From contig NZ_JXUW01000002.1 of the NCBI RefSeq assembly GCF_000949255.1, positions 62,001 through 126,000 of the forward strand: a DNA stretch of 64,000 bases, in the 5' to 3' direction. Of the stretch, positions 1 through 64,000 are shown piece by piece. The stretch's first letter is position 1; the number at the start of each line of letters is the position of its first letter. This DNA comes from Ferrimicrobium acidiphilum DSM 19497. Its GTDB lineage: Bacteria; Actinomycetota; Acidimicrobiia; Acidimicrobiales; Acidimicrobiaceae. The notes beneath the pieces were generated by a model, which saw nothing but the letters and a program-made list of their open reading frames with translations, ran no database searches and had not been told where the DNA came from. A program made the position numbers and the translations under genes.

Positions 1-56
1 AAGTGCAAAAACATGGTGCTATCCGTCTTCTGGATCCCTTTGAGCAGCTAGAATGA
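1..56 (+). CDS. 3' end of an upstream gene (partial)
   Basis: The third frame is open from the window edge and stops with TGA at 54-56, overlapping the ATG of the next gene at 53 in an ATGA junction. It would encode the tail VQKHGAIRLLDPFEQLE. The same overlap style recurs throughout the operon that follows, which supports a real coupled gene. In mycobacteria the gene before the phosphatidylinositol phosphate synthase is a HIT-family protein, but too little is visible here to assign a family. Confidence 0.45.
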   Translation, partial: VQKHGAIRLLDPFEQLE

Positions 57-835
57 GTGCAAGCTCACTGGGCGCGGCCCACGGAGGTGTAGCTCGAGTG
101 TTTGATGGTAATTTTAGGGCATCGGTAGACCGCCGAACAGCTCCCGTTGGCCGGGCGCTCTCCCGGGCTGGCATTAGTCCTGATCTTCTCACCGTGATAG
201 GGATTGTTTTCTCTGTTGGCGCTGGGGTAGCGGTCGGGTATGGAGCCCTCTATCTGGGTTTTGGATTGTTATTGCTGGGAGCTGTTCCAGATCTTCTAGA
301 TGGGCCGGTGGCAAAGGCCTCACAAATCTCCTCGAGTCGTGGTGCCTTTTTTGACTCCTTCGCCGATCGGGTGAGCGATCTTGCCATACTCGGTGGTCTC
401 GCCATCTATTTCCTCAGCATTCATGATGAACTCTTCGCCGTTCTCTCCTTTTTTGCCTATGGCTTTGCCTCGTTAATCTCCTACCAGCGCGCGAAGGCGG
501 AGTCGCTCGGACTGAGCGGCAAAGGTGGGGTAATGGAGCGTGCGGAGCGAGTTCTTCTCCTCTTGGTGGGGTTGTTGGTACATCCTCTATTGCGACTAGT
601 CCTGTTGCTGTTGCTGCTCGGGTCGATGGTTACAGTGATACAACGGTTCGTGAGCATCTGGCGTCAGGCCTCTCGCCGCCCAGATCGAGTGGCCGCCCTC
701 GCACGCATCACTAACCTTCGGAGAGTGAATCGTCGACGGCGCGTTAGGTCTCGTGCTAGCTTGCAGCGTTTTCTACCAGGCACAGGTCGCCCAACGTTCG
801 CACGGCGTAACTCCTCGGGTCGCAAGCGAGCTTGA
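53..835 (+). CDS. pgsA: CDP-alcohol phosphatidyltransferase (PI-phosphate synthase type)
   Basis: A 260-residue integral membrane enzyme that transfers a phosphatidyl group from CDP-diacylglycerol to an alcohol, probably inositol phosphate given the neighbours. The family signature D-x2-D-G-x2-A-R-x8-G-x3-D-x3-D is seen around residues 81-107 as DLLDGPVAKAS followed by GAFFDSFADR. The usual Arg is Lys, and the metal-binding aspartates are kept. Several hydrophobic segments follow. The C-terminal 50 residues are an unusually Arg-rich tail. It opens a coupled operon: its stop overlaps the next gene's TTG start by four bases. The order matches the mycobacterial pgsA1-acyltransferase-pimA cluster. 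The exact alcohol substrate is inferred from context, and phosphatidylglycerophosphate synthase is the alternative. Confidence 0.85.
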   Translation: MSASSLGAAHGGVARVFDGNFRASVDRRTAPVGRALSRAGISPDLLTVIGIVFSVGAGVAVGYGALYLGFGLLLLGAVPDLLDGPVAKASQISSSRGAFFDSFADRVSDLAILGGLAIYFLSIHDELFAVLSFFAYGFASLISYQRAKAESLGLSGKGGVMERAERVLLLLVGLLVHPLLRLVLLLLLLGSMVTVIQRFVSIWRQASRRPDRVAALARITNLRRVNRRRRVRSRASLQRFLPGTGRPTFARRNSSGRKRA

Positions 836-1731
836 TTTCGCGCGCTCGTCTTATTCGAATGGCAGGGGCCATGCTTGGCCGACTACCTCGTGTTGTGGAT
901 CCAGTGTTGTGGAGCATCGCTGGAGTAGTGAGTTATCTCGGTAACGAGAGACGACGCAACACTGTGCGTAGGAATCAACGGCTGGCATTGCTATCTCGCT
1001 CCGGTGTAGGAGGGCTCAAAAAGTGGCAACTTGAGCTCTCGGCATATCGTGCATTCTACTTTTACGCTCGATACTGGGTAGAGGTATTGCGGATTCAGAG
1101 CCTCTCGCCGGAGGAGGTTGTGCTCGCGGTTGATCTGGTGAACGCAGACGAGTTTGTCGCACGACGGATGGCTAAGGAGCCGACTATTGCGATCCTTGCC
1201 CATGTAGGTAATTGGGAGTGGGGGGGAGCCTGGGTCTCGCTTGCGTGCAATGGAGTTATGGCGGTAGCTGAGGCTCTCGAGGATGAGGGGATGACGGAGT
1301 GGTTTCTGACGGCGCGCCAACGGCTTGGGATGGAGATCGTCCTAACCGGAGGCGATGTCGTACGTTCGTTGTTGAAGGGGTTGCGCCACGGAAAGCTGGT
1401 TGCGCTAGTAGTGGATCGAGACGTGAGCGGTACTGGCGAGATGGTTGACTTTCTTGGCACGCGAGTCCCACTTTCTGGCGGTCCCGGTGTAATCAGTGTG
1501 ATGAGTGGTGTTCCGATCTATCCAGTTGGCACCTTTCAGCGACGCTCAGGTCGGCAGGAGGTCAGGTTCTATCCACCTATCTATCCACCTACTGATGGTA
1601 CGAGAGCTGACCGAGTCGCCGAGGTGATGAAGCAGGTTGCTGTCGCCATCGAGAAGATCGTAAAGGAGGAGCCAGGCCAGTGGCATAACTTCCAGGACTA
1701 CGACGCCGTTACCGAACGAGGGATGGCGTGA
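832..1731 (+). CDS. LpxL/HtrB-family lysophospholipid acyltransferase (PatA-like)
   Basis: A 299-residue acyltransferase of the LpxL/HtrB superfamily. The catalytic block HVGNWEWGG (family pattern H-x4-D/E, here HxxNWE) lies near residue 124, and a second conserved stretch, VVDRDVSGTGEMVDFLG, corresponds to the substrate-binding region. It should transfer an acyl chain from acyl-CoA to a mannosylated phosphatidylinositol at the inner membrane, the role of mycobacterial PatA, which sits at the same place in the genome. The start is TTG inside the preceding stop (TTGA), and its own stop overlaps the GTG of the next gene (GTGA). Translation is therefore likely coupled across the three genes. The substrate is inferred from synteny. 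Confidence 0.85.
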   Translation: MISRARLIRMAGAMLGRLPRVVDPVLWSIAGVVSYLGNERRRNTVRRNQRLALLSRSGVGGLKKWQLELSAYRAFYFYARYWVEVLRIQSLSPEEVVLAVDLVNADEFVARRMAKEPTIAILAHVGNWEWGGAWVSLACNGVMAVAEALEDEGMTEWFLTARQRLGMEIVLTGGDVVRSLLKGLRHGKLVALVVDRDVSGTGEMVDFLGTRVPLSGGPGVISVMSGVPIYPVGTFQRRSGRQEVRFYPPIYPPTDGTRADRVAEVMKQVAVAIEKIVKEEPGQWHNFQDYDAVTERGMA

Positions 1732-2801
1732 AGGTTGTTGAAGTATCACCTTATGACTTAGGTGTGGCCGGTGGCGTGCAGGCTCAAGTGTTAGGGATCG
1801 CCAATAGCCTGCGTTCCCTGGGTTGTGAAGTCAAGGTACTGGCGGCAGGTAGTGGGAATGGTGCTGATTATTCGCTCGGGCGAACCTCGAGCTGGCGCGC
1901 TAATGGATCGATCGCGCCGGTTGTTCTCCTACCCCGTACGCGCCGGCTCACACCAGTTTTGCAGTGGGCTGACGTCATCCACGTACACGAACCTCTCACG
2001 CCAATGGGCGGTGTCTCCATCCTCAGATGGGCCTACCTCCGGGGCGAGTTGGACCGACTCTGGGTAACCTTTCATCGAGATGGGGTCTCGAAGGGCTACC
2101 AACACTGGTCTCATTGGTGGTCGTATCTATTGCCACCGGTCGACCACCGGATTGCGGTCTCTCCTTTCGCAGCTAATACCGCAGAAATGGTTACAGCTAG
2201 TCGACCTTCGCAGATCCCTAATGGGGTAGAGATCAAGGATCGGTCGGAACGCGAGACGATGGACAGGCTTGGCCGCCAACATAGGGTTCCTCGGGTGCTC
2301 TTTGTCGGGCGTCATGAGGAGCGTAAAGGTCTTGAGGTCGCGCTCCGAGCTCTCGAGTTGATGCCTGCAGAGATAGAACTCATGGTGGTTGGCACTGGAC
2401 CCTTGACCGTATCGCTCCAACACCACTATCGAGATCATCGAGTGCGATGGTTGGGTGCAGTCGATCAAGCAGAGTTAGCTGAGCTTTACAGGAGTGCAGA
2501 TGCACTGGTTGCACCCTCTATTGGCGGGGAGTCCTTTGGTGTTGTGCTCTTGGAGGCGATGGCGGCTGGTGCTCCTATCGCGGCGAGCGACATACCCGCT
2601 TATCGCTGGTTGACTTCAGATGGGGATAGCGCCGCGCTTTTCCGACCAGGTGACAGCGAGGCTTTAGCTAGGCTCTTGACTGAACTGCTCGAAGACGCAT
2701 CTCTTCAGGCGAGGTTGCGCGATCGTGGCTATGCTCGCGTTCGATCGTTTAGCTTCGCTGAGATTGGGAAGCGGTACCTGACCCTGTTCGAGGCCACCTG
2801 A
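1728..2801 (+). CDS. pimA: GT4 glycosyltransferase, PimA-like phosphatidylinositol mannosyltransferase
   Basis: A 357-residue GT-B fold glycosyltransferase. The N-terminal acceptor side has the family's glycine loop (AGGVQAQV, residues 14-21). The C-terminal nucleotide-sugar side has LFVGRHEERKGLEVAL and the E-x7-E motif in GGESFGVVLLEAMAAG. In this position, after a phosphatidyltransferase and a PatA-like acyltransferase, the likely reaction is transfer of mannose from GDP-mannose to phosphatidylinositol on the cytoplasmic face of the membrane. The start is a GTG overlapping the previous stop. The cluster ends here, with a 119-base gap to the next gene. The family is certain, and the specific PimA role follows from gene order. 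Confidence 0.85.
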   Translation: MKVVEVSPYDLGVAGGVQAQVLGIANSLRSLGCEVKVLAAGSGNGADYSLGRTSSWRANGSIAPVVLLPRTRRLTPVLQWADVIHVHEPLTPMGGVSILRWAYLRGELDRLWVTFHRDGVSKGYQHWSHWWSYLLPPVDHRIAVSPFAANTAEMVTASRPSQIPNGVEIKDRSERETMDRLGRQHRVPRVLFVGRHEERKGLEVALRALELMPAEIELMVVGTGPLTVSLQHHYRDHRVRWLGAVDQAELAELYRSADALVAPSIGGESFGVVLLEAMAAGAPIAASDIPAYRWLTSDGDSAALFRPGDSEALARLLTELLEDASLQARLRDRGYARVRSFSFAEIGKRYLTLFEAT

Positions 2802-2920
2802 TCGAGTTATGGCGTCCGAAGCTGATAATGCCGATTGCAGTTGTCAGCTCGGGGTTGTCCTCATCGACCAGCCGGTAGATTGGTAGGAAACATCATGACT
2901 GCAGCTTTGATCGCAGTCGT

Positions 2921-3757
2921 ATGAGGATTGATGACTACGAGGATGGTGTCGAAGTGAACTCAGATAGGGTACTGGTTTGGGGGTATGACTCTCCCAACGT
3001 GAGGGCAGCTCGGATGCGTCAGGTCATTGCGAGACTTGTTGTCGCCTTCATCGTCGCTTCTGTTATCGCGGGTGTTGTGATCACGGTCGCCCTTGGCTTG
3101 ACAGGTGTGCTTCCGATCGAGGTGACTGCGTTAGCAGGTGTGATAATCGGTCTTTTATTTACGGTGATCGCTACTGTGGTGGGGCCACGGCGACTCGGTA
3201 GCAGGCTCCCTTGGGTTGAACCTGAGGAACGAGACCGTAAAAGGATAGACACACTCCTCTCCGGCTTGGGTTTCCAACTTGGCATCTCCGTTAGCAGCGT
3301 GGCGGTGGTGGCTTATCCAATGGTGAATGGCGCCGTGCTCGAGTTGGGTCGGAAGGAGCCCGTGGTAGTGATCACTACTGGCGCGCTTCGTGAGTTGGAG
3401 ACGATTGAGCTCGAGGCACTGCTCGCACGGGAGCTAGGCGAACTGCGCCTTGGGCTAGTTGGCCTGAACGCGACGGTCGCCTATTGGGATAAGGTTTTTC
3501 ATCGCGCGGGACGACGTTTGAGCGACTGGCAGCGTGCCGAGGCGGTGTTGCTAGATCGTCTTGGGGTCTCGGTAACTCGCTACCCGCCGGCGATGGCTGC
3601 CGTTCTCGAGAAGGCCAAGTCAAGTCGCTCGATAACTGCGACCAGCCTTCCGGCCTGGCTCTGGCTGTGTCCCGTTGGCGTCGCGGATCTCGATGCGGAC
3701 CTCGCACTGAGAGAACAGCTTCTTCTCGACGAAATATGGACGATAGGTGCATCTTAG
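2921..3757 (+). CDS. Membrane protein with a degenerate M48 metalloprotease-like domain
   Basis: A 278-residue protein with a short polar N-terminus, two membrane segments (about residues 36-60 and 67-87) and a cytoplasmic domain. The stretch at residues 148-175 (VVVITTGALRELETIELEALL then ARELGELR) has the layout seen in HtpX/M48 proteases: a strand, TTG, a helix with xELEA, then the helix that normally carries HExxH. Here that motif is R170-E171-L172-G173-E174, so both zinc-ligand histidines are missing and it cannot be a normal zinc protease. The second half (DWQRAEAVLLDRLG) could correspond to the helix carrying the third ligand. It stands alone between the mannolipid genes and pdxS. The M48 relationship is my reading of the pattern, not a database result. 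A pseudo-protease with a binding or regulatory role is an inference. Confidence 0.6.
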   Translation: MRIDDYEDGVEVNSDRVLVWGYDSPNVRAARMRQVIARLVVAFIVASVIAGVVITVALGLTGVLPIEVTALAGVIIGLLFTVIATVVGPRRLGSRLPWVEPEERDRKRIDTLLSGLGFQLGISVSSVAVVAYPMVNGAVLELGRKEPVVVITTGALRELETIELEALLARELGELRLGLVGLNATVAYWDKVFHRAGRRLSDWQRAEAVLLDRLGVSVTRYPPAMAAVLEKAKSSRSITATSLPAWLWLCPVGVADLDADLALREQLLLDEIWTIGAS

Positions 3758-3762
3758 CGGTT

Positions 3763-3791
3763 TTGTAGTGGAACGAACTAGGCTGTGTACT
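3763..3791 (+). promoter_or_regulatory. Candidate promoter of pdxS
   Basis: TTGTAG (3763-3768) and TGTACT (3786-3791) are separated by 17 bases, 24 bases ahead of the pdxS GTG. A strong ribosome binding site, GAGGAGG (3803-3809), follows. The -10 ends in TACT like other candidate promoters in this window. Confidence 0.45.
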
Positions 3792-3814
3792 AGGACGTTA
3801 GTGAGGAGGCGACG

Positions 3815-4702
3815 GTGGCTGAGTTGACAGAAGGAACTGCCCGGGTAAAGCGAGGGCTGGCGGAGATGTTGCGTGGTGGCGTGATCATGGACGTCGTCAA
3901 TGCAGAACAGGCAAAGATCGCTGAGGATGCCGGAGCTGTGGCGGTTATGGCCCTTGAACGTGTGCCGGCCGATATTAGGCGTGATGGGGGAGTCGCTCGC
4001 ATGAGTGATCCGTCATTGATCCGCGAGATCCAAGACACGGTAACGATTCCAGTAATGGCCAAGGTACGCATTGGACATTTTGCTGAGGCACAGATCCTTG
4101 AGGCGATGGAGGTTGACTACATCGATGAGAGTGAGGTGCTAACCCCAGCTGATGAGAGTTACCACGTTGATAAGTGGGCCTTTCAGGTGCCATTCGTGTG
4201 TGGAGCCACCAACCTGGGAGAGGCGCTACGACGTATATCAGAGGGTGCAGCATTGATCCGGTCAAAAGGTGAGGCCGGTACCGGTAATGTAGTTGAGGCG
4301 GTGCGCCACCTACGATCTATCACCTCTGACCTCCGTGCGATTGCCGCCGCATCAGAACAAGAGTTGTATGGATGGGCGAAGAAGCTTGCTGCACCCTATG
4401 AGCTTGTCGCCGAGATCCACGCCAACGGAGGGCATCTTCCGGTTCCGCTTTTCTGCGCTGGTGGGATAGCAACGCCTGCCGATGCGAGCCTGGTGATGCA
4501 ACTAGGGGCAGAGGCGAACTTCGTAGGCTCAGGAATTTTCAAGAGCGGCGACCCGGCCAAGCGTGCTCGTGCAATCGTTGAGGCCACAACACACTATCAA
4601 GATGCCAAGACGCTTATCCGCGTCTCGGAGAATCTTGGTGAAGCTATGGTTGGCATCGAGATGGATGATCTTGATCAGCATCTGGCTGATCGCGGCTGGT
4701 AA
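3815..4702 (+). CDS. pdxS: Pyridoxal 5'-phosphate synthase, lyase subunit PdxS
   Basis: A 295-residue TIM-barrel subunit that makes PLP from ribose 5-phosphate, glyceraldehyde 3-phosphate and ammonia supplied by PdxT. Catalytic residues are in the expected places: Asp26 (GVIMDVVN), Lys83 (MAKVRIGH), which forms the Schiff base, and Lys151 ([12 protein letters not shown]). The phosphate-binding loops FCAGGI and VGSGIFKS are intact, and the length is normal. GTG start 5 bases after GAGGAGG. pdxT follows after 12 bases, so the two are one operon, as usual for the DXP-independent route. Confidence 0.97.
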
Positions 4703-4714
4703 GAGGGTCCGTCT

Positions 4715-5308
4715 TTGATCCGAATCGGAGTCGTCGCCCTCCAGGGTGATTTCCGCGAGCATCTCAATATGCTGGCCCTACTCGGTTGGCAGGGCATTGC
4801 GGTTAAGGAGCCTGGCCAACTTGAAGGGCTCGACGGCTTGATATTGCCTGGTGGGGAGTCAACAACCCAGTGTCTACTGCTAGAAGCTAGCGACATGCGA
4901 GTCCCAATAGGGGCAGAGATTCATGCTGGCCTTCCTGTTCTTGGCACCTGTGCTGGGTTGATCATGCTCGCTCGAGCAGTCGTTGGTGGTCGCTCAGATC
5001 AATGGAGTTTTGAGGCTCTAGATGTCGCGGTGATGCGCAATGGATTTGGCCGTCAGGTTCGTTCATTTGAGGCGGATCTAGCTGTTCAAGGGCTTGACGA
5101 GAGGATGCGTGCTGTGTTTATCAGAGCTCCTGCTATCACTGAGGTTGGTGAGAAGGTGACCACGCTCGCCTCGGTCGGCTATCGGTTTGCCGACGGTAGT
5201 ACTCGTGATGTGCCAGCTGTGGTCGCTGAGGGATCTATAGTAGCTACTTCATTTCATCCGGAGATATCTAAAGATCCTCGCTTGCACGAGTTGGCTTTTC
5301 GTCGTTAG
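4715..5308 (+). CDS. pdxT: Pyridoxal 5'-phosphate synthase, glutaminase subunit PdxT
   Basis: A 197-residue class I glutamine amidotransferase that hydrolyses glutamine and channels ammonia into PdxS. The catalytic triad is visible: Cys79 in LGTCAGLIML, and His181 and Glu183 in SFHPEIS. The oxyanion/glutamine loop PGGESTT is at residues 45-51. TTG start (4715), 12 bases after the pdxS stop. The length is typical. It forms a two-gene unit with pdxS and is followed by yebC after 55 bases, the order also found in mycobacteria. Confidence 0.96.
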   Translation: MIRIGVVALQGDFREHLNMLALLGWQGIAVKEPGQLEGLDGLILPGGESTTQCLLLEASDMRVPIGAEIHAGLPVLGTCAGLIMLARAVVGGRSDQWSFEALDVAVMRNGFGRQVRSFEADLAVQGLDERMRAVFIRAPAITEVGEKVTTLASVGYRFADGSTRDVPAVVAEGSIVATSFHPEISKDPRLHELAFRR

Positions 5309-5363
5309 GCCAATCGGCTTTGGTCTGCTATCGTGAGTAGGTTGGTATGAAGAGAGGTATGTC

Positions 5364-6113
5364 ATGTCGGGTCACTCCAAGTGGGCGACTATCAAGCACA
5401 AGAAGGGTGCACAGGATAAAGCTCGCGGCAAGCTCTTCGCGAAGTTAATTCGCCAAATAGAGGTAGCAGCGCGTGAGGGTGGTGGCGACCAAGGGTCAAA
5501 CGCCAACCTTCGAGGCATGGTGCAAAAGGCTCGCGATAACTCGGTGCCGGTAGCGACTATTGATCGGGCAATCAAGCGTGGGACCGGTGAACTCGAAGGA
5601 GTCCGCTATGAAGCCATAACCTACGAAGGCTACGGACCTGGTGGAGTGGCGGTAATGGTTGAGTGTCTTAGTGATAATCGAAACCGTACCGGTGCGGATG
5701 TGCGCTCTGCATTTTCGAAGTCGGGTGGTTCTTTGGCTGAACCTGGGGCAGTCTCCTGGCAGTTTTCACGGAAAGTTGTCATAGTCGTAGCCGGAGATGT
5801 TCCCGAGGAGGAGCTGATGCTAGCTGTTCTCAATGCAGGTGGTGAGGATCTCACGCGTGTCGATGAGGATTGGCAGATCACTGCTCCACCCAATACGTTG
5901 ACCGAGTTGAAGTCGGCGCTAGAGGGCGAGGGTTATACGATTCGTTCTGCAGAGGTAGAGTTAGTCCCGCAATCGACACTAGCGATTGACGACGCTGGCG
6001 AAGCGAGAAAGGTGCTTCGACTTGTCGATGCGCTTGAGGATCTCGATGACGTCCAAAACGTTATTGCCAATTTTGACATACCTGATGAGTTCTTCGAGGA
6101 GCTAGACGACTAG
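5364..6113 (+). CDS. yebC: YebC/PmpR family DNA-binding regulatory protein
   Basis: A 249-residue member of the YebC/TACO1 family, with the hallmark N-terminus MSGHSKWATIKHKKGAQD and the acidic C-terminal end DEFFEELDD. Family members are implicated in transcriptional control or in helping ribosomes through proline-rich stretches. Length and all three domains are normal. The ATG follows an AGAGGT ribosome binding site. The stop is immediately followed by the GTG of the peroxiredoxin gene without a spacer. The position ahead of ruvCAB is a very common bacterial arrangement. Confidence 0.95.
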   Translation: MSGHSKWATIKHKKGAQDKARGKLFAKLIRQIEVAAREGGGDQGSNANLRGMVQKARDNSVPVATIDRAIKRGTGELEGVRYEAITYEGYGPGGVAVMVECLSDNRNRTGADVRSAFSKSGGSLAEPGAVSWQFSRKVVIVVAGDVPEEELMLAVLNAGGEDLTRVDEDWQITAPPNTLTELKSALEGEGYTIRSAEVELVPQSTLAIDDAGEARKVLRLVDALEDLDDVQNVIANFDIPDEFFEELDD

Positions 6114-6602
6114 GTGCCCGAGTTGCAGGTGGGTGATCTCGCTCCAGAGTTCAGTCTGATCGGTACCGGCGGCCGGCCCTACCGGGTTCGGGAGTTTGCA
6201 GGCAATCCGATAGTGCTCGCCTTCTACCCCGATGATTTTTCGCCTGTTTGCACCACCCAGCTTCGTGCCTACTCCGCCAGCATCGACGACTTCACACAAC
6301 TCGGTGCAGTGATGCTTGGTATCTCGCCGCAGTCGTTGGTGTCTCACGAGTCGTTCACCGAGCGGTTGGGAATCCGTTTCCCACTACTGTGCGATGAGGA
6401 TCGCTCTGTTGCGAGAAACTATGGAGTGTTGGGACCGCTTGGGTTCTATCGCAGATCTGTGTTCGTGCTCGACCGTGGGCAGCGCATCAGCTATTGCCAC
6501 GTGTCGCGAGCTGGTCTAACCTTCCGTAGCTCTGACGAGCTATTGCGTGCAGTCCAAGAGGCTATCGATGGTTCAGTTGACGGGCCGCCTAGGCGCGGAT
6601 AG
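6114..6602 (+). CDS. Peroxiredoxin, Bcp/AhpC-TSA type
   Basis: A 162-residue thioredoxin-fold peroxidase that reduces peroxides with a peroxidatic cysteine. The active-site pattern P-x3-S/T-x2-C is seen in PDDFSPVCTTQ, Cys near residue 45. A second cysteine, LLCDEDRS, lies near residue 94 in the place often used by BCP-type or atypical 2-Cys enzymes. The GTG start abuts the yebC stop directly, so the genes are co-transcribed. The exact subclass (BCP or thiol peroxidase-like) is not settled by reading alone. Confidence 0.85.
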   Translation: MPELQVGDLAPEFSLIGTGGRPYRVREFAGNPIVLAFYPDDFSPVCTTQLRAYSASIDDFTQLGAVMLGISPQSLVSHESFTERLGIRFPLLCDEDRSVARNYGVLGPLGFYRRSVFVLDRGQRISYCHVSRAGLTFRSSDELLRAVQEAIDGSVDGPPRRG

Positions 6603-6644
6603 CTGAGGTATCGGATTATCGATCATATGTATTAGTTTGGTAGC

Positions 6645-6743
6645 ATGCTAGCTTCGACAGGTGTGCAGAAGGTGATTGAGTCCGTGAGTACGGAGACGGC
6701 TAACGTGTTGCCTCTGCGGACTTCTGCGAGGCGGCTGGGATGA
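6645..6743 (+). CDS. Possible 32-residue leader peptide ahead of ruvC
   Basis: An ATG-started frame of 32 codons (begins MLASTGVQKVIE, ends RRLG) stops with TGA at 6741-6743, overlapping the ruvC ATG at 6740 in an ATGA junction. An in-frame TAG sits 12 bases upstream of the ATG, so the frame is short by nature. The overlap matches the coupling used by every other gene in this operon. No ribosome binding site is clear, and no family is recognised. It could be a translational-coupling leader or a chance frame. Confidence 0.3.
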   Translation: MLASTGVQKVIESVSTETANVLPLRTSARRLG

Positions 6744-7222
6744 CAGTAGTGCTTGGAGTTGACCCTGGCTTGAAACGAGTCGGCTACTCGGTGCTAGAGC
6801 AGACTAATTCGGGTATTGGTCTTCGATGCGCGGGGTTGATCGCTACTGATCCCACGGTTCCGCTTGGTGAGCGCCTTGCAGATATCTTTGGCTCAGTTGA
6901 CGATATTATTCGTGAGTACCGACCCTCACAACTGGTCTTGGAACGGATTCTGTTCGCAAAGAATGTGACCTCGGCACTTCTGGTAGCGCAGGCCGTTGGG
7001 GTTATCAAGCTGGCAGGCGCTCGCCATGGTTTGGAGGCCAGCGAGATCGGTGCAAACCAGGTTAAACTCGCGCTCTCTGGCGATGGCCATGCATCCAAGG
7101 CGCAGATGAAGAAGATGGTGGTGCTTTTGTTGGGACTGCATAGGGCGCCGGAGCCAGCGGATGTGTCTGATGCTATCGCTATTGCGTATGCACATCTTTC
7201 CGGTGATTGGAGTAGATCATGA
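6740..7222 (+). CDS. ruvC: Holliday junction resolvase RuvC
   Basis: A 160-residue RNase H-fold endonuclease that cuts Holliday junctions. The four acidic active-site residues are in place: Asp8 (GVDPGLKRVGY), Glu68 (LVLERILF), Asp141 and Asp144 (EPADVSDAIAIA). The length is slightly short at the C-terminus compared with the usual 170-180 but includes the whole catalytic core. The stop overlaps the ruvA ATG in ATGA. It forms the ruvC-ruvA-ruvB operon. Confidence 0.96.
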   Translation: MTVVLGVDPGLKRVGYSVLEQTNSGIGLRCAGLIATDPTVPLGERLADIFGSVDDIIREYRPSQLVLERILFAKNVTSALLVAQAVGVIKLAGARHGLEASEIGANQVKLALSGDGHASKAQMKKMVVLLLGLHRAPEPADVSDAIAIAYAHLSGDWSRS

Positions 7223-7782
7223 TAGGTTTTTTGGCCGGTATTGTGCAAGGTATTGCTCCTCCTTGTGTGGTTGTGCGAGTTGGCGGTATTGGCTATGAGG
7301 TTGCACTGTCGACCGCACAGCTATCCCGTTTGACCCCTGGGGATGACATCGAACTCTCGATCCGCACTATCGTTCGAGCCGACGCGATCACCCTCTACGG
7401 TTTCGCTGATACACTCGAACGATCGCTATTTGACGAGCTCCTCAAGGTCCAAGGTGTGGGACCAAGTGTGGCCCTTGGCATGCTGTCCGCTCTTGGGGTT
7501 CAGGGGTGTTATGAAGCTGTCGCAAGCGAGGATCTAACACTGTTGAAGAGCGCGCCGGGAGTTGGCGAGAAGACGGCGCGGCGTATTATCGTCGATCTTG
7601 GTGCTGCTGCGCGACGATCAGGAGTCCCTCTTGCTGCTATGGCAGCTCGTTCTGAGGTGCGAGAGGCGTTGCTCGGACTCGGCTTTCGTGCGAGCGAGTG
7701 TGAGCCGGTGCTCAGTCGCATCCCCGCCGATCTCGGCCTTGAGGATGCGCTCAAGTGGTCATTGAAGGAGTTGCGAAATTGA
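7219..7782 (+). CDS. ruvA: Holliday junction DNA helicase subunit RuvA
   Basis: A 187-residue subunit that binds four-way junctions and loads RuvB. Visible are the N-terminal OB-fold (MIGFLAGIVQG to LYGFAD), two helix-hairpin-helix motifs (KVQGVGPSVALGML and SAPGVGEKTARRIIVDLG), and a C-terminal domain (VREALLGLGF to LEDALKWSLKEL) that contacts RuvB. Coupled on both sides by four-base overlaps (ATGA with ruvC, TTGA with ruvB). Confidence 0.96.
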   Translation: MIGFLAGIVQGIAPPCVVVRVGGIGYEVALSTAQLSRLTPGDDIELSIRTIVRADAITLYGFADTLERSLFDELLKVQGVGPSVALGMLSALGVQGCYEAVASEDLTLLKSAPGVGEKTARRIIVDLGAAARRSGVPLAAMAARSEVREALLGLGFRASECEPVLSRIPADLGLEDALKWSLKELRN

Positions 7783-8834
7783 GTCCACGTAGAGAGGTGC
7801 TAGGAGGTGACCTTCGCAGCGAGGTCAATGTTGAGAAGAATTTAATCGATACCTACGATGCGCAGGTTGATTCGGCGCTTCGACCCTCCCTTCTCGATGA
7901 ATTTGTCGGGCAGAGCGAGCTCAAGTCGCAACTTCGTGTCGTCTTACAGGCAGCGGAGTCGCGTGGCGAACCACCAGACCATCTGCTGTTTGCAGGTCCA
8001 CCAGGTCTTGGTAAGACGTCGCTCGCCTTTATCGTCGCCGAGGAGCTTGGACGAGGGATCAGGGTTACCTCGGGGCCAGCGCTTGGCCGCGTTGGAGATC
8101 TAGCTGCTTTACTGTCTGACCTTAAGGCCGGTGATGTACTCTTCATCGATGAGATCCATCGCCTCCCTCGACCGGTGGAGGAACTTCTATATATTGCGAT
8201 GGAGGATTTTCGGCTGGATGTGGTGATCGGAAAGGGACCAGGTGCCAGGACATTGCGGCTTGAGATACCTCGGTTTACACTGGTCGGGGCTACGACTCGT
8301 TCGGGAATGGTGTCTGGTCCCCTTAGGGACCGCTTTGGCTATTCGTATCGACTCGACTATTACGGGGATGAGGAGTTGCGCAAGGTCGTATTGCGTTCTG
8401 CGAAATTGATGCACATGCAGCTGACCCAGGCTGCTGCTGATGAGATAGCATCACGTTCTCGAGGCACGCCACGACTCGCCAACCGACACCTTCGACGTGT
8501 ACGTGACTACGCAGAGGTGGAGGGTATTGCAAAGATCACCGACGAGCTTGCTTCAGATGCATTGGCACTGTTTGGCGTTGACAAACTGGGGCTTGACAAG
8601 GTAGATCTCGAGATTTTGCGGGTGTTGTGTGAGCGTTTCACCGGTCGGCCGGTCGGTTTGAGCTCGATCGCCGTAAGCGTACATGAAGATGCTGGCACTC
8701 TAGAGGAGGTCTATGAGCCCTTCCTCATCCAACGAGGCCTTTTGTTGCGAACCCAGCGTGGGCGACTCGCAACCGAACGTGCCTATCATCACCTCGGTTA
8801 TCCACCGCCATCCCCGGAGGGCCAAAATGTCTAA
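7779..8834 (+). CDS. ruvB: Holliday junction branch migration ATPase RuvB
   Basis: An AAA+ motor that drives branch migration with RuvA. Walker A GPPGLGKTS, Walker B LFIDEIHRL, sensor ATTRSGMVSGPLRDRFG, and the C-terminal winged helix with GLSSIAVSV are all visible. I place the start at TTG 7779, inside the ruvA stop (TTGA), because GAAGGAG at 7764-7770 is spaced 8 bases from it and the protein then has a normal 351 residues. An upstream in-frame GTG at 7755 has no such site. In many actinobacteria queA follows; here queA is 15 kb away. Confidence 0.96.
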   Translation: MSPRREVLGGDLRSEVNVEKNLIDTYDAQVDSALRPSLLDEFVGQSELKSQLRVVLQAAESRGEPPDHLLFAGPPGLGKTSLAFIVAEELGRGIRVTSGPALGRVGDLAALLSDLKAGDVLFIDEIHRLPRPVEELLYIAMEDFRLDVVIGKGPGARTLRLEIPRFTLVGATTRSGMVSGPLRDRFGYSYRLDYYGDEELRKVVLRSAKLMHMQLTQAAADEIASRSRGTPRLANRHLRRVRDYAEVEGIAKITDELASDALALFGVDKLGLDKVDLEILRVLCERFTGRPVGLSSIAVSVHEDAGTLEEVYEPFLIQRGLLLRTQRGRLATERAYHHLGYPPPSPEGQNV

Positions 8835-9545
8835 CTTGGAAGGTACGCTGCTGTTGCCGCTTTGCACTTCTTAACGTGGTCTTGGCGGCATCCATGTTGC
8901 GAGGCTAGTTCTTAATGGGGTAACAGACACAGAGGCATTCATCCTCGTGTGCGCACCCTGGCAGGTAGGGGCTATGACGTCTCTACGCTCCGCACGGCTG
9001 TGCCTCATAAACCGGGTATACGAGAATCACCATCACCTATTCGGGGCTGTCCACCAACGGGAACAAGGAGGACTCGGTTCGCCGGGTGGCTCTTCTAGAC
9101 AGTTGTCACGAGACTTCGGCCTTGCCGCTGCGACCAGGAAGACCTTCGAAATATGTCTCGTCCATGAGCGGATGAGGAGATGACGGGTTGTGTTAACGAG
9201 ATGCATTTGTAAGCCGAGTGAGGAGCACGCCCAAGCTACGAAGCACTCCCGACGGACTCGAAGGAGCGAGGTTGGCTCCTTGTTTGTATCGCAAGTGCTG
9301 CGAGGACCCGGTTGATCGGGATCCCAGGGCGAAGTTTGACCACCACGATATTAGCGAGGAACCCAGCCGACTGCCTGCCCTTTGGGACTGCCATCGCTAG
9401 TGGCGCGCCAGCTGACCCACTTGGTGTTGAAGGGCTTCAAGAGTTACTGTTGAAGGGTTTCAGAAGATCAGCGAATGTGTGCAGTAGATGCAAGGTCGTC
9501 TCATGTGTACGGATATGTCGATAGTGGAAAAACAAGCGTGCTTAG
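8835..9545 (+). other. Gene-poor, probably decayed stretch after ruvB
   Basis: About 710 bases with no convincing gene. A 15-codon frame starts at the ATG overlapping the ruvB stop (8827-8874) and could be the stub of a lost gene. Short plus-strand frames at 8947-9183, 9218-9400 and 9312-9524 have no family signature. On the minus strand a 200-base open stretch (9236-9435) reads like protein (AMAVPKGRQSAGFLANIVVV) but has no clear start. The region marks the left edge of the accessory block that splits ruvB from queA. It is likely a residue of rearrangement. Confidence 0.5.
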
Positions 9546-10283
9546 CTAGTGCGACAGTACTTTCGAGTCCTGCTGTGACTGTCTAGTCACTGTGCGAAGT
9601 GCACCTGGCGATATCCCGAGTAGATATTTTACCTGGCGTGTCATGGTGGCTTGGTCGTAAAATCCACAGGTTAGTGCGATGTCGACCAGGGGGATTGTGC
9701 TGTGAACGACTCGATGAAAGGCCTCCTCGACTCGCACGCGCATAATTAGTTGCTGGGGTGATAAGCCCAGTAGACGTTGCATCCGGCGCCCGAGTAGTTC
9801 GGGACTCATTTTTGCATTTACGGCTAGCTCGGCGACTGTGAGAGGTTCTCCAAAGTGCTCGTGTACATAGACAATTATGCTCTCGAGTTCGGATATTCCC
9901 GCCCGATCCACCGGTGACTGCTCGTCTACCGACGCCGCTGCTATGGCTTTTGGTGATCCATCCGTTCCAACTAGCAGGCTTTTATTGGTGACATACCAGC
10001 CGAGTTTGCCATCCGGTCGGGTGACGAGTTCGAGTTGACGGAGCATCGGTCGAGCGCTTTGCAATAGAGCGGCATCTTGTGCCTCGTAGGACGCCGCGAG
10101 TTCAGGAGCGAACAGATCGGCTGCCCGCTTGCCGCGCACCGCAGCGGGTGACTTGCACGATGCCCGTTCGGCGAAGGCCTGATTCGCGACCATATAGCGA
10201 CCGTCTATTCCCTTCAGGCTAAACATGACATGGGGCAGACCCTCAAAGAGACTCATGAGCGGATCGGCCATAAGTGGCAACAT
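9546..10283 (-). CDS. PAS-domain AraC-family transcriptional regulator
   Basis: A 245-residue regulator. Residues 8-125 form a PAS sensor domain (LFEGLPHVMFSLKGIDGRYMV, then LVTRPDGKLGWYVTNKS). Residues 135-240 form an AraC-type double helix-turn-helix (LTVAELAVNAKMSPELLGRRMQ and VDIALTCGFYDQATMTRQVK). Divergently transcribed from putA with a 139-base shared control region containing paired half-sites, so it most likely controls proline use. The ligand is unknown; the PAS domain could bind a small molecule or sense redox state. The control of putA is inferred from position only. Confidence 0.85.
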   Translation of the reverse strand: MLPLMADPLMSLFEGLPHVMFSLKGIDGRYMVANQAFAERASCKSPAAVRGKRAADLFAPELAASYEAQDAALLQSARPMLRQLELVTRPDGKLGWYVTNKSLLVGTDGSPKAIAAASVDEQSPVDRAGISELESIIVYVHEHFGEPLTVAELAVNAKMSPELLGRRMQRLLGLSPQQLIMRVRVEEAFHRVVHSTIPLVDIALTCGFYDQATMTRQVKYLLGISPGALRTVTRQSQQDSKVLSH

Positions 10284-10293
10284 TCAAGAGATT

Positions 10294-10363
10294 GTATTAC
10301 AGTCCGGGCCTTTTGGGGCAGATCGGCACAAGACAGTGGGTTAAATTCCGGACATAATAATAC
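10294..10363. promoter_or_regulatory. Divergent promoter/operator between the AraC regulator and putA
   Basis: Two arms form an interrupted inverted repeat: GTATTA-n3-TCCGG (10294-10307) and CCGGA-n5-TAATAC (10348-10363). Each arm overlaps an AT-rich -10-like sequence for one direction (TACAAT on the minus strand, TAATAAT on the plus strand). This suits a regulator that binds two half-sites and controls both genes. Confidence 0.5.
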
Positions 10364-10422
10364 AGGAAGCAGTTAGTCAGCGTCGCTAAGCGCCGCCTAG
10401 TTTCTCAACGGGAGTGTATGTG

Positions 10423-13400
10423 ATGCTACAAGATGACACCGAGACGATCGATCAAGTCGAGCGTCTCGCCAGCGAGCTTCTTGCCTCTGCCAACAGCGGT
10501 CAAGGTTTTATCGAACGACTTCGTAGCGCCCGTATCTCACGCCTTCTCGACGATCCGGAGGGGCTTGACTTTATCCTGGCGCTCACCGACGAGGTTCTAC
10601 GAATCCGCAATCCTAAGAGGGTGGCTCGTCATCTAGTCGAGCTGGTCCACTCTAGCTCCAAGCCCGCCTTTCTTGGTCGATTTGACGCTCTGGCGCTTGG
10701 CGTTGGGACCGCACTGGCACCCTATCTCCCCGAGGTTGTGCTTCCACTGGTCCGGAGGCGGGTTCGTGCTGAGTTTGGTGGCGTAGTTCTGCCATCCGAG
10801 GAGCGAGCCTTGACTCGCCATATCGCGCGACGACGCCGTCAGGGTATTCGCCTCAACATGAACGTTCTTGGAGAGGCGGTTCTCGGTGAGGACGAAGCTA
10901 GTCGACGTTTTGACGCTGTCCTCGGTCAGCTTTCTCGAAATGATGTGGACTACGTCTCGGTAAAAATATCCTCGATCTGCTCGCAGATTAATGTACTTGC
11001 CTTTGAAGAGGAGGTCGACAGGATCACCACCCGACTTCGTGAACTCTATGATGTGGCCGCTCAGTACCACCCTTCGAAGTTTGTGAACTTGGATATGGAG
11101 GAGTACCGGGATCTTGGTCTCACTTTTGCGGCATTTCGTAAAGTCCTCGATGAGCCAGCCTATGTCGGCTTGAACGCCGGTATCGTTCTTCAAGCCTATA
11201 TTCCGGACTCATTAATCGTGATGAAAGAGCTGTGTGAATGGGCTCGCTCTCGCTACGAGCGAGGTGGAGGATTCATCAAGGTGCGTATCGTGAAGGGTGC
11301 GAATCTGGCCATGGAGCAGGTAGAAGCGGAGCTTCATGGATGGCCTCAAGCCCCATTTTCTACGAAGGTTGAGTCGGATGCCAACTACAAGCGGATGCTT
11401 GATGTCGCACTTGACCCTGCAAACGCTGGTGCGGTGAAGGTTGGGGTAGCGAGTCATAATCTCTTCGAAGTGGCGTGGGCGTTGGTGCAAAGGGAGCGCT
11501 ACAACGCCAGTGATCGTGTGGAAATTGAGATGTTGGAAGGGATGGCGAACTCAACGGCATTGGCGGTTCGTCGGGTAGCTGGCAAGATGCTGCTTTACGC
11601 TCCAATCGCACGCCGTTCCGATAATGAGTCAGCGATTGCCTACCTTGTACGCCGCTTCGACGAGAATACTGGACCGGAGAACTTCCTGCGTAATCAGTTT
11701 GGGCTCTCAGTTGGATCGCAAGCGTGGGAAATGGAGCGTAACAGATTCCGGGAGTCGGTTGTCGGACGCCTTGAGCAGATCCCGCCTACCTACCGCATCC
11801 AAGACCGAAATCATGAGCAGGTGATCTCATCCTCTTCGGACTCGGCGTTTGTCAATGAACCCGATACCGATTTCTCGATCGCTGCGAACAGGCGTTGGAT
11901 ACAAGGTCAGCTCCAAGCGTGGCGTGAACGTCCGATGTTCACTGTGCCGGTGATTGCGGCAGGAGAGACTGTAACTACGCCAGCTGAGGGGGTAGGGATC
12001 GACCCATCCGATCCAGAGCGACCGATCTATGAGTGGGTTCAAGCCGATGTCGCGACGGTGGATGCAGCGGTCGAAGCTTCAGCCGATGCTGGCAAGCTTT
12101 GGCAGTCGACAACTTTGGCTGAACGCAAGGCTGTGCTTTTCCAGGTGGCTGCCGCTCTTTCGGCGGCCCGAGGTCAGTTGGTAGCCTGTATGAGTTACGA
12201 TGGTGGGAAAACCGTGGCAGAGGCCGATACCGAGGTATCTGAGGCTGTCGACTACGCCCGCTGGTATGCCTTGAATACCGATCAACTTGTTCGTCTCGAG
12301 TCCGATGGAATCAGTTTCCGACCCTATGGGACGGTTGTAGTTGCATCCCCTTGGAACTTTCCGCTCGCCATTGCCGCCGGTGGTGTTCTATCTTCTTTAG
12401 CAGCTGGCAGTGCGGTAATTCTTAAACCTGCCCCAGAGACCGTCGCTACCGGGTGGCTTTTCGCAGAGGCATGCTGGGCAGGGGGCGTCCCTCGTGATGT
12501 CTTGCAGTTCGTTCCTTGCGCTGACGACGACGCTGGTCGTCGGCTTATCACCCATCCGGGGGTCGATGCCGTTATTTTGACCGGTGCTTGGGCTACAGCT
12601 CGTATGTTTCTGGGGTGGCGCCCGGATCTTCGACTCCATGCAGAGACCAGTGGCAAGAATGCACTCGTAATTACTGCGGCCGCAGACTTAGACGCTGCAG
12701 TAGCTGATCTCGTTCGCTCCGCCTTTGGCCACGCTGGCCAGAAGTGCTCCGCGGCCAGCCTCGGCATTATAGAGGCATCGGTCTATGACGACCCTAGATT
12801 CCGTCGTCAGCTTAGCGATGCGGTACGCACCCTTGTTCCCGGCCCGAGTTGGAATCCCAGAACCACGATGGGTCCCCTTATCCGTCCACCGGAAGGTGCA
12901 CTAGACGCGGCTTTGCACGGTCTCGATCCTGGTGAGAGTTGGCTGGTGGAGCCGGTTCAGGTGGGGAATAGTTCATACCTGTGGTCGCCGGGCGTGAAGC
13001 TTGGCGTGCAGCCAGGATCGTCGTTTCATCTGACCGAGTGTTTCGGCCCGGTTCTCGGGTTGATGCGCGCCGCCGACCTCGATCAGGCGATCGCCTGGCA
13101 GAATCAAACCGAGTACGGACTCACAGCTGGTCTACACTCTCTTGACCCTCTGGAGATCGCCAAGTGGCGCGACAGCGTGGAGGCTGGGAACCTCTATGTG
13201 AATCGATCCATCACAGGCGCTATCGTCCGTCGCCAGCCTTTTGGAGGATGGAAGCGCTCTTCATTCGGACCCGGTGCTAAGGCCGGTGGGCCAAACTACG
13301 TCAGCACTCTGGGAACCTGGCAGGTGGCAGCCGCTAGATCTGATGACCCCGAAGCCTTCGTCCAGAGCGTTACTCGGCTATGGAACGACGAACTATGCAT

Positions 13401-13869
13401 AGGAATCGATCCAAGTGAACTCAAAGCGGAGGCCAACGTCTTTCGCTATCGACGCTTGCCGTCGGTGTTGGTGCGTGTTGGACCGCAGGTGAGCGATGAC
13501 GACCTCGCCCTTGTGCTTGGGGCAGCTGCGGCAATTGGAGTGCCCGTTCAGGTCTCAAGCCTAAACAGTCGGCCCAAGTGTGCTGTATCGGTGATCGTCG
13601 AAGATGACGACACCTTCGAAAGAAGGCTACAGACGTTGCGTGTTGCTAAAGTCCGTTTTCTTGGATCTGTCGATGATAAGCTTAGGCTTGCGACCATCGA
13701 CGCGGGGCTCAGTGTCGATGACGTTCCCTTCGTCCGTCATCCTCGTCTTGAAGCGTTGCACTGGGTTCGTGAGCAGGCTTTGAGCGAGACTCGACACCGC
13801 TACGGCAACATCACCGATCGACGACCCGGCCCCAGTACTCCTCGTCCGTTGACACCCAAGCGATTATGA
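10423..13869 (+). CDS. putA: Bifunctional proline dehydrogenase / L-glutamate-gamma-semialdehyde dehydrogenase
   Basis: A 1148-residue fusion that oxidises proline to P5C with FAD and then to glutamate with NAD. The proline dehydrogenase barrel covers about residues 90-440 (VNLDMEEYRDLG, GGFIKVRIVKGAN, GVASHNLFEVAW). The aldehyde dehydrogenase half covers about 510-980, with VVASPWNFPLAI, LKPAPETVATG, AETSGKNALVI and the nucleophile Cys775 in GQKCSAAS. A C-terminal extension of about 150 residues follows. I prefer ATG 10423 over GTG 10414, because GGGAG at 10410-10414 is correctly spaced only for the former. No N-terminal ribbon-helix-helix DNA-binding domain is present, so repression must come from elsewhere, plausibly the divergent AraC-type gene. 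Confidence 0.95.
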   Translation: MLQDDTETIDQVERLASELLASANSGQGFIERLRSARISRLLDDPEGLDFILALTDEVLRIRNPKRVARHLVELVHSSSKPAFLGRFDALALGVGTALAPYLPEVVLPLVRRRVRAEFGGVVLPSEERALTRHIARRRRQGIRLNMNVLGEAVLGEDEASRRFDAVLGQLSRNDVDYVSVKISSICSQINVLAFEEEVDRITTRLRELYDVAAQYHPSKFVNLDMEEYRDLGLTFAAFRKVLDEPAYVGLNAGIVLQAYIPDSLIVMKELCEWARSRYERGGGFIKVRIVKGANLAMEQVEAELHGWPQAPFSTKVESDANYKRMLDVALDPANAGAVKVGVASHNLFEVAWALVQRERYNASDRVEIEMLEGMANSTALAVRRVAGKMLLYAPIARRSDNESAIAYLVRRFDENTGPENFLRNQFGLSVGSQAWEMERNRFRESVVGRLEQIPPTYRIQDRNHEQVISSSSDSAFVNEPDTDFSIAANRRWIQGQLQAWRERPMFTVPVIAAGETVTTPAEGVGIDPSDPERPIYEWVQADVATVDAAVEASADAGKLWQSTTLAERKAVLFQVAAALSAARGQLVACMSYDGGKTVAEADTEVSEAVDYARWYALNTDQLVRLESDGISFRPYGTVVVASPWNFPLAIAAGGVLSSLAAGSAVILKPAPETVATGWLFAEACWAGGVPRDVLQFVPCADDDAGRRLITHPGVDAVILTGAWATARMFLGWRPDLRLHAETSGKNALVITAAADLDAAVADLVRSAFGHAGQKCSAASLGIIEASVYDDPRFRRQLSDAVRTLVPGPSWNPRTTMGPLIRPPEGALDAALHGLDPGESWLVEPVQVGNSSYLWSPGVKLGVQPGSSFHLTECFGPVLGLMRAADLDQAIAWQNQTEYGLTAGLHSLDPLEIAKWRDSVEAGNLYVNRSITGAIVRRQPFGGWKRSSFGPGAKAGGPNYVSTLGTWQVAAARSDDPEAFVQSVTRLWNDELCIGIDPSELKAEANVFRYRRLPSVLVRVGPQVSDDDLALVLGAAAAIGVPVQVSSLNSRPKCAVSVIVEDDDTFERRLQTLRVAKVRFLGSVDDKLRLATIDAGLSVDDVPFVRHPRLEALHWVREQALSETRHRYGNITDRRPGPSTPRPLTPKRL

Positions 13870-14025
13870 TAGCCCTGAGCCTGAGGTATTCGAAAAAGTT
13901 GTGTATGACCTACCGATGAGCGCGGAGGAAAAAGCTTGAGGTGAGTGACCTGGTTGGGTGCAGATCTCCGTACTGGTTCGTTAGTACGGAAGGGCAACGA
14001 TCAGGGAGGATATCGCAGCTGACCA

Positions 14026-14766
14026 TGATAACCCCTGACTTCTCGGGTAAGCCCAGCTACACCGCAACTGATGCGGTAACCGAGCTGTTGCGCGTTCATG
14101 GGAAGGCATCTGATCGCTCCCGCTCTCGAACTCGAGGTGACCCAAGTGCTAGCAGATCTCAAAAGCACAGGTAGGGACGTAGTGCGCAACGACTACCTGC
14201 CGGAACATTCGGTCACTACCGCGATCGCTGACGAGCGAGGTTGAGGTACCAAGAATCCGCTCTCGTGACGGCAATGGGTCGATCAACTTCTCATCCAAAC
14301 TCATTCCTCCCTACCTACGCAGATCCAAGTCCATCGACGCCTGGGTCGCCTATGCCTACCTGAAGGGAATCTCAGAATGCGATAAAGCCTAAGTTCTTAA
14401 AGCTTGTCCAAGGCGAGCGAGCCAAGAAGCTGACACCCAATCGTTGACAATGGGGCATCGTCTCCTCCCTCAAAGTCGAGTGGAAGACCAAGTTCGACGA
14501 GTGCCAAGAAGCGTGGCCTCTCTAGAGATACCTTCTCCTACATTTACGCCGACGGCATCTACCAAGAGATCAGAGGGGATAATCGAGAAGCTCTGCGTGC
14601 TAGTCGTCATCGGAGTCGATGACCAGGGGAGGAAACACCTCCTGGCCTTGGAAATTCGAACGAGAGAGTCCACCCAATCCTGGCGAGAGGTCCTCATCGA
14701 TCTAAAGAGTAGAGGAATGAACGAACCCTTGCTCGCCATTGGAGATGGTGCTTTTGGTTTCTGACA
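14026..14766 (+). pseudogene. IS256-family (Mutator-type) transposase remnant, multiply frameshifted
   Basis: Successive frames spell out a single IS256-type transposase. ATG 14026 begins the N-terminus. LIAPALELEVTQVLADLKS follows from about 14110 in another frame, then VEVPRIRSRDGNG and KLIPPYLRRSKSIDAW (about 14240-14390), then KLVQGERAKKLTPN, then SSLKVEWKTKFDE, then FSYIYADGIYQEIR with the first catalytic Asp, and finally LCVLVVIGVDDQGRKHLLAL to IGDGAFGF (second Asp), ending at 14764. At least five frame breaks and the loss of the C-terminal third, including the catalytic Glu, make it dead. It lies just after putA in the accessory block. Confidence 0.85.
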
Positions 14767-14795
14767 TCTAAGTGGGAATCACACCCGATTGCTGA

Positions 14796-15056
14796 ACCGG
14801 TTATCAACTGACACCCAAACTGGTTCCGATCGCAGATTTAGAATGGTTCGCACGCAATCTTTGTGCATATCTCAATGGAAAGCCGGAACGTCATAGTAGA
14901 TGCTTTGACTATCGCTCAACGGCTGAGACTCCAAGCAAACCACGACAACCCAAGTTGGACGTGGAAGATGGACAACCATGGACTAGCCTCGGTTCTGTCC
15001 CTGTGGATAAGGCAGAACACAAAGGCGACTGGAGAGCGAAAACAAGAGAGGCGTAA
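14796..15056 (+). other. Protein-like open stretch without a start codon
   Basis: An 86-codon open frame follows a TGA at 14793-14795 and ends at TAA 15054-15056. It reads like real protein (LVPIADLEWFARNLCAYLNG, then KPRQPKLDVEDGQPW) but has no ATG, GTG or TTG near its beginning and no recognised family. Probably a fragment of a gene cut by the neighbouring IS256 element. From 15061 to 15294 there is no gene. ACGTATACGT (15061-15070) is a perfect 10-base palindrome, and a weak promoter-like TTCTTG-N17-TAGCCT (15238-15266) precedes the zinc-ribbon gene. Confidence 0.3.
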
Positions 15057-15294
15057 CTAAACGTATACGTATTTTGGAGTGGCAAGTCTCGCCTGTCAGG
15101 GCGGAGGGTGCGCGCGCTCATTCGATAGGAGCCGAGAGCTGTATAGGCGTCGCGGGCGCTGCTGGATCATGGATGGCTGGAATCAGCCGTAGCATCGCAA
15201 TGTTGGTCTGAAGTGGACAGCTGGAGAGTGGGCGGAATTCTTGCTCGCGTCTTGTTCTGCTAGCCTAGAGAAGAAGTTTGCATGAGGAGAAGGC

Positions 15295-15522
15295 ATGAGA
15301 AGATATCGGTGTACGAATTGCGGGAATGTTACCCGGTTCGACGTCACCTCGGTGGTGCGTAGCCGTTGTTTTTACCATTACAGCGTGGCTGGTGATCTTG
15401 AGATCGAGGAGCCCGAAGAGCTCTCGAGGGTGGTGGAGGAGGTGTCTTGTCGATGGTGTGCTACGCCAAAGTTCGTCGAGATCGTTGCCGAGGAGCCTCA
15501 ACATACCGTTAGCGAGGCATGA
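15295..15522 (+). CDS. Small zinc-ribbon protein
   Basis: A 75-residue protein with two Cys-x2-Cys pairs, CTNC (residues 6-9) and CRWC (about 52-55), as in zinc ribbons. The middle is acidic (DLEIEEPEELSRVVEEV). No enzyme motif is visible. ATG start after GAGGAGAAGG. Its TGA overlaps the ATG of the reductase gene (ATGA), so it is the first gene of a coupled four- or five-gene unit. Possible roles include a metal or electron-transfer accessory to that reductase; this is conjecture. Confidence 0.75.
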   Translation: MRRYRCTNCGNVTRFDVTSVVRSRCFYHYSVAGDLEIEEPEELSRVVEEVSCRWCATPKFVEIVAEEPQHTVSEA

Positions 15523-16292
15523 TGAGCGACGTAGTTGATGAGCCAACCCAACCAGCCAGAGTGCGTCGACCAGCACCGGCGTGGCAATCCGGCGAGGTGG
15601 TCGAGGTGGTCGTCGAGACCCCTGAGACGAGTAGCTTACGCATCCTGTTGCCACAGCCTGAGCCGTTTGTGCCTGGACAGTACTATAACATCCGTATCCC
15701 TGTGGAGGGTAGGCCACGGCCAATTCAACGTGCCTATTCGGTCGGGTCGAGTCCGCACCCACGCTTCGATGTCATCGAAGTAGGGGTTAAGGAGATGGAG
15801 GGCGGTTTGGTCTCGCCGGTTTTGGTTCGCCAGAGACCGGTTGGGTCGATTCTCGAGGTTCGTGGCCCCTATGGTGCTTTCACCTGGACTGAGGAAGATG
15901 GTGGTCCAGTGCTGCTTGTTGGTGCAGGATCGGGCGTGGTTCCGTTGATGGCGATGATACGTTATCAGGTTTCCAAGGGCACCACGATACCGATGCACCT
16001 CGTCTTCAGTTCGAAGTCTGCTGAGTACGTCATCTATCGCGAAGAACTCGTTGAGCTGACACAGCAGCACTCATGGCTGAGGGTTACCCATACATTTACT
16101 CGTGATGCTATAGATCCTCTAGCTCGTTACCATCGTCGGATAGACAAGGAGATGGTGGGCGATGTTTTTCTCGAAACCTCCCCAAGGCTCGCGTATCTTT
16201 GCGGACCCCCGGATATGGTCGACGATTGTGAGCGTTCACTTCTTGAATTGGGCATGGAGCCGACCGGGATAAAAACTGAGAAATACGACTGA
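15519..16292 (+). CDS. FAD/NAD(P)-binding ferredoxin-reductase-family oxidoreductase
   Basis: A 257-residue two-domain protein of the ferredoxin-NADP+ reductase superfamily. The FAD domain has the RxYS motif in QRAYSVGSS and VRGPYGAF. The NAD(P) domain has VGAGSGVVPLMAMIR and CGPPDMVDDCE, and the tail IKTEKYD resembles oxygenase-reductase components. There is no [2Fe-2S] plant-type ferredoxin domain, so a separate electron carrier is expected. The coupled zinc-ribbon protein is a possible but unproven partner. The physiological acceptor is unknown. Coupled by an overlap to DUF4031 downstream. Confidence 0.85.
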   Translation: MMSDVVDEPTQPARVRRPAPAWQSGEVVEVVVETPETSSLRILLPQPEPFVPGQYYNIRIPVEGRPRPIQRAYSVGSSPHPRFDVIEVGVKEMEGGLVSPVLVRQRPVGSILEVRGPYGAFTWTEEDGGPVLLVGAGSGVVPLMAMIRYQVSKGTTIPMHLVFSSKSAEYVIYREELVELTQQHSWLRVTHTFTRDAIDPLARYHRRIDKEMVGDVFLETSPRLAYLCGPPDMVDDCERSLLELGMEPTGIKTEKYD

Positions 16293-16549
16293 TGCTGCTG
16301 ATAGACCGGCCGATCTTCCATCGTGATGGACGTCGATTCGCCCATTTGATCAGCGACTTGTCGTTGGACGAGCTCCATGACGGTGCGCGTAGGCTCGGTC
16401 TAGACCGTAGCTTCCATCGTGATCATTATGACATTCCTGAGGAGTATGTAGGCGAAGTACTCGCTGCAGGTGTGCACCAAGTCGATCCACGCGAGATTGT
16501 GCATGCACTTCGCCGGGCTGGTCTTCGTGCCTCTCGACTGCAAAGATGA
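16292..16549 (+). CDS. DUF4031 domain protein
   Basis: An 85-residue protein matching the small DUF4031 pattern: an N-terminal LLIDRP segment with GRRFAHLISDLSLDELH, then LGLDRSFHRDHYDIPEEY, then a VDPREIVHALR tail. Members are typically under 100 residues and of unknown function. Its ATG overlaps the reductase stop by one base (TGATG), and its stop overlaps the queG ATG (ATGA), so it is translated with both. Confidence 0.75.
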   Translation: MLLIDRPIFHRDGRRFAHLISDLSLDELHDGARRLGLDRSFHRDHYDIPEEYVGEVLAAGVHQVDPREIVHALRRAGLRASRLQR

Positions 16550-17532
16550 GTGAACTCGAACGTAAGTTTGAGCGGTTATTGATTGACAAAGGAGTGGTGG
16601 CCGCTGGTTCAGGTGCCGTTGTTCCTTTGCATTTCGATGCTCAACAAAGTCGGCTTCGAATCGCTGCCGGCTTTGTTGATCCAGCCCATTTCACCTATCG
16701 CAATCCGGAGCGAGCGGCTGTCGTTGCAAGGGCGTTCCCTTGGAGCCACGGGTACGTCTCCGTAGCAGTGTCTTATGCAACCACTCGCGACGCTGAGACT
16801 CAGGTAGCGGGATATGCCTACAATCGCAGTTATGAAGACCTACGCGAGGTACTGGCGGTCGCTGTGGCCTATTTGCGTGAATCTGGGTTGCGGGCAGCGT
16901 CGCTCTTTGATTCGAATCAGGCTTTTGATAAGGGTTTAGCGCGCAGGGCCGGGATCGGGTTAGTGGGACGGCATACCATGGTGATGGTTCCGAAGGCTGG
17001 GTCGCGTGTTGTGCTCGGATCTATATTTACAGAACGGCTACTCAGTGTCAGTGTCGGAAGACGATTTCGCAGCGATCCCTGTCGCAACTGTCGTCGCTGC
17101 GTGGATGCCTGCCCTACCGGAGCGATCCGTTTGCCGGGGACGCTCGTCGCTGAGCACTGTATAGCTAGTATCCTCCAACAAGATTCATGGTCACCAGTAG
17201 ACCGTCAACTGGTAGGTGCGCGAGTCTATGGATGCGACAGTTGTATCGATTCATGCCCAATCGGCTGGCCGAGTCGAGAGGAGTCGGCTCCAGCACCGCT
17301 GGTACGTTGGCTTACAGCGGGTGACCAGGAGCTTCTAGAGGAGGTCGGACATTGGTACATACCCCGACGTGACCCCTTCTATGTTCGTCGCAACGTGGCC
17401 AACGCACTCGGGAACCGTGGATCGCTCACTCGTGATGAGCGGCGTGCGCTCGCACTCCTCTGCGTTAGAAGTCAGACACGTGAGCGGATCGAAGGGTTGC
17501 GATCGCTGCTCAGAGTGCGCTGGGGTCGATGA
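16546..17532 (+). CDS. queG: Epoxyqueuosine reductase QueG
   Basis: A 328-residue cobalamin and iron-sulfur enzyme that performs the last step of queuosine synthesis, reducing epoxyqueuosine to queuosine in tRNA. Two [4Fe-4S] sites are visible: CRNCRRCVDACPTGAI (about residues 180-195) and CDSCIDSCP with an extra Cys in AEHCIAS. HEAT-like C-terminal helices follow (VRRNVANALGNRGS). It is slightly shorter than the usual 350-380. queA and tgt, the other tRNA-level steps, lie 6 kb downstream. The stop overlaps the next glycosyltransferase start. Confidence 0.93.
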   Translation: MSELERKFERLLIDKGVVAAGSGAVVPLHFDAQQSRLRIAAGFVDPAHFTYRNPERAAVVARAFPWSHGYVSVAVSYATTRDAETQVAGYAYNRSYEDLREVLAVAVAYLRESGLRAASLFDSNQAFDKGLARRAGIGLVGRHTMVMVPKAGSRVVLGSIFTERLLSVSVGRRFRSDPCRNCRRCVDACPTGAIRLPGTLVAEHCIASILQQDSWSPVDRQLVGARVYGCDSCIDSCPIGWPSREESAPAPLVRWLTAGDQELLEEVGHWYIPRRDPFYVRRNVANALGNRGSLTRDERRALALLCVRSQTRERIEGLRSLLRVRWGR

Positions 17533-18644
17533 TGCGCCACGTACTGATCACCAATGATTTTTTGCCCAAGGTTGGCGGCATCCAAGCCTATCTAGGAGAG
17601 ATCTATAGTCGCCTGGATCCGGAGTCATTTTTGGTGATCACTACTCGGGTCCCGGGATGCGAAGAGTTCGATCGTGGTTTCGGTGCTCCTATCGTGCGAC
17701 TTGGGAAGCGTCTCTTGCCAACACCGGCTACAGTTCGCGACCTCGCTGGCCCGATCGCAGACTTCTCCCCAGACCTGCTGGTGTATGACCCTATCGTCCC
17801 GATTGGAGTGGCTCGAGATGCCTTCGAGATCCCGTACGCGCTCATAGCCCACGGCGCCGAGGTGCGAGTGCCAGCATATTTGCCAGTTCTACGTGCCCAG
17901 TTGCGCCGCACGATTCAGGGCTCTCGTGGCGTGATTGCTGCCGGTGGATACCCAGCCGAGGAGGTTCGAAAACTGGTGCCTGATGCGAGGGTCGTGGTGG
18001 TGCCTCCCGGGATCGATCGTGGCCGGTTTTGTGAGGCTGACGATAGCACACGAGCTAGCCTTCGGCGTAGGTGGATGCAGGATCCGGGACGTAAGCTGGT
18101 GTTGTTCGTCTCTCGTTTGGTGCCTCGGAAAGGGGCAGACACGCTATTGCGAGCGCTGGCAGCTGCTGGGCCAATGCAGGGCCTAGAGATACATATTGTC
18201 GGTGATGGACGCGATAGGCGACGCCTTAACCGGCTGGCTATGGCTGTTTCGAACCCAGTAGTGTTTCATGGCCGCCTCGACGAACGGGCCAAGATCGAAC
18301 TCTACCAGGCGGCGGACGTGTTTGTTTTTCCAGCACGCGATCGCTGGCTCGGAGTTGAACAGGAGGGGTTCGGAATCGTGATCCTGGAGGCGCAGGCGTG
18401 CGGAACGCCTGCCATCGTTGGCGCATCTGGTGGCACCCCGGAGGCGCTGGTACCCTCCAGTGGGCAGCTCTTGAGGAGAGGAGACCCAGCGGAGTTGGCG
18501 GCCGTGTTGCGTAGAGTTATTGCGGATTCTACCCAACTTGGCAGCGCTCGTCGAGCGACAAGCGCATACGTACGTGAACATTTTGACTATGATCAGCTGA
18601 GTAAGGCATATGAATCTGCATTGTGCGCTTTGGTCAATGGGTAG
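17529..18644 (+). CDS. GT4 glycosyltransferase, PimB'-like mannosyltransferase
   Basis: A 371-residue GT-B glycosyltransferase. The N-terminus VLITNDFLPKVGGIQAYL carries the glycine loop seen in PimB'. The donor site shows LFVSRLVPRKGADTLLRAL and the E-x7-E motif in EGFGIVILEAQACG. In Mycobacterium the equivalent gene (pimB') adds the second mannose to phosphatidylinositol mannoside and lies near a small SRPBCC protein, as here. It would complete the pathway begun by the PimA-like gene at 1728-2801. ATG 17529 overlaps the queG stop. A different acceptor cannot be excluded. Confidence 0.82.
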   Translation: MMRHVLITNDFLPKVGGIQAYLGEIYSRLDPESFLVITTRVPGCEEFDRGFGAPIVRLGKRLLPTPATVRDLAGPIADFSPDLLVYDPIVPIGVARDAFEIPYALIAHGAEVRVPAYLPVLRAQLRRTIQGSRGVIAAGGYPAEEVRKLVPDARVVVVPPGIDRGRFCEADDSTRASLRRRWMQDPGRKLVLFVSRLVPRKGADTLLRALAAAGPMQGLEIHIVGDGRDRRRLNRLAMAVSNPVVFHGRLDERAKIELYQAADVFVFPARDRWLGVEQEGFGIVILEAQACGTPAIVGASGGTPEALVPSSGQLLRRGDPAELAAVLRRVIADSTQLGSARRATSAYVREHFDYDQLSKAYESALCALVNG

Positions 18645-18655
18645 AGGAGGTAGCG

Positions 18656-19126
18656 ATGGATGTCACATCGGACTCGAAAGAGATCCCAGCGAGCATAGAG
18701 TCCTGTTTCGAGGCTGTCATTGATGTAGAGAGCTATCCAACGTGGGCATCTGACGTGCGAAGCGTACAGGTGGTCGATCGTGACGACCTTGAGCGACCGC
18801 TTAGAGTCGCGTTCCGTACTGGAGCTTTCGGACGTAGTGCCTCTTACACGTTGCTCTATGACTACTCCGATGCGCCTCATTCGGTAAGTTGGAGCCAAGT
18901 CGCTGGTGATATCACTTCGCGAATGGATGGTCGCTACACCTTCGAACAGGGAGCCAATGAGTCCACCCATGTTACCTATGAACTTTTAGCAGAGCTCGTC
19001 GTTCCTTTGCCATCCTTTGTGAAGCGCCGGGCTGAGGTGAAGATCATTCGGACTGCGCTTGATGATCTAGCGGAGCGAGTACGCTCCCGTTCCACAGGCC
19101 AGCTTGCTGATGGGAGCCATAGCTAG
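18656..19126 (+). CDS. SRPBCC (START-like) lipid-binding domain protein
   Basis: A 156-residue polyketide-cyclase/START-like protein: DSKEIPASIESCFEAVIDVESYPTWA at the N-terminus, a beta-rich middle, and a long C-terminal helix (VKIIRTALDDLAERV). These folds form a hydrophobic pocket. Start at ATG 18656 because GAGGAGG (18644-18650) is spaced 5 bases from it; a longer frame would overlap the previous gene by 22 bases. The neighbour resembles PimB', as in mycobacteria, so a role near lipid glycosylation is plausible but unproven. Confidence 0.82.
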   Translation: MDVTSDSKEIPASIESCFEAVIDVESYPTWASDVRSVQVVDRDDLERPLRVAFRTGAFGRSASYTLLYDYSDAPHSVSWSQVAGDITSRMDGRYTFEQGANESTHVTYELLAELVVPLPSFVKRRAEVKIIRTALDDLAERVRSRSTGQLADGSHS

Positions 19127-19276
19127 CCCACTGTTCCGGCTCGTAGTGTCGCCTCCATGAAGTTGGAGTGCTTCGTCTGGCTGTAATCGCTGAGGGATGT
19201 GGTGATACGTCCATGGATGCGAAAGCTGATCTTGAGATGTCTCGTTTCGATAACCGGCCACCAGCAAGGTCAGAGG

Positions 19277-20662
19277 CTAGCGGTACGAACTCGTCCGTGG
19301 TGTCTTTGCGAGCGCCGATGCTACCTGATCGAGGGCGACTTTAAACTCTACTGTGGGTTCGCTAAGAGTAAAGCGGAACTGGTTGGAAGCTGTAGCTGGC
19401 GTGGCATAGAAACTTGCTCCGGGTGCAACTCGAATGTGGTGATGGGTGAGTTGGAGTAACGCAGATAACGAGTCTGGTGAGTCTACCCAAACGTTTATCC
19501 CTGAACCGGTTGGGGCGATTCGGAAGAGGTCTGCCACTGCCGCTCGACGTTGTGCATACGCATGCTGTGCCTCTAGGATAAGGTCGCTGGTGGCTGGGTT
19601 GTTGAGCATCTGATTCAGGGTAGCTTGCAGGAGCTTGGATGACCAGGATGGTCCAAGCGTGCGTCGACGGTTGAGCTCGTCGACAAGGTCGCGGTGGGCA
19701 AATAAAGCGGCGAGCCGAAGATCGGGCCCATGCGACTTGGAGAAGCTAAGTATGTAGGCGACCTGTGTGCCAAGAGTCTCGGCCATGGTCCAGAGAGATT
19801 CAGTGCACAGAAGACCTGAGTGGTCGTCCTCGACGACGAGCACCTCCGGGTATTGCCCCACGACGTTAGCGATCTCTCTAGCACGCGATTCCGAGAGTGA
19901 ATAGCCGGTCGGGTTTTGTGATCTTGGTTGGAGGAGAACGACGCCAACACCACCTTTGGCGAGTTCGACTCGCAGCCCATCGGCACTCATCCCCTCGTGG
20001 TCAATCGCCACCGACCTTATCTCTAGTCCATGGCGTTCAACGAGGTCATAGAGCGCAGGGAAGTTAGGTTCTTCGAGGACGACGGCACGCTGGTGGGAAG
20101 GGATGGTGCCGAGGAGGCGATCGACGGCGTCAAGCGCTCCATCGACGATGGTGAGGTCGAAGTCAGAACCCCCAAGACGACTAGGTACAAGGGTGCCGAG
20201 GGTCTCGCCAAGAGGAGAGTAGACAGGTGGGTCGAGGTACGAGGAGATTGCTGAGCTAGGGAGATCGATGATGGTCGTGATTGGGTTTGGGAGTAGGCGT
20301 GGATCCGGCACACCGGAGGCGAAGTCAAGACTATAACTCTGCTGGTCCTCGTAGAAGTGCCATCGAGGGTTTGTTGGAACTGATCTAGTGAACTCTGTCA
20401 CAAAGCTTCCCCTACGCCCATGCGAACTCAAGAGCCCAAGCTGTGCCAGGTGTGACCATGCTGATGCCACCGTCGTTGGAGAGACTCCCAGATATTCGGC
20501 AAGTTGACGTATGGATGGTAGCCGGTCACCTGAGCTCAACTGACCCTCCTTGGTCAACTGTACGAAGGCTTCGGTAAGGCCGCGCATGCCACTTCGATTG
20601 ACGGTGTCAGCGATCATCTGACAGATTTCATCGGTGGTGTGGTAGGAGACTCTCTCATTCAT
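19277..20662 (-). CDS. MocR-family (GntR-aminotransferase) transcriptional regulator
   Basis: About 461 residues. The N-terminal winged helix of the GntR type (SSGDRLPSIRQLAEYLGVSPTTV) is joined to a fold-type I aminotransferase-like domain with the PLP lysine in SFSKSHGPDLRL and late motif RVAPGASFYA. MocR proteins such as GabR sense an amino acid or aldehyde through PLP and control a divergent catabolic operon. Here that is an aminotransferase and a semialdehyde dehydrogenase. I place the start at ATG 20662; an upstream in-frame ATG at 20722 would add 20 residues and would put the start inside the suspected operator. Confidence 0.9.
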   Translation of the reverse strand: MNERVSYHTTDEICQMIADTVNRSGMRGLTEAFVQLTKEGQLSSGDRLPSIRQLAEYLGVSPTTVASAWSHLAQLGLLSSHGRRGSFVTEFTRSVPTNPRWHFYEDQQSYSLDFASGVPDPRLLPNPITTIIDLPSSAISSYLDPPVYSPLGETLGTLVPSRLGGSDFDLTIVDGALDAVDRLLGTIPSHQRAVVLEEPNFPALYDLVERHGLEIRSVAIDHEGMSADGLRVELAKGGVGVVLLQPRSQNPTGYSLSESRAREIANVVGQYPEVLVVEDDHSGLLCTESLWTMAETLGTQVAYILSFSKSHGPDLRLAALFAHRDLVDELNRRRTLGPSWSSKLLQATLNQMLNNPATSDLILEAQHAYAQRRAAVADLFRIAPTGSGINVWVDSPDSLSALLQLTHHHIRVAPGASFYATPATASNQFRFTLSEPTVEFKVALDQVASALAKTPRTSSYR

Positions 20663-20692
20663 CGAAGTTGAGTTTAGTCGAAGACTATTAAT

Positions 20693-20722
20693 GTTTGGTA
20701 CATTAAATCCCGTTTGGGTCAT
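20693..20722. promoter_or_regulatory. Candidate MocR operator: two direct repeats
   Basis: GTTTGGTACAT (20693-20703) and GTTTGGGTCAT (20712-20722) are direct repeats 19 bases apart, in the divergent control region. A weaker third copy, GTTGGCTAACAT (20728-20739), overlaps a TAACAT -10-like element for the plus-strand operon. MocR proteins commonly bind direct repeats. Confidence 0.5.
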
Positions 20723-20772
20723 ACAAAGTTGGCTAACATAGGGGAGTCAGACTCGAGTAAAGGAGAGACAGA

Positions 20773-22059
20773 ATGCCAGATAGTCTTCTGCAGCGCCATC
20801 GCGCGGTGTTGCCAACATGGATTTCGTTATATTACGACGATCCGATTCAAATCGTTCGTGGCGATGGTAGATACGTTTTTGATGCTAACGGTCAGAGATA
20901 TCTTGATTTCTTCGGTGGTATCTTGACGACCATGGTTGGTCACGCGATACCAGAGGTCGTGGATGCCATAGCTAATCAGGCGGGTCGCATTATTCACAGC
21001 TCCACGCTTTACTTGATAGAACCAATGATTGAACTCGCTGAACGACTAGCTGCCCGATCAGGTATACCCGATGCCAAGGTCTTCTTTACGACCTCAGGCA
21101 CCGAGGCCAATGATGCCGCTTTGCTGTTAGCCTCGACCTATCGACGCTCGAATCAGGTGATCGCGATAAAGAACAGTTATCATGGACGATCCTTCACTCA
21201 GATCTCAGTAACAGGTAACCGCAACTGGTCACCTTCGTCGTACTCGCCTCTATCTGTGAGTTGGCTACAAGGAGGATCTCGACTTCGAGGGCCACTCGCA
21301 GGTCTTTCAGATGAAGAGTATGTCGCTCGTGGCAAGGCGGATCTAGAAGATGTGCTGATGACGACCACTAGCGGAGATGTCGCTGCGATTATTGCAGAGC
21401 CAATCCAGGGCGTTGGCGGTTTCTGTCTTCCACCCGATGGGTACTTCGGCCAGCTTCAGGAGATCCTGGCGCCACACGGCATTCTCTATATATCAGACGA
21501 GGTCCAGACCGGATTTGGACGCACTGGTGAGCATTTTTGGGGCTATGAGGCTCAAGGCGTGCAGCCGGATATGATCACCTTCGCCAAGGGTGTGGGCAAC
21601 GGTATGGCACTCGCCGGTGTTATCGCTCGTGCCGAGATTATGGATTCGCTTGGCGCCAGCTCGATCTCTACCTTCGGCGGTTCGCCGGTCGCTGCGAGTG
21701 CGGGTGTCGCAACCTTTGACTATCTGATGAAGCACGATCTCCAACAGAATGCACTGTTGCGTGGCGCCGAACTCCGCCGTGCTCTCGAGGAGGCTGCGTC
21801 TCACAATTCTTCCATTGGTGAAGTACGTGGCAAGGGCTTAATGCTCGGAGTAGAGTTCGTCGAGGGGGCTGGCAAGGATCCGGCTCCGAAGTTGGCAAAT
21901 GAGGCTCTGGAGCGTGCAAAGGCGCATGGACTCTTGATTGGCAAGGGTGGACTCTTCGGAAATGTTTTGCGTATCGCCCCACCGTTGTCGGTAACCCAGG
22001 AAGAGATGGTCGAGGCGATTGCGGTGTTCAAGGACGTATTAGGAGGGAGTCAATCATGA
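20773..22059 (+). CDS. Class III PLP aminotransferase (beta-alanine / beta-aminoisobutyrate type)
   Basis: A 428-residue fold-type I transaminase. Conserved blocks are FFTTSGTEANDAALLLAS, the Asp of YISDEVQTGFGRTG, the PLP lysine in ITFAKGVGNGMALAGV, and SISTFGGSPVAASA. HFWGYEAQGVQPDMIT resembles alanine-glyoxylate aminotransferase 2-like enzymes. The next gene encodes methylmalonate-semialdehyde dehydrogenase, so the likely substrates are beta-alanine and 3-amino-2-methylpropanoate, giving (methyl)malonate semialdehyde. GABA is an alternative. A good ribosome binding site (AAAGGAGAG) precedes the ATG. Expression is probably controlled by the divergent MocR protein. Confidence 0.88.
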   Translation: MPDSLLQRHRAVLPTWISLYYDDPIQIVRGDGRYVFDANGQRYLDFFGGILTTMVGHAIPEVVDAIANQAGRIIHSSTLYLIEPMIELAERLAARSGIPDAKVFFTTSGTEANDAALLLASTYRRSNQVIAIKNSYHGRSFTQISVTGNRNWSPSSYSPLSVSWLQGGSRLRGPLAGLSDEEYVARGKADLEDVLMTTTSGDVAAIIAEPIQGVGGFCLPPDGYFGQLQEILAPHGILYISDEVQTGFGRTGEHFWGYEAQGVQPDMITFAKGVGNGMALAGVIARAEIMDSLGASSISTFGGSPVAASAGVATFDYLMKHDLQQNALLRGAELRRALEEAASHNSSIGEVRGKGLMLGVEFVEGAGKDPAPKLANEALERAKAHGLLIGKGGLFGNVLRIAPPLSVTQEEMVEAIAVFKDVLGGSQS

Positions 22060-23549
22060 CGCGTGAACTGGTTGGACACTATATTGGCGGTAAGGAAGTC
22101 TTCGAAGGCGAGGATCGCGGTCCTGTCTTTAATCCGGCCATCGGTCGCGAGGTGCGCGAGGTACTGTTCGCTGATGATGGCGTCGTTGACAGTGCAGTAG
22201 CGGCTGCGAAGGCAGCCCAGGCAGGATGGGGCGAGGAGTCGCTCGCACGTCGCCAACGGGTGATGTTTGACTACCGAAGTCTGTTGTTGGCGCATCGCGA
22301 CGAGATTGTGGCGCTCATTAGCGAGGAGCATGGCAAGGTACTTGGTGACGCTGGTGGAGAGTTCGCTCGTGGTATCGAGGTAGTCGAATTCGTGACTGGT
22401 ATACCGCAGCTGCTTAAAGGACAGTACAACGACTCGGTGTCACGTGGAGTCGATGCCATGTCGGTTCGCTATCCATTGGGAGTAGCAGCAGGCATCACAC
22501 CTTTCAACTTTCCTGCGATGGTACCTATGTGGATGTACCCGGTAGCGCTTGCAACTGGCAATGGTTTTATTCTCAAACCATCCGAGAAGGACCCGTCCAC
22601 CGCGTTACGACTAGCCGAGCTGTTTGTCGAGGCTGGTGGTCCACCCGGACTTTTCAATGTCGTCAACGGTGACCAACGTACGGTGGCGCGCATTTTGGAG
22701 CACCCAGATATCAAGGCGATCTCCTTTGTGGGATCGACGCCGATCGCGCGTTCGATTTATGAGCGCGCAGCGCAGGCAGGCAAGCGGGTTCAGGCCCTAG
22801 GTGGTGCCAAAAATCACATGGTTGTGCTCCCTGATGCAGATGTTGAGACGGTGTCAGAGGCCGCGGTGTCGGCGGCTTATGGAAGCGCAGGGGAACGCTG
22901 TATGGCGATCTCGGTGATGGTCTTGGTTGGCGACGGAGGGGATCAGCATCTCGAAGCTATAAGGGCTCGGATGCAGCAACTCACGGTAGGTTCGTACCTA
23001 GATCCTAAGTCTGAGATGGGACCGCTTATCACCAATGTACATCGTGATCGCGTAGCGCGACTGGTGGGTGAGGCGGAGTCGAAGGGTGCGAACATCCTTG
23101 TAGATGGTCGCGAGCATCCGATGGCCAAGGAGCCAGGTTTCTTCTTTGGTCCGACCCTGATAGATGGCGTACGTGTCGATATGGATGCCTATCAAGAGGA
23201 GATTTTTGGTCCGGTGCTGTTGGTTCTGCGCGCTCCTACACTCGATGCCGCTATCGCACTGGTGAACGAGAATCCCTACGCGAATGGCGCGGCTATCTTT
23301 ACCAGCAATGGCGGGGCTGCCAGAACCTTTATTCGGCACATCGATGCAGGTATGGTGGGTGTGAATGTCCCGATTCCTGTACCTGTGGCGTACCACTCCT
23401 TCGGAGGGTCGAAGTCGTCACTCTTTGGCGATACCCATGTGCATGGTGAGGAGGGAATCCGGTTCTACACGCGAGCCAAGGCGGTCACGATGCGCTGGCC
23501 CGGTGAGGCTAAGATCGCTACCGGTATGCACTTTGTGACTAATTCGTAG
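22056..23549 (+). CDS. mmsA: Methylmalonate-semialdehyde dehydrogenase (CoA-acylating)
   Basis: A 497-residue aldehyde dehydrogenase. GITPFNFPAMVPMWMYPVAL, LKPSEKDPSTALRL and GAKNHMVVLPDA are typical of the MmsA subgroup. The nucleophile is the Cys of AGERCMAISV. These enzymes turn methylmalonate or malonate semialdehyde plus CoA and NAD+ into propionyl-CoA or acetyl-CoA with loss of CO2. The ATG overlaps the aminotransferase stop (ATGA), so the pair forms a two-step route for beta-amino acid, pyrimidine or valine breakdown. Confidence 0.93.
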   Translation: MTRELVGHYIGGKEVFEGEDRGPVFNPAIGREVREVLFADDGVVDSAVAAAKAAQAGWGEESLARRQRVMFDYRSLLLAHRDEIVALISEEHGKVLGDAGGEFARGIEVVEFVTGIPQLLKGQYNDSVSRGVDAMSVRYPLGVAAGITPFNFPAMVPMWMYPVALATGNGFILKPSEKDPSTALRLAELFVEAGGPPGLFNVVNGDQRTVARILEHPDIKAISFVGSTPIARSIYERAAQAGKRVQALGGAKNHMVVLPDADVETVSEAAVSAAYGSAGERCMAISVMVLVGDGGDQHLEAIRARMQQLTVGSYLDPKSEMGPLITNVHRDRVARLVGEAESKGANILVDGREHPMAKEPGFFFGPTLIDGVRVDMDAYQEEIFGPVLLVLRAPTLDAAIALVNENPYANGAAIFTSNGGAARTFIRHIDAGMVGVNVPIPVPVAYHSFGGSKSSLFGDTHVHGEEGIRFYTRAKAVTMRWPGEAKIATGMHFVTNS

Positions 23550-23581
23550 TCGCCACCCATGAGCTAAAACCTCAGATCGGT

Positions 23582-23609
23582 CCGTGCTCAACCCTATGAT
23601 TGGGCACGG
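23582..23609 (+). terminator. Hairpin after mmsA, possible terminator
   Basis: CCGTGCTCAA (23582-23591) pairs with TTGGGCACGG (23600-23609) through 10 base pairs including one G-T, with an 8-base loop. It lies 32 bases after the mmsA stop. No clear T-run follows, so termination strength is uncertain. Confidence 0.5.
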
Positions 23610-23686
23610 GCTGATCGTCTGTCAAACTGTCTTTGGCGGCTTTTCTTTGGCCTATTCCTCGCTGCTATCTTGGATCTAAGTACAGA

Positions 23687-23802
23687 ACTCCTCATTTAGG
23701 AGTGTCAGCAAAGCACAACGATGTACGTCGTCCCTAAGGTGATGGACGCCTTTGACCCAACGGGAGCGCAAGTCCCGTCCATGAGGACGGGGAGGATGTC
23801 AC
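23687..23802 (+). mobile_element. Structured remnant resembling an IS200/IS605 right end (omega-RNA-like)
   Basis: A dense series of short hairpins lies in otherwise gene-free DNA: ACTCCT-n5-AGGAGT (23687-23703), CGGGA-n7-TCCCG (23761-23777), and CCCGTCC-ATGA-GGACGGG (23774-23791). The last two compete for the same bases, which allows a pseudoknot. The segment ends GGAGGATGTCAC (23791-23802). From general knowledge, this hairpin-then-GGAGGATGTCA ending resembles right ends of IS200/IS605 elements, where the TnpB guide RNA scaffold ends. No tnpA or tnpB is in the window. The rest of the 23550-23882 gap holds only the hairpin at 23582 and nothing else I can name. Confidence 0.4.
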
Positions 23803-23882
23803 GTTGCTATGCATGAGTAAGCTGATACATGCACGCGTGTTAGTCGGCGTTGCTTTGATGAGCCAGGGCTAGGAGGATTTGT

Positions 23883-24947
23883 TTGGTCGCGCAGAGCGAT
23901 GATTGGTCAGTGATCGATTCGTACGATTATGAGCTTCCCTCTGACCGAATTGCACGCGTTCCGGCAGAACCACGAAGCTCAGCCAAGCTCTTGGTCGGAC
24001 TAGACGATCCACCGTCTGTGACCACGGTGGCTGATCTTGGTTCCTTGCTCAAGGAAGGCGACGTGGTGGTGGTCAATGATTCGAAGGTAGTTCCGGCGCG
24101 GTTTCACGTCCGTCGTGACACCGGTGGCCAGGTCGAGGTTCTGCTCCTTTCACCGCATGGGGCGATGTTTGAGGCGTTAGTGCGTCCAAACGCCCGGGTT
24201 CGTAATGGCGAGCTTCTCTATATCGACGGTCGTCCTGTGTTTCGCGTCTCCGGTATCGGCGAACAGAGTTCTGGGCTGCGCACTAGGTACGTCGAGGTTC
24301 TGGGAGATGCCGTATTTGCCCTAGGCGAGATTCCGTTGCCTCCATACCTAGAGGGTGTCACTGTCGACCCAGACCGTTATCAGACGATCTATGCCAATCG
24401 GCCAGGCTCGGTGGCAGCACCGACGGCCGGTCTTCATTTTGATGCTCGACTACTCGGTGACCTCGCTAGACGCGGTATCGAGGTGGTGAGAGTAGAGCTT
24501 GAAGTCGGGCTTGGAACCTTTGCACCCGTTAAAGAGAGGGAGCTTGCCAACCATGTCATGCACGCTGAGCGTTATCGGGTCAGCGAAGATGCCTTTGAGC
24601 GAATCTCTTCTGCTCGAAGGGTGGTTGCGATTGGGACAACTGTGGTGCGTACTCTCGAGACCATCAGTCATGGGGGAGCACTTACCGGATCCTCTGAACT
24701 GTTTATAGTTCCGGGTTTCGATTTCCGCTGCGTAGATCTACTGCTCACCAATTTTCACGTACCAAAGTCCACGTTGTTGGCGTTGGTGGCAGCGGCGATT
24801 GGTTCGCGCTGGCGCGTACTCTACGAGTATGCTCTTGCGAATGATTTCCGCCTCCTCTCACTTGGCGATGCGATGTTAATCCCCACTGGACGTGTGGATG
24901 ACCCCTCTCTTGCGCGTTTTCCTAGCCACTCCCGAGGAGACCATTGA
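23883..24947 (+). CDS. queA: S-adenosylmethionine:tRNA ribosyltransferase-isomerase QueA
   Basis: A 354-residue enzyme that transfers and isomerises the ribose of SAM onto preQ1 in tRNA, giving epoxyqueuosine. Family blocks are YDYELPSDRIARVPAEPRSSAKLLV, FHVRRDTGGQVEVLLL, YANRPGSVAAPTAGLHF, LEVGLGTFAPV and LLTNFHVPKSTLLALVAA. Length is normal. TTG start 6 bases after AGGAGG (23871-23876). The stop overlaps the tgt start (TTGA). With tgt and the distant queG, the tRNA-level queuosine steps are all present in this window. Confidence 0.96.
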   Translation: MVAQSDDWSVIDSYDYELPSDRIARVPAEPRSSAKLLVGLDDPPSVTTVADLGSLLKEGDVVVVNDSKVVPARFHVRRDTGGQVEVLLLSPHGAMFEALVRPNARVRNGELLYIDGRPVFRVSGIGEQSSGLRTRYVEVLGDAVFALGEIPLPPYLEGVTVDPDRYQTIYANRPGSVAAPTAGLHFDARLLGDLARRGIEVVRVELEVGLGTFAPVKERELANHVMHAERYRVSEDAFERISSARRVVAIGTTVVRTLETISHGGALTGSSELFIVPGFDFRCVDLLLTNFHVPKSTLLALVAAAIGSRWRVLYEYALANDFRLLSLGDAMLIPTGRVDDPSLARFPSHSRGDH

Positions 24948-26068
24948 CGCGCCTATGTGTGACTGACAATGCGGGTAGTGCCCGACGGGGTAGCTTGAAA
25001 CTGCGGTCAGCCAGTGTTGACACACCTTTTTTTATGCCAGTGGCCACGCGCGGTATCGTCCGCTACGTTCCCACCGAGCTCATTGCCGACCTCGGATACC
25101 AGGTGTTACTGTCCAACACCTATCATCTCATGTTGCGCCCGGGAGTCGAGGTTATTCAGCAGATGGGCGGCCTCAACGCCTTTACTGGGTTCCAAGGTTC
25201 GTCGTTGACCGACTCAGGCGGATTTCAAATTATGTCACTCGAGGCCTCGATCACAACAGAAGGTGCCAGATTTCGCAACGTCTACGATGGCTCCTGGGTG
25301 ACTCTAACGCCAGAGCAAGCAATGGTAAATCAGCAGCGCATCGGTGCTGATATCGCTATGGCGTTGGACGTATGTACACAGCTTCCGAGTAGCAGGGATC
25401 AACTGGAGGCAAATCTACGCCTGACCAGCGAGTGGGCCGAGCGTTCAAGGCTGGCGCATACCGATTCCACCCAGGCGTTATTTGGCATCATTCAGGGAGG
25501 TATCGATCTCGAACTGCGTAGACAGAGCACGGAGGCGATCACCGCCCTCGACTTCGATGGCTACGCAGTTGGTGGTCTGGCAGTGGGCGAGTCGCATGAG
25601 AGCACCCTTGAGGCGGTGCGAACTGTGGTAGATGGCCTCCCGGCGGATAAGCCTCGTTACCTAATGGGTGTCGGCGACCCATACCTGCTCGCTCATGCAA
25701 CCGCGTTGGGGATCGACATGTTTGATTGTGTTTCGCCTACCCGTATAGCACGGCACGGTACCGCGCTCACCGACCAGGGTCCAGTGCGTGTAAAAGGATT
25801 GCCCAATCGTGGACTGGATGAACCATTGGAGTCGGGGTGTGGTTGTCGTGTCTGTCAGCGGGTATCTAGGGGTCTGCTTCACCACCTATCCCATGTTGAC
25901 ACCGAGAGTGCCGGCGCTTTGCTATCGCTGCATAACCTTGCATTCCAGTTCCGGCTCATCTCCCGGCTAAGGCAAGCAATAGTGGAGAACACTGTTGAAG
26001 AAGTGCTAGCTGATGTCGATAGCGTGTGGAGTCGACCAGCCATAAGAACTGGCGTTAGCTCCGACTAA
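24944..26068 (+). CDS. tgt: Queuine/preQ1 tRNA-guanine transglycosylase Tgt
   Basis: A 374-residue TIM-barrel enzyme that exchanges guanine 34 of GUN-anticodon tRNAs for preQ1. Visible are the base-binding loop LTDSGGFQIMSL, MALDVCTQLPS, GGLAVGES, the nucleophile region DMFDCVSPTRIARHG and the zinc site CGCRVCQ with a later histidine. TTG start within the queA stop. In many bacteria yajC comes next and then secD; here secD follows after 59 bases with no yajC. Confidence 0.96.
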   Translation: MTRLCVTDNAGSARRGSLKLRSASVDTPFFMPVATRGIVRYVPTELIADLGYQVLLSNTYHLMLRPGVEVIQQMGGLNAFTGFQGSSLTDSGGFQIMSLEASITTEGARFRNVYDGSWVTLTPEQAMVNQQRIGADIAMALDVCTQLPSSRDQLEANLRLTSEWAERSRLAHTDSTQALFGIIQGGIDLELRRQSTEAITALDFDGYAVGGLAVGESHESTLEAVRTVVDGLPADKPRYLMGVGDPYLLAHATALGIDMFDCVSPTRIARHGTALTDQGPVRVKGLPNRGLDEPLESGCGCRVCQRVSRGLLHHLSHVDTESAGALLSLHNLAFQFRLISRLRQAIVENTVEEVLADVDSVWSRPAIRTGVSSD

Positions 26069-26127
26069 CTTTATAGGGCCAGAGGTGGCTAGGATCATGT
26101 GTTTGGTTTCGATAATAAAGGTGGAGA

Positions 26128-27630
26128 ATGCGTAAAGGGCGTTGGATCCGTTCGGTCCTGATTAGCACGGTGGTGGCGCTCGCTGCTTTTGCCGTGGTGA
26201 TCTCCCTCCATTACGCCCCTGTTCTTGGACTTGACCTCCAGGGTGGGGCTTCGGTAGTGTACAAGCCGGCGCACAAGGTGTCTACGGCGACGCTGAACGA
26301 GACGATATCGATCATCCAGAATCGAGTTAACGCGCTTGGGGTGGGCCAGCCATCGATCGGGCAGCAGGGAAGTGATATCGTCGTAGATCTCCCTGGAGTC
26401 AAGGATCCTAAAACTGCTCTTAGCTACATCGGCCAGACCGCGATTCTGCAGTTTCGCCCTGTACTCTGCCAAGCGCCTCTATATACGAAGCCACCAGCCA
26501 GCTTGCATCTAAAGAAGTCTCAGTTGACGCCGACCTGCCCAACGTCGACGACAAATACCGCTTCGACGCTCCAGTATGTGCCCTCGACTAATCCACTTAA
26601 GGCCACCTCAGCGTCCACCGCGCTGCTGCCGGAGTATAAGGGCAACAACTCCAAGACCGTTATTGGTCGATATGTGGTTGGCCCAACGCTCTTGACTGGG
26701 AACGCAATTAAGAGCGTTTATGCGGCTCCAGTCACTCAGAGTGCATCGAATCAGTGGGCAATTAACTTTACGCTCACCGCTAAGGGTGCCCCTGTGTTCA
26801 ACCAGATCGCCAAGACCTACTACCATCAGCTACTGGCGGTAGTCCTTGACGGCACGGTGCAATCTGCACCACAGATCAACGCCACTAACTTCAACGGCCA
26901 GGGCCAGATTACCGGCAACTACACGCAGGCATCCGCTACAGATCTGGCGACCATCTTGCACTATGGTGCTCTTCCGGTACAGCTTGTTCAACAGACTGTA
27001 CAGACAATCTCACCAACTCTGGGTGCTGCATCTCTCCGCGCTGGTCTCATCGCCGGCATCGCCGGCCTTATCGTAGTCATGATTTATACCATCTTGTACT
27101 ACCGCTTGCTCGGCTTGGTCGTCGTTGGGGGTCTCGTGACCACCTTTGCGGCACTGTGGGCGATCATCGCTTATCTTGGGCATAGTGCTCAGCTAACCCT
27201 GAACCTCTCGGGGGTTACCGGCATCATCGTCTCGATTGGTGTTATCGTCGACTCCTACATCGTGTTTTTTGAACGTCTTAAGGATGAGGCTCGTAATGGA
27301 AGGAGTTTGCGGGCATCGGTAGACACCGGCTTCACTAAGGCCTTTCGCACGATCATCGCCGCCGACCTGGTCTCTTTCATTGGCGCAGCGTTGTTGTACT
27401 ACTTTAGCATCGGTGATGTGCGTGGTTTTGCCTTCTTCCTAGGTCTATCTACGATCTTGGACGTCGCCTCAGCATGGTTCTTTACCCGGCCACTCGTCTT
27501 GTGGATTGGGAACTCACTCTCGCCCCGTCACTATCGTTGGCTCGGAGTCCCGGTCGTACAGGTTACGCAAAAGTCGACAGTGGGTAGTGGAGTGATTAAG
27601 CCGAGCCGCGTAGCGGCAAAAGGAGTGTGA
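26128..27630 (+). CDS. secD: Protein translocase subunit SecD
   Basis: A 500-residue RND-type membrane protein that uses the proton gradient to help SecYEG release exported proteins. An N-terminal membrane segment is followed by GLDLQGGASVVY, the large external P1 domain (about residues 35-290, with a long poorly conserved Thr/Ser/Pro insert near 130-180), and five C-terminal membrane segments (SGVTGIIVSIGVIVDSYIVF, IAADLVSFIGAALLYYFSIG). AAAGGTGGAG precedes the ATG. secF follows after 6 bases. Confidence 0.95.
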   Translation: MRKGRWIRSVLISTVVALAAFAVVISLHYAPVLGLDLQGGASVVYKPAHKVSTATLNETISIIQNRVNALGVGQPSIGQQGSDIVVDLPGVKDPKTALSYIGQTAILQFRPVLCQAPLYTKPPASLHLKKSQLTPTCPTSTTNTASTLQYVPSTNPLKATSASTALLPEYKGNNSKTVIGRYVVGPTLLTGNAIKSVYAAPVTQSASNQWAINFTLTAKGAPVFNQIAKTYYHQLLAVVLDGTVQSAPQINATNFNGQGQITGNYTQASATDLATILHYGALPVQLVQQTVQTISPTLGAASLRAGLIAGIAGLIVVMIYTILYYRLLGLVVVGGLVTTFAALWAIIAYLGHSAQLTLNLSGVTGIIVSIGVIVDSYIVFFERLKDEARNGRSLRASVDTGFTKAFRTIIAADLVSFIGAALLYYFSIGDVRGFAFFLGLSTILDVASAWFFTRPLVLWIGNSLSPRHYRWLGVPVVQVTQKSTVGSGVIKPSRVAAKGV

Positions 27631-27636
27631 GCGTAG

Positions 27637-28734
27637 ATGGCCACCGTAGAGCCTCCTCAGGCAACGGAGACCGCAGTCGGCGAAGAGGCCGATGGTTTTC
27701 GAACCAAGACGATCGATGCCAGCGAGGCTTCCTGGTGGCGTCGCTTGGGAGCTGGCGCCACCCACTATCCCTTTGTGCATCGGTCGCGGTACTACTTCGT
27801 CATCTCCTTCCTAGTGATCGTCGCAGGTGCGGCTGCGCTCTCGGCTCGAGGGCTCAACTTTGGGATTAGCTTCAAAGGCGGGGTGAGCTGGGACGTGCCT
27901 TCGGCGACCTTGACTGTGGCACAGGCAAGTAAGATCGTTGCCCATGCTGGTGTAACCCAGGCGACGGTGGTGACGCTCGGTTCACACTCTGCTCGGACGG
28001 TTGAGATCCAGGCAGGGCTCACAAAACTCTCTGGCGCTGCGAGGACCGCCAAAGAGAACCAGGTCGCATCGTTGTTGGCGGCCAAGGCGCATCTACCCTC
28101 TTCGGCGGTGGCGATTCAGTTCGTGGGCCCAACCTGGGGAGGACAGATTACATCTTCCGCGGTCAAGGCGCTTATCGCCTTTTTTGTTGGGATTATCCTG
28201 TACATCTCGATTCGCTTCGAATGGAAGATGGCGGCTGCGGCGTTTATCGCAGTGATTCACGATCTTCTGGTCACTGTTGGCATCTATGCCCTAAGCGGGT
28301 TTCAGGTGACTCCATCCACGGTGATTGCCGTGCTCACTATCCTTGGTTACTCACTCTATGATACGATCGTGGTCTTCGATCGGATCAAGGAAAACGTTGG
28401 CGGTCTCGTCGATCCTGGAAAGATGAACTACTCCGATGCGGTGGATCTGTCGGAGAATCAAACGTTGGCGCGATCGTTGAACACCTCACTGGTAGCGGTG
28501 ATCCCGATCCTGTCGGTGCTCATCTTGGGGGCCTATGTTCTGGGCGCTACTACCTTAAAAAACTTCGGTCTCGCCCTGGTTGTTGGACTTACTAGTGGGG
28601 CGTACTCCTCGTTGTTCATTGCGGCGCCGTTGCTGGCACGCTTCAAAGAACACGAACGTAGGTATCGCCAAATCAGAGCTCGCCTTGAGCGCAGAAACGC
28701 TCCTGTCGAGGCTGAGGGACTTCCGGCGTCGTAG
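27637..28734 (+). CDS. secF: Protein translocase subunit SecF
   Basis: A 365-residue partner of SecD. The N-terminus is long and polar (about 50 residues). Then follow a membrane segment, LNFGISFKGGVSWDVP, an external domain, and five membrane segments including IAVIHDLLVTVGIYALSGF and LTILGYSLYDTIVVFDRIKEN, the family signature. It forms a unit with secD and is followed after 5 bases by relA, the usual actinobacterial order. Confidence 0.95.
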   Translation: MATVEPPQATETAVGEEADGFRTKTIDASEASWWRRLGAGATHYPFVHRSRYYFVISFLVIVAGAAALSARGLNFGISFKGGVSWDVPSATLTVAQASKIVAHAGVTQATVVTLGSHSARTVEIQAGLTKLSGAARTAKENQVASLLAAKAHLPSSAVAIQFVGPTWGGQITSSAVKALIAFFVGIILYISIRFEWKMAAAAFIAVIHDLLVTVGIYALSGFQVTPSTVIAVLTILGYSLYDTIVVFDRIKENVGGLVDPGKMNYSDAVDLSENQTLARSLNTSLVAVIPILSVLILGAYVLGATTLKNFGLALVVGLTSGAYSSLFIAAPLLARFKEHERRYRQIRARLERRNAPVEAEGLPAS

Positions 28735-28739
28735 GGATC

Positions 28740-30944
28740 GTGGGGATGGATCGCGATCTGCAATCGCTCTTGGATGCGATGGCACTTGACCCGTCGAGTG
28801 AGGCGAGCGCGACCATCGAGAGGGCGCTGGAGTTTGCGCGGTTGGCGCATGATCAGCAGCGGCGGCGATCGGGTGAACCATATGTCACCCATCCAATCGG
28901 TGTAGCCTTGATCACCGCATCGCTAGGCGGCGACTTGATTGCAGTGGTGGCTGCGCTTCTCCACGATACCGTCGAGGACACCCCGGTGACGTTAACGCAG
29001 ATCGGCGAGGAGTTCTCTACGACGGTCGCCGAGGTGGTGGATGGCCTCACCAAGCTCGATCGGATCAGCTTTGATTCTCGCGAGGCTCAACAGGCTGCGA
29101 CCATGCGCAAGATGTTGATTGCGATGGCCAAGGATGCGCGGGTGTTGGTGATCAAATTGGCCGACCGGCTCCACAACATGCGTACGATCGCAGCGCTGCC
29201 GGTAGAGAAGCAGCGCCGTATCGCCCAGGAGACGATGGACATCTATGCCCCTCTCGCGAATCGCCTGGGGATCGAGGAGATGAAGTGGCAACTTGAGGAC
29301 CTCGCCTTTGCCACCTTGCACCCAAGACGCTATGCCGAGATCGATCACATGATTGCCACCAGAGCACCGGAGCGTGAGCTCTATCTTGCTGAGGTGACTG
29401 AGGAGTTACGTAAGCGGCTTGCATTGGTTGGAATCGACGCAGAGGTGAATGGGCGTCCCAAGCACCTCTGGTCGATCTATGAGAAGATGATCATCAAGGA
29501 CAAGGACTTCGACTCGATCTATGACATCATCGGTGTCCGCATCGTCACCGAGAGCGACCGCGACTGTTGGGCAGCGCTTGGGGTAGTGCATTCGCTCTGG
29601 GCGCCTATTCCGGGTCGGTTTAAGGACTATATCAACGCCCCAAAGTTCAATCTCTATCAGTCGCTCCACACCACCGTCCTCCTCGATAAAGGAAACCCGC
29701 TGGAGGTGCAGGTGCGCACGCGAGAGATGCATCGACGCGCAGAGTTCGGCATCGCTGCCCACTGGGGTTACAAAGAGGGTTCGAGCTCTACTAACGCCGC
29801 TTGGGTAGATCGGCTCATGGAGCTCCAGGAGGAGTTGCCAGACCCTCTAGAGTTCCTCGAACATCTGAAGTCGGATCTCGAGATGGACGAGGTCTACGTC
29901 TTCACGCCAAAGGGCAAGGTGGTTACGTTACCGGTGGGTGCCACCCCACTCGACTTCGCCTACTCTATCCACACTGAGGTTGGACACCGCTGTATCGGCG
30001 CCAAGGTCAATGGACGTCTTGTCCCACTTGAGTCCACACTGCGCTCTGGCGACACCGTCGAGATCGTCAGCTCTCGTTCGAGTTCTGCGGCACCATCCCG
30101 GGATTGGCTGTCGATCGTCGTAACGCCGAGGGCTAAGGCGAAGATTAGGCAGTGGTTTTCGCGTGAACGCCGGGAGGAGTCGATTGAGATTGGCCGGGAC
30201 GAACTGACGAAGGCGTTTCGTCGCGAGAACTTGGCGGTCAACGCCCATCTCTCTCAGGCCGGTCTCGCTAAGTTAGCGAAGGTAAATGGTCTACACGATG
30301 GTGAGGGACTGCTGGTTGCGGTGGGCGAGGGACACGTCTCTGCTCGTGCGGTGGCTCAGCGGGTGCAGCGCAACGAGCTCGAAACCGAGGGGTATGCACC
30401 CACTGTGTCTCATCAGCGCCCTCGCAGGATGTCTAAGGGCCCGATGGTATACGTCGAGGGGATGGAGGATGTCCTCGTTCGCATCTCGCGCTGTTGCAAT
30501 CCAATCCCAGGTGATGAGATCGTAGGCTTTATTACCCAAGGTCGTGGCGTGGGCATACACCGAGCCGATTGCCCCAACGTCCTCGATCTGCTCAAGCGTG
30601 CAGGTGAGCGACGGGTTGAGGTTGAGTGGGCTCACGAGGGTGGTGCCACCTACCAGATGGCGATCGAGGTGTTGGCCTTGGATCGCGCGCGTCTGCTCGC
30701 TGATGTCTCAAAGGTGCTTAGCGAGCATCACGTCAATATCACGATGAGTTCAACGCGGACGGGGGGCGATCATGTCTCTCGGATGCGTTTTGAGTTCGAA
30801 CTCGTCGATCCAGGACATCTCTCCTCAGTACTCGGAGCCATCCGGCAGCTTGACGGAGTGTTCAATGCCTATCGCATGTTGCCTGGTGGATCGCGCCGAG
30901 CTCCTGGCGGTGAGCAGGCCGAAGCTGGAGCCCCTGCCCCCTAG
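28740..30944 (+). CDS. relA: Bifunctional (p)ppGpp synthetase/hydrolase, RelA/SpoT
   Basis: A 734-residue stringent-response enzyme with all domains: an HD hydrolase (LLHDTVEDTPVTL and KLADRLHNMRTI, residues 30-200), the synthetase (FNLYQSLHTTVL and VQVRTREMHRRAEFGIAAHWGYKEG, about 230-350), TGS (VYVFTPKGKVVTLPVGATPLDFAYSIH), a zinc-finger-like CCNPIPGDEIVGFITQGRGV and a C-terminal ACT domain. The HDxxED hydrolase motif is intact, so it should both make and break the alarmone. It begins at GTG 28740 or ATG 28746, and the downstream choice costs two residues. Confidence 0.96.
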   Translation: MGMDRDLQSLLDAMALDPSSEASATIERALEFARLAHDQQRRRSGEPYVTHPIGVALITASLGGDLIAVVAALLHDTVEDTPVTLTQIGEEFSTTVAEVVDGLTKLDRISFDSREAQQAATMRKMLIAMAKDARVLVIKLADRLHNMRTIAALPVEKQRRIAQETMDIYAPLANRLGIEEMKWQLEDLAFATLHPRRYAEIDHMIATRAPERELYLAEVTEELRKRLALVGIDAEVNGRPKHLWSIYEKMIIKDKDFDSIYDIIGVRIVTESDRDCWAALGVVHSLWAPIPGRFKDYINAPKFNLYQSLHTTVLLDKGNPLEVQVRTREMHRRAEFGIAAHWGYKEGSSSTNAAWVDRLMELQEELPDPLEFLEHLKSDLEMDEVYVFTPKGKVVTLPVGATPLDFAYSIHTEVGHRCIGAKVNGRLVPLESTLRSGDTVEIVSSRSSSAAPSRDWLSIVVTPRAKAKIRQWFSRERREESIEIGRDELTKAFRRENLAVNAHLSQAGLAKLAKVNGLHDGEGLLVAVGEGHVSARAVAQRVQRNELETEGYAPTVSHQRPRRMSKGPMVYVEGMEDVLVRISRCCNPIPGDEIVGFITQGRGVGIHRADCPNVLDLLKRAGERRVEVEWAHEGGATYQMAIEVLALDRARLLADVSKVLSEHHVNITMSSTRTGGDHVSRMRFEFELVDPGHLSSVLGAIRQLDGVFNAYRMLPGGSRRAPGGEQAEAGAPAP

Positions 30945-31025
30945 GGCGCGAGTGGTGATTGTGGAGGAGTAGGGGGTTCTGGTTAGGTTGAGTCGGCTAC
31001 CCTAGATTGATCGAGCCCGGGCGTG

Positions 31026-31054
31026 TTCCTTTGGCGTGTTGAGGTCGGTAGACT
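31026..31054 (+). promoter_or_regulatory. Candidate promoter of the alaS operon
   Basis: TAGACT (31049-31054) lies 30 bases ahead of the DUF948 gene's start, with TTCCTT 17 bases further upstream (31026-31031). The same TAGACT/TATACT-type -10 appears ahead of other operons in this window (44558, 38376). The -35 match is poor. Confidence 0.4.
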
Positions 31055-31084
31055 GGGCGCAAACCTTGCCCTGGAGGTCGCGCG

Positions 31085-31438
31085 TTGGTTTCTTTGATTG
31101 CTTCGATCGCCTCAATTGTGCTGCTTGTGATCTGTCTCATTCTCATCGCGCAGGTGAGGACGCTGAAGTCGCAGATGGATGCGTTTGCAAGCGAGTGGCG
31201 TCAAGAGATGATTGATCTGATCAAGTATGCCACTACTCTCGCTCATGATGCTACCACGACGGCGAGTGAGACCAAGGAGCTGCTCGAGGAGCGGGCAAGT
31301 GATGTACAGGCGATAGATCGAATGACGAAGACGGTGGTGAACACCATTGGATATCCATTTGTCTCGGCAGGACGACTTCGACTCGCTGTCCACCGCGGCC
31401 GTAAGGTTTTTAAGGATCGAAGGGAGGGGCTGAGTTGA
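31085..31438 (+). CDS. DUF948-type small membrane protein
   Basis: A 117-residue protein with one N-terminal membrane segment (LIASIASIVLLVICLILIAQ) followed by a predicted coiled coil (residues 25-80, rich in K/E/A with regular hydrophobic spacing) and a basic tail. This layout matches the DUF948 family. Function is unknown; some relatives are general-stress proteins. TTG start after GGAGG. In actinobacteria this gene often precedes a second tiny gene and then alaS, exactly as here. Confidence 0.75.
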   Translation: MVSLIASIASIVLLVICLILIAQVRTLKSQMDAFASEWRQEMIDLIKYATTLAHDATTTASETKELLEERASDVQAIDRMTKTVVNTIGYPFVSAGRLRLAVHRGRKVFKDRREGLS

Positions 31439-31680
31439 TGCGGCGTAGTCGCTGGTTCATATTGGGGGTTGGTGTAGGCGCGTTTGGTGCCAAACGAGTG
31501 GCCATGCTGGCCACACCGGTGCTACGGCGTCCGTTAGAACAGTCGGCTGAGCGCGCTCTACGGCGCATGCGAGCCGATGTTCGGGTGGCGGTGCGTGAAG
31601 GCGTTGCAGCCTACCGTGGTGACCAACGTCAAGGTCGGATCCTGGAGGGAGAGGTAAGGGAGTTTCATGGATTCAAATGA
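31438..31680 (+). CDS. Small hypothetical protein preceding alaS
   Basis: An 80-residue protein with a glycine-rich N-terminal segment (WFILGVGVGAFGAKR), possibly membrane-associated, and an Arg-rich amphipathic helix (AERALRRMRADVRVAVREG). ATG 31438 overlaps the previous stop (TGATG); TTG 31435 is the alternative. Its end overlaps alaS by 14 bases. A small gene of this type commonly sits between the DUF948 gene and alaS in actinobacteria, and its function is unknown. Confidence 0.65.
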   Translation: MRRSRWFILGVGVGAFGAKRVAMLATPVLRRPLEQSAERALRRMRADVRVAVREGVAAYRGDQRQGRILEGEVREFHGFK

Positions 31681-34234
31681 ACTCAGGCGAGCATTTGGGG
31701 AGTTCTTCGTCGAGCGTGGCCACACTCAGGTGCCATCCGCGAGCTTGATTCCCTTTGATCGAACGGTGCTATTTACGGTCGCTGGAATGGTGCCCTTCAA
31801 ACGCTACTTCCTCGGAGAGGAGCCAGCACCCTATCAGAGAGCGACAAGCATCCAAAAGTGCATGCGTGCAGGGGGCAAGCATAACGACCTCGATCAGATC
31901 GGCCAGACACTCAGGCATCTGACCTTCTTTGAGATGCTCGGAAACTTCTCCTTTGGTGATTACTTCAAGGAGCAAGCGATTCCGTATGCATGGGAGCTTG
32001 TCACCTCCGTTCTAGGGCTTGAGCCCGATAGGCTTTGGGTAACGGTGCACACCAGTGATGACGAGGCAGCCGAGATCTGGCGCGATAGCGTGGGGGTTGA
32101 CCCGGGCCGGATTCAACGACTCGAAGAGGACAACTGGTGGCAGATGGGGGATACAGGTCCTTGTGGACCATGTTCTGAGATCTACTACGACAAGGGTGTA
32201 GAGTATGGTGCCGACGGTGGGCCGGCGTTCGGCTCTGACGAGCGTTTTCTCGAGATCTGGAACCTTGTGTTCATGCAGTTCGACCAACAATCCGAGGGCG
32301 ACCTTATCCCATTACCGAAGCCTTGTATCGATACTGGTGCCGGCCTAGAGCGAATCGTTCCCATCCTTCAGGGGAGACCATCAGTTTTCGAGACCGATCT
32401 TGTCTACCCGATCCTGCAGGAGGCTGAGTCACTCACTGGCAGGTCTTACGGCGTCGATCACCGTGATGACGTAGGACTGAGGATCATTGCTGATCATTCG
32501 CGTGCGATGACCTTCCTGCTTGCTGATGGCGTCGTCCCCACCAACGAGGGTAGGGGCTATGTGTTGCGACGAATCATCCGCCGTCTTGTGTTGCGTGCGC
32601 AGCTTCTAGGAGCGCGCCAACAAGTAGTGGAACGTCTCGTGACCGGGGTGATCGATACGATGGGAGATGCCTACCCCGAGTTGCGAGACCGACGGGAGCG
32701 TATCCTTGAGCTCGCCACTCGTGAGGAGGGGCGATTTGAACAGACGTTGGCCATCGGTGCTCCGATCTTGAATGCGGCCATCGAGAGCGGTGAGGTACGC
32801 GGTGGGGTTGCGTTCCGACTCCACGACACATTTGGCGTGCCGATCGAGTTGACGACTGAGATCGCCCAAGATCGTGGGGTACCGGTGGATCTCGAGGGTT
32901 TCCAGCGCGAGATGACAGAACAGCGTAGTCGATCTCGCCAAGCCGGTCTTGGAGATGATGAGGTGAGTGAACAGCCTACGGGTGCGCTCTGGGTGCTGGA
33001 ATCCTTCGGTAAGACAGAGTTTCTTGGCTATGAGGCCGAGGTGACGGTCGGCGAGATCCAGTTCGTTGGACAAGAGGGAGAGCGAGTGGCCGTCTATGTT
33101 GATAGGACTCCTTTCTATCCCGAGGGTGGCGGACAGGTCGGCGATACCGGTTGGATCAACGCTGCCGGATTCCGTGCTAAGGTCATCGATACCGATCAAC
33201 CGGTGCAAGGTGTCATTCGACATTGGGTTGAGGTGATCGAAGGTGAGCTAGCTGTAGGCGACTCTGTCGAACTTGTGGTCGATGCTGGCAGACGAGCGAG
33301 AGTTCGAGCGAATCATACCGCGACCCATCTGCTCCAGTGGGCATTGCGTGAGGTGCTTGGTGACCATGTTGCCCAGCAGGGATCACTGGTAGCACCCGAT
33401 CGGTTGCGTTTTGACTTCACCCATTGGTCGGCACTCTCCGCCGATGAGATCCAACAGGTGGAGCGTCTTATCATGGGCGAGGTTGTTAGCGCAAGCGGCG
33501 TTGTGACTCAGGTTAAGGACAAGGAGACCGCGGTCCGCGAGGGAGCGATCGCCTTCTTTGGCGACCAGTACCAAGACGTCGTTCGTGTGGTCCACGCTGG
33601 TGATCATTCGGTCGAACTCTGTGGTGGTACTCACGTCGGGTCGCTTGGCGAGATTGGTCTATTCAAGGTAATCTCCGAGGGTTCTATTGGAGCCAATACG
33701 CGACGGATCGAGGCGGTGACTCAGCTAGCGGCACTCGATGTTGTCCATGGGCTCGAACGCCAACTCGATGCCCTTGAGAGGGTACTTCCTGGTGGGCGTG
33801 AGGCGTTGACTGAGCGCGTGGAGGCCCTGGTTGCAAAGAATAAGACCCTGGATGCCGAGCTTGGCAATCTCCGACAGGAGAAACTGCGATCGATCTCCCG
33901 CGAGCTTGCGGCGAAGCGAAACTCCTCCTGGATCATTGAGCGTGTCGATGGTCTGAACGGGCAAGAACTCCGTTTTGTAGCCCTCGAACTTCGACGACTA
34001 GAAGGTGTAGAGGTTGTCGTCTTGGCGAGCGTCGTCGATCATAAAGTTGCGCTTGTAGCCACGGCGATCGATCCGGAGTTGCACCCGGCCAATGAGGTTC
34101 TAGAGCCTGTTGCGAGTGCGGTTGGTGGTCGGGTTGGCCCGCAACGGGAGCTTGCGCTCTCCGGTGGCCGCGAGGTGGCTAAGTTGGATCAGGCGTTGGC
34201 GGAGCTCCGTGCTGGATCCGAATCGGCGAAATGA
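31667..34234 (+). CDS. alaS: Alanyl-tRNA synthetase
   Basis: An 855-residue class II synthetase. The aminoacylation domain has ATSIQKCMRAGGKHNDL and FFEMLGNFSFGDYFK. The editing domain has the zinc/hydrolysis motifs NHTATHLLQ and ELCGGTHVG. A C-terminal oligomerisation region with a coiled coil (residues about 700-750) follows. Nothing is missing. The ATG lies inside the preceding small gene. It is followed by ruvX with an ATGA overlap. Confidence 0.97.
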   Translation: MDSNELRRAFGEFFVERGHTQVPSASLIPFDRTVLFTVAGMVPFKRYFLGEEPAPYQRATSIQKCMRAGGKHNDLDQIGQTLRHLTFFEMLGNFSFGDYFKEQAIPYAWELVTSVLGLEPDRLWVTVHTSDDEAAEIWRDSVGVDPGRIQRLEEDNWWQMGDTGPCGPCSEIYYDKGVEYGADGGPAFGSDERFLEIWNLVFMQFDQQSEGDLIPLPKPCIDTGAGLERIVPILQGRPSVFETDLVYPILQEAESLTGRSYGVDHRDDVGLRIIADHSRAMTFLLADGVVPTNEGRGYVLRRIIRRLVLRAQLLGARQQVVERLVTGVIDTMGDAYPELRDRRERILELATREEGRFEQTLAIGAPILNAAIESGEVRGGVAFRLHDTFGVPIELTTEIAQDRGVPVDLEGFQREMTEQRSRSRQAGLGDDEVSEQPTGALWVLESFGKTEFLGYEAEVTVGEIQFVGQEGERVAVYVDRTPFYPEGGGQVGDTGWINAAGFRAKVIDTDQPVQGVIRHWVEVIEGELAVGDSVELVVDAGRRARVRANHTATHLLQWALREVLGDHVAQQGSLVAPDRLRFDFTHWSALSADEIQQVERLIMGEVVSASGVVTQVKDKETAVREGAIAFFGDQYQDVVRVVHAGDHSVELCGGTHVGSLGEIGLFKVISEGSIGANTRRIEAVTQLAALDVVHGLERQLDALERVLPGGREALTERVEALVAKNKTLDAELGNLRQEKLRSISRELAAKRNSSWIIERVDGLNGQELRFVALELRRLEGVEVVVLASVVDHKVALVATAIDPELHPANEVLEPVASAVGGRVGPQRELALSGGREVAKLDQALAELRAGSESAK

Positions 34235-34635
34235 GGGCTGCGGGGTTTGATCCTGGTGAGCGTCGGATTGGTATGGCAATCAGCGTTGGCGAGGCGAGTT
34301 TCCCGCTTGAGGTGATTCAGAGGGTGGAGGGTTGGCTCGACCGGGTTCGTCAGCTCCTCGAGGAGTATGGGGTTGACGTGTTGGTGGTGGGAGTCCCGCT
34401 GTCACTTGATGGTGGCGAGACCGAGAGTACGCGTATGGCACGACGTTTTATCGCTGAGCTCAGTAGGATCGTCGACCTGCCGGTCGTAGAGGTGGATGAG
34501 CGATTTTCAAGCCGAAGTGTCGAGCGTGCCTTAACCGAGGCGGGAGTGTCGATGCGCGACCAACGTGGTCGTGTCGATGATCTGGCTGCTGCTGATATAT
34601 TGCAGCGATACCTTGACGGGCTAGGTAATGCGTAG
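34231..34635 (+). CDS. ruvX: Holliday junction resolvase-like protein RuvX (YqgF)
   Basis: A 134-residue RNase H-like protein of the YqgF family, linked in other bacteria to 16S rRNA 5' maturation. Motifs: GFDPGERRIGMAIS with the first Asp, VVGVPLSLDGGE, the Glu of VVEVDERFSS, and VDDLAAADILQRYL at the C-terminus. Coupled by overlaps to alaS (4 bases) and mltG (8 bases). Confidence 0.94.
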   Translation: MRAAGFDPGERRIGMAISVGEASFPLEVIQRVEGWLDRVRQLLEEYGVDVLVVGVPLSLDGGETESTRMARRFIAELSRIVDLPVVEVDERFSSRSVERALTEAGVSMRDQRGRVDDLAAADILQRYLDGLGNA

Positions 34636-35632
34636 ACTTCGTTGGGTATTGGCCGCGTTGGCCGGTCTTGTTGTGCTGATCGTAGTTGTTGGTGGCGTTG
34701 CATTCTATGTGGAGTCGCAGCCGAGTCCACATGGGCAGCCAGTGGCGGTTATCGTTACCCCAGGGGAGTCAGTGAGCTCGATCTTTGATCGACTCGCTCA
34801 GGCAAAGGTGGTACGTTCCCCGTTCCTGTTTAAGGCGTACTCAGCGATTAAGGGTGTCGGAGTCATCGATGCTGGTGTCTATTTTCTGCGCACGAACGAG
34901 GGCTATGCTCGCACCCTTGGACGTTTAACGGCGGGACCATCCTCGCTGAAGCTCACAGTATTGCCGGGTATGACGGTGTCGACAATCGCCTCGGAGCTCA
35001 AGTCAATACCAGGTAATAGCCTATCTGGATCGGCATTTCTGCGAGCAAGCACCAACCTTGCGGTGTTTCATTCCCCCTTTCTAGCTCATGCAACGAGTCT
35101 GCAAGGATTGCTCTATCCCGATACTTACTTTGTCGATCCACTTGGGACGGCAAAGGAACTTATTCAGCAGATGTTGAATAGATCTGCCCAGGTGTTCGAG
35201 GCGGATGGGCTGTCGCCCGCGGGACACTATCACTCCTTGAGCGCGGCACAGGTGATCGTGGCAGCCTCCATAGCCGAAAAGGAGGCCAACTCTGCGACCG
35301 GATATGCCAAGGTTGCACGCGTGATCCTAAACCGGCTCGCCGCAGGCATGCCACTTCAGATGGACTCCACAGTTCGTTTTGCGACCGCCAACTACTCGAA
35401 CCCAATCACCGGCGCACAACTAAAGGACCCGTCTGCGTACAATACCTACTCCCACACCGGGCTCCCTCCAGGACCTATCGGAGCTGTCGATTCGGCTGGC
35501 CTTATGGGTGTTTTACATCCGCAACGAGGATCGTGGCTTTACTTCGTTGCTCTTCGTGGGCATCGGCACCTCTCGTTCTTCGATACCTTCGGACAGCAGC
35601 AAGCTGCGATCTCACGGTACGGTGTGCGGTGA
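34628..35632 (+). CDS. mltG: Endolytic murein transglycosylase MltG (YceG-like)
   Basis: A 334-residue single-pass inner-membrane enzyme that cleaves nascent peptidoglycan strands and so ends chain growth. An N-terminal membrane anchor (residues 6-27), a LysM-like segment, then the YceG catalytic domain with the Glu of IVAASIAEKEAN, VARVILNRLAAGMPLQMDSTVRF and the conserved SPYNTY-type motif as PSAYNTYSHTGLPPGPI. Complete. Its TGA overlaps the aroE ATG. Confidence 0.94.
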   Translation: MRRLRWVLAALAGLVVLIVVVGGVAFYVESQPSPHGQPVAVIVTPGESVSSIFDRLAQAKVVRSPFLFKAYSAIKGVGVIDAGVYFLRTNEGYARTLGRLTAGPSSLKLTVLPGMTVSTIASELKSIPGNSLSGSAFLRASTNLAVFHSPFLAHATSLQGLLYPDTYFVDPLGTAKELIQQMLNRSAQVFEADGLSPAGHYHSLSAAQVIVAASIAEKEANSATGYAKVARVILNRLAAGMPLQMDSTVRFATANYSNPITGAQLKDPSAYNTYSHTGLPPGPIGAVDSAGLMGVLHPQRGSWLYFVALRGHRHLSFFDTFGQQQAAISRYGVR

Positions 35633-36483
35633 TGTCCGGCGAACATACGAAACCTGCTATTCCTTTAGCCTGTGTGCTTGGTGATCCAATTGCCCATAGC
35701 CTGTCCCCCCTTCTTCACGAGACTGGGTTGGCACACTCTGGATTGCAAGGTCGTTACCTGGCTTTCCAGACTGGGACTACTGGCTTAGCTGATACGTTAC
35801 GATCGCTTGTCACGCTTGGATTTCGAGGCTGCAACCTGACTGCACCACTCAAGGTGGTGGCCCGGAGTATGTTGCAGGTCGAGGATCCGGAGGTGCGACG
35901 GATCGGCGCTGTAAATACCATTGTCTTCTCTGAAGGTTCGCTAATTGGTTACAATACCGATGCCCGCGGGCTTTTGGAGGCGTTGCGAACGGTGGTGGGT
36001 TTCGAGCCTCATGGCAAACGAATCCTGATTCTGGGGTCTGGTGGCGCTGCACGTGCAGCCGCATCAGCTATGACAGATGCAGGGGCCGCAGAGGTCTATG
36101 TCAACGGTAGGAGTAGAGATCGGGCTCTGGAGTTAGCCAATGGCTTCGATGGCGCGATCCAGATGTGCGAGAAGACCGATGGGTTGTCGGTTGACTTGAT
36201 CATAAACGCAACTACGGTTGGTATGAAGGGCGGCGGTGCGGAGAGCGAGACGCCGATCGAGTTGACGAGGCTTGGGGCTTGCGATGTCGTCTATGACATG
36301 GTCTATCGACCAACTCTGACGCCGTTGCTTCAGTCAGCTCAACGGTTGGGAGTCTCTGGTTTTGGGGGCCGCTCTATGCTCGCAGCTCAGGCTAGGTTTG
36401 CCTTTGAGCATTTCTTCAACGCCCTTCCGAGCTTAGATGTGTTTTTGGAAGCATTGGATCAAGATGATGCGGGCATCGCCTGA
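35632..36483 (+). CDS. aroE: Shikimate dehydrogenase AroE
   Basis: A 283-residue NADP-dependent enzyme of aromatic amino acid synthesis, reducing 3-dehydroshikimate to shikimate. Motifs: LGDPIAHSLSPLLHE at the N-terminus, the catalytic Lys in NLTAPLKV (usually NVTxPxK, so Val to Leu), GAVNTIVF, YNTDARG, the dinucleotide loop GSGGAARAAA, and FGGRSMLAAQA. I start at ATG 35632, which overlaps the mltG stop as TGATG; a longer frame would run 100 bases into mltG. This is the last gene of the alaS operon. Confidence 0.95.
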   Translation: MSGEHTKPAIPLACVLGDPIAHSLSPLLHETGLAHSGLQGRYLAFQTGTTGLADTLRSLVTLGFRGCNLTAPLKVVARSMLQVEDPEVRRIGAVNTIVFSEGSLIGYNTDARGLLEALRTVVGFEPHGKRILILGSGGAARAAASAMTDAGAAEVYVNGRSRDRALELANGFDGAIQMCEKTDGLSVDLIINATTVGMKGGGAESETPIELTRLGACDVVYDMVYRPTLTPLLQSAQRLGVSGFGGRSMLAAQARFAFEHFFNALPSLDVFLEALDQDDAGIA

Positions 36484-36724
36484 GGCACGAGAAGCGTGGT
36501 CGTCGTCAACTAGCTAGATTCGAGAGCTGGCCGACACCCGCGTGCTTCTCCCGCCGATTCGTAGGGAATACTCGTTGCCCTCTCTTGCCCGTTCACGGGT
36601 TGTGCGGCCTAGAGTTCTCCAAATGACGGCTTCAATCTGGCCACAATCACCTCAGAACGCTCAACGGCTTGCCGATCCCTGGTTGATCTTGGTACCGGAT
36701 TACCGTTTATAGCCGAACATCTGC

Positions 36725-37062
36725 TATCCCGTTGGCATCTGGCATCTGGCATCGTAGTCGATCTGGATGTCGATGGTCCGACCGGGCTGGACCCCGTGGT
36801 GCTTCCGACAGACGGGTCACAGACCGCAGCGCCGCCGTGCTAGCGCGGGCTGTGCGCGGTGACCTCGTAGATGCCGGCGGAATGATTGAGGCTGAAGGCG
36901 CCGTCTACTGCGGTGTTCACCTTGGACGAGCGTACGCCGAGAACGGCGGATGGTGACCGTTGCAGGCCCGACATGTCGGGAGCCGGACGTTGGACAACCG
37001 ACGATCTCAACGACGACGCCAAGGATGCCAGCCAACACCGGCGCTGCGTCTTGGAGCGCCAC
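36725..37062 (-). pseudogene. Decayed carboxypeptidase-regulatory-like domain protein
   Basis: Minus-strand frames give consecutive parts of one protein: VEIVGCPTSGSRHVGPATVTI, then after a frameshift near 36950 KVNTAVDGAFSLNHSAGIYEVTAHSPR, then a TAG where a tyrosine codon would be expected, then GGAAVC and, in another frame, HGVQPGRTIDIQIDYD. This is the pattern of a carboxypeptidase-regulatory-like beta-sandwich (DGxFSLxLxAGxYxVTAxS). At least two frameshifts and one stop make it dead. The rest of 36484-36724 shows nothing. Base composition is more GC-rich than the neighbours. Confidence 0.65.
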
Positions 37063-37075
37063 GTGCCCCGGAACC

Positions 37076-38065
37076 CTAGGGGCCTCCGGCTATGCGACCC
37101 GTCTGGAGGACGCTAACCGGGCCGGTCGGGCCGTGACCAAGGGTTGTATGTGACGGGACGGCGGGGGCACCAGGTGGAACTGGGGATGGAAATAGCCTGA
37201 TGCTGGTCGTGTGCGTGGTGGTCGGGCAGCTGGCGTGGTCAAAGGGCTCGGTGGCTTCCACAGTGAGGATGTACTTGCCCACACCCATGTTGCCGCTGCT
37301 TGCGGTTGAGAACAGCGTGGCACAGCTCGGCGCCTGGTAGCTGACGCGAACCGACCCGTTGTGTAGCGGTGTTGTCTGCTGCCACGGCATCGACAGCACT
37401 TCCCGGGCTGCTGTGACGGTTGGTCCGGTTTGCGGGCCGCCACACGATGGGGTCCCCCGACTGGTGTAGACGATCGCACCGTCACCGCCTTGGCCGTAGA
37501 TTACCACCGCAGTAAAGATCTGGTGGTAGGAGGCCCTGCTCGTAGAGGAACCTGCTGGTGGGACGGCCGCGGCGGGGCAGCTTGTGGTCTCACCCCAGGT
37601 GATCCCCACCCAGGCGCCGCGGCGATCAAGAGGCGACGTCCCACCCGGAAGCGTCGATCCGCTGAGAGTCACGAGCCCGTAGCCGAGGATCGCCTGCGCG
37701 TGGGACCCTTGGACCGCGGAGGTCGCCGCGAACGCCGTTGCCGCCTGGGCCCAGGTGAGCCCGAGATGTTCCGAGGTGGCCGAAGTGGTCGGGGGTGAGA
37801 CTTGCAGTCCGCTCATCGCCACTATCTTGGTGTAGCGGCCACCAGCCACCGCACTCGCTGACGGGGATGACGCCGAGACCGCCGGGCTGGTGACATAGGC
37901 GACCCCGGCGCCAGCTGGCCCACATGCGGCCAAGCCCAGCGCGGCTGCGCCGAGCGCTACTCCGGCGACCAGGGCTCTCGAGGGCCCGCTCGTCCCCGGA
38001 ACGTGGGTGACGGCAGGACTAGTGTCGCTCGGGTCAGGGGCTGGGATCCTGATCGACTTCGACAT
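37076..38065 (-). CDS. Hypothetical secreted or lipoprotein-like protein
   Basis: About 329 residues from the ATG at 38065 (a longer frame starts at 38101). A hydrophobic stretch ends in a lipobox-like LGLAAC, Cys at residue 48, but the polar region before it is unusually long (about 30 residues), so it may be an anchor rather than a cleaved signal. The remainder is Ser/Thr/Pro/Gly-rich with scattered cysteines and no family I recognise. Codon use is clearly GC-richer than the core genes. It faces a broken ECF sigma factor across a 322-base gap. Secreted proteins paired with ECF sigma genes are common in actinobacteria, so a former regulatory pair is possible. Confidence 0.55.
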   Translation of the reverse strand: MSKSIRIPAPDPSDTSPAVTHVPGTSGPSRALVAGVALGAAALGLAACGPAGAGVAYVTSPAVSASSPSASAVAGGRYTKIVAMSGLQVSPPTTSATSEHLGLTWAQAATAFAATSAVQGSHAQAILGYGLVTLSGSTLPGGTSPLDRRGAWVGITWGETTSCPAAAVPPAGSSTSRASYHQIFTAVVIYGQGGDGAIVYTSRGTPSCGGPQTGPTVTAAREVLSMPWQQTTPLHNGSVRVSYQAPSCATLFSTASSGNMGVGKYILTVEATEPFDHASCPTTTHTTSIRLFPSPVPPGAPAVPSHTTLGHGPTGPVSVLQTGRIAGGP

Positions 38066-38375
38066 ACGGAAGATCATAGTAATTTTAGACGCACCAAGCA
38101 CCGCGGAGGTTCCCTCACCTCTTCAGCTGCGTCACCCCTGTCGGTGGTGGATGACGTGACCACCTCTGCGGCGCCTCGCCAGTGCTCCAATCGCTCTGTG
38201 GACGAGCACCTCTGGCGTGGAACCTATCGATGTGCTTGTTTGTCAATGCTCTCGTGGATGGCAACAGAGATGAGACGCGACGAGGAGACAGGCCAGTTCC
38301 CGTGTAGACGAGCTTCACCGGTGTCCCGAGTTGGCATTCGCACCGGCTCGCTCGATGCCGAAATGTTCTGCTGCC

Positions 38376-38381
38376 TATACT
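38376..38381 (+). promoter_or_regulatory. -10 element for a leaderless sigma-factor transcript
   Basis: TATACT ends 6 bases ahead of the GTG at 38388, the spacing expected when transcription begins at or next to the start codon. No ribosome binding site is present, consistent with a leaderless message. Confidence 0.4.
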
Positions 38382-38387
38382 GGTGAC

Positions 38388-38879
38388 GTGGCCGGCAGCG
38401 ATGCGCTCGAAGGTCTGGTGCGCTTTTATCACCGGCGCTTGGTGGCCCCCGCCTACGCGCTGTGCGAGAACCGTTCCGACGCTGAAGACATCGTGGCGGA
38501 TGCCTATGTCCGAACCTGGCCTCGTCTCGTCCGAGGCCAGGTCTACGATCCGGCTGCGTACCTGCGGCGCGCCGTGGTCAACGACACTGCCAGCTGGCGA
38601 CGGCACCGCTTCGTAGTGCGCCGCGAAGAACTGCGCCGTCGGGTCAACCCTGCACCTGATATCGCAGAAGACCAGGTGGCAGGCCAAGACGAGCTGTGAA
38701 ACGCGTTGCAGACGTCACCGCTCGGCCAGCAGCAGGTGGTCGTCCTCGGATTCATCGAGGACCTCTCCGTGGCTGACACTGCAGGGCTGCTCGATATCCC
38801 CACGGGAAGCTTGAAGTCCCGCACCGCCTGGGCGCTCGTCACCCTCCGCCAAGTGGTATGCGAGGAAGAAGATGTCTGA
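38388..38879 (+). pseudogene. ECF RNA polymerase sigma factor interrupted by an in-frame TGA
   Basis: From GTG 38388 the frame encodes sigma region 2 (LEGLVRFYHRRLVAPAYALC, then SDAEDIVADAYVRTWPRL, and YLRRAVVNDTASWRRH). It stops at TGA 38697-38699 after 103 codons. Without changing frame, the next 59 codons encode region 4 (PLGQQQVVVLGFIEDLSVAD, then TAGLLDIPTGSLKSRTAWAL) and end at TGA 38877-38879. The broken codon sits in EL-TGA-NAL, where tryptophan (TGG) is likely, so one G-to-A change explains it. The truncated product would lack -35 recognition. Alternatives are a sequencing error or UGA readthrough. Confidence 0.8.
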
Positions 38880-39115
38880 GATCGACCCTGACTTCGAATG
38901 AAGGTGGGGAATTCAGTCGGGTGTGGCCACGTACCAGGGAAAGTTTGGGGGGTCTCACAGAGGCTCTGCCAGAATGTGTTACTGAAACAAGCCAACCTGG
39001 AGAGCCTCTATCGAACACCATGGACTTCGGCTTGTCCGAAATATAAATGTTCACACCATGGGAGCCAAACCGATTGAAGCCGAAACTTTGGTAAAGATGG
39101 TTTTCTACCGATGCC

Positions 39116-40828
39116 TTGAGTATGAGCGATCCCGAGGTGCAGCGCACCTTCACCACCCCTGAGCTGTCTTCGCTCGCTCGTGGTCTTGTCAACGCCGGCT
39201 TGGTCTCAGAGGAGGAGTTGCGAGAGGTTCTCACCACCAAGGGAGAACAGCTCTCTTTGATCAGAGCCTTGGTTGAGGAGCGTCGAGTTGACGAGATGGC
39301 GCTGTGTCACTTTTTGTCCGAACGCTATGGGGTGGAAGAGCTTGATCTCAACGGACTCAGCTTTGACCCTGGCGTGGTTGCCCTTCTTCCATCTCGTGCT
39401 GCTCGTCGCTATCTGGCGCTTCCAATTCGTGAAGAGTCGAGTTCGATCATGGTCGCGATGGTCGATCCCACTGATGTGGTGGCCAAGGATGATCTAAAGA
39501 CCGTTTTGAGGCGGGATCTACACCTCGTCGTCGTCGCCTATTCACAGCTGCTTGCCACGATTGAGCGATCGCAGCTGAACCTTAAGGAGCAGTTTGACCT
39601 CTCAGAGCTAGCCGAAGAGAGGAATGAGGCATCACAGGCTGACGTTGCCGACGTCGTCGAGGATGGACCGATCGTTTCGTTGGTGAATCAGATGATCTCT
39701 CAGGCCGTGCTCGATCGTGCGTCCGACATCCATGTCGAGCCGATCAACGGGGCAATTCGCATCCGATTCCGTATCGATGGGGTACTGCACGAAGTTGGAC
39801 GATTGAACGCCAATGTTCATGCCAAGCTGATGACACGGATCAAGATCCTTGCCGGCCTTGATATCTCTGAACGCCGCCGACCCCAAGATGGCCGTTTCAG
39901 CGTGGGCATCGAAGGGCAAAAAGTTGATCTTCGAGTGGCGACACTGCCAACCTATCTCGGCGAGAAGGTGGTGATCCGGGTGCTCGACACCGGGACCGCT
40001 AGGCTCGACCTTGAGGACTTGGGTTTCTTGCCAGAGGTGCGCAGACTCTACGACAGGTTAACCGATAAACCTTGGGGCACCATCCTCATCACTGGGCCCA
40101 CGGGTTCAGGAAAATCTACCACTCTGTATGCGACGCTTAATCGACTCAATCGAGTAGAGACCAATATCATCACCGTAGAGGATCCGGTGGAGTATCAACT
40201 GAGCGGCATCGCTCAGATTCAGGTTAATGCTGGTGCCGGCATCACCTTTTCCTCGGCTCTGCGCTCGATACTGCGCGCAGATCCTGACATCATCCTGGTG
40301 GGTGAGGTGCGTGACCGTGAGACCGCCGAGATCGCTATCGAGTCTGCGCTCACTGGCCACCTAGTGCTTACGTCGCTGCATACAAATGATGCGTTATCGA
40401 CTCCTACGCGACTCTTTGAGATGGGGGTAGAGCCCTATCTGGTTGCCAGTGCTCTCACAGCCGTGATCGGCCAACGCCTTGCTAGGCGACTCTGTCTCAA
40501 CTGTCGGGTTCCGTCAACTATCAGCAGAGATGAACTGAATCAGCTTGGCTTCGTCACACCAGCCTCCGAGGAGGCGTTCCAGCTCTTTCATCCAGCACCC
40601 CAAGGATGCGTACGATGTTCACGCACTGGGTACTACGGACGGGTAGCCCTGCACGAGTTGCTCGAGATAACCGAAGCCATGGGCAGGGCGATCGCTGCCC
40701 GTGCACCCATAGAGGAGCTCCAATCGATCGCCAACGCACAAGGGTTCATTACTCTTCGCCAGGCTGGTCTCACTCAAGTATTACAGGGTGTTACATCGAT
40801 AGAAGAGATACTACGAGTTTTGATCTGA
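39116..40828 (+). CDS. pilB: Type IV pilus extension ATPase PilB (GspE family)
   Basis: A 570-residue secretion ATPase. The N-terminal MshE-like domain (residues 15-150) is followed by the ATPase core: SDIHVEP, Walker A GPTGSGKSTT, the Asp box NIITVEDPVEY, Walker B ILVGEVRDRETAEIA and the His box GHLVLTSLHTNDA. A four-cysteine zinc site is formed by CLNC and CVRC (about residues 462-500). It powers pilin assembly at the inner membrane. The start is TTG 39116 or ATG 39122, and neither has a strong ribosome binding site. pilT follows after 30 bases. Confidence 0.93.
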   Translation: MSMSDPEVQRTFTTPELSSLARGLVNAGLVSEEELREVLTTKGEQLSLIRALVEERRVDEMALCHFLSERYGVEELDLNGLSFDPGVVALLPSRAARRYLALPIREESSSIMVAMVDPTDVVAKDDLKTVLRRDLHLVVVAYSQLLATIERSQLNLKEQFDLSELAEERNEASQADVADVVEDGPIVSLVNQMISQAVLDRASDIHVEPINGAIRIRFRIDGVLHEVGRLNANVHAKLMTRIKILAGLDISERRRPQDGRFSVGIEGQKVDLRVATLPTYLGEKVVIRVLDTGTARLDLEDLGFLPEVRRLYDRLTDKPWGTILITGPTGSGKSTTLYATLNRLNRVETNIITVEDPVEYQLSGIAQIQVNAGAGITFSSALRSILRADPDIILVGEVRDRETAEIAIESALTGHLVLTSLHTNDALSTPTRLFEMGVEPYLVASALTAVIGQRLARRLCLNCRVPSTISRDELNQLGFVTPASEEAFQLFHPAPQGCVRCSRTGYYGRVALHELLEITEAMGRAIAARAPIEELQSIANAQGFITLRQAGLTQVLQGVTSIEEILRVLI

Positions 40829-40858
40829 TGACACCAGACTCAAGGAAGGGTATGGCAA

Positions 40859-41956
40859 GTGCTAGGCACCTACGATAAAATTTCGATCGACTCGCTGCTC
40901 GGTGAGTTAGTGGCGGCTCGAGGAAGCGACCTCCATCTTTCGGTGGGAGCGCGTCCTCAGATTAGGGTATATGGTTCCCTCAGGGAGTTAGAGGGTGCAC
41001 CTGAGCTCGACCCAGAGATCATTCGCGACGGTGTCTACGCTATTCTAACCCAGGCGCAAAGAGAGCGCTTTGAGGAGTCATGGGAGTTAGATCTCGCCTA
41101 CTCGCTGCGAGGTTTGGGTCGGTTTCGCCTCAACCTCTTCCGACAGCGATCGAGTATCGGTGCTGTCTTCCGGGTTATTCCTCACCAGATACCTGCGTTG
41201 GAGACTCTGGAGCTGCCACCTGTAGTCAAGACGTTCGCAGAGATCCCAAAGGGTCTCGTGCTGGTGACTGGCCCTACTGGTTCGGGGAAATCCACCACCC
41301 TCGCAGCGATCGTTGATCTAATCAACCGCACTCAGCGTAGGCATATCGTTACTATTGAAGACCCGATCGAGTTTCTTCATTCACATCGGAGTTCGATTGT
41401 CAATCAACGTGAGGTTGGTACAGATACAAAGGCCTTTGCCACAGCACTTCGCCAGGTGCTGCGCCAGGATCCGGACGTGATCATGGTTGGCGAGATGCGT
41501 GATTTTGAGACTATTGCTGCTGCGATTACGGCAGCTGAGACTGGCCACCTGGTCTTTGCAACTTTGCATACCCAAGATGCGCCGCAGGCGATCGATAGAA
41601 TGATTGATGTCTTCCCCTCCTATCAGCAGGCGCAGATTCGCGTTCAGCTGGCGGCCTCACTTCAGGCCATCCTCACCCAGCAGTTGATCCCACGATGTGA
41701 TCAACCAGGACGGGCTGTGGCGGTGGAGGTTTTGGTGGCGACCTCAGCGGTACGCAACGTAGTAAGAGAGGCCAAGAGCCATCAGCTCTATTCGATCATG
41801 CAGTCAAGTGCACAGATGGGGATGCAGACTATGGATTCGGCACTTATAAGGCTAGTTAAATTAGGGCACATCTCGCGTGAGGCTGCACTTCTTGCGACTA
41901 CCAACCAGCGAGAGCTCTATGAAGCGATGGGGGGGTTGGGTGCTCGAAACCTATGA
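40859..41956 (+). CDS. pilT: Type IV pilus retraction ATPase PilT
   Basis: A 365-residue hexameric ATPase that disassembles pili and drives twitching. Walker A GPTGSGKSTT, IVTIEDPIEFLH, Walker B VIMVGEMRDFETI, and the PilT-specific C-terminal motif AVRNVVREAKSHQLYSIMQ, with late GMQTMDSAL. GTG start 8 bases after AAGGAAGGG. Its end overlaps pilC by 17 bases. Confidence 0.94.
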   Translation: MLGTYDKISIDSLLGELVAARGSDLHLSVGARPQIRVYGSLRELEGAPELDPEIIRDGVYAILTQAQRERFEESWELDLAYSLRGLGRFRLNLFRQRSSIGAVFRVIPHQIPALETLELPPVVKTFAEIPKGLVLVTGPTGSGKSTTLAAIVDLINRTQRRHIVTIEDPIEFLHSHRSSIVNQREVGTDTKAFATALRQVLRQDPDVIMVGEMRDFETIAAAITAAETGHLVFATLHTQDAPQAIDRMIDVFPSYQQAQIRVQLAASLQAILTQQLIPRCDQPGRAVAVEVLVATSAVRNVVREAKSHQLYSIMQSSAQMGMQTMDSALIRLVKLGHISREAALLATTNQRELYEAMGGLGARNL

Positions 41957-43157
41957 ATACCGTGCCCGCGACACCAAGGGCAACGTAAAGCAGGGGGCAA
42001 TCGATGCCGACAGTCGTGAGGCGGTCCTTCGCCATCTCCATGATCTTGGGCTATTGCCGGTGTCGGTTAACCCAAAACGTGTGCCCGTTCTCAAGCGCGA
42101 TGTCAACTTCGGTCTTTCGCACAGGGTAAAGCTCGCCGACGTAGCTGTCTTTGCTCGTCAGTTTGCAACGATGATCGAGTCGGGAATTACGATCGTGCGA
42201 GCGTTGTCGATTCTCCAGACGCAGACCGATAACCCAACGCTTCGCGATGCGGTGACCACGATTCGTCAAGAGATTACCGCCGGTAGGTCATTCTCTGAGG
42301 CGGTAGCGGGTTTCCCAAAGGTATTTGATACCCTGTTTGTGGCCATGATCCGAGCTGGTGAGGTATCTGGAACCTTAGATAAAGTGCTAACCCAGGCAGC
42401 TGAAACCCTCGAGACTCGGGTGGAACTGCAACGAAAAATCAAGTCAGCACTTACCTACCCAGCGGTAGTTGTGGTGTTGGTGATTGTAATCCTCACTGCA
42501 ATGCTTGTCTATGTGGTTCCAACCTTCCAGAGCATCTTCAGCTCGCTTGGAAGCCAACTGCCTCTGCCTACTCGAATCTTGATGTTCATCTCACACCTTG
42601 TGGTTAGCTTCTTTCCGTTACTAATTCTCTTCTATGTTGCACTTGTGATCGGGTTCATACGGTTGCGCCGAACCAAACGTGGCAAGGCGATGCTTGACCG
42701 ACTTGTGCTCAAGCTCCCAGTGTTTGGAGTGTTGATTCAAAAGTATGCTGTAGCCCGCTTTGCGTCCACGCTCTCTACCCTGATTCGCAGTGGGGTAACG
42801 TTGGTTCCATCACTGGAGATAGCGAGTGAGGTCGCGAACAACTCTCTGGTAGCCGCGGCAGCCATGGATACCAGGCGGGGGGTCTCACAGGGCGAAGGAA
42901 TCGCCGAGCGACTTGGCACTCACCCGATTTTTCCTCCTATGGTAGCGCAGATGATCGCAGTAGGCGAGGAGTCAGGGTCGCTGGACAACATGCTCGAGAA
43001 GATAGCCAAGTTCTACTCGCAAGAGGTCTCGGCCATGACCGAGTCACTCTCTTCGCTGCTAGAGCCACTTCTCATCGTCGTTCTGGGAGCGGTGGTCGGT
43101 GGCATGGTGATTGCTCTCTACCTCCCGATGCTCGACATCATCAAACTGCTGAAGTAG
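41940..43157 (+). CDS. pilC: Type IV pilus inner-membrane platform protein PilC
   Basis: About 405 residues with two repeated GspF/T2SSF domains: VAVFARQFATMIESGITIVRAL to FDTLFVAMIRAGEVSGTLD, and ARFASTLSTLIRSGVTLVPSL to VAQMIAVGEESGSLDNML. Three membrane segments are visible (near residues 165-190, 215-240 and 370-395). I place the start at GTG 41940 (LETYEYRARDTKGNVKQG is the normal family N-terminus); a longer frame from 41877 would overlap pilT by 80 bases. No pilin, pilM/N/O or prepilin peptidase gene is nearby. The MFS gene converges 10 bases downstream. Confidence 0.92.
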   Translation: MLETYEYRARDTKGNVKQGAIDADSREAVLRHLHDLGLLPVSVNPKRVPVLKRDVNFGLSHRVKLADVAVFARQFATMIESGITIVRALSILQTQTDNPTLRDAVTTIRQEITAGRSFSEAVAGFPKVFDTLFVAMIRAGEVSGTLDKVLTQAAETLETRVELQRKIKSALTYPAVVVVLVIVILTAMLVYVVPTFQSIFSSLGSQLPLPTRILMFISHLVVSFFPLLILFYVALVIGFIRLRRTKRGKAMLDRLVLKLPVFGVLIQKYAVARFASTLSTLIRSGVTLVPSLEIASEVANNSLVAAAAMDTRRGVSQGEGIAERLGTHPIFPPMVAQMIAVGEESGSLDNMLEKIAKFYSQEVSAMTESLSSLLEPLLIVVLGAVVGGMVIALYLPMLDIIKLLK

Positions 43158-43167
43158 TACTACTCCA

Positions 43168-44418
43168 CTATTCGCTAGTATCGGTTGGAGGTGTCCTCGG
43201 CAATTGGCGAACCGAGGGTACCAAAAGGACTATGAAGGCGGAGATTAGCAGGTATCCTGCGCCGATAAGAAAGACACCTTCGACGGAGACAAGACGAGAC
43301 AGCGGCACCGCCAACGCTAGGCCGATGGGGAGGAACCCCACCGAGGCCAGGAAATCAAAGCTAGCAACCTTGGATATGACGTTAGAGGGTACGTGCGTCT
43401 GAAAGCTATATGACCAGAGGGCACCAAAGAATTCGAGACCAGCACCACCTAAGATAGCAGCTGTGCTGGTCAGCCAGATGTTGGCATGGAACGCCAGCAG
43501 AACCATCACCGGCATCAACGCGACCATCGCTATAGTCCCCGTTCTCACTGGGAATCTTGGGTGGTACTTAAAGGCAATGACTCCGCCAGCCACCCCTCCT
43601 ATGCCCACTCCAGCCCAGATTAATGCCCAGCTTGTCGCGCCATGATAGTAGTGTTCCGCCAAGACTGGTCCAAGAACCATGAGTGGCGCCCAGATCACTA
43701 CGTGCCAAATGGCGAACTGTAAATCTATTGTCCATATCCAGGTTCGCGACCGAAAGGCTCCCCAACCGCTGCGTAGCTCACTTAACAGTGATGTTGTCAG
43801 CACTTTGGCGTTAGAGCCTGAGGGCATTTTCATGAAGATCACGCCTCCTACCAGTGGGAAGAGGCCGGCGACGGCGAGTGCCCAGGGAGCTGAGATGGTT
43901 GCGACCAAGAGTGCTGCAAGGAAAGGGCCTGCGATACTCCCGAGATTCCGATAGACACTACGCACAGCGCTTGCTTGCTGTCGTTTGTCGGGTGGGATCA
44001 CCTGTTGTGCCCATCCCTCAAAGGCCGGGACGAATAGCGCGTCGGCAAATCCAATGAGTACAGCTGCGAGAGCGTAATAGAGGAGCTGCTTGATAGCGAA
44101 CACTGCGAGGATACCAGAGGCGAGCATGCTAACTCCAAAGAGGCCATCGGAGGCCACTAGGAGCCACTTACGTGGAACTCGATCAGCAAGGACGCCAGCA
44201 AATAGGATCGCCAGCACCATAGTAAGTGTCTCAGCGCCGAGGATCAAGCCGAGGTCTGTTGCTGAGTGAAGGAGTTCGAGGATGGTGAAACTAAGTGCGA
44301 CAGGGAGCATGCCGTTGGCGAGCGACACGAAGCTACGAGCGATCGTGAGCCGTTGAATTACCGGATCTCGCAGAATCTCCCGTGTTGTGGAGCGTGTGGT
44401 GTGGTTGGCCTCAGACAT
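43168..44418 (-). CDS. MFS transporter (EntS/MFS_3-like)
   Basis: A 416-residue protein with about 12 membrane segments. The loop between helices 2 and 3 has the MFS signature GVLADRVPRKWLLVASD, and RSVYRNLGSIAGPFLAALL is typical of the MFS_3/enterobactin-exporter-like group. The substrate is unknown; export of a small molecule is likely for this group. It converges with pilC. No partner gene on its strand. Confidence 0.85.
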   Translation of the reverse strand: MSEANHTTRSTTREILRDPVIQRLTIARSFVSLANGMLPVALSFTILELLHSATDLGLILGAETLTMVLAILFAGVLADRVPRKWLLVASDGLFGVSMLASGILAVFAIKQLLYYALAAVLIGFADALFVPAFEGWAQQVIPPDKRQQASAVRSVYRNLGSIAGPFLAALLVATISAPWALAVAGLFPLVGGVIFMKMPSGSNAKVLTTSLLSELRSGWGAFRSRTWIWTIDLQFAIWHVVIWAPLMVLGPVLAEHYYHGATSWALIWAGVGIGGVAGGVIAFKYHPRFPVRTGTIAMVALMPVMVLLAFHANIWLTSTAAILGGAGLEFFGALWSYSFQTHVPSNVISKVASFDFLASVGFLPIGLALAVPLSRLVSVEGVFLIGAGYLLISAFIVLLVPSVRQLPRTPPTDTSE

Positions 44419-44531
44419 AGCCTTGCAAGTCTAGCCGCCAGCCTGTCCGATCAAGGGTCCCACACCCCAGATCTGCGACACTTCAGCCAACTCACCAGTT
44501 GAGTCACCTTGGCGTCGAGCATTCTCCGCGG

Positions 44532-44563
44532 TTGACAATCGCAAAGTCGGTCGCTGCTAGACT
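44532..44563 (+). promoter_or_regulatory. Candidate promoter of the MBL/rhodanese gene
   Basis: A perfect TTGACA (44532-44537) is followed after 19-20 bases by CTAGAC/TAGACT (44557-44563). The spacing is long, but TAGACT is the -10 type seen elsewhere in the window. The gene's ATG is 54 bases downstream. Confidence 0.4.
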
Positions 44564-44617
44564 TTCGGATACCGGCTAGGGTATCTATACGGTTGTGTCG
44601 AAGAGGAAGAGGTTTGC

Positions 44618-45958
44618 ATGGATATTGTTGTCGTGGCCACACCGGAGCTTGGCGATAGGTCTTATGTTGTTGCTGAAGGGACCGTTGCGTTTGTCGTGGA
44701 CCCGCAGCGTGATATCGATCGAATCATCCAGATCTGCGCCGAGCATGGACTGATTGTCGCTGCAGTGGGCGACACGCATATTCACAATGACTATGTGAGC
44801 GGAGGATTGGCACTCTCCAGTGAGCTCGGCGTACCATACCTTGTCCACGCGGACGATCAGGTGGCTTTTGAGCGTGTGGCGGTACGGGACGGCGATGTCT
44901 TTGAATTTGGCCCCCTGAACGTCGAAGTCCTCCATACCCCTGGCCATACACCGAACCACATTTCGTTTCGGGTAACTTCGGTGAGTGACCCGACTGGAGT
45001 GGTTATGAGTGGGGGGTCGATGCTATATGGCAGCGTAGGTCGTACCGATCTGATCTCTGAAGAGATGACCGAGCCGCTATCACGAGCTCAGTATCGATCT
45101 GCACATCGGATAGCCGATTCGTTGCCGAGCGAGACGGAGCTGATGCCGACCCATGGTTTTGGATCATTTTGTTCTGCGGTATCGGTGCAGGAGGTCTCTG
45201 ACGGCACCGTTGGTGGAGAGCGTCGTGTCAACATTGTGTTCAAGTACCCAGACGAGGACGAGTTCGTAGCGATGCTGATGGCTAGTTACGATCCATATCC
45301 TGCCTACTATCGACATATGGGACCGGCCAACCGTGCAGGTGCGTCTGCACTTAGACCCATGGCGCCTCGACGACTGAGCGGTCCTGAGGCCGCCGAACTC
45401 TGCGGTGCCGGTGCCATAGCTATCGACATTCGTTCACGTCATGAGCACTACGCGAGTCACCCTCGGGGTTCGTATCTAATGGAGTATGGGAGTTCGTTCT
45501 CGACTTACCTAGGCTGGATGTTCCCGAGTGATTCGGCATTCATACTAGTTACCGATAGCTCATCTGATCCGGTTGCTGCGGTTAGGTCTTTAGGGTTTAT
45601 CGGTATCGAGGAGATAGTCGGTCAGGTTGAGGCGGCGGAGCTGAGTTTGGTGCTCGGAGAGGGTTCGATCACGGCGATAGATTTTGCTGAGTACTTTGAC
45701 CACCTACGTACTACACCACATCAGTTGCTCGATGTACGTAACCCTTCTGAGCACCGGCAAAACCGGCTTCCTGGAGCGATACAGATTCCAATTTATGAGG
45801 TTGCGAATCGGATCGACGAACTCGATCCTTCCATCCCTGTGGTTGTCCATTGTGCGGCTGGATTCCGAGCCTCTGCTGCAGGTTCGTTGTTGACCCAGCG
45901 TGGATTCAATGTAGTAGTCATCAACGATGATCTAGCTAATGGCCTGGCGCGTCTCTAG
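44618..45958 (+). CDS. Metallo-beta-lactamase / double rhodanese protein (persulfide dioxygenase-like)
   Basis: A 446-residue protein in three parts. The MBL-fold domain (residues 1-230) has THIHNDYVSGG (His54, His56, Asp58) and HTPGHTPNHISF; Tyr59 replaces the usual second metal histidine, as in the ETHE1/mono-iron persulfide dioxygenase type. Two rhodanese domains follow. The first has no cysteine in its loop (ILVTDSSSDP) and is probably structural. The second has HCAAGFRAS with the sulfur-carrying Cys. Likely role: oxidation or transfer of persulfide sulfur in the cytoplasm. The molybdo-enzyme operon 4 kb away may also act on sulfur. Confidence 0.88.
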   Translation: MDIVVVATPELGDRSYVVAEGTVAFVVDPQRDIDRIIQICAEHGLIVAAVGDTHIHNDYVSGGLALSSELGVPYLVHADDQVAFERVAVRDGDVFEFGPLNVEVLHTPGHTPNHISFRVTSVSDPTGVVMSGGSMLYGSVGRTDLISEEMTEPLSRAQYRSAHRIADSLPSETELMPTHGFGSFCSAVSVQEVSDGTVGGERRVNIVFKYPDEDEFVAMLMASYDPYPAYYRHMGPANRAGASALRPMAPRRLSGPEAAELCGAGAIAIDIRSRHEHYASHPRGSYLMEYGSSFSTYLGWMFPSDSAFILVTDSSSDPVAAVRSLGFIGIEEIVGQVEAAELSLVLGEGSITAIDFAEYFDHLRTTPHQLLDVRNPSEHRQNRLPGAIQIPIYEVANRIDELDPSIPVVVHCAAGFRASAAGSLLTQRGFNVVVINDDLANGLARL

Positions 45959-46024
45959 TTAGCTTAAAACTACCGATCTCGTCTAGATGGTCTGAACCTC
46001 GTGTAGATCAGAGTACAACTCTGC

Positions 46025-46292
46025 CCAAGGGGCCGATTGCATATAGTTCGCAGATCGTCTGGTTGCGCCTGCTGGCACCGGGGTCGGCAAATACCTAGCT
46101 TGCAAGGTGGCGACTGCTGACCTTCGGATGTGCTATTTGAAGTATCATCGACCTGTTCCAGTTGGGACAGATCGGTCGATTGTTGCCAATCTGTGGAGGT
46201 TCTCAGCCAAAGGTCACAGTGAAGTGGAGTCTGGCGTTCTTTCTAATGGCGACCTTCTTTGCTCCTTGAGCGGTCCTGCGCCAAAGTCTTGA
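46025..46292 (+). pseudogene. Remnant of a hotdog-fold (PaaI-like) thioesterase
   Basis: The frame ending at 46292 reads KVATADLRMCYLKYHRPVPV and VESGVLSNGDLLCSLSG, the strand pattern of the second half of a PaaI/4HBT thioesterase. In-frame codons continue upstream (RLVAPAGTGVGKYLACK) until a break near 46050. Another frame then gives GPIAYSS, which fits the conserved GGxIA helix start. The N-terminal half is missing. Together with plain sequence at 45959-46024 and 46293-46426, this fills the gap after the rhodanese gene. Confidence 0.5.
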
Positions 46293-46426
46293 CCTACTCA
46301 CGGCTACAAGCCAGGAGGATGACTACCCCTGACAGCCCCGCCGCCAGCACTAGCATTTCCACGGTGTCTGCAACGTCATAGGAAGTCTTGAGGTTGAATT
46401 GGCGGCTGCGAGCTAGGGTCATAGCG

Positions 46427-47323
46427 GTGAACTCTGTGGAATCCATCGATCGTGTCTTCTTCGTCGATTTTGTTAACGTCTATGTCTTTAGCTCAACCGG
46501 AGGTGCTTCGAGCCAGTTGCGGCCAAATACTCCAGACGACTGGGAGCGGCTACGAGCAGCCAACCCGCGATCGTTGCTGGTGTCTGTAGTCGGTCATCCT
46601 TTGGATAGGGCTGCGGGCGTTGGGGAGGATGTAAGGTCGACTCTTGGACTCGGAGATTGCGACGTAGAGCCGATCGGGCCTGGCGTGCTTTGCCTCCGGC
46701 CAGATGACCTAGCGATCTACGCCGTAGACCTCCTAGACCCACTTGGACTTCGTTACCCTGATAATGTGCCTGTGGTGGTAGGTGAGAGATCTATTGCGAT
46801 GAAAGAGACAAGTGTGATGGAGTCGTCTAGCTCGGCGCGGAGTGTATGGACTGGAACGGCGAATATACAGCCGATACTGGCAATCTTGGGTCATGACTGT
46901 GCGGCGATTCGGGGTGCGTCGATGGTTGCTCTCGATGGTTGCCTCAGTGCGGTGTGGGGGGAGGAGCGCGTGGTGGTGGGGGTATCGGCGAGCACTACGG
47001 TAGAGGTAGTACTTGCTGCTGCCATCTTCGATTGCGCTGCTGCCATCTTCAAAAGAGGTCGATCAACTGAATACGTCGTCAGCGGCTGGACGAGAGAGAT
47101 CTCTGCAATCGCGAGGGATCTAGCTGTGTTGAGTGGTAATCCAGTGCGGCTAGTGGATCCATTAGCAGCCCTGCAATACCACGGCATTCTATCGGAATCG
47201 CAATGGCCGATAGGGTGCGCTGACGCGGTTATTCAACCAAACGGGTCACAGCGCCTTTTGCGCAGAGGTTTTGACGATTGGGAGCGCCTAGGAAGCCGTA
47301 TTCGAGAGCTAGCGAGCTCCTAA
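46427..47323 (+). CDS. Protein of unknown function, faintly sugar-kinase-like
   Basis: About 298 residues from GTG 46427 (AGGG 8 bases ahead); TTG 46388 would add 13. No clear family. Features seen: a short Asp-containing N-terminal strand (FFVDFVNVYVFS), DDWERLR, an Ala-rich helix in the middle (VVLAAAIFDCAAAIFKRG), then VVSGWTREISAIARDLAVLS and NPVRLVDPLAALQY. The last part resembles the C-terminal glycine-loop and helix of FGGY sugar kinases, but the usual glycines are reduced. It could be a diverged ASKHA-fold protein. Stands alone; next gene is on the other strand. Confidence 0.5.
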   Translation: MNSVESIDRVFFVDFVNVYVFSSTGGASSQLRPNTPDDWERLRAANPRSLLVSVVGHPLDRAAGVGEDVRSTLGLGDCDVEPIGPGVLCLRPDDLAIYAVDLLDPLGLRYPDNVPVVVGERSIAMKETSVMESSSSARSVWTGTANIQPILAILGHDCAAIRGASMVALDGCLSAVWGEERVVVGVSASTTVEVVLAAAIFDCAAAIFKRGRSTEYVVSGWTREISAIARDLAVLSGNPVRLVDPLAALQYHGILSESQWPIGCADAVIQPNGSQRLLRRGFDDWERLGSRIRELASS

Positions 47324-47484
47324 TTCCAAGTGAATAATTACTCCTCTAGAATGTGTCCGCGGCTACCAGATGATGTCGAAGGGCTGGTGGGCGTCCGGGA
47401 ATCTAGAATGAGGGCTCTCCTTGATTCGCGGACGTGATCTCGGATCCTCTCAGCACCGGCGTGCGATTACTAGAACTCGTCTAC

Positions 47485-47997
47485 CTAGTGAACCGAATCG
47501 GTTGCAGGAGCACTACGGAACAGCCACTTGTGCATGAAGGCGAACTTACCAAACCACAGAATAACAAACGAAAGCAGATAGGATCCCTGCACAACGATAT
47601 CGACGGCTAGCCGCGACGAACCCAAAAAGCCTGCATGAGAATGCGAGAAATCAACAAACCAGGTCGAGAAGACCAGGCTTATCAGTGCCATCACGACGTA
47701 GGGAACCACCTCGCGCCTGAATGATGACGGACTTGTTTTACCCCATGCCCAGTAGCGATTTATGAAATACGAGGGAACTGCTCCGACAAGGGTGGCAGTA
47801 ATAGCTGAATCGCGTGCATTCTCAAGCCGAAACACGGAAAAGACCAGAAAGAGCACCAACTGTGAGAAGATGGCTGTTATGAGAGAGCCGGTGGCATAGC
47901 GCCAAAAACGCGACCAGAGCGCTCGAATCCTCTGGTATTGCTCTTCACTGATAATCAGCGTTGCAAGTCTTTGAACAACTAACTCAATCGGTTCCAC
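47485..47997 (-). CDS. GtrA-like membrane protein
   Basis: A 170-residue protein with four membrane segments and the GtrA signature: RFWRYATGSLITAIFSQLVL in the first helix and VPSYFINRYWAWGK between helices 2 and 3. GtrA proteins are thought to flip or handle polyprenyl-phosphate-linked sugars for envelope glycans. The dolichol-phosphate-mannose-synthase-like gene at 57578-58381 could make such a lipid-linked sugar, but the two are 10 kb apart. The gap to 48327 (330 bases) holds its promoter region, a small TACGTGATT direct repeat (48159 and 48172) and the repeats described at 48297. Confidence 0.85.
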   Translation of the reverse strand: MEPIELVVQRLATLIISEEQYQRIRALWSRFWRYATGSLITAIFSQLVLFLVFSVFRLENARDSAITATLVGAVPSYFINRYWAWGKTSPSSFRREVVPYVVMALISLVFSTWFVDFSHSHAGFLGSSRLAVDIVVQGSYLLSFVILWFGKFAFMHKWLFRSAPATDSVH

Positions 47998-48296
47998 TTG
48001 GGTTCAGTATAGCAGCCTTGGCGACGGCCCTCCAACTTAATGCCGCAGCACATGGTATTGATTACCTGCTCAAATGTTACCATTCGGTTAGGTGTCCCAG
48101 GCGTGTTGCTCATGAGTGCTGGCTAGTGCCACTAGACTCTCAGATACTGTTAAGCAGATACGTGATTTAGGTACGTGATTAGAACGTTCACCTATTCAGC
48201 GGGTAGATAACCAGAGCTGCTCTACTAGGGCAAGGGCTATTGATCTGATCGTTGGTGATGGACTCGCTTGCACGCAGTTGTCGAGACGGCTACCTC

Positions 48297-48329
48297 GATT
48301 GGTTAGGTAGCTATCAGGATTGGTTAGGT
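48297..48329 (+). promoter_or_regulatory. Two perfect 12-base direct repeats at the epimerase start
   Basis: GATTGGTTAGGT occurs at 48297-48308 and again at 48318-48329, 21 bases apart (two helical turns). The second copy runs into the GTG at 48328. Such phased repeats are typical of regulator binding sites. Confidence 0.45.
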
Positions 48330-49287
48330 GCGGAAATTGGAAGATGGTACTTTGGAGCAGGGTAGTGCGGTTCGTCATGCAATAGTGACAGGGGGATCCG
48401 GTTTTATTGGGACCCATCTCGTTAAGAGATTGAAATCAGAGGGTGCCAGTGTCACCGTAGTGGACAGGAACCAGCCGCGTATCGGTGGCGTCGATTGTTT
48501 TGTGCAAGGAGCTATCGAGGATCCATCAACTTGGGAGAGGCTAGCTCGTGAGATTCCTGATGCTGCAGATACACTCGTGCATCTGGCCGCACGCACGTCG
48601 GTGCTCGAGTCGATCAAGGATCCAGTTGACGTTTTTAACTCCAACCTCGTGGGTTTTCATAACGCGCTCGAGTTCTGTCGACTCAATGGGATCGGCAGGG
48701 TAGTTCTCGCCTCCACAAATGCGGTGGTTGGCGCTAGTCAGGCCGAGATGATCACCGAGCTGTCTCCATTGGCACCTCTTACCCCTTACGGGGCCAGCAA
48801 GGCGGCTGATGAAATGTTGGGATCGGCCTACACCGAGTGTTACGGCGTGCGCGTAGCGGCGGTTCGTTTGACCAACGTATACGGGCCAAACATGTGGCGG
48901 AAAGATAGTATCGTACCCCGAATCTTCCGTTACGCCCAGGGGATGGGAGATTTTACCGTCTACGGTGATGGCCAGCAGTTTAGGGATTTTGTCAATGTTC
49001 AAGACGTGGTTGCCGCCTTTTTGACCCTTGCAGAGGGCCAGTTTGCTGGGCCAGTATCATTCGGTTCTGGTGAGAGTGTCTCGGTGAACGAACTGGTCAG
49101 GCTTGTGAGTGAGGTAGTGGGCAAGGAGTTGCGCCCAGGTAGCGTGCCCGCGAAGGCAGGCGAGATGCCTGGTGTTCGGATCTCGCTCGACCGCGCTCGT
49201 GGTGTCGGGCTCAAGGCCGATGTCGATCTGGCAAACGGTCTCCGGCAGGCTTGGACCGACTTTCTTGCCAACGGAGCCGCGCGCTAA
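48328..49287 (+). CDS. NAD-dependent epimerase/dehydratase (UDP-glucose 4-epimerase-like)
   Basis: A 319-residue extended short-chain dehydrogenase. The Rossmann loop VTGGSGFIGTHL lies about residues 20-31, a Ser of VVLASTNAVVG and the YxxxK pair of TPYGASKAADE form the active site, and VRLTNVYGP and DFVNVQDVVAAF are sugar-nucleotide epimerase landmarks. Probably acts on a nucleotide sugar for envelope glycans. The start is uncertain: GTG 48328 overlaps a repeat, and TTG 48352 is the next plausible choice. Convergent with the TorD-like gene. Confidence 0.87.
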   Translation: MRKLEDGTLEQGSAVRHAIVTGGSGFIGTHLVKRLKSEGASVTVVDRNQPRIGGVDCFVQGAIEDPSTWERLAREIPDAADTLVHLAARTSVLESIKDPVDVFNSNLVGFHNALEFCRLNGIGRVVLASTNAVVGASQAEMITELSPLAPLTPYGASKAADEMLGSAYTECYGVRVAAVRLTNVYGPNMWRKDSIVPRIFRYAQGMGDFTVYGDGQQFRDFVNVQDVVAAFLTLAEGQFAGPVSFGSGESVSVNELVRLVSEVVGKELRPGSVPAKAGEMPGVRISLDRARGVGLKADVDLANGLRQAWTDFLANGAAR

Positions 49288-49384
49288 CTCATCTACGATA
49301 GCTGCAGTTGCTTCCATCTGGTAGAACCCCCTCCACTGCTAAGTGAAACGGTTCCTTCTTAGTGGGCTTCGATACTCTTGGAGT

Positions 49385-50224
49385 TCAGCGCAGAAGGTCT
49401 GCCCACTCAGAACTACTTAGCAACTCGGTGACCGAAGATTGTGTGGCTGCGAGCCGTCCATGCCACCAGCGGGCTATCGGTGAGTCGACGTCGCGGTACC
49501 AGGCTAATTGAGTGGCTATCGTCCCGAGTATCGCCCCCAGTGTCTCGTTGGGGGAGGTGTCAAGTAACGATTCGAAACTAAATCGCCGACCACCTGGTCG
49601 CATTCCAAGTCCATGACGGTGTGTAATCCTGATGAGTTCGGACCTAGGGAGTATCAACCCAGAGGCGACTGGAGAGAGTAGGGAGTCAAGTACAGACTCT
49701 CTATCTTTGATTATGAGCTGCTCCGGGGCGCTGCGCAACAGGTAGGGAAGCGATAGAGCCGATGGCATCGTTGCACTCCAGTCCTGGTAGACCTCATCGA
49801 GGAGCGAACCGATTCTTGTCAGACCATGGGGTGCATAGGATGAGACAGCACGCGCGTAGTTGTAGAGCCACGGACTTAGTGCCTCGTAGAAGATGACATG
49901 AGCGCGATCTTCGCTCCTTTGACGCAGCAGTAGGGCCAGTAATCGCAGCAGCAGTGCGAGTGAGTCAGGCTGTGAGGGCTGTAACTCCGGACGTAGGTAG
50001 ACCGAAAGCATACCTCGTAGATAACCAACAGGTTCGCCACCAAGGATCGGGCCGATGGTTAGGTAGTAACTCGCAAATGGCGGCAGATCAAAGTCAAATA
50101 GCTCTGTAAAACCGTCCCTTGTCCACTCGAGTCCTAATACCTCCTGGATGGCTGGATGTGGATCTGGATTCTCGATGACCTCAGCCAATGCATCGAGGAG
50201 TTCTGCGTTACTCTCTTGTTGCAC
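49385..50224 (-). CDS. TorD-family molybdoenzyme chaperone
   Basis: A 279-residue, mostly helical protein resembling TorD/DmsD/NarJ chaperones, which hold the apo catalytic subunit until molybdenum cofactor is inserted. Family hints are the FxxYYLTIGPILGGEP and YLRGMLSVYLRP region and the Leu-rich helices at 120-145. The C-terminal 100 residues are an extension beyond usual TorD length. It follows the catalytic gene by 9 bases, which supports the role. Assignment rests on fold pattern and context. Confidence 0.72.
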   Translation of the reverse strand: MQQESNAELLDALAEVIENPDPHPAIQEVLGLEWTRDGFTELFDFDLPPFASYYLTIGPILGGEPVGYLRGMLSVYLRPELQPSQPDSLALLLRLLALLLRQRSEDRAHVIFYEALSPWLYNYARAVSSYAPHGLTRIGSLLDEVYQDWSATMPSALSLPYLLRSAPEQLIIKDRESVLDSLLSPVASGLILPRSELIRITHRHGLGMRPGGRRFSFESLLDTSPNETLGAILGTIATQLAWYRDVDSPIARWWHGRLAATQSSVTELLSSSEWADLLR

Positions 50225-50233
50225 AGCACGGTC

Positions 50234-53137
50234 TCAGACGGAGGAGGGGAGTTTGAAGGCGCGTGCTGATGGTTTCAGCGGTCTCAATAACCATCGTGGC
50301 CGACGTGTTCCGTCGGGCGATACGTCTTGTGCAGGGCGAGTGAGTTGCATCCAGCGATCAAAAACAACTCTTGACCGCGAGGTGTCGACATGTACTTCGC
50401 CGTGGCTATCGCCTGGCTCAGCCTTAGTAATTGTGACCACCTGGTGCCAACAATGCATGCCAGATATCGGATCTGGGTGTACACCAAAGGTTAAATTTTG
50501 GTGTACACCGATGTCGGTCCACCAAATACGAGCGGTGTCGGGATCACTTGATTCATACGGCTCTGCTCCTCCTTGTGGTTGGAGTCCCCACCGAGTTCCG
50601 TGCTTCTCGAGTTTCACCGACCGCATCATCGCCGATGAGCCTAGATCACCAATGCGCCAGCGCCCCATGTGATGCGAACACGCGACGACACCAGGTCGTA
50701 TACCCTCGGTTACCCAAGCTTTAGCGACAAAGTACCCGAGGTCGGTGTTCACTCGGACGAGGTCGCCATCGCCAAGGGTTAGGCGAGAGGCGTCGATTGG
50801 ATTGATCCATACTGGGTTAGTGTGGGCAATCTCATCTAGCCACTTCGAGTTTGCCGAGCGAGTATGGATCTGCACCGGCAACCGAAACGTAGAGATAAGT
50901 GGGAATTGATCCTCTGCGAGATGTTCTGGATGGACATGGCTCTTGATGTAGGTGGGTGTAGCGTACTCCTCCCAGCCCCAGTCGGCCAAGGTGGTGGAGT
51001 AGAACTCGAGCTTGCCCGATGGGGTAGGAAAGCCTCGGCGAACGACTCCGTTAACGGCAACTCCAACCGGCCGACGTCCGTCGTCGTCAGGTGAGGGATC
51101 TCCTGAGGGAACGATATTCGATGTCGCAGGTTTGGGTGCTCTAGAGTAGACTCGCCCGAATTCAGTAATAGCCAGATCGCTTAGCTCCGCCGCCGGAACC
51201 TCTTCCGCAAAGACTTGTCCTACCCCGTTCCGAATTTCGAATGCCCCGTAGCGTTGCATAAATTCGAGCGGGGTCAGACCTTCAGTCGCCGCCGCTTCCG
51301 GCAGACCAGGTACCGAGTTTTCAAACATCCAGCGGTAGTATTCTTCGACAGTGAGTTTTGACCCCGGATGCACTCGAGATTCGAAATGTTGGCGTATTCC
51401 AAGTGAGCCGTCGGGGTCTATGCGCCATGAGAGGTCGATGTAGAACTCATTCTCCTCCCACACCTCTCCGGGGTTGACCTCGCGAGTATCATAGACTCGT
51501 CCGCCGAGACGTTCACGTGCAACCTTAAGTACGGGCTGACGGAACCCTAGCCATTGGCCGTCATACTGCTCATAGGAGAAGCTATCGTGTCGTTCGGAGG
51601 CATGTCCCATCGGGAGGATATAGTCGGCAAAAAATGCAGTCTCGTTCCAGGTCGGTGTTAGCGCCACGTAGCAACCAACTTTGCGCTCGTCAAGGAGCAT
51701 CTCGATCCATGAGAAGCCGTCAGGGTTGGTCCAGACTGGGTTGTAGACCCTAGTCATGTAGACCTCTAGGCGCCGTCCGGTGCGTTCGACGAGGTGGGGT
51801 AAGAGATACGAAAGCTCGTTCATGGCAAGTGGAAACTCCAGTGGCCATGAGAGCTCATTCCAGACATTGGGATGGTTTGGCGTGTGAATCGGGCGCGGAA
51901 TGTACTTGTTCCAGGCATTCAGGTTCGTCCCACCAGTGGTCGCCACGGCACCAAGAAGAGCGTTGAGTAGGAATATCGTGCGCGATACTTGCCAACCACC
52001 AAGGTTGCCAGCAGCGGCTGAGCGCCAATTGTGACTAGCGAGCGCCGTCCCGGCGGTAGCTATTGTCTCCGCAGCCTCCCGTAGTGTGTCAATCGAGACT
52101 CGCGTCTCCGCGGCCGCATACTCGAGGGTGTAGTCTGCGTAGATCGTTTTGAGATGGGCCTCAAAGTTCTCAAAGGTCTGTGGCTCTGTCGGAGCCTTGG
52201 CGGAGAGATACTCTTGCCAGTTCCACCAGGAGCGGACGAAGTCACGGTCGTAGCGATCATTTTGGATGATGTAGTTAGCGAAGGCAAGGTTCATGGCCGC
52301 CTCCGTTCCTGGCCATGGCGATATCCAAAGATCTGCGTGCGTTGCGGTATTGGATAGGCGGGTGTCAACGACGATGAGCTTTGCTCCCCGCTGGCGCGCC
52401 TCGGTGATCCGTTGGGCGTGTGGATTAAAGTAATGTCCAGTCTCAAGGTGGGAGCTGATTAGATAGATCACCTTGGCATTGGCAAAGTCTGCGCTCGGGC
52501 GATCGATGCCACTCCAGTAGTGATAGCCAGCTCGTCCACCCGAAGAGCACACGTTGGTGTGCGAGTTGTGCCCATCGACGCCCCAGGCCGCCAGTACGCG
52601 TTCTGTATAGCCATCTTCACCAGGACGACCAAGGTGTATCATGATCTCGTTCTGGCGTTCTTCGATGATAGCAGTTCTAATACGATTGGCGATGTCGCGT
52701 AACGCCTCGTCCCACGTGACTCTTTCGAAACGTCCTTGTCCTCTTGGCCCAACTCGCTTGAGCGGATAGAGGATGCGGTCAGGGTCAGTGACCTGGTTAA
52801 TCGTGGCCGGCCCCTTGGCGCAGTTACGCCCACGTGATCCAGGGTGTTCTGGGTTGCCCTCGAACTTGCGGACTTGGAGCGTGTTTGGATCGACGTAGGC
52901 GAGTAGGCCACAGGCAGATTCACAGTTAAAGCAGGTCGTCGGTATCAGCATCGAGTGACGCTCAACCCGCCGTGGCCATTCACGCGAATCCAGCTCTATC
53001 CAGTCGTCCCAACGTTCTTTAGGGGGAAAGCTCGCCAGGTCAGTTTTTGATGGGCCCTGGTAGAAGGTCTCTCCGGCGGCGTCGACAGCTTCGCGCTTTG
53101 CCCGGAGCCGGTCGCTTAACTTGGCTAGTTCGCTCAT
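50234..53137 (-). CDS. Molybdopterin oxidoreductase catalytic subunit (DMSO reductase family)
   Basis: A 967-residue molybdenum-bis-MGD enzyme. The [4Fe-4S] site is Cys69, Cys72, Cys76 and Cys106 (CFNCESACG, NCAKG). The expected metal-ligand loop reads HTNVCSSGGRAG, with Cys197 the likely Mo ligand. Cofactor-binding landmarks continue (NLGGWQVSRT, PVWTNPDG, ILPMGHASERHD) and the C-terminal beta-barrel has VRVNTDLGYFVAKAWV. There is no twin-arginine signal, so it works on the cytoplasmic side. Possible reactions from relatives: sulfite oxidation (SoeA-like), sulfur/polysulfide reduction, or phenylacetyl-CoA oxidation (Pad-like). The sequence alone does not choose. A 51-base gap separates it from the membrane subunit gene. 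Confidence 0.85.
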   Translation of the reverse strand: MSELAKLSDRLRAKREAVDAAGETFYQGPSKTDLASFPPKERWDDWIELDSREWPRRVERHSMLIPTTCFNCESACGLLAYVDPNTLQVRKFEGNPEHPGSRGRNCAKGPATINQVTDPDRILYPLKRVGPRGQGRFERVTWDEALRDIANRIRTAIIEERQNEIMIHLGRPGEDGYTERVLAAWGVDGHNSHTNVCSSGGRAGYHYWSGIDRPSADFANAKVIYLISSHLETGHYFNPHAQRITEARQRGAKLIVVDTRLSNTATHADLWISPWPGTEAAMNLAFANYIIQNDRYDRDFVRSWWNWQEYLSAKAPTEPQTFENFEAHLKTIYADYTLEYAAAETRVSIDTLREAAETIATAGTALASHNWRSAAAGNLGGWQVSRTIFLLNALLGAVATTGGTNLNAWNKYIPRPIHTPNHPNVWNELSWPLEFPLAMNELSYLLPHLVERTGRRLEVYMTRVYNPVWTNPDGFSWIEMLLDERKVGCYVALTPTWNETAFFADYILPMGHASERHDSFSYEQYDGQWLGFRQPVLKVARERLGGRVYDTREVNPGEVWEENEFYIDLSWRIDPDGSLGIRQHFESRVHPGSKLTVEEYYRWMFENSVPGLPEAAATEGLTPLEFMQRYGAFEIRNGVGQVFAEEVPAAELSDLAITEFGRVYSRAPKPATSNIVPSGDPSPDDDGRRPVGVAVNGVVRRGFPTPSGKLEFYSTTLADWGWEEYATPTYIKSHVHPEHLAEDQFPLISTFRLPVQIHTRSANSKWLDEIAHTNPVWINPIDASRLTLGDGDLVRVNTDLGYFVAKAWVTEGIRPGVVACSHHMGRWRIGDLGSSAMMRSVKLEKHGTRWGLQPQGGAEPYESSDPDTARIWWTDIGVHQNLTFGVHPDPISGMHCWHQVVTITKAEPGDSHGEVHVDTSRSRVVFDRWMQLTRPAQDVSPDGTRRPRWLLRPLKPSARAFKLPSSV

Positions 53138-53188
53138 TGGTTGCTCCTTAGCGTGTTTGGTCGATTGATAGATTGATTTTACGCTCCA

Positions 53189-54724
53189 TTAGGCGAGTGG
53201 AACCGCCTGTCCAGCTTGTACAAAGGCGTGCTCGAGAGGCAGAATGCATAGCAACGCCGCTACGCCAAGGTCGATGCCCACAAACGGTGTGGCGATAGCA
53301 ATCAGGTTCAAAATGATGCCTGCGAGAAAGATCCATCGGAAACGACCGCGAGTCATCTCATAAGAGGCCAGATGAGCTTTGGCGGTGGGATGGGTTATGG
53401 TGGCCTCGCCGACGACCATCAGTAGGTTGATCAGCGCAAGTATGCTCAGGATACGATCGACATAGGCAACGTGGAGAGGGTTGGCTGCTGCGACACCAAA
53501 GAGGGTGACTACAGCGCCTAGGAGTAGCGCTTGAACGACCAAATGTGGAGGCAGGAGAGGGCTCTGCCAGAGATCGCGTGCCTTCGCTTGCGCGAAGAGA
53601 AAGGCGGTGTAAAGAGCAGCAAGACAGGCGAGTGGGATTCCAGGGATAGCCAACACCTCCTCGAGCACTCTGAAGTGGGTAATCCCCGCAATTAGGTCAA
53701 GGGTGACGACGGCGCCGAACAGCATCAACCCCCAGGCGCCGCGTACCAGCCAGCTTTGTAGCCGACCTTTGAGCAGGATCAGATGAAATCGCTCTGGGTG
53801 CTTCAAATCTATTATGAGCAGAAAACCGGTGACGGCCAGAAAAACTAGCGAGGTAATTGGGCCAATGAGGCGCACTACCGGCGATCCCCATGGAAGGCGC
53901 CCGAGGACGGCGAGTAAAATCGGGACAAGATATGCACCGGCGGCAATGCCTTTTGTCCAGGTATAGAGGCTTACCTTCGAACCCCACGGGGCAGAATGCG
54001 CAACATCGTAGCCAAGCTTTGCCTCCGCCGATAAGTTGGAGTCGTGGAATCCGGCCGGGTGACCTGAAACCGCCACATCAGCTCCGCGCTGAATCTCAGA
54101 CCACATGAAGGTGTCTCCGCTCGGCCGTCGGGCGGCGATAGGATCTAGGGTCGCCTGGTGGGCTCCTTTATAATAGAGTTTTGGCCGCGTCCCCTTCTCA
54201 GGTGAGCGAACCGCTACGCTCTCGCGGTGAATTATTTTTGTCGTGGGTGCCGTGGCGTCTTCGAGGCGACCAATGAGAATGGCCTCGGTTGGACAGACGA
54301 CCACACAGGCCGGCTCCAGACCCACCTCGAGTCGATGTGCACAGAAGTTGCACTTCTCTGCTGAGTGGTCTTCGGGGTTGATGAAGATGGCGTCGTATGG
54401 ACAAGCCGCCATGCACGCCTTGCAGCCGATGCAGATGGACTTGTCGAAGTCAACAATACCGTCGTCGCGCTGATACATAGCTCCTGTAGGACAGGCGGTT
54501 ACGCAGGGCGGATTGGCGCATTGGTTGCAACGAGTGACCTGAAAGTTGCGACGAACCTCCGGGAACACCCCGACTTCGACCGCCTTGACGTAGGTTCGAG
54601 TGACACCGAGAGGAACTTGATTTTCCGATTTACATGCGGTGGTGCAAGCATGACAACCGATGCACTTGGTTTGGTCGAGTACCTTAACCCAGGTCTCCGT
54701 TAGCTTCTTCGGTTCGGTCAACAA
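53189..54724 (-). CDS. Fused four-cluster ferredoxin and NrfD-type membrane subunit
   Basis: A 511-residue fusion. Residues 1-200 are a PsrB/DmsB-like ferredoxin with all sixteen cysteines in four sets (C21/24/27, C31; C65/68/73, C77; C97/100/103, C107; C124/127/139, C143), hence four [4Fe-4S] clusters. Residues about 255-505 form an NrfD/PsrC membrane domain with eight or more helices that would exchange electrons with quinone. In most relatives these are two genes. No signal peptide, so the ferredoxin faces the cytoplasm with the catalytic subunit. First gene of the operon; TTG start 54724 with AAAAGGGG ahead. Confidence 0.9.
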   Translation of the reverse strand: MLTEPKKLTETWVKVLDQTKCIGCHACTTACKSENQVPLGVTRTYVKAVEVGVFPEVRRNFQVTRCNQCANPPCVTACPTGAMYQRDDGIVDFDKSICIGCKACMAACPYDAIFINPEDHSAEKCNFCAHRLEVGLEPACVVVCPTEAILIGRLEDATAPTTKIIHRESVAVRSPEKGTRPKLYYKGAHQATLDPIAARRPSGDTFMWSEIQRGADVAVSGHPAGFHDSNLSAEAKLGYDVAHSAPWGSKVSLYTWTKGIAAGAYLVPILLAVLGRLPWGSPVVRLIGPITSLVFLAVTGFLLIIDLKHPERFHLILLKGRLQSWLVRGAWGLMLFGAVVTLDLIAGITHFRVLEEVLAIPGIPLACLAALYTAFLFAQAKARDLWQSPLLPPHLVVQALLLGAVVTLFGVAAANPLHVAYVDRILSILALINLLMVVGEATITHPTAKAHLASYEMTRGRFRWIFLAGIILNLIAIATPFVGIDLGVAALLCILPLEHAFVQAGQAVPLA

Positions 54725-54749
54725 CTGGTCCCCTTTTAACAGCCATGCA

Positions 54750-54767
54750 CTAACAGCATGCTGTTAG
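54750..54767. promoter_or_regulatory. Perfect 18-base palindrome upstream of the molybdoenzyme operon
   Basis: CTAACAGCATGCTGTTAG is fully self-complementary and lies 25 bases ahead of the TTG start at 54724 on the minus strand. A related half, TAACAGCCATGC, begins at 54737. A -10-like TATAGT is readable on the minus strand just upstream (about 54780). Position suggests a repressor operator. Confidence 0.65.
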
Positions 54768-54956
54768 CCTATTACAACTATAAGCGGCTGTGGGGCCAAT
54801 ATTTTTGGGTATAGATTAGTGTGGCGCTAATAAAAAAAGGAGAAAGGTCTATCTGAACTGGGACTCTGCGTGGATTGCTGTTAGTTGAGTTGCGGATGAG
54901 TGAGAGGAGATCTGTTTATATGGCATAGGCTCTCGCAATCATAACTATTAATTGAG

Positions 54957-57581
54957 TTATATCGTGCGCTTTCGGTCTACCCAAGTGTAGCCGCCAAGGC
55001 CGACGAGAGTGAGCGCTGATAGCGCACCCAGGATAAGCGATATGCGCAGGCGAGGTGCAGAGTAAGCCATGGTCAAGGAGCTGATCCCCGCCGGCACTCG
55101 TAGGGCGATTAGGCCATCGTGGTTGATGATGCGAAGCTGTTGACCGGTATTGGCGCTGGCTCGCCAGCCGGGAGCATAGGCAAGCGTTGTGGTGACTGTC
55201 GAGGGGCGTTGGACGTCTAACTTCGCGGTAAGGGTGCCGTTGGTGGCTTGATGCTGAGACAGTATTGTTACCGTTGGGTTGGAGCGCAGGAAGCCAGAGG
55301 TTGGATGCAGACTCGCAAAGTCGATGGAGCTGTATTTTCCCTGGAAGGAACGCCACTGTAGCGGATTTAAATGGTTGACGAGTGGACCAGTGACATCGAG
55401 CTTCTGGGTGCCAGCGTTCACAACTATATCGAAACGCCGTGCATGAGCCAACCGAGAGTGTGTACGCACTGTTACAGAAGTAAGCACATTTGCGGTCACT
55501 GACTTCGGGAGATTAATCGGCACCCAACCGTTGGTGTTTACGTTGGCGTTGGAAACTACAAAGGGCGATCCAGCGAGAGTCTTGACGGTGACCTGTATTG
55601 AGGAGACCCCAGCCCCTGGGCGGATAAGGATCGATTTGGCTCCGCTTATGTCGCCTACAAAGAATGCACTCGCCCCTCGAGGCTGCAAGATGGGGCGATG
55701 TGTATGGTGCGCTAATGCGGTTGGTGATAGATGGGCAACCGGTACGCGCAAGTATCGGCGCGAGGTGATGAGTAAGTCGAGATTGAGCCGTTTGTGGTAG
55801 AGGGAGATCAGAGAGGGATCCAGGGTTGATTGGATTTTGGTCTGGGTTAGATTGTTATAGGTCGCCAACGAGAGGGACGCATATCCTTGTATCGAGTTGG
55901 TATGGGTGAAGACGTTACGGTCTAGCTGTTCGTTCGCATCGATCGCGCGACTATATAGATAGAGCCGTGGATCATAGAGTCCGTAGCGCTCGGATCCACT
56001 AATGAGCTGACTTGCCGCCGGTGCGGTTGCGTTCCCCTCGGGTTCGAAAAATGAGGGTAATACAACAAACTGGATCGCCATGCCAAACATCTGGAAGGCG
56101 AGTGCGGCTAATAACAGTTTGCGGACCGTATGGACCTTGAGTGATCGATCACCGGAGGATGAGATGCGAGGAGCCAGTTTGGGCCAAAGGAGAACGGCAA
56201 TTACACCGATGGTAACCAGGATTTCGATGATTACATACAGTCGAACCTCCAATAATCCTCTTCCGGAAGGGACGCTGTTGGTCGAGACCAGTCGAAATGC
56301 GAACTGCGGTGCAATCTCTATGGTTAATCCGACGATTAGCGTGACTAGACCCAAAAGAGCGAGTAGGCAGGTTACCAGATTGTTGAGTGGTCGTATACGT
56401 CCATTGTCCCAAAAATACTCTGCACCAGCCGCCGCTAGCAACACGCCGGCAAGGTCGATATCGATGATATAGCGTGCAGCCAGTCGCTGTAGGTTGAATA
56501 GTGGGAGATGGTAGATAAGCGTTGCTACCGGGGTGTTTGAGCCCAATGCAAGTAGGGCGGCGACGATCATCAGCGTGACAAGGAAGGTCTTTGCCCACGG
56601 CTTGATGGTGGTTAGGTGTCGGGTGGCGATAGCAACGATGGCAAACGCCAGACCAACAGCCGTGATTGCGATCGTGATCTCTGTTGGGTTGTAGTTGCCG
56701 AAGTAGTTGGGAAGATAACCTCCGCTGTAGCCGCCGTAGGCGAATGGGAAGAGGATGAGCGGCAGGAAACGATAACCAAATGGACCGATACCTGCGTAGT
56801 TAGCTGGCAGATGTGCACGGTTTGACAGAGCGGTGTAGGCGAGTCCGGTCAACCACTGAGGTGTCGAGAGCCCGAGTGCGACGACAGCGGCTACCACGGT
56901 GGCTAAGAGGGCGCCAAGGCCAAGGCTTCGATAACCGATTCTTACCACGAACAAGACGCCAAGAGCGACCAGGCTAGCGAGCATTGCTTCTGGTGCACCT
57001 GCAAAGATGGCACAGGCAAAGGATATGGCTAGCCCTACTGCGTTTGCGATCCGGGCGTGACTAGAGGAGGCGTCTATGAGGCGAAGAAGGAAGAGGAGGG
57101 CAAACAGAGAGGCGAGATCACCCTCGATCATGTCGATATGAACAACTTGAGCGGTAAAGGCTCCGGTACCGACGAATACGACTCCTGCAGCTACCGCAAA
57201 CCATCGGCTAATCCCGATAGTCTCTGCTATTTTCGCAACTGCGACCTCAGCGAGGAGCCAACACAAGGCCAGAGTCAGAGTCATAGCGACATTGGCTGGC
57301 AGGAGAATGAACAACACCATGAGTGGGTAGAGGGCACCGGCATTGAACCCAGCCAACAGTGGAGTACCATCCCAATTGAAGGGATCCCAAGTTGGTAGAT
57401 GCCCAGCACGGTAGTCCTGGGCGACTAGCCACCGCAGCGAGATGTTCTGAGTGGCATTGTCACCTATGACTGGAGGGTGGCCGAGGAGGGCCGGCAGGAT
57501 TAGCGTGAGTACAGGAAGTAGAGCTACGATGAGCCAGTTGCGATAGGTGAGGTGGTTTCCTCGGCTCGCCTCGGCGTTCAC
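54957..57581 (-). CDS. YfhO-like polytopic membrane protein
   Basis: An 874-residue protein with about 12-14 membrane segments in residues 1-520 and a soluble, Ser/Thr-rich outer domain of about 320 residues before a last membrane helix. The N-terminal pattern GDNATQNISLRWLVAQDYR, HLPTWDPFNWDGTPLLAG is typical of YfhO-family proteins, related to GT-C glycosyltransferases that use lipid-linked sugars. YfhO of Bacillus is needed to glycosylate lipoteichoic acid. The preceding gene (ATGA overlap) encodes a likely polyprenol-phosphate-sugar synthase, a fitting donor supplier. Confidence 0.82.
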   Translation of the reverse strand: MNAEASRGNHLTYRNWLIVALLPVLTLILPALLGHPPVIGDNATQNISLRWLVAQDYRAGHLPTWDPFNWDGTPLLAGFNAGALYPLMVLFILLPANVAMTLTLALCWLLAEVAVAKIAETIGISRWFAVAAGVVFVGTGAFTAQVVHIDMIEGDLASLFALLFLLRLIDASSSHARIANAVGLAISFACAIFAGAPEAMLASLVALGVLFVVRIGYRSLGLGALLATVVAAVVALGLSTPQWLTGLAYTALSNRAHLPANYAGIGPFGYRFLPLILFPFAYGGYSGGYLPNYFGNYNPTEITIAITAVGLAFAIVAIATRHLTTIKPWAKTFLVTLMIVAALLALGSNTPVATLIYHLPLFNLQRLAARYIIDIDLAGVLLAAAGAEYFWDNGRIRPLNNLVTCLLALLGLVTLIVGLTIEIAPQFAFRLVSTNSVPSGRGLLEVRLYVIIEILVTIGVIAVLLWPKLAPRISSSGDRSLKVHTVRKLLLAALAFQMFGMAIQFVVLPSFFEPEGNATAPAASQLISGSERYGLYDPRLYLYSRAIDANEQLDRNVFTHTNSIQGYASLSLATYNNLTQTKIQSTLDPSLISLYHKRLNLDLLITSRRYLRVPVAHLSPTALAHHTHRPILQPRGASAFFVGDISGAKSILIRPGAGVSSIQVTVKTLAGSPFVVSNANVNTNGWVPINLPKSVTANVLTSVTVRTHSRLAHARRFDIVVNAGTQKLDVTGPLVNHLNPLQWRSFQGKYSSIDFASLHPTSGFLRSNPTVTILSQHQATNGTLTAKLDVQRPSTVTTTLAYAPGWRASANTGQQLRIINHDGLIALRVPAGISSLTMAYSAPRLRISLILGALSALTLVGLGGYTWVDRKRTI

Positions 57582-58381
57582 GAGGGAGCGATCCAGCGTT
57601 CGCGGAGATATGTTCGAAGTGCTGCTCGGGTGTAGTACCAGCCATAGAGGATGTTGGTTGCTTTCTTTGATTGCCCTGCGATCCTCTTGGTCATATGATC
57701 TGGGAACTCTTGGATACGCGCACCTGCAAAGGCCGCGGCTATTAGGAGCTCTGAAGATTGATATTGAGGCTGATCGAGGCGAAGCTTGCCCGCTAATGAT
57801 GTAGTAAAGAGTCGGAGTCCTGACGAGGTATCTGTAACTGAAACTCTAGTAAGGCGCGATATCAAGGTTGCAAATACCTTCACGCCAAGGTCGCGAACCG
57901 GGTCACCAACTACGGTTGAACCAAGCACCCTCGATCCCTGGACAAAGTCGGCGTCGCCTGAGGTTAGATATGCAAGGCCAGTCACTAGTCCGTCAGGCGA
58001 CCACTGGCCATCGGCGTCAATAACGCCGATATAGGAGGCGCCCAGCCGAATGGCTGCGAGATAGCCAAGACGAAGCGCGGCCCCTTGACCGCGGTTAATT
58101 GGTGTCTCGCAGCAGAGGGCGCCGTTTGCCGTGGCCACTGCTCTGGTCTGGTCTGTCGATCCATCTGAGATCACTAAAACCGTGGGCTTGACCCCGTCGA
58201 GTTTATCTGGCATGGCTGTGAGAACAGAAGCGATGGCGTCGGCCTCATTGTAGGCCGGTATCACTACCACCACACGGACGTCTTCTGCATCAACTGTGGA
58301 CAGGAACGTGTCCAGGGTTGCCCGGTCGATGGGATCAAGTGGATCGCGAGCGTCGATCGCGAGCGGTCGAGTCACGCGCAT
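57578..58381 (-). CDS. GT2 glycosyltransferase, polyprenyl-phosphate-mannose/glucose synthase-like
   Basis: A 267-residue GT-A enzyme. VVVVIPAYNEADAIASVL, VISDGSTDQT, NRGQGAALRLGYL and the metal-binding GVIDADGQWSP are typical of dolichol-phosphate-mannose-synthase-like family 2 transferases. It lacks the two C-terminal membrane helices of some relatives. It likely links a sugar to polyprenyl phosphate for use by the coupled YfhO-like protein. Start ATG 58381 as shown; 58382-58715 upstream contains no gene. Confidence 0.87.
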   Translation of the reverse strand: MRVTRPLAIDARDPLDPIDRATLDTFLSTVDAEDVRVVVVIPAYNEADAIASVLTAMPDKLDGVKPTVLVISDGSTDQTRAVATANGALCCETPINRGQGAALRLGYLAAIRLGASYIGVIDADGQWSPDGLVTGLAYLTSGDADFVQGSRVLGSTVVGDPVRDLGVKVFATLISRLTRVSVTDTSSGLRLFTTSLAGKLRLDQPQYQSSELLIAAAFAGARIQEFPDHMTKRIAGQSKKATNILYGWYYTRAALRTYLRERWIAPS

Positions 58382-58635
58382 GGTGTGTTCGAACTCCTTA
58401 CCTCATAGCGTTGCGGTTTGCAACGACAGTCAATACTAAGGTCGACACGCTGCCAAAGCAGTTGGCGGACCCAGACCCATACTCTAGTGGCGACGACGGC
58501 TGGTGCTCCGGTGTCTGAGTGTGAGCCTAGGTTGTGTGTTGGCAACACGTGGAGATTGTTGGGCCCTGAGCTAGCTTGCAAAGGATTTTGTGATTTTCTC
58601 TCACCGTGGGCGATTGAACTGGTATAGTATTGAAT

Positions 58636-58651
58636 ACACTAGATATAGCGT
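58636..58651 (+). promoter_or_regulatory. NrdR-box-like site ahead of nrdJ
   Basis: ACACTAGATATAGCGT closely follows the NrdR consensus ACACWATATATWGTGT. It sits 65 bases before the nrdJ ATG. NrdR normally binds two boxes about 31 bases apart; I could find only a weak second candidate at 58665-58680. The 310-base gap otherwise shows nothing definite. Confidence 0.55.
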
Positions 58652-58715
58652 TTGCACTTTAACTACAACGCTAATTGTGGGGTTCTAAGAGGTGACGAAG
58701 TTGGAGGGAGAGAGT

Positions 58716-61466
58716 ATGAAAAAGCAGCTGAAGGGGTTAGAACGGCATTTCACATCCCAAGGGGTTGATCCGTTTGCATCGGTAGTGTGGGAGCGCCGTG
58801 ATGCGAAGATCTCTAATTACCGGACAGGAGAGGTGGCCTTCGAACAGGATGGGGTAGAGGTGCCGAGCACCTGGAGCATGAATGCCACCAATATTCTCTC
58901 GCAGAAGTACTTCCGAGGTGCGCTCGACTCTCCTGATCGTGAGGGATCGCTTAAGACGGTAGCGGACCGTATCGTCGATACATTGGCTAGTTGGGGTCAA
59001 AAAGATGGCTATTTCACCGGACCTGACGAGGCGGCTACCTTCGCCGATGAATTGAAGTATCTCTTGATCCACCAGCGGGCTGCATTTAACTCGCCCGTGT
59101 GGTTCAACATAGGAGTGAAGGGCGTGCCACAGCAGGGTTCTGCGTGCTTCATCCTCTCCGTTGATGACACTATGGATGCCATTTTGAATTGGTATCGTGA
59201 GGAGGGTGTCATTTTCAAGGGCGGCTCTGGCTCTGGAGTCAATCTCTCTCGAATTCGATCATCGATGGAGCATCTCAATGGCGGCGGGACGGCCTCGGGA
59301 CCAGTCTCGTTTATGCGTGGCGCTGACGCTTCGGCTGGGACCATCAAGTCGGGAGGCAAGACACGCCGGGCGGCCAAGATGGTCATTCTCGATGTAAGCC
59401 ACCCGGATGTTGAGGAGTTCATCTGGACGAAGGCGATCGAGGAACGAAAGGCTCGCACCCTCGAGGCGGCAGGCTTCGATATGGGTGTGGACGGCAAGGA
59501 TGCCTTCTCTGTGCAGTACCAGAACGCGAACAACTCGGTCAGAGTGAGCGATGAGTTCATGCAGGCGGTTCTTGAGGGCCGCGACTGGGAGCTAAGGGCT
59601 GTCACCACCGGCGAGGTACTGCGGCGGCTGCCAGCTCGTGAACTTATGCGCCAAATTGCACAGGCCGCTTGGGAGTGTGCGGACCCGGGTGTTCAGTATG
59701 ACTCAACCATCAACCGCTGGCACACAACCCCTAATGCGGGCAGAATCAATGGATCCAATCCGTGTAGCGAGTACATGCACCTTGATAACTCGTCGTGTAA
59801 CTTAGCCTCGATTAATCTTTTGAAGTATCTCAATGATGATGGCAGCTTTGACGTTGATGGCTTCACTCATGCGGTCTCCCTCCTGATTGTGGCGCAGGAC
59901 ATTCTTGTTGGCAACGCCGACTATCCGACTGATAAGATTGCCAAGACCTCACGTGCATTTCGTCAGCTCGGCATTGGTTACGCTAATCTTGGTGCGCTAC
60001 TGATGGCACTCGGCTTACCCTATGATTCAGAGGCAGGGCGTGCCTATGGAGCTGCTATCACCGCGATTATGACGGGCTATGCCTATGACACCTCTGCATG
60101 CTTGGCGGCTAGGGTAGGTGCCTTCGATGGTTACGACGCTGATCGTGAGGGGATGCTACGCGTTATTGGCATGCACCATGAGCACGTATCGAAAATTAAC
60201 TCTTACTTTGTGCCTCCAGAGTTGATAACGGCGGCTCAAGAGATTTGGCAAGAGACGGAGACGCTCGCCCAGGAGCAAGGGATCCGGAACGCTCAAGTGT
60301 CGTTACTGGCCCCTACTGGGACTATTGGCCTGCTCATGGACTGTGATACCACTGGGATCGAACCTGACCTTGGTCTTGTCAAGTTCAAGACACTCGTAGG
60401 CGGCGGAACGATGACTTTTGTCAATCAGACTGTTCCTCGGGCGTTGCGATCGCTTGGCTATGACCAGACAGCGATCGACTCTATAGTGGCATATATAGAT
60501 GAGCACAAGACAATACTGGGTGCACCGCAACTGAAGGAAGAACACCTGCCGGTCTTTGCTTGTGCCATGGGTGACAATGTCATTAGCTACCGTGGTCACA
60601 TTGCGATGATGTCGGCAGTACAGCCATTCTTGTCAGGCGCCATCTCCAAGACCGTCAATCTTCCTGAGTCTGCGACGGTGGAGGATATCGAAGAGGCCTA
60701 TATAGAGAGTTGGCGGCTCGGCTTGAAGGCTGTTGCGATCTATCGCGATAACTGCAAAGTCGGTCAACCTCTCCAGACGATGCGCAAGGAAGAGAAGCCC
60801 GTAGTGACCGCAGAGGTTGCCGAGTTGCGGCGTGAGATCGCGGATCTTGGTTCACGTTCCAAGCGAGAGAGATTGCCGAGGCATCGACAGTCGAGAACAT
60901 ACGCATTCCAGGTCGCCGATGCTGAGGGCTATGCCACCGTCGGGGAGTATCCTGATGGACGTCCGGGCGAGGTTTTCATAAAGGTATCGAAGCAGGGATC
61001 GACGCTTGCTGGAGTTATGGACGCATTCTCGATTGCCGTCAGCCTGGGCCTCCAACATGGAGTACCAATGGAGACCTTCGTCCGCAAGTACGTGAATATG
61101 CGGTTTGAGCCTGCTGGTATCACAGACGATCAAGACATTCGTATCGCCTCGAGCCTGGTGGATTACATCTTCCGTAGGCTAGCGATTGATTACCTTGACA
61201 CTGATTCTCGCGACGATTTGGGAATCCACACTACTGGCGAGCGGACTCGTAGCTTGCTGTTCCCAACAGAGGATTCACATCTTCCTTCGAACAAGGAGAT
61301 TGATGAGAGTTACGGTGCTTCGGTGACGCCATTGCCTCCGCTTGACGATGCGACGCCATTCGTGCAATCAGACGCCCCGTACTGTTATTCCTGCGGCAAC
61401 GTGATGCAGCGGTCTGGTTCGTGCTTTGTATGTGCGAGTTGTGGGACCACGTCAGGGTGTTCGTAA
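58716..61466 (+). CDS. nrdJ: Adenosylcobalamin-dependent (class II) ribonucleotide reductase
   Basis: A 916-residue enzyme that makes deoxyribonucleotides with B12 in place of an oxygen-requiring radical cofactor. Landmarks: FNSPVWFNIG, FILSVDDTMDAIL, FKGGSGSGVNLS, GADASAGTIKSGGKTRRAAKMV, NPCSEYMHLDNSSCNLASINL and LAPTGTIGLLMDCDTTGIEPD. A C-terminal extension ends with a zinc/redox cysteine cluster (CYSCGNVM and CFVCASCG). I start at ATG 58716, because GGAGGG (58703-58708) is 7 bases ahead; GTG 58692 would add 8 residues. QueG in this window also depends on cobalamin. Confidence 0.96.
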   Translation: MKKQLKGLERHFTSQGVDPFASVVWERRDAKISNYRTGEVAFEQDGVEVPSTWSMNATNILSQKYFRGALDSPDREGSLKTVADRIVDTLASWGQKDGYFTGPDEAATFADELKYLLIHQRAAFNSPVWFNIGVKGVPQQGSACFILSVDDTMDAILNWYREEGVIFKGGSGSGVNLSRIRSSMEHLNGGGTASGPVSFMRGADASAGTIKSGGKTRRAAKMVILDVSHPDVEEFIWTKAIEERKARTLEAAGFDMGVDGKDAFSVQYQNANNSVRVSDEFMQAVLEGRDWELRAVTTGEVLRRLPARELMRQIAQAAWECADPGVQYDSTINRWHTTPNAGRINGSNPCSEYMHLDNSSCNLASINLLKYLNDDGSFDVDGFTHAVSLLIVAQDILVGNADYPTDKIAKTSRAFRQLGIGYANLGALLMALGLPYDSEAGRAYGAAITAIMTGYAYDTSACLAARVGAFDGYDADREGMLRVIGMHHEHVSKINSYFVPPELITAAQEIWQETETLAQEQGIRNAQVSLLAPTGTIGLLMDCDTTGIEPDLGLVKFKTLVGGGTMTFVNQTVPRALRSLGYDQTAIDSIVAYIDEHKTILGAPQLKEEHLPVFACAMGDNVISYRGHIAMMSAVQPFLSGAISKTVNLPESATVEDIEEAYIESWRLGLKAVAIYRDNCKVGQPLQTMRKEEKPVVTAEVAELRREIADLGSRSKRERLPRHRQSRTYAFQVADAEGYATVGEYPDGRPGEVFIKVSKQGSTLAGVMDAFSIAVSLGLQHGVPMETFVRKYVNMRFEPAGITDDQDIRIASSLVDYIFRRLAIDYLDTDSRDDLGIHTTGERTRSLLFPTEDSHLPSNKEIDESYGASVTPLPPLDDATPFVQSDAPYCYSCGNVMQRSGSCFVCASCGTTSGCS

Positions 61467-61605
61467 TTTTTAGGGTTCTTGGAGTGTCTCCCATTGCTTA
61501 ACTAAGGAAACGCCTAAAGTCGTCTCTGCGGTTAATCTTCTGTTTGTTTGCATGTCTTCCGCCCTCACCCTGTATATGGGATGGGGGCGAAGCGTGTCAG
61601 AGCCT

Positions 61606-61628
61606 CAACATATAATCCCCATATGTTG
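61606..61628. repeat. Inverted repeat at the 5' end of the tyrosine recombinase gene
   Basis: CAACATAT (61606-61613) and ATATGTTG (61621-61628) are perfect inverted arms around a 7-base centre, AATCCCC. This is the geometry of a tyrosine recombinase core site, and equally of an operator. A related sequence, TATATGGGATGGGG, lies at 61573-61586. Immediately after comes GGAGCGCTCC (61630-61639), a perfect palindrome that includes the ribosome binding site. Confidence 0.55.
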
Positions 61629-61642
61629 TGGAGCGCTCCTTA

Positions 61643-63013
61643 ATGGTGTCATCTGTTCGGGTAATACGTCCGGTCGCGGTCGATCCTGAGGTCATTGAGC
61701 GAGTTCTTGGTGTAACCCCTCATGAGGTCGAACATGTGGATGCTCCCTCCATTTTGGTGGATGGGGAGTTCCATGTTGCTGCTAGCCGGTGGCTACTCCG
61801 CAAATATAGGTTGCGCCCTGTTGAAGCTACCATTAAAAGCCATGCGGCACGTTTAGCGCTGTATATTGCGTGGTTGCGCAACGACTGCGGCTTAGCCGGG
61901 AATGACCAGTGGTACGCTGACGTATTTGTGGTCTCGGAGGAGCAAGTCCGTCGTTACTACCGACTACGCCAATTCGATCCTAAAACTAGAGTGAGTTCTT
62001 CTGCATGGCAAGCTCAACTTTCTACCATCAAGCAGTTTCATGAGTTTCTGCGAGATACCTACCGGGTTCCGCTTCCCTTTCATATTGAGTCCTTTCTGAA
62101 TCCCGTGGGCATGCGAGTTACTAGTGCGACTGAGCTGCGACCTCGCATGAGAGACGGGAGTCGCGGTACGCCAATCACTCCAGAATTTTCGGACCTGTTG
62201 ATTCAAGGAGCTCTCCGCATCGACGGTCAATTGCGGCAGACCGACTCGCTCACGGTAGAGCGTGATGCCGCCTTCATTAGTTTAGGGTTGGCAACAGGAA
62301 TGCGATCGGCAACGCTCGCCAGTATTACTGCCTATGAACTACCACCTCTCGGTGCCGGTCCACTAACCACCATCAGAGTACCTGATTTTATCACGAAGGG
62401 TGATGCAGGCGGAGATGCTCTTGTCTTCGCTCACCGGTTGGTGCCAGTTCATCAGTATATTCATGGAGCTAGAGACGAGCTGATAGGGATGATGCGCGCG
62501 CCATATTCACCAATCGATGCGATCGAACTCGTTGGTGCAGATTCTGATGCGTGGGAGACAACCGTGGACGGGAAAGTTAGGAGATTTACCTGGGTGGAGA
62601 CCGACATGATGACTCGTAGACGCCTGGTCTTGCCAGACGGTACATCACCATTACTGTGGTACGGCGGGTATAAGGCTAAGCCCATATCCTACGCTCAGGC
62701 AGCCACGATAACGGCAATGGCACGGGATTGGACTAGAGCTCATCTTGAGCCGAATTTTCCTGCGAGTTTTCGTACGCATGATCTTCGACACACTTACGCG
62801 ACACATTTGGTAGTGTGCATCTACAAGCAGGCCGTGGCCCAATATATTCATGAAAGCGCGGCTGATGCATATCGACCGGGCCGTATTGCAGATGCTGTTA
62901 GTATTGCCAAGCTATCCCTCGGCCATGCAAGTGAAGCATCGACCAATCTTTATATTCAGCATGCGCCCAAGTTTCTCGATATTAGCATTGACGAATTCTT
63001 AGGAGGGAAGTAG
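61643..63013 (+). CDS. Tyrosine recombinase / integrase
   Basis: About 456 residues. The N-terminal SAM-like domain spans residues 45-145 (VEATIKSHAARLALYIAWL). The catalytic domain has Arg221 (ATGMRSATLASI), Lys252 (DFITKGDA), His379-x2-Arg382 (RTHDLRHTYATHL), His428 (LGHAS) and Tyr437 (NLYIQHA). All residues are present, so it should be active. A 60-residue insertion lies between the Lys and His-x2-Arg motifs (about 280-345). ATG 61643 is chosen because GGAG is 9 bases ahead; GTG 61628 has none. Its stop overlaps the next gene by one base. Confidence 0.88.
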   Translation: MVSSVRVIRPVAVDPEVIERVLGVTPHEVEHVDAPSILVDGEFHVAASRWLLRKYRLRPVEATIKSHAARLALYIAWLRNDCGLAGNDQWYADVFVVSEEQVRRYYRLRQFDPKTRVSSSAWQAQLSTIKQFHEFLRDTYRVPLPFHIESFLNPVGMRVTSATELRPRMRDGSRGTPITPEFSDLLIQGALRIDGQLRQTDSLTVERDAAFISLGLATGMRSATLASITAYELPPLGAGPLTTIRVPDFITKGDAGGDALVFAHRLVPVHQYIHGARDELIGMMRAPYSPIDAIELVGADSDAWETTVDGKVRRFTWVETDMMTRRRLVLPDGTSPLLWYGGYKAKPISYAQAATITAMARDWTRAHLEPNFPASFRTHDLRHTYATHLVVCIYKQAVAQYIHESAADAYRPGRIADAVSIAKLSLGHASEASTNLYIQHAPKFLDISIDEFLGGK

Positions 63014-63495
63014 TGGCGCATCCAACTCGTGGGCAGACTAGCCATACATATGATATCGTCGAGGTCGTAAATATTGACTATGCGAATTTAGCGTTGGTCT
63101 ACCGCGATGCGGCGCACGCCTTACCGCAACGAGTCCAATTCCGGATTGACGATCAGACGGCGGCAGCACGGCAGGTCTTTCAAGGGATTGTGGATAGCTT
63201 GGCGCTGGTTGGTGATGGCCAATGGGAATCAAGCTATACCTTAGGGCCACGAATGGGCGTGTTGGCTAAGCTCGTGGAGGTCTTTCATGCTGACGGAATC
63301 GACGATTTTAGTAGCACCTCGGTCGGACTGACAGAGCTACGGAATGCCATCGAGAAATTTGATTCTGGTAGCAAGCGTAGCCTCAACAAGCTAATGGGGA
63401 GAGTGTTGCAGACTTGTCACCCCAATGGTCAGGTATTAGCGAAAGCACTAAGAGGCTCTCCTGACATTCATGTGGATAAACTCGCCCTTTCATAG
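63013..63495 (+). CDS. Recombinase-coupled protein of unknown function
   Basis: A 160-residue protein whose GTG overlaps the recombinase TAG (TAGTG), so it is co-translated. No family recognised. The N-terminal part is mixed (VVNIDYANLALVYRDAAHAL). The middle has LGPRMGVLAKLVEVFHADGI. The C-terminal third is basic and helical (SKRSLNKLMGRVLQTCHP). It could be an accessory subunit of the recombinase, as in multi-gene recombinase modules, or a cargo gene. Base use is similar to the recombinase. Confidence 0.6.
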   Translation: MAHPTRGQTSHTYDIVEVVNIDYANLALVYRDAAHALPQRVQFRIDDQTAAARQVFQGIVDSLALVGDGQWESSYTLGPRMGVLAKLVEVFHADGIDDFSSTSVGLTELRNAIEKFDSGSKRSLNKLMGRVLQTCHPNGQVLAKALRGSPDIHVDKLALS

Positions 63496-63497
63496 GG

Positions 63498-63800
63498 TCA
63501 CTTTAGGTCAATGGGTCCGAGAAGCTTGCACACCAGGGCCAGGGTAGCCTTGGCGGAGTGAAACCTATACGAGCGGGCAATGATGGAGCGAGCCTTGGTG
63601 TTAAGTCCCTCGACCCTCCCGTTGGATACCCCAAGTCTGATGGAGGCGAGGATACCTTCTCTATGAGTACGGATGGTCTTTGAGAGTCGGATGAAACTCG
63701 GTGGTCTTGAACTCAGAGGCTCGCTTTCACCAGTGATCGAGCATCTCGTTCAGCTTCCTCACGAGGTGCGATGCACGGCGAGGACCTGGACTGCTTAGGT
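63498..63800 (-). pseudogene. ISL3-family transposase C-terminal remnant
   Basis: Minus-strand frame ending at 63498 reads KTIRTHREGILASI, then LGVSNGRVEGLNTKARSII and FHSAKATLALVCKLLG, the characteristic C-terminus of ISL3 transposases (SNGxxEGxNxKxR). About 120 bases upstream the frame breaks and continues in others (SEFKTTEF, and VRKLNEMLDHW followed by TGA). No further transposase is readable out to the window edge at 64000. The remaining 63801-64000 shows no gene. Confidence 0.82.
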
Positions 63801-64000
63801 TGGGTGGATTGCTTGTGGCGCAATATGTCGACTAGATGGTGGTGTTGTCCGAGTGGGAAGCTGTTCGCGTGCTTGATGCTCAACAGGGAAGCCAGAAGGG
63901 AACCATGAACTGCTGCATTAAAGCGGAACGGTAACTAGCCCAAGTTGTAAAATAGTGAGGTTCTGGTGGTTCACTTTGCCTTATAGATTTGTTTGTAGTC

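Follow-up and report, generated by a model that had tools for sequence, protein, structure and literature searches.

GInts (ginABCD) are genomic islands in which all four genes are required to excise and integrate (Bardaji et al. 2017; PMC5385486), and in P. aeruginosa their insertion site is the end of a ribonucleotide reductase gene (PMC5385486). SEs (intA-tfp-intB-srap) are strand-biased circularizing integrative elements that have been reported only from Gammaproteobacteria, and the recombinases of RIT elements are shorter and all catalytic (PMC10214605). The locus described here lies in a 64-kb stretch of DNA, analysed as a whole and termed the window, of a genome of 3.09 Mb (G000); among the named relatives retrieved, a Ferrimicrobium MAG was the closest. 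The results indicated that the locus is a broken copy of a known kind of element, in Acidimicrobiales, and not a new self-contained module. It is very likely the left end of a degraded GInt/SE-like multi-recombinase island that an ISL3 copy later broke. A supposed orphan gene and crossover site are replaced by a defined target, the nrdJ stop, and by defined ends. The features are listed in Table 1.

Table 1. Features of the nrdJ-intA locus, in window coordinates.
Feature	Position	Strand	Remark
nrdJ-like ribonucleotide reductase, 924 aa, target gene	58692..61466	+	coding sequence left intact; element at stop codon
attL core TTCGTA(A), nrdJ last codon and stop	61460..61466	+	repeated at right border, G000 C2:127635-127641, outside window
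left terminal motif ATTTTTAGGGTTCTTGGAGTGTC	61466..61488	+	pairs with right-end motif
arm-type box AGTGTCTCC	61483..61491	+	TGTC at offset 19 after nrdJ stop
second arm-like box CATGTCTTCC	61551..61560	+	
GTGTCAGAGCC box in intA leader	61594..61604	+	TGTCAGAnCC invariant in five aligned leaders
inverted repeat, extended, CTCAACATA-TAATCCCCA-TATGTTGTG	61604..61630	.	putative operator of intA
TATAAT, -10-like	61611..61616	+	TAGAAT in L004 and L034, TACAAT in L065, TACGAT in G269
intA, tyrosine recombinase	61643..63013	+	456 aa from ATG; ORF open from GTG 61628
gene B 5' fragment, 147 codons	63013..63453	+	counterpart of 610-aa second gene of L004
ISL3-derived last 13 codons and stop of 160-residue ORF	63454..63495	+	
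ISL3-type insertion sequence end, 302 bp, truncated	63454..63755	-	related copies elsewhere in G000
start of cargo-like segment	63756..64000	.	331-aa ORF beyond window; also in G311 at nrdJ, G310 elsewhere

A complete four-gene operon was found in the parent family, in L004 (another Ferrimicrobium) and on pKP058 of Kitasatospora. The L004 operon is intact and encodes proteins of 456, 610, 748 and 176 aa, with genes that follow a short leader and overlap or lie a few bases apart. Gene A encodes a catalytic tyrosine recombinase; gene B encodes a protein that matches no Pfam family and has no recognisable first catalytic arginine; gene C encodes a large integrase-like protein, which keeps GLRD and the C-terminal tyrosine by alignment; and gene D encodes a small protein. 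In pKP058, the four proteins measure 514, 622, 698 and 137 aa, and A, B and C matched the window/L004-type genes in order (E 5e-6, 7e-4 and 8e-18, respectively). Gene D showed no sequence match to the small gene of pKP058. A-B-C sets were likewise carried by pNL1 and by a plasmid of Sinorhizobium. No signal was obtained when the profile of A was compared with those of B and C. The window copy of the operon is incomplete: what remains is A and 147 codons of B. In G000, gene C is absent and gene B is represented by its N-terminal part only, and gene D is absent from the 4.17-kb segment described below. Judged by its sequence, the intact operon of L004 is a sign of a living family around the dead window copy.

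We compared this family with the known systems. Like the GInts, it has a four-gene operon at the left end that encodes three integrase-like proteins and one small protein, and it inserts site-specifically at the end of a gene whose product stays intact, with short direct repeats at the borders. The site-specific insertion with short imperfect direct repeats that characterises GInts was found here at the nrdJ stop, with TTCGTAA borders. The target, the end of a ribonucleotide reductase gene, is shared with the P. aeruginosa GInts, and truncated copies are known among GInts as well. In contrast to the GInts, the host belongs to the Acidimicrobiales, the operon shares very little sequence similarity with others of its type, the first catalytic arginine is seemingly missing in the second gene rather than the third (in GInts, A and B carry the catalytic RHRHY set and C lacks the first arginine), and the window copy lacks the end of B and the later genes. 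Judged from gene order and sizes in L004, an ordinary recombinase, a non-catalytic protein, a large integrase and a small protein would follow each other as in SEs, and B has no recognisable first arginine, as expected of an SE-like Tfp. SEs keep a split attB in attL and attR, and their joined ends give an imperfect inverted repeat with a 6-bp spacer; the imperfect inverted terminal motifs around a 6-bp core would resemble this arrangement. The closely spaced or overlapping genes are also SE-like, whereas the hosts reported for SEs are Gammaproteobacteria only. The Tn554 family (tnpA-tnpB-tnpC) and RIT elements likewise have several tyrosine recombinase genes per operon, and Tn554 shares target specificity and a 6-bp footprint; however, these elements have three genes only, and Tn554 has no counterpart of the SE Tfp. 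Taken together, gene order, lengths and similarity appear to fit islands of the GInt/SE type, and the sequences seem too divergent to choose between GInt and SE.

To define the borders, we used the near relative G312, whose reductase is 99% identical to the G000 nrdJ product (C-terminal 254 residues searched). G312 does not contain a 4,171-bp segment of G000 (L008:3465-7635), and its nrdJ stop runs directly into the sequence that lies 4.17 kb downstream in G000, where the segment is flanked by TTCGTAA on both sides. The sequence-only reading had suggested comparing strains for an empty site or an inversion at the inverted repeat upstream of intA; the missing segment is bounded at the nrdJ stop instead. 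G312 retains another left end at nrdJ, and hence its site is not a pristine empty one. The right end of the element lies approximately 1.6 kb beyond the window, where four inverted copies of the arm-type box (L008 7513-7617) precede the terminus GAAAGAC. The same right end was found in G000, in G311 (90% identical) and, as a shorter piece, in G314, in which the bases after GAAAGAC differ; thus the right border is fixed. When the two ends were joined, they formed an inverted repeat: with a core of 8 bp, 16 of its 23 positions paired, and with a core of 6 bp, 15 of 23. This pairing was equalled by 0.4% of shuffles. By analogy with the experiments on GInts and SEs, the island would insert at the nrdJ stop through recombination within a core of 6-7 bp (TTCGTA/TTCGTAA), flanked by inverted terminal motifs that have TGTC arm boxes behind them.

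In both G000 and G311, the right end is joined to a second left end, so that it may belong to a neighbouring element of a tandem array. This direct succession, together with the occurrence of the 331-aa ORF segment elsewhere in G310, would suit a mosaic origin of the 4.17-kb segment, in which the left end with intA and the right end came from separate tandem insertions and were fused by an IS-mediated deletion. However, joining the ends still yields an inverted repeat with a core of 6-8 bp, and TTCGTAA stands at both borders; we therefore regard a mosaic as a serious alternative that is somewhat less than probable.

Returning to a single degraded island, we asked how widely its left border is shared. 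Of 30 related loci, 10 have a TGTC at offset 19 past the nrdJ stop; no other offset has more than two. Among these ten loci, L013, L018 and L034 carry an IntA gene or a fragment of it beyond the border, a remnant of IntA is present in L033, and an IntA-like frame opens in L027. In G231, from another family, an IntA homolog lies behind nrdJ at equal spacing. The nrdJ stop is probably a long-lived landing site, used by several lineages of multi-recombinase islands across the Acidimicrobiales, with tandem stacking and with the frame kept; this would parallel the independent use of a ribonucleotide reductase gene end by the P. aeruginosa GInts. If so, attB would be the conserved final coding stretch of a key gene, the elements would keep the nrdJ reading frame and stop, and a system of the SE/GInt type would occur far outside the hosts reported for SEs. 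In the literature, we found no paper joining ribonucleotide reductase, integration site, tyrosine recombinase and genomic island.

An inverted repeat lies 140 bp inside the left border, just upstream of the intA ribosome-binding site. It was described in the sequence-only reading as 8-base perfect arms around a 7-base centre, and this description was exact (CAACATAT-AATCCCC-ATATGTTG, 61606-61628). The 64 kb contain 27 perfect 8-bp inverted repeats (0-20 bp between arms), two of them with a 7-bp centre, and therefore the repeat geometry alone weighs little. The repeat is single-copy in the window and in the genome; outside G000, it accompanies intA in L004 and L034 and, in a decayed copy with an interrupted centre, in G269. 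Its conservation upstream of related intA genes, with three clear cases, lifts it above chance. The extended repeat reads CTCAACATA-N9-TATGTTGTG in the window, CTCGATATA-N9-TATGTCGAG in L004 and CTCGACATA-N9-TATGTCGAG in L034, and one arm position covaries on both sides, from A-T in the window to G-C in L004/L034. In the G311 C2 leader, the dyad was lost, and the TGTCAGAGCC box and TAnAAT were kept. TGTCAGAnCC and TAnnAT were kept in all five leaders, and no consensus sigma-70 promoter was called in the intA leader. The repeat had been proposed as a crossover site, but the homology between separate insertions is unbroken through it on both sides, so that there is no sign of a crossover there, and the borders lie at the nrdJ stop and approximately 4.2 kb downstream. 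The repeat is more likely an operator or promoter element of intA than a crossover site. The further proposal that it may repress its own gene held in part, since control of intA is plausible for a repeat that straddles a conserved -10-like box.

The repeat could alternatively be bound by IntA, or by another operon product, as an accessory or core-type site in synapsis, besides or instead of transcription control. Its position among TGTC boxes, no more than 140 bp from the left end, and the arm position that changes jointly on both sides would agree with protein binding of this kind. However, the arms are unlike the terminal motifs, and the G311 C2 leader lost the dyad while retaining the two other elements; a role in synapsis is thus unlikely in our view, and we continue to regard the repeat at 61606 as most likely an operator at the intA promoter.

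The recombinase ORF extends over 61628-63013 from a GTG start (461 codons). According to the alignment with L004, the ATG at 61643 is the likelier start, which gives 456 aa, equal to the length of the L004 homolog; the two proteins are 64% identical. The catalytic set R226, K257, H384, R387, H433 and Y442 (numbering from GTG) is complete, and the R-K-H-R-H/W-Y set of the tyrosine recombinase superfamily is thus present in IntA. The first five residues were invariant across a five-protein alignment, and the Y442 column was kept in every member reaching it. All six positions bore out the earlier statement that no catalytic residue is missing. The match to Pfam Phage_integrase scored 26.3 bits, slightly below the cut-off of 27.1. 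Relatives of IntA were scarce in the genomes searched: among 396 genomes of the phylum only its own copy was found, and no homologs were found in viral contigs. The AlphaFold model of IntA with one relative reached a pLDDT of 34, which was unusable for the fold.

The 160-residue ORF starts within the intA stop codon (TAGTGG), with the one-base overlap at 63013 that had been noted earlier, and the same overlap is present in L004. It matched no Pfam family, as the absence of a known family in the sequence-only reading had implied. It is, however, a truncated 610-residue protein with an IS-derived tail and no gene in its own right: it was 52% identical, without gaps, to residues 1-149 of the L004 610-residue protein. 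The ISL3 terminus, which reads GGCTCTCCTGACATTCATGTGG (beginning GGCTCT), starts at 63454, and therefore the first 147 codons are native and the final 13 codons and stop are IS-derived. Other ISL3 copies of G000 matched from the identical terminal base at 88-90%, with unrelated left flanks. The remnant had been placed after the 160-residue ORF; it actually begins inside it, and it is cut at 63755. Related sequences occur at 19 other places in G000 (about 20 in all), most of them 82-89% identical to the remnant. The ISL3 copy would have entered gene B after codon 147, and a later deletion would have removed what was left of the IS and of B, along with C and D. Since a GInt moves only with its full set of four genes, the window copy, reduced to intA and the first 147 residues of B, is expected to be immobile on its own.

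We also considered whether the 160-residue ORF has been retained as a functional short protein, such as a regulator that binds DNA and controls intA. Its reading frame is open, and its nucleotide differences from L004 gene B fall mostly at third codon positions (60, 40 and 108 by position); nevertheless, this pattern mostly mirrors selection prior to truncation. In the AlphaFold model of the 610-aa protein, only approximately residues 15-147 formed a longer stretch of moderate confidence (pLDDT mostly 55-83), which would suit a retained short protein. However, the short form was in no other genome searched, and neither the 296 genomes of the class nor the plasmids searched contained stand-alone relatives of the ORF, which makes a retained function very unlikely. 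Foldseek and VIA-align with the model of the 610-aa protein gave no convincing match for a recombinase-like DNA-binding fold. The weak models of A and full-length B probably resulted from too shallow alignments.

The two genes had been read as a recombination module, and in L004 both ORFs indeed belong to one recombination operon with the identical one-base overlap; the partner there is the full-length 610-aa protein, and the self-contained character was not supported, given the truncation of the second gene and a search of G000 that did not find the rest of the operon. Although the complete catalytic set and a repeat of core-site-like geometry conserved alongside intA could recall a small two-gene module crossing over at the 8-7-8 repeat, such a module is extremely improbable, as the second ORF is only part of a gene and its tail comes from the IS, the homology among independent insertions spans the repeat and ends at the nrdJ stop, and the repeat is single-copy in the genome. 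The degraded island has an intact relative in L004, an actinobacterial four-gene recombinase island. Since SEs are reported from Gammaproteobacteria only, the diversification of these islands would be easier to trace with an intact related system from the Acidimicrobiales.

Several further observations were made around these loci. The right end of the L004 element was not found on the L004 contig, and a tRNA 3'-end-like stretch, GGACGTGGGTTCGAATCCCATCGGGCCCACCA, was observed at L004:10550-10595, downstream of the four-gene operon. The 331-residue ORF, at L008:6065-7060 (C2:126065-127060) beyond the window, has a signal-peptide-like start, and its segment is common to G311 (at nrdJ) and G310 (elsewhere, in inverted orientation) at 91-93%. 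In G231 (L009, G231:C107), nrdJ and a frameshifted intA homolog are separated by an extra ORF of approximately 250 residues. L065 (G311 C2:164441-165125) lies outside the main nrdJ locus; here a right end that carries arm boxes passes directly, via TTCGTAA, into a second left end, which is followed by an intA 5' fragment (124 codons), and a second nrdJ-like gene (67% identical) lies approximately 8 kb upstream. Six relatives that carry no left end of the element (L020, L023, L029, L037, L039 and L042) have a GATGCAACATA or AATGCAACATA motif 15-35 bp past the nrdJ stop, which lies inside a short dyad (e.g., TTGCATCTGATGCAA) in four of the six. The insertion core of L004, TGCATCTGA, resembles this motif.
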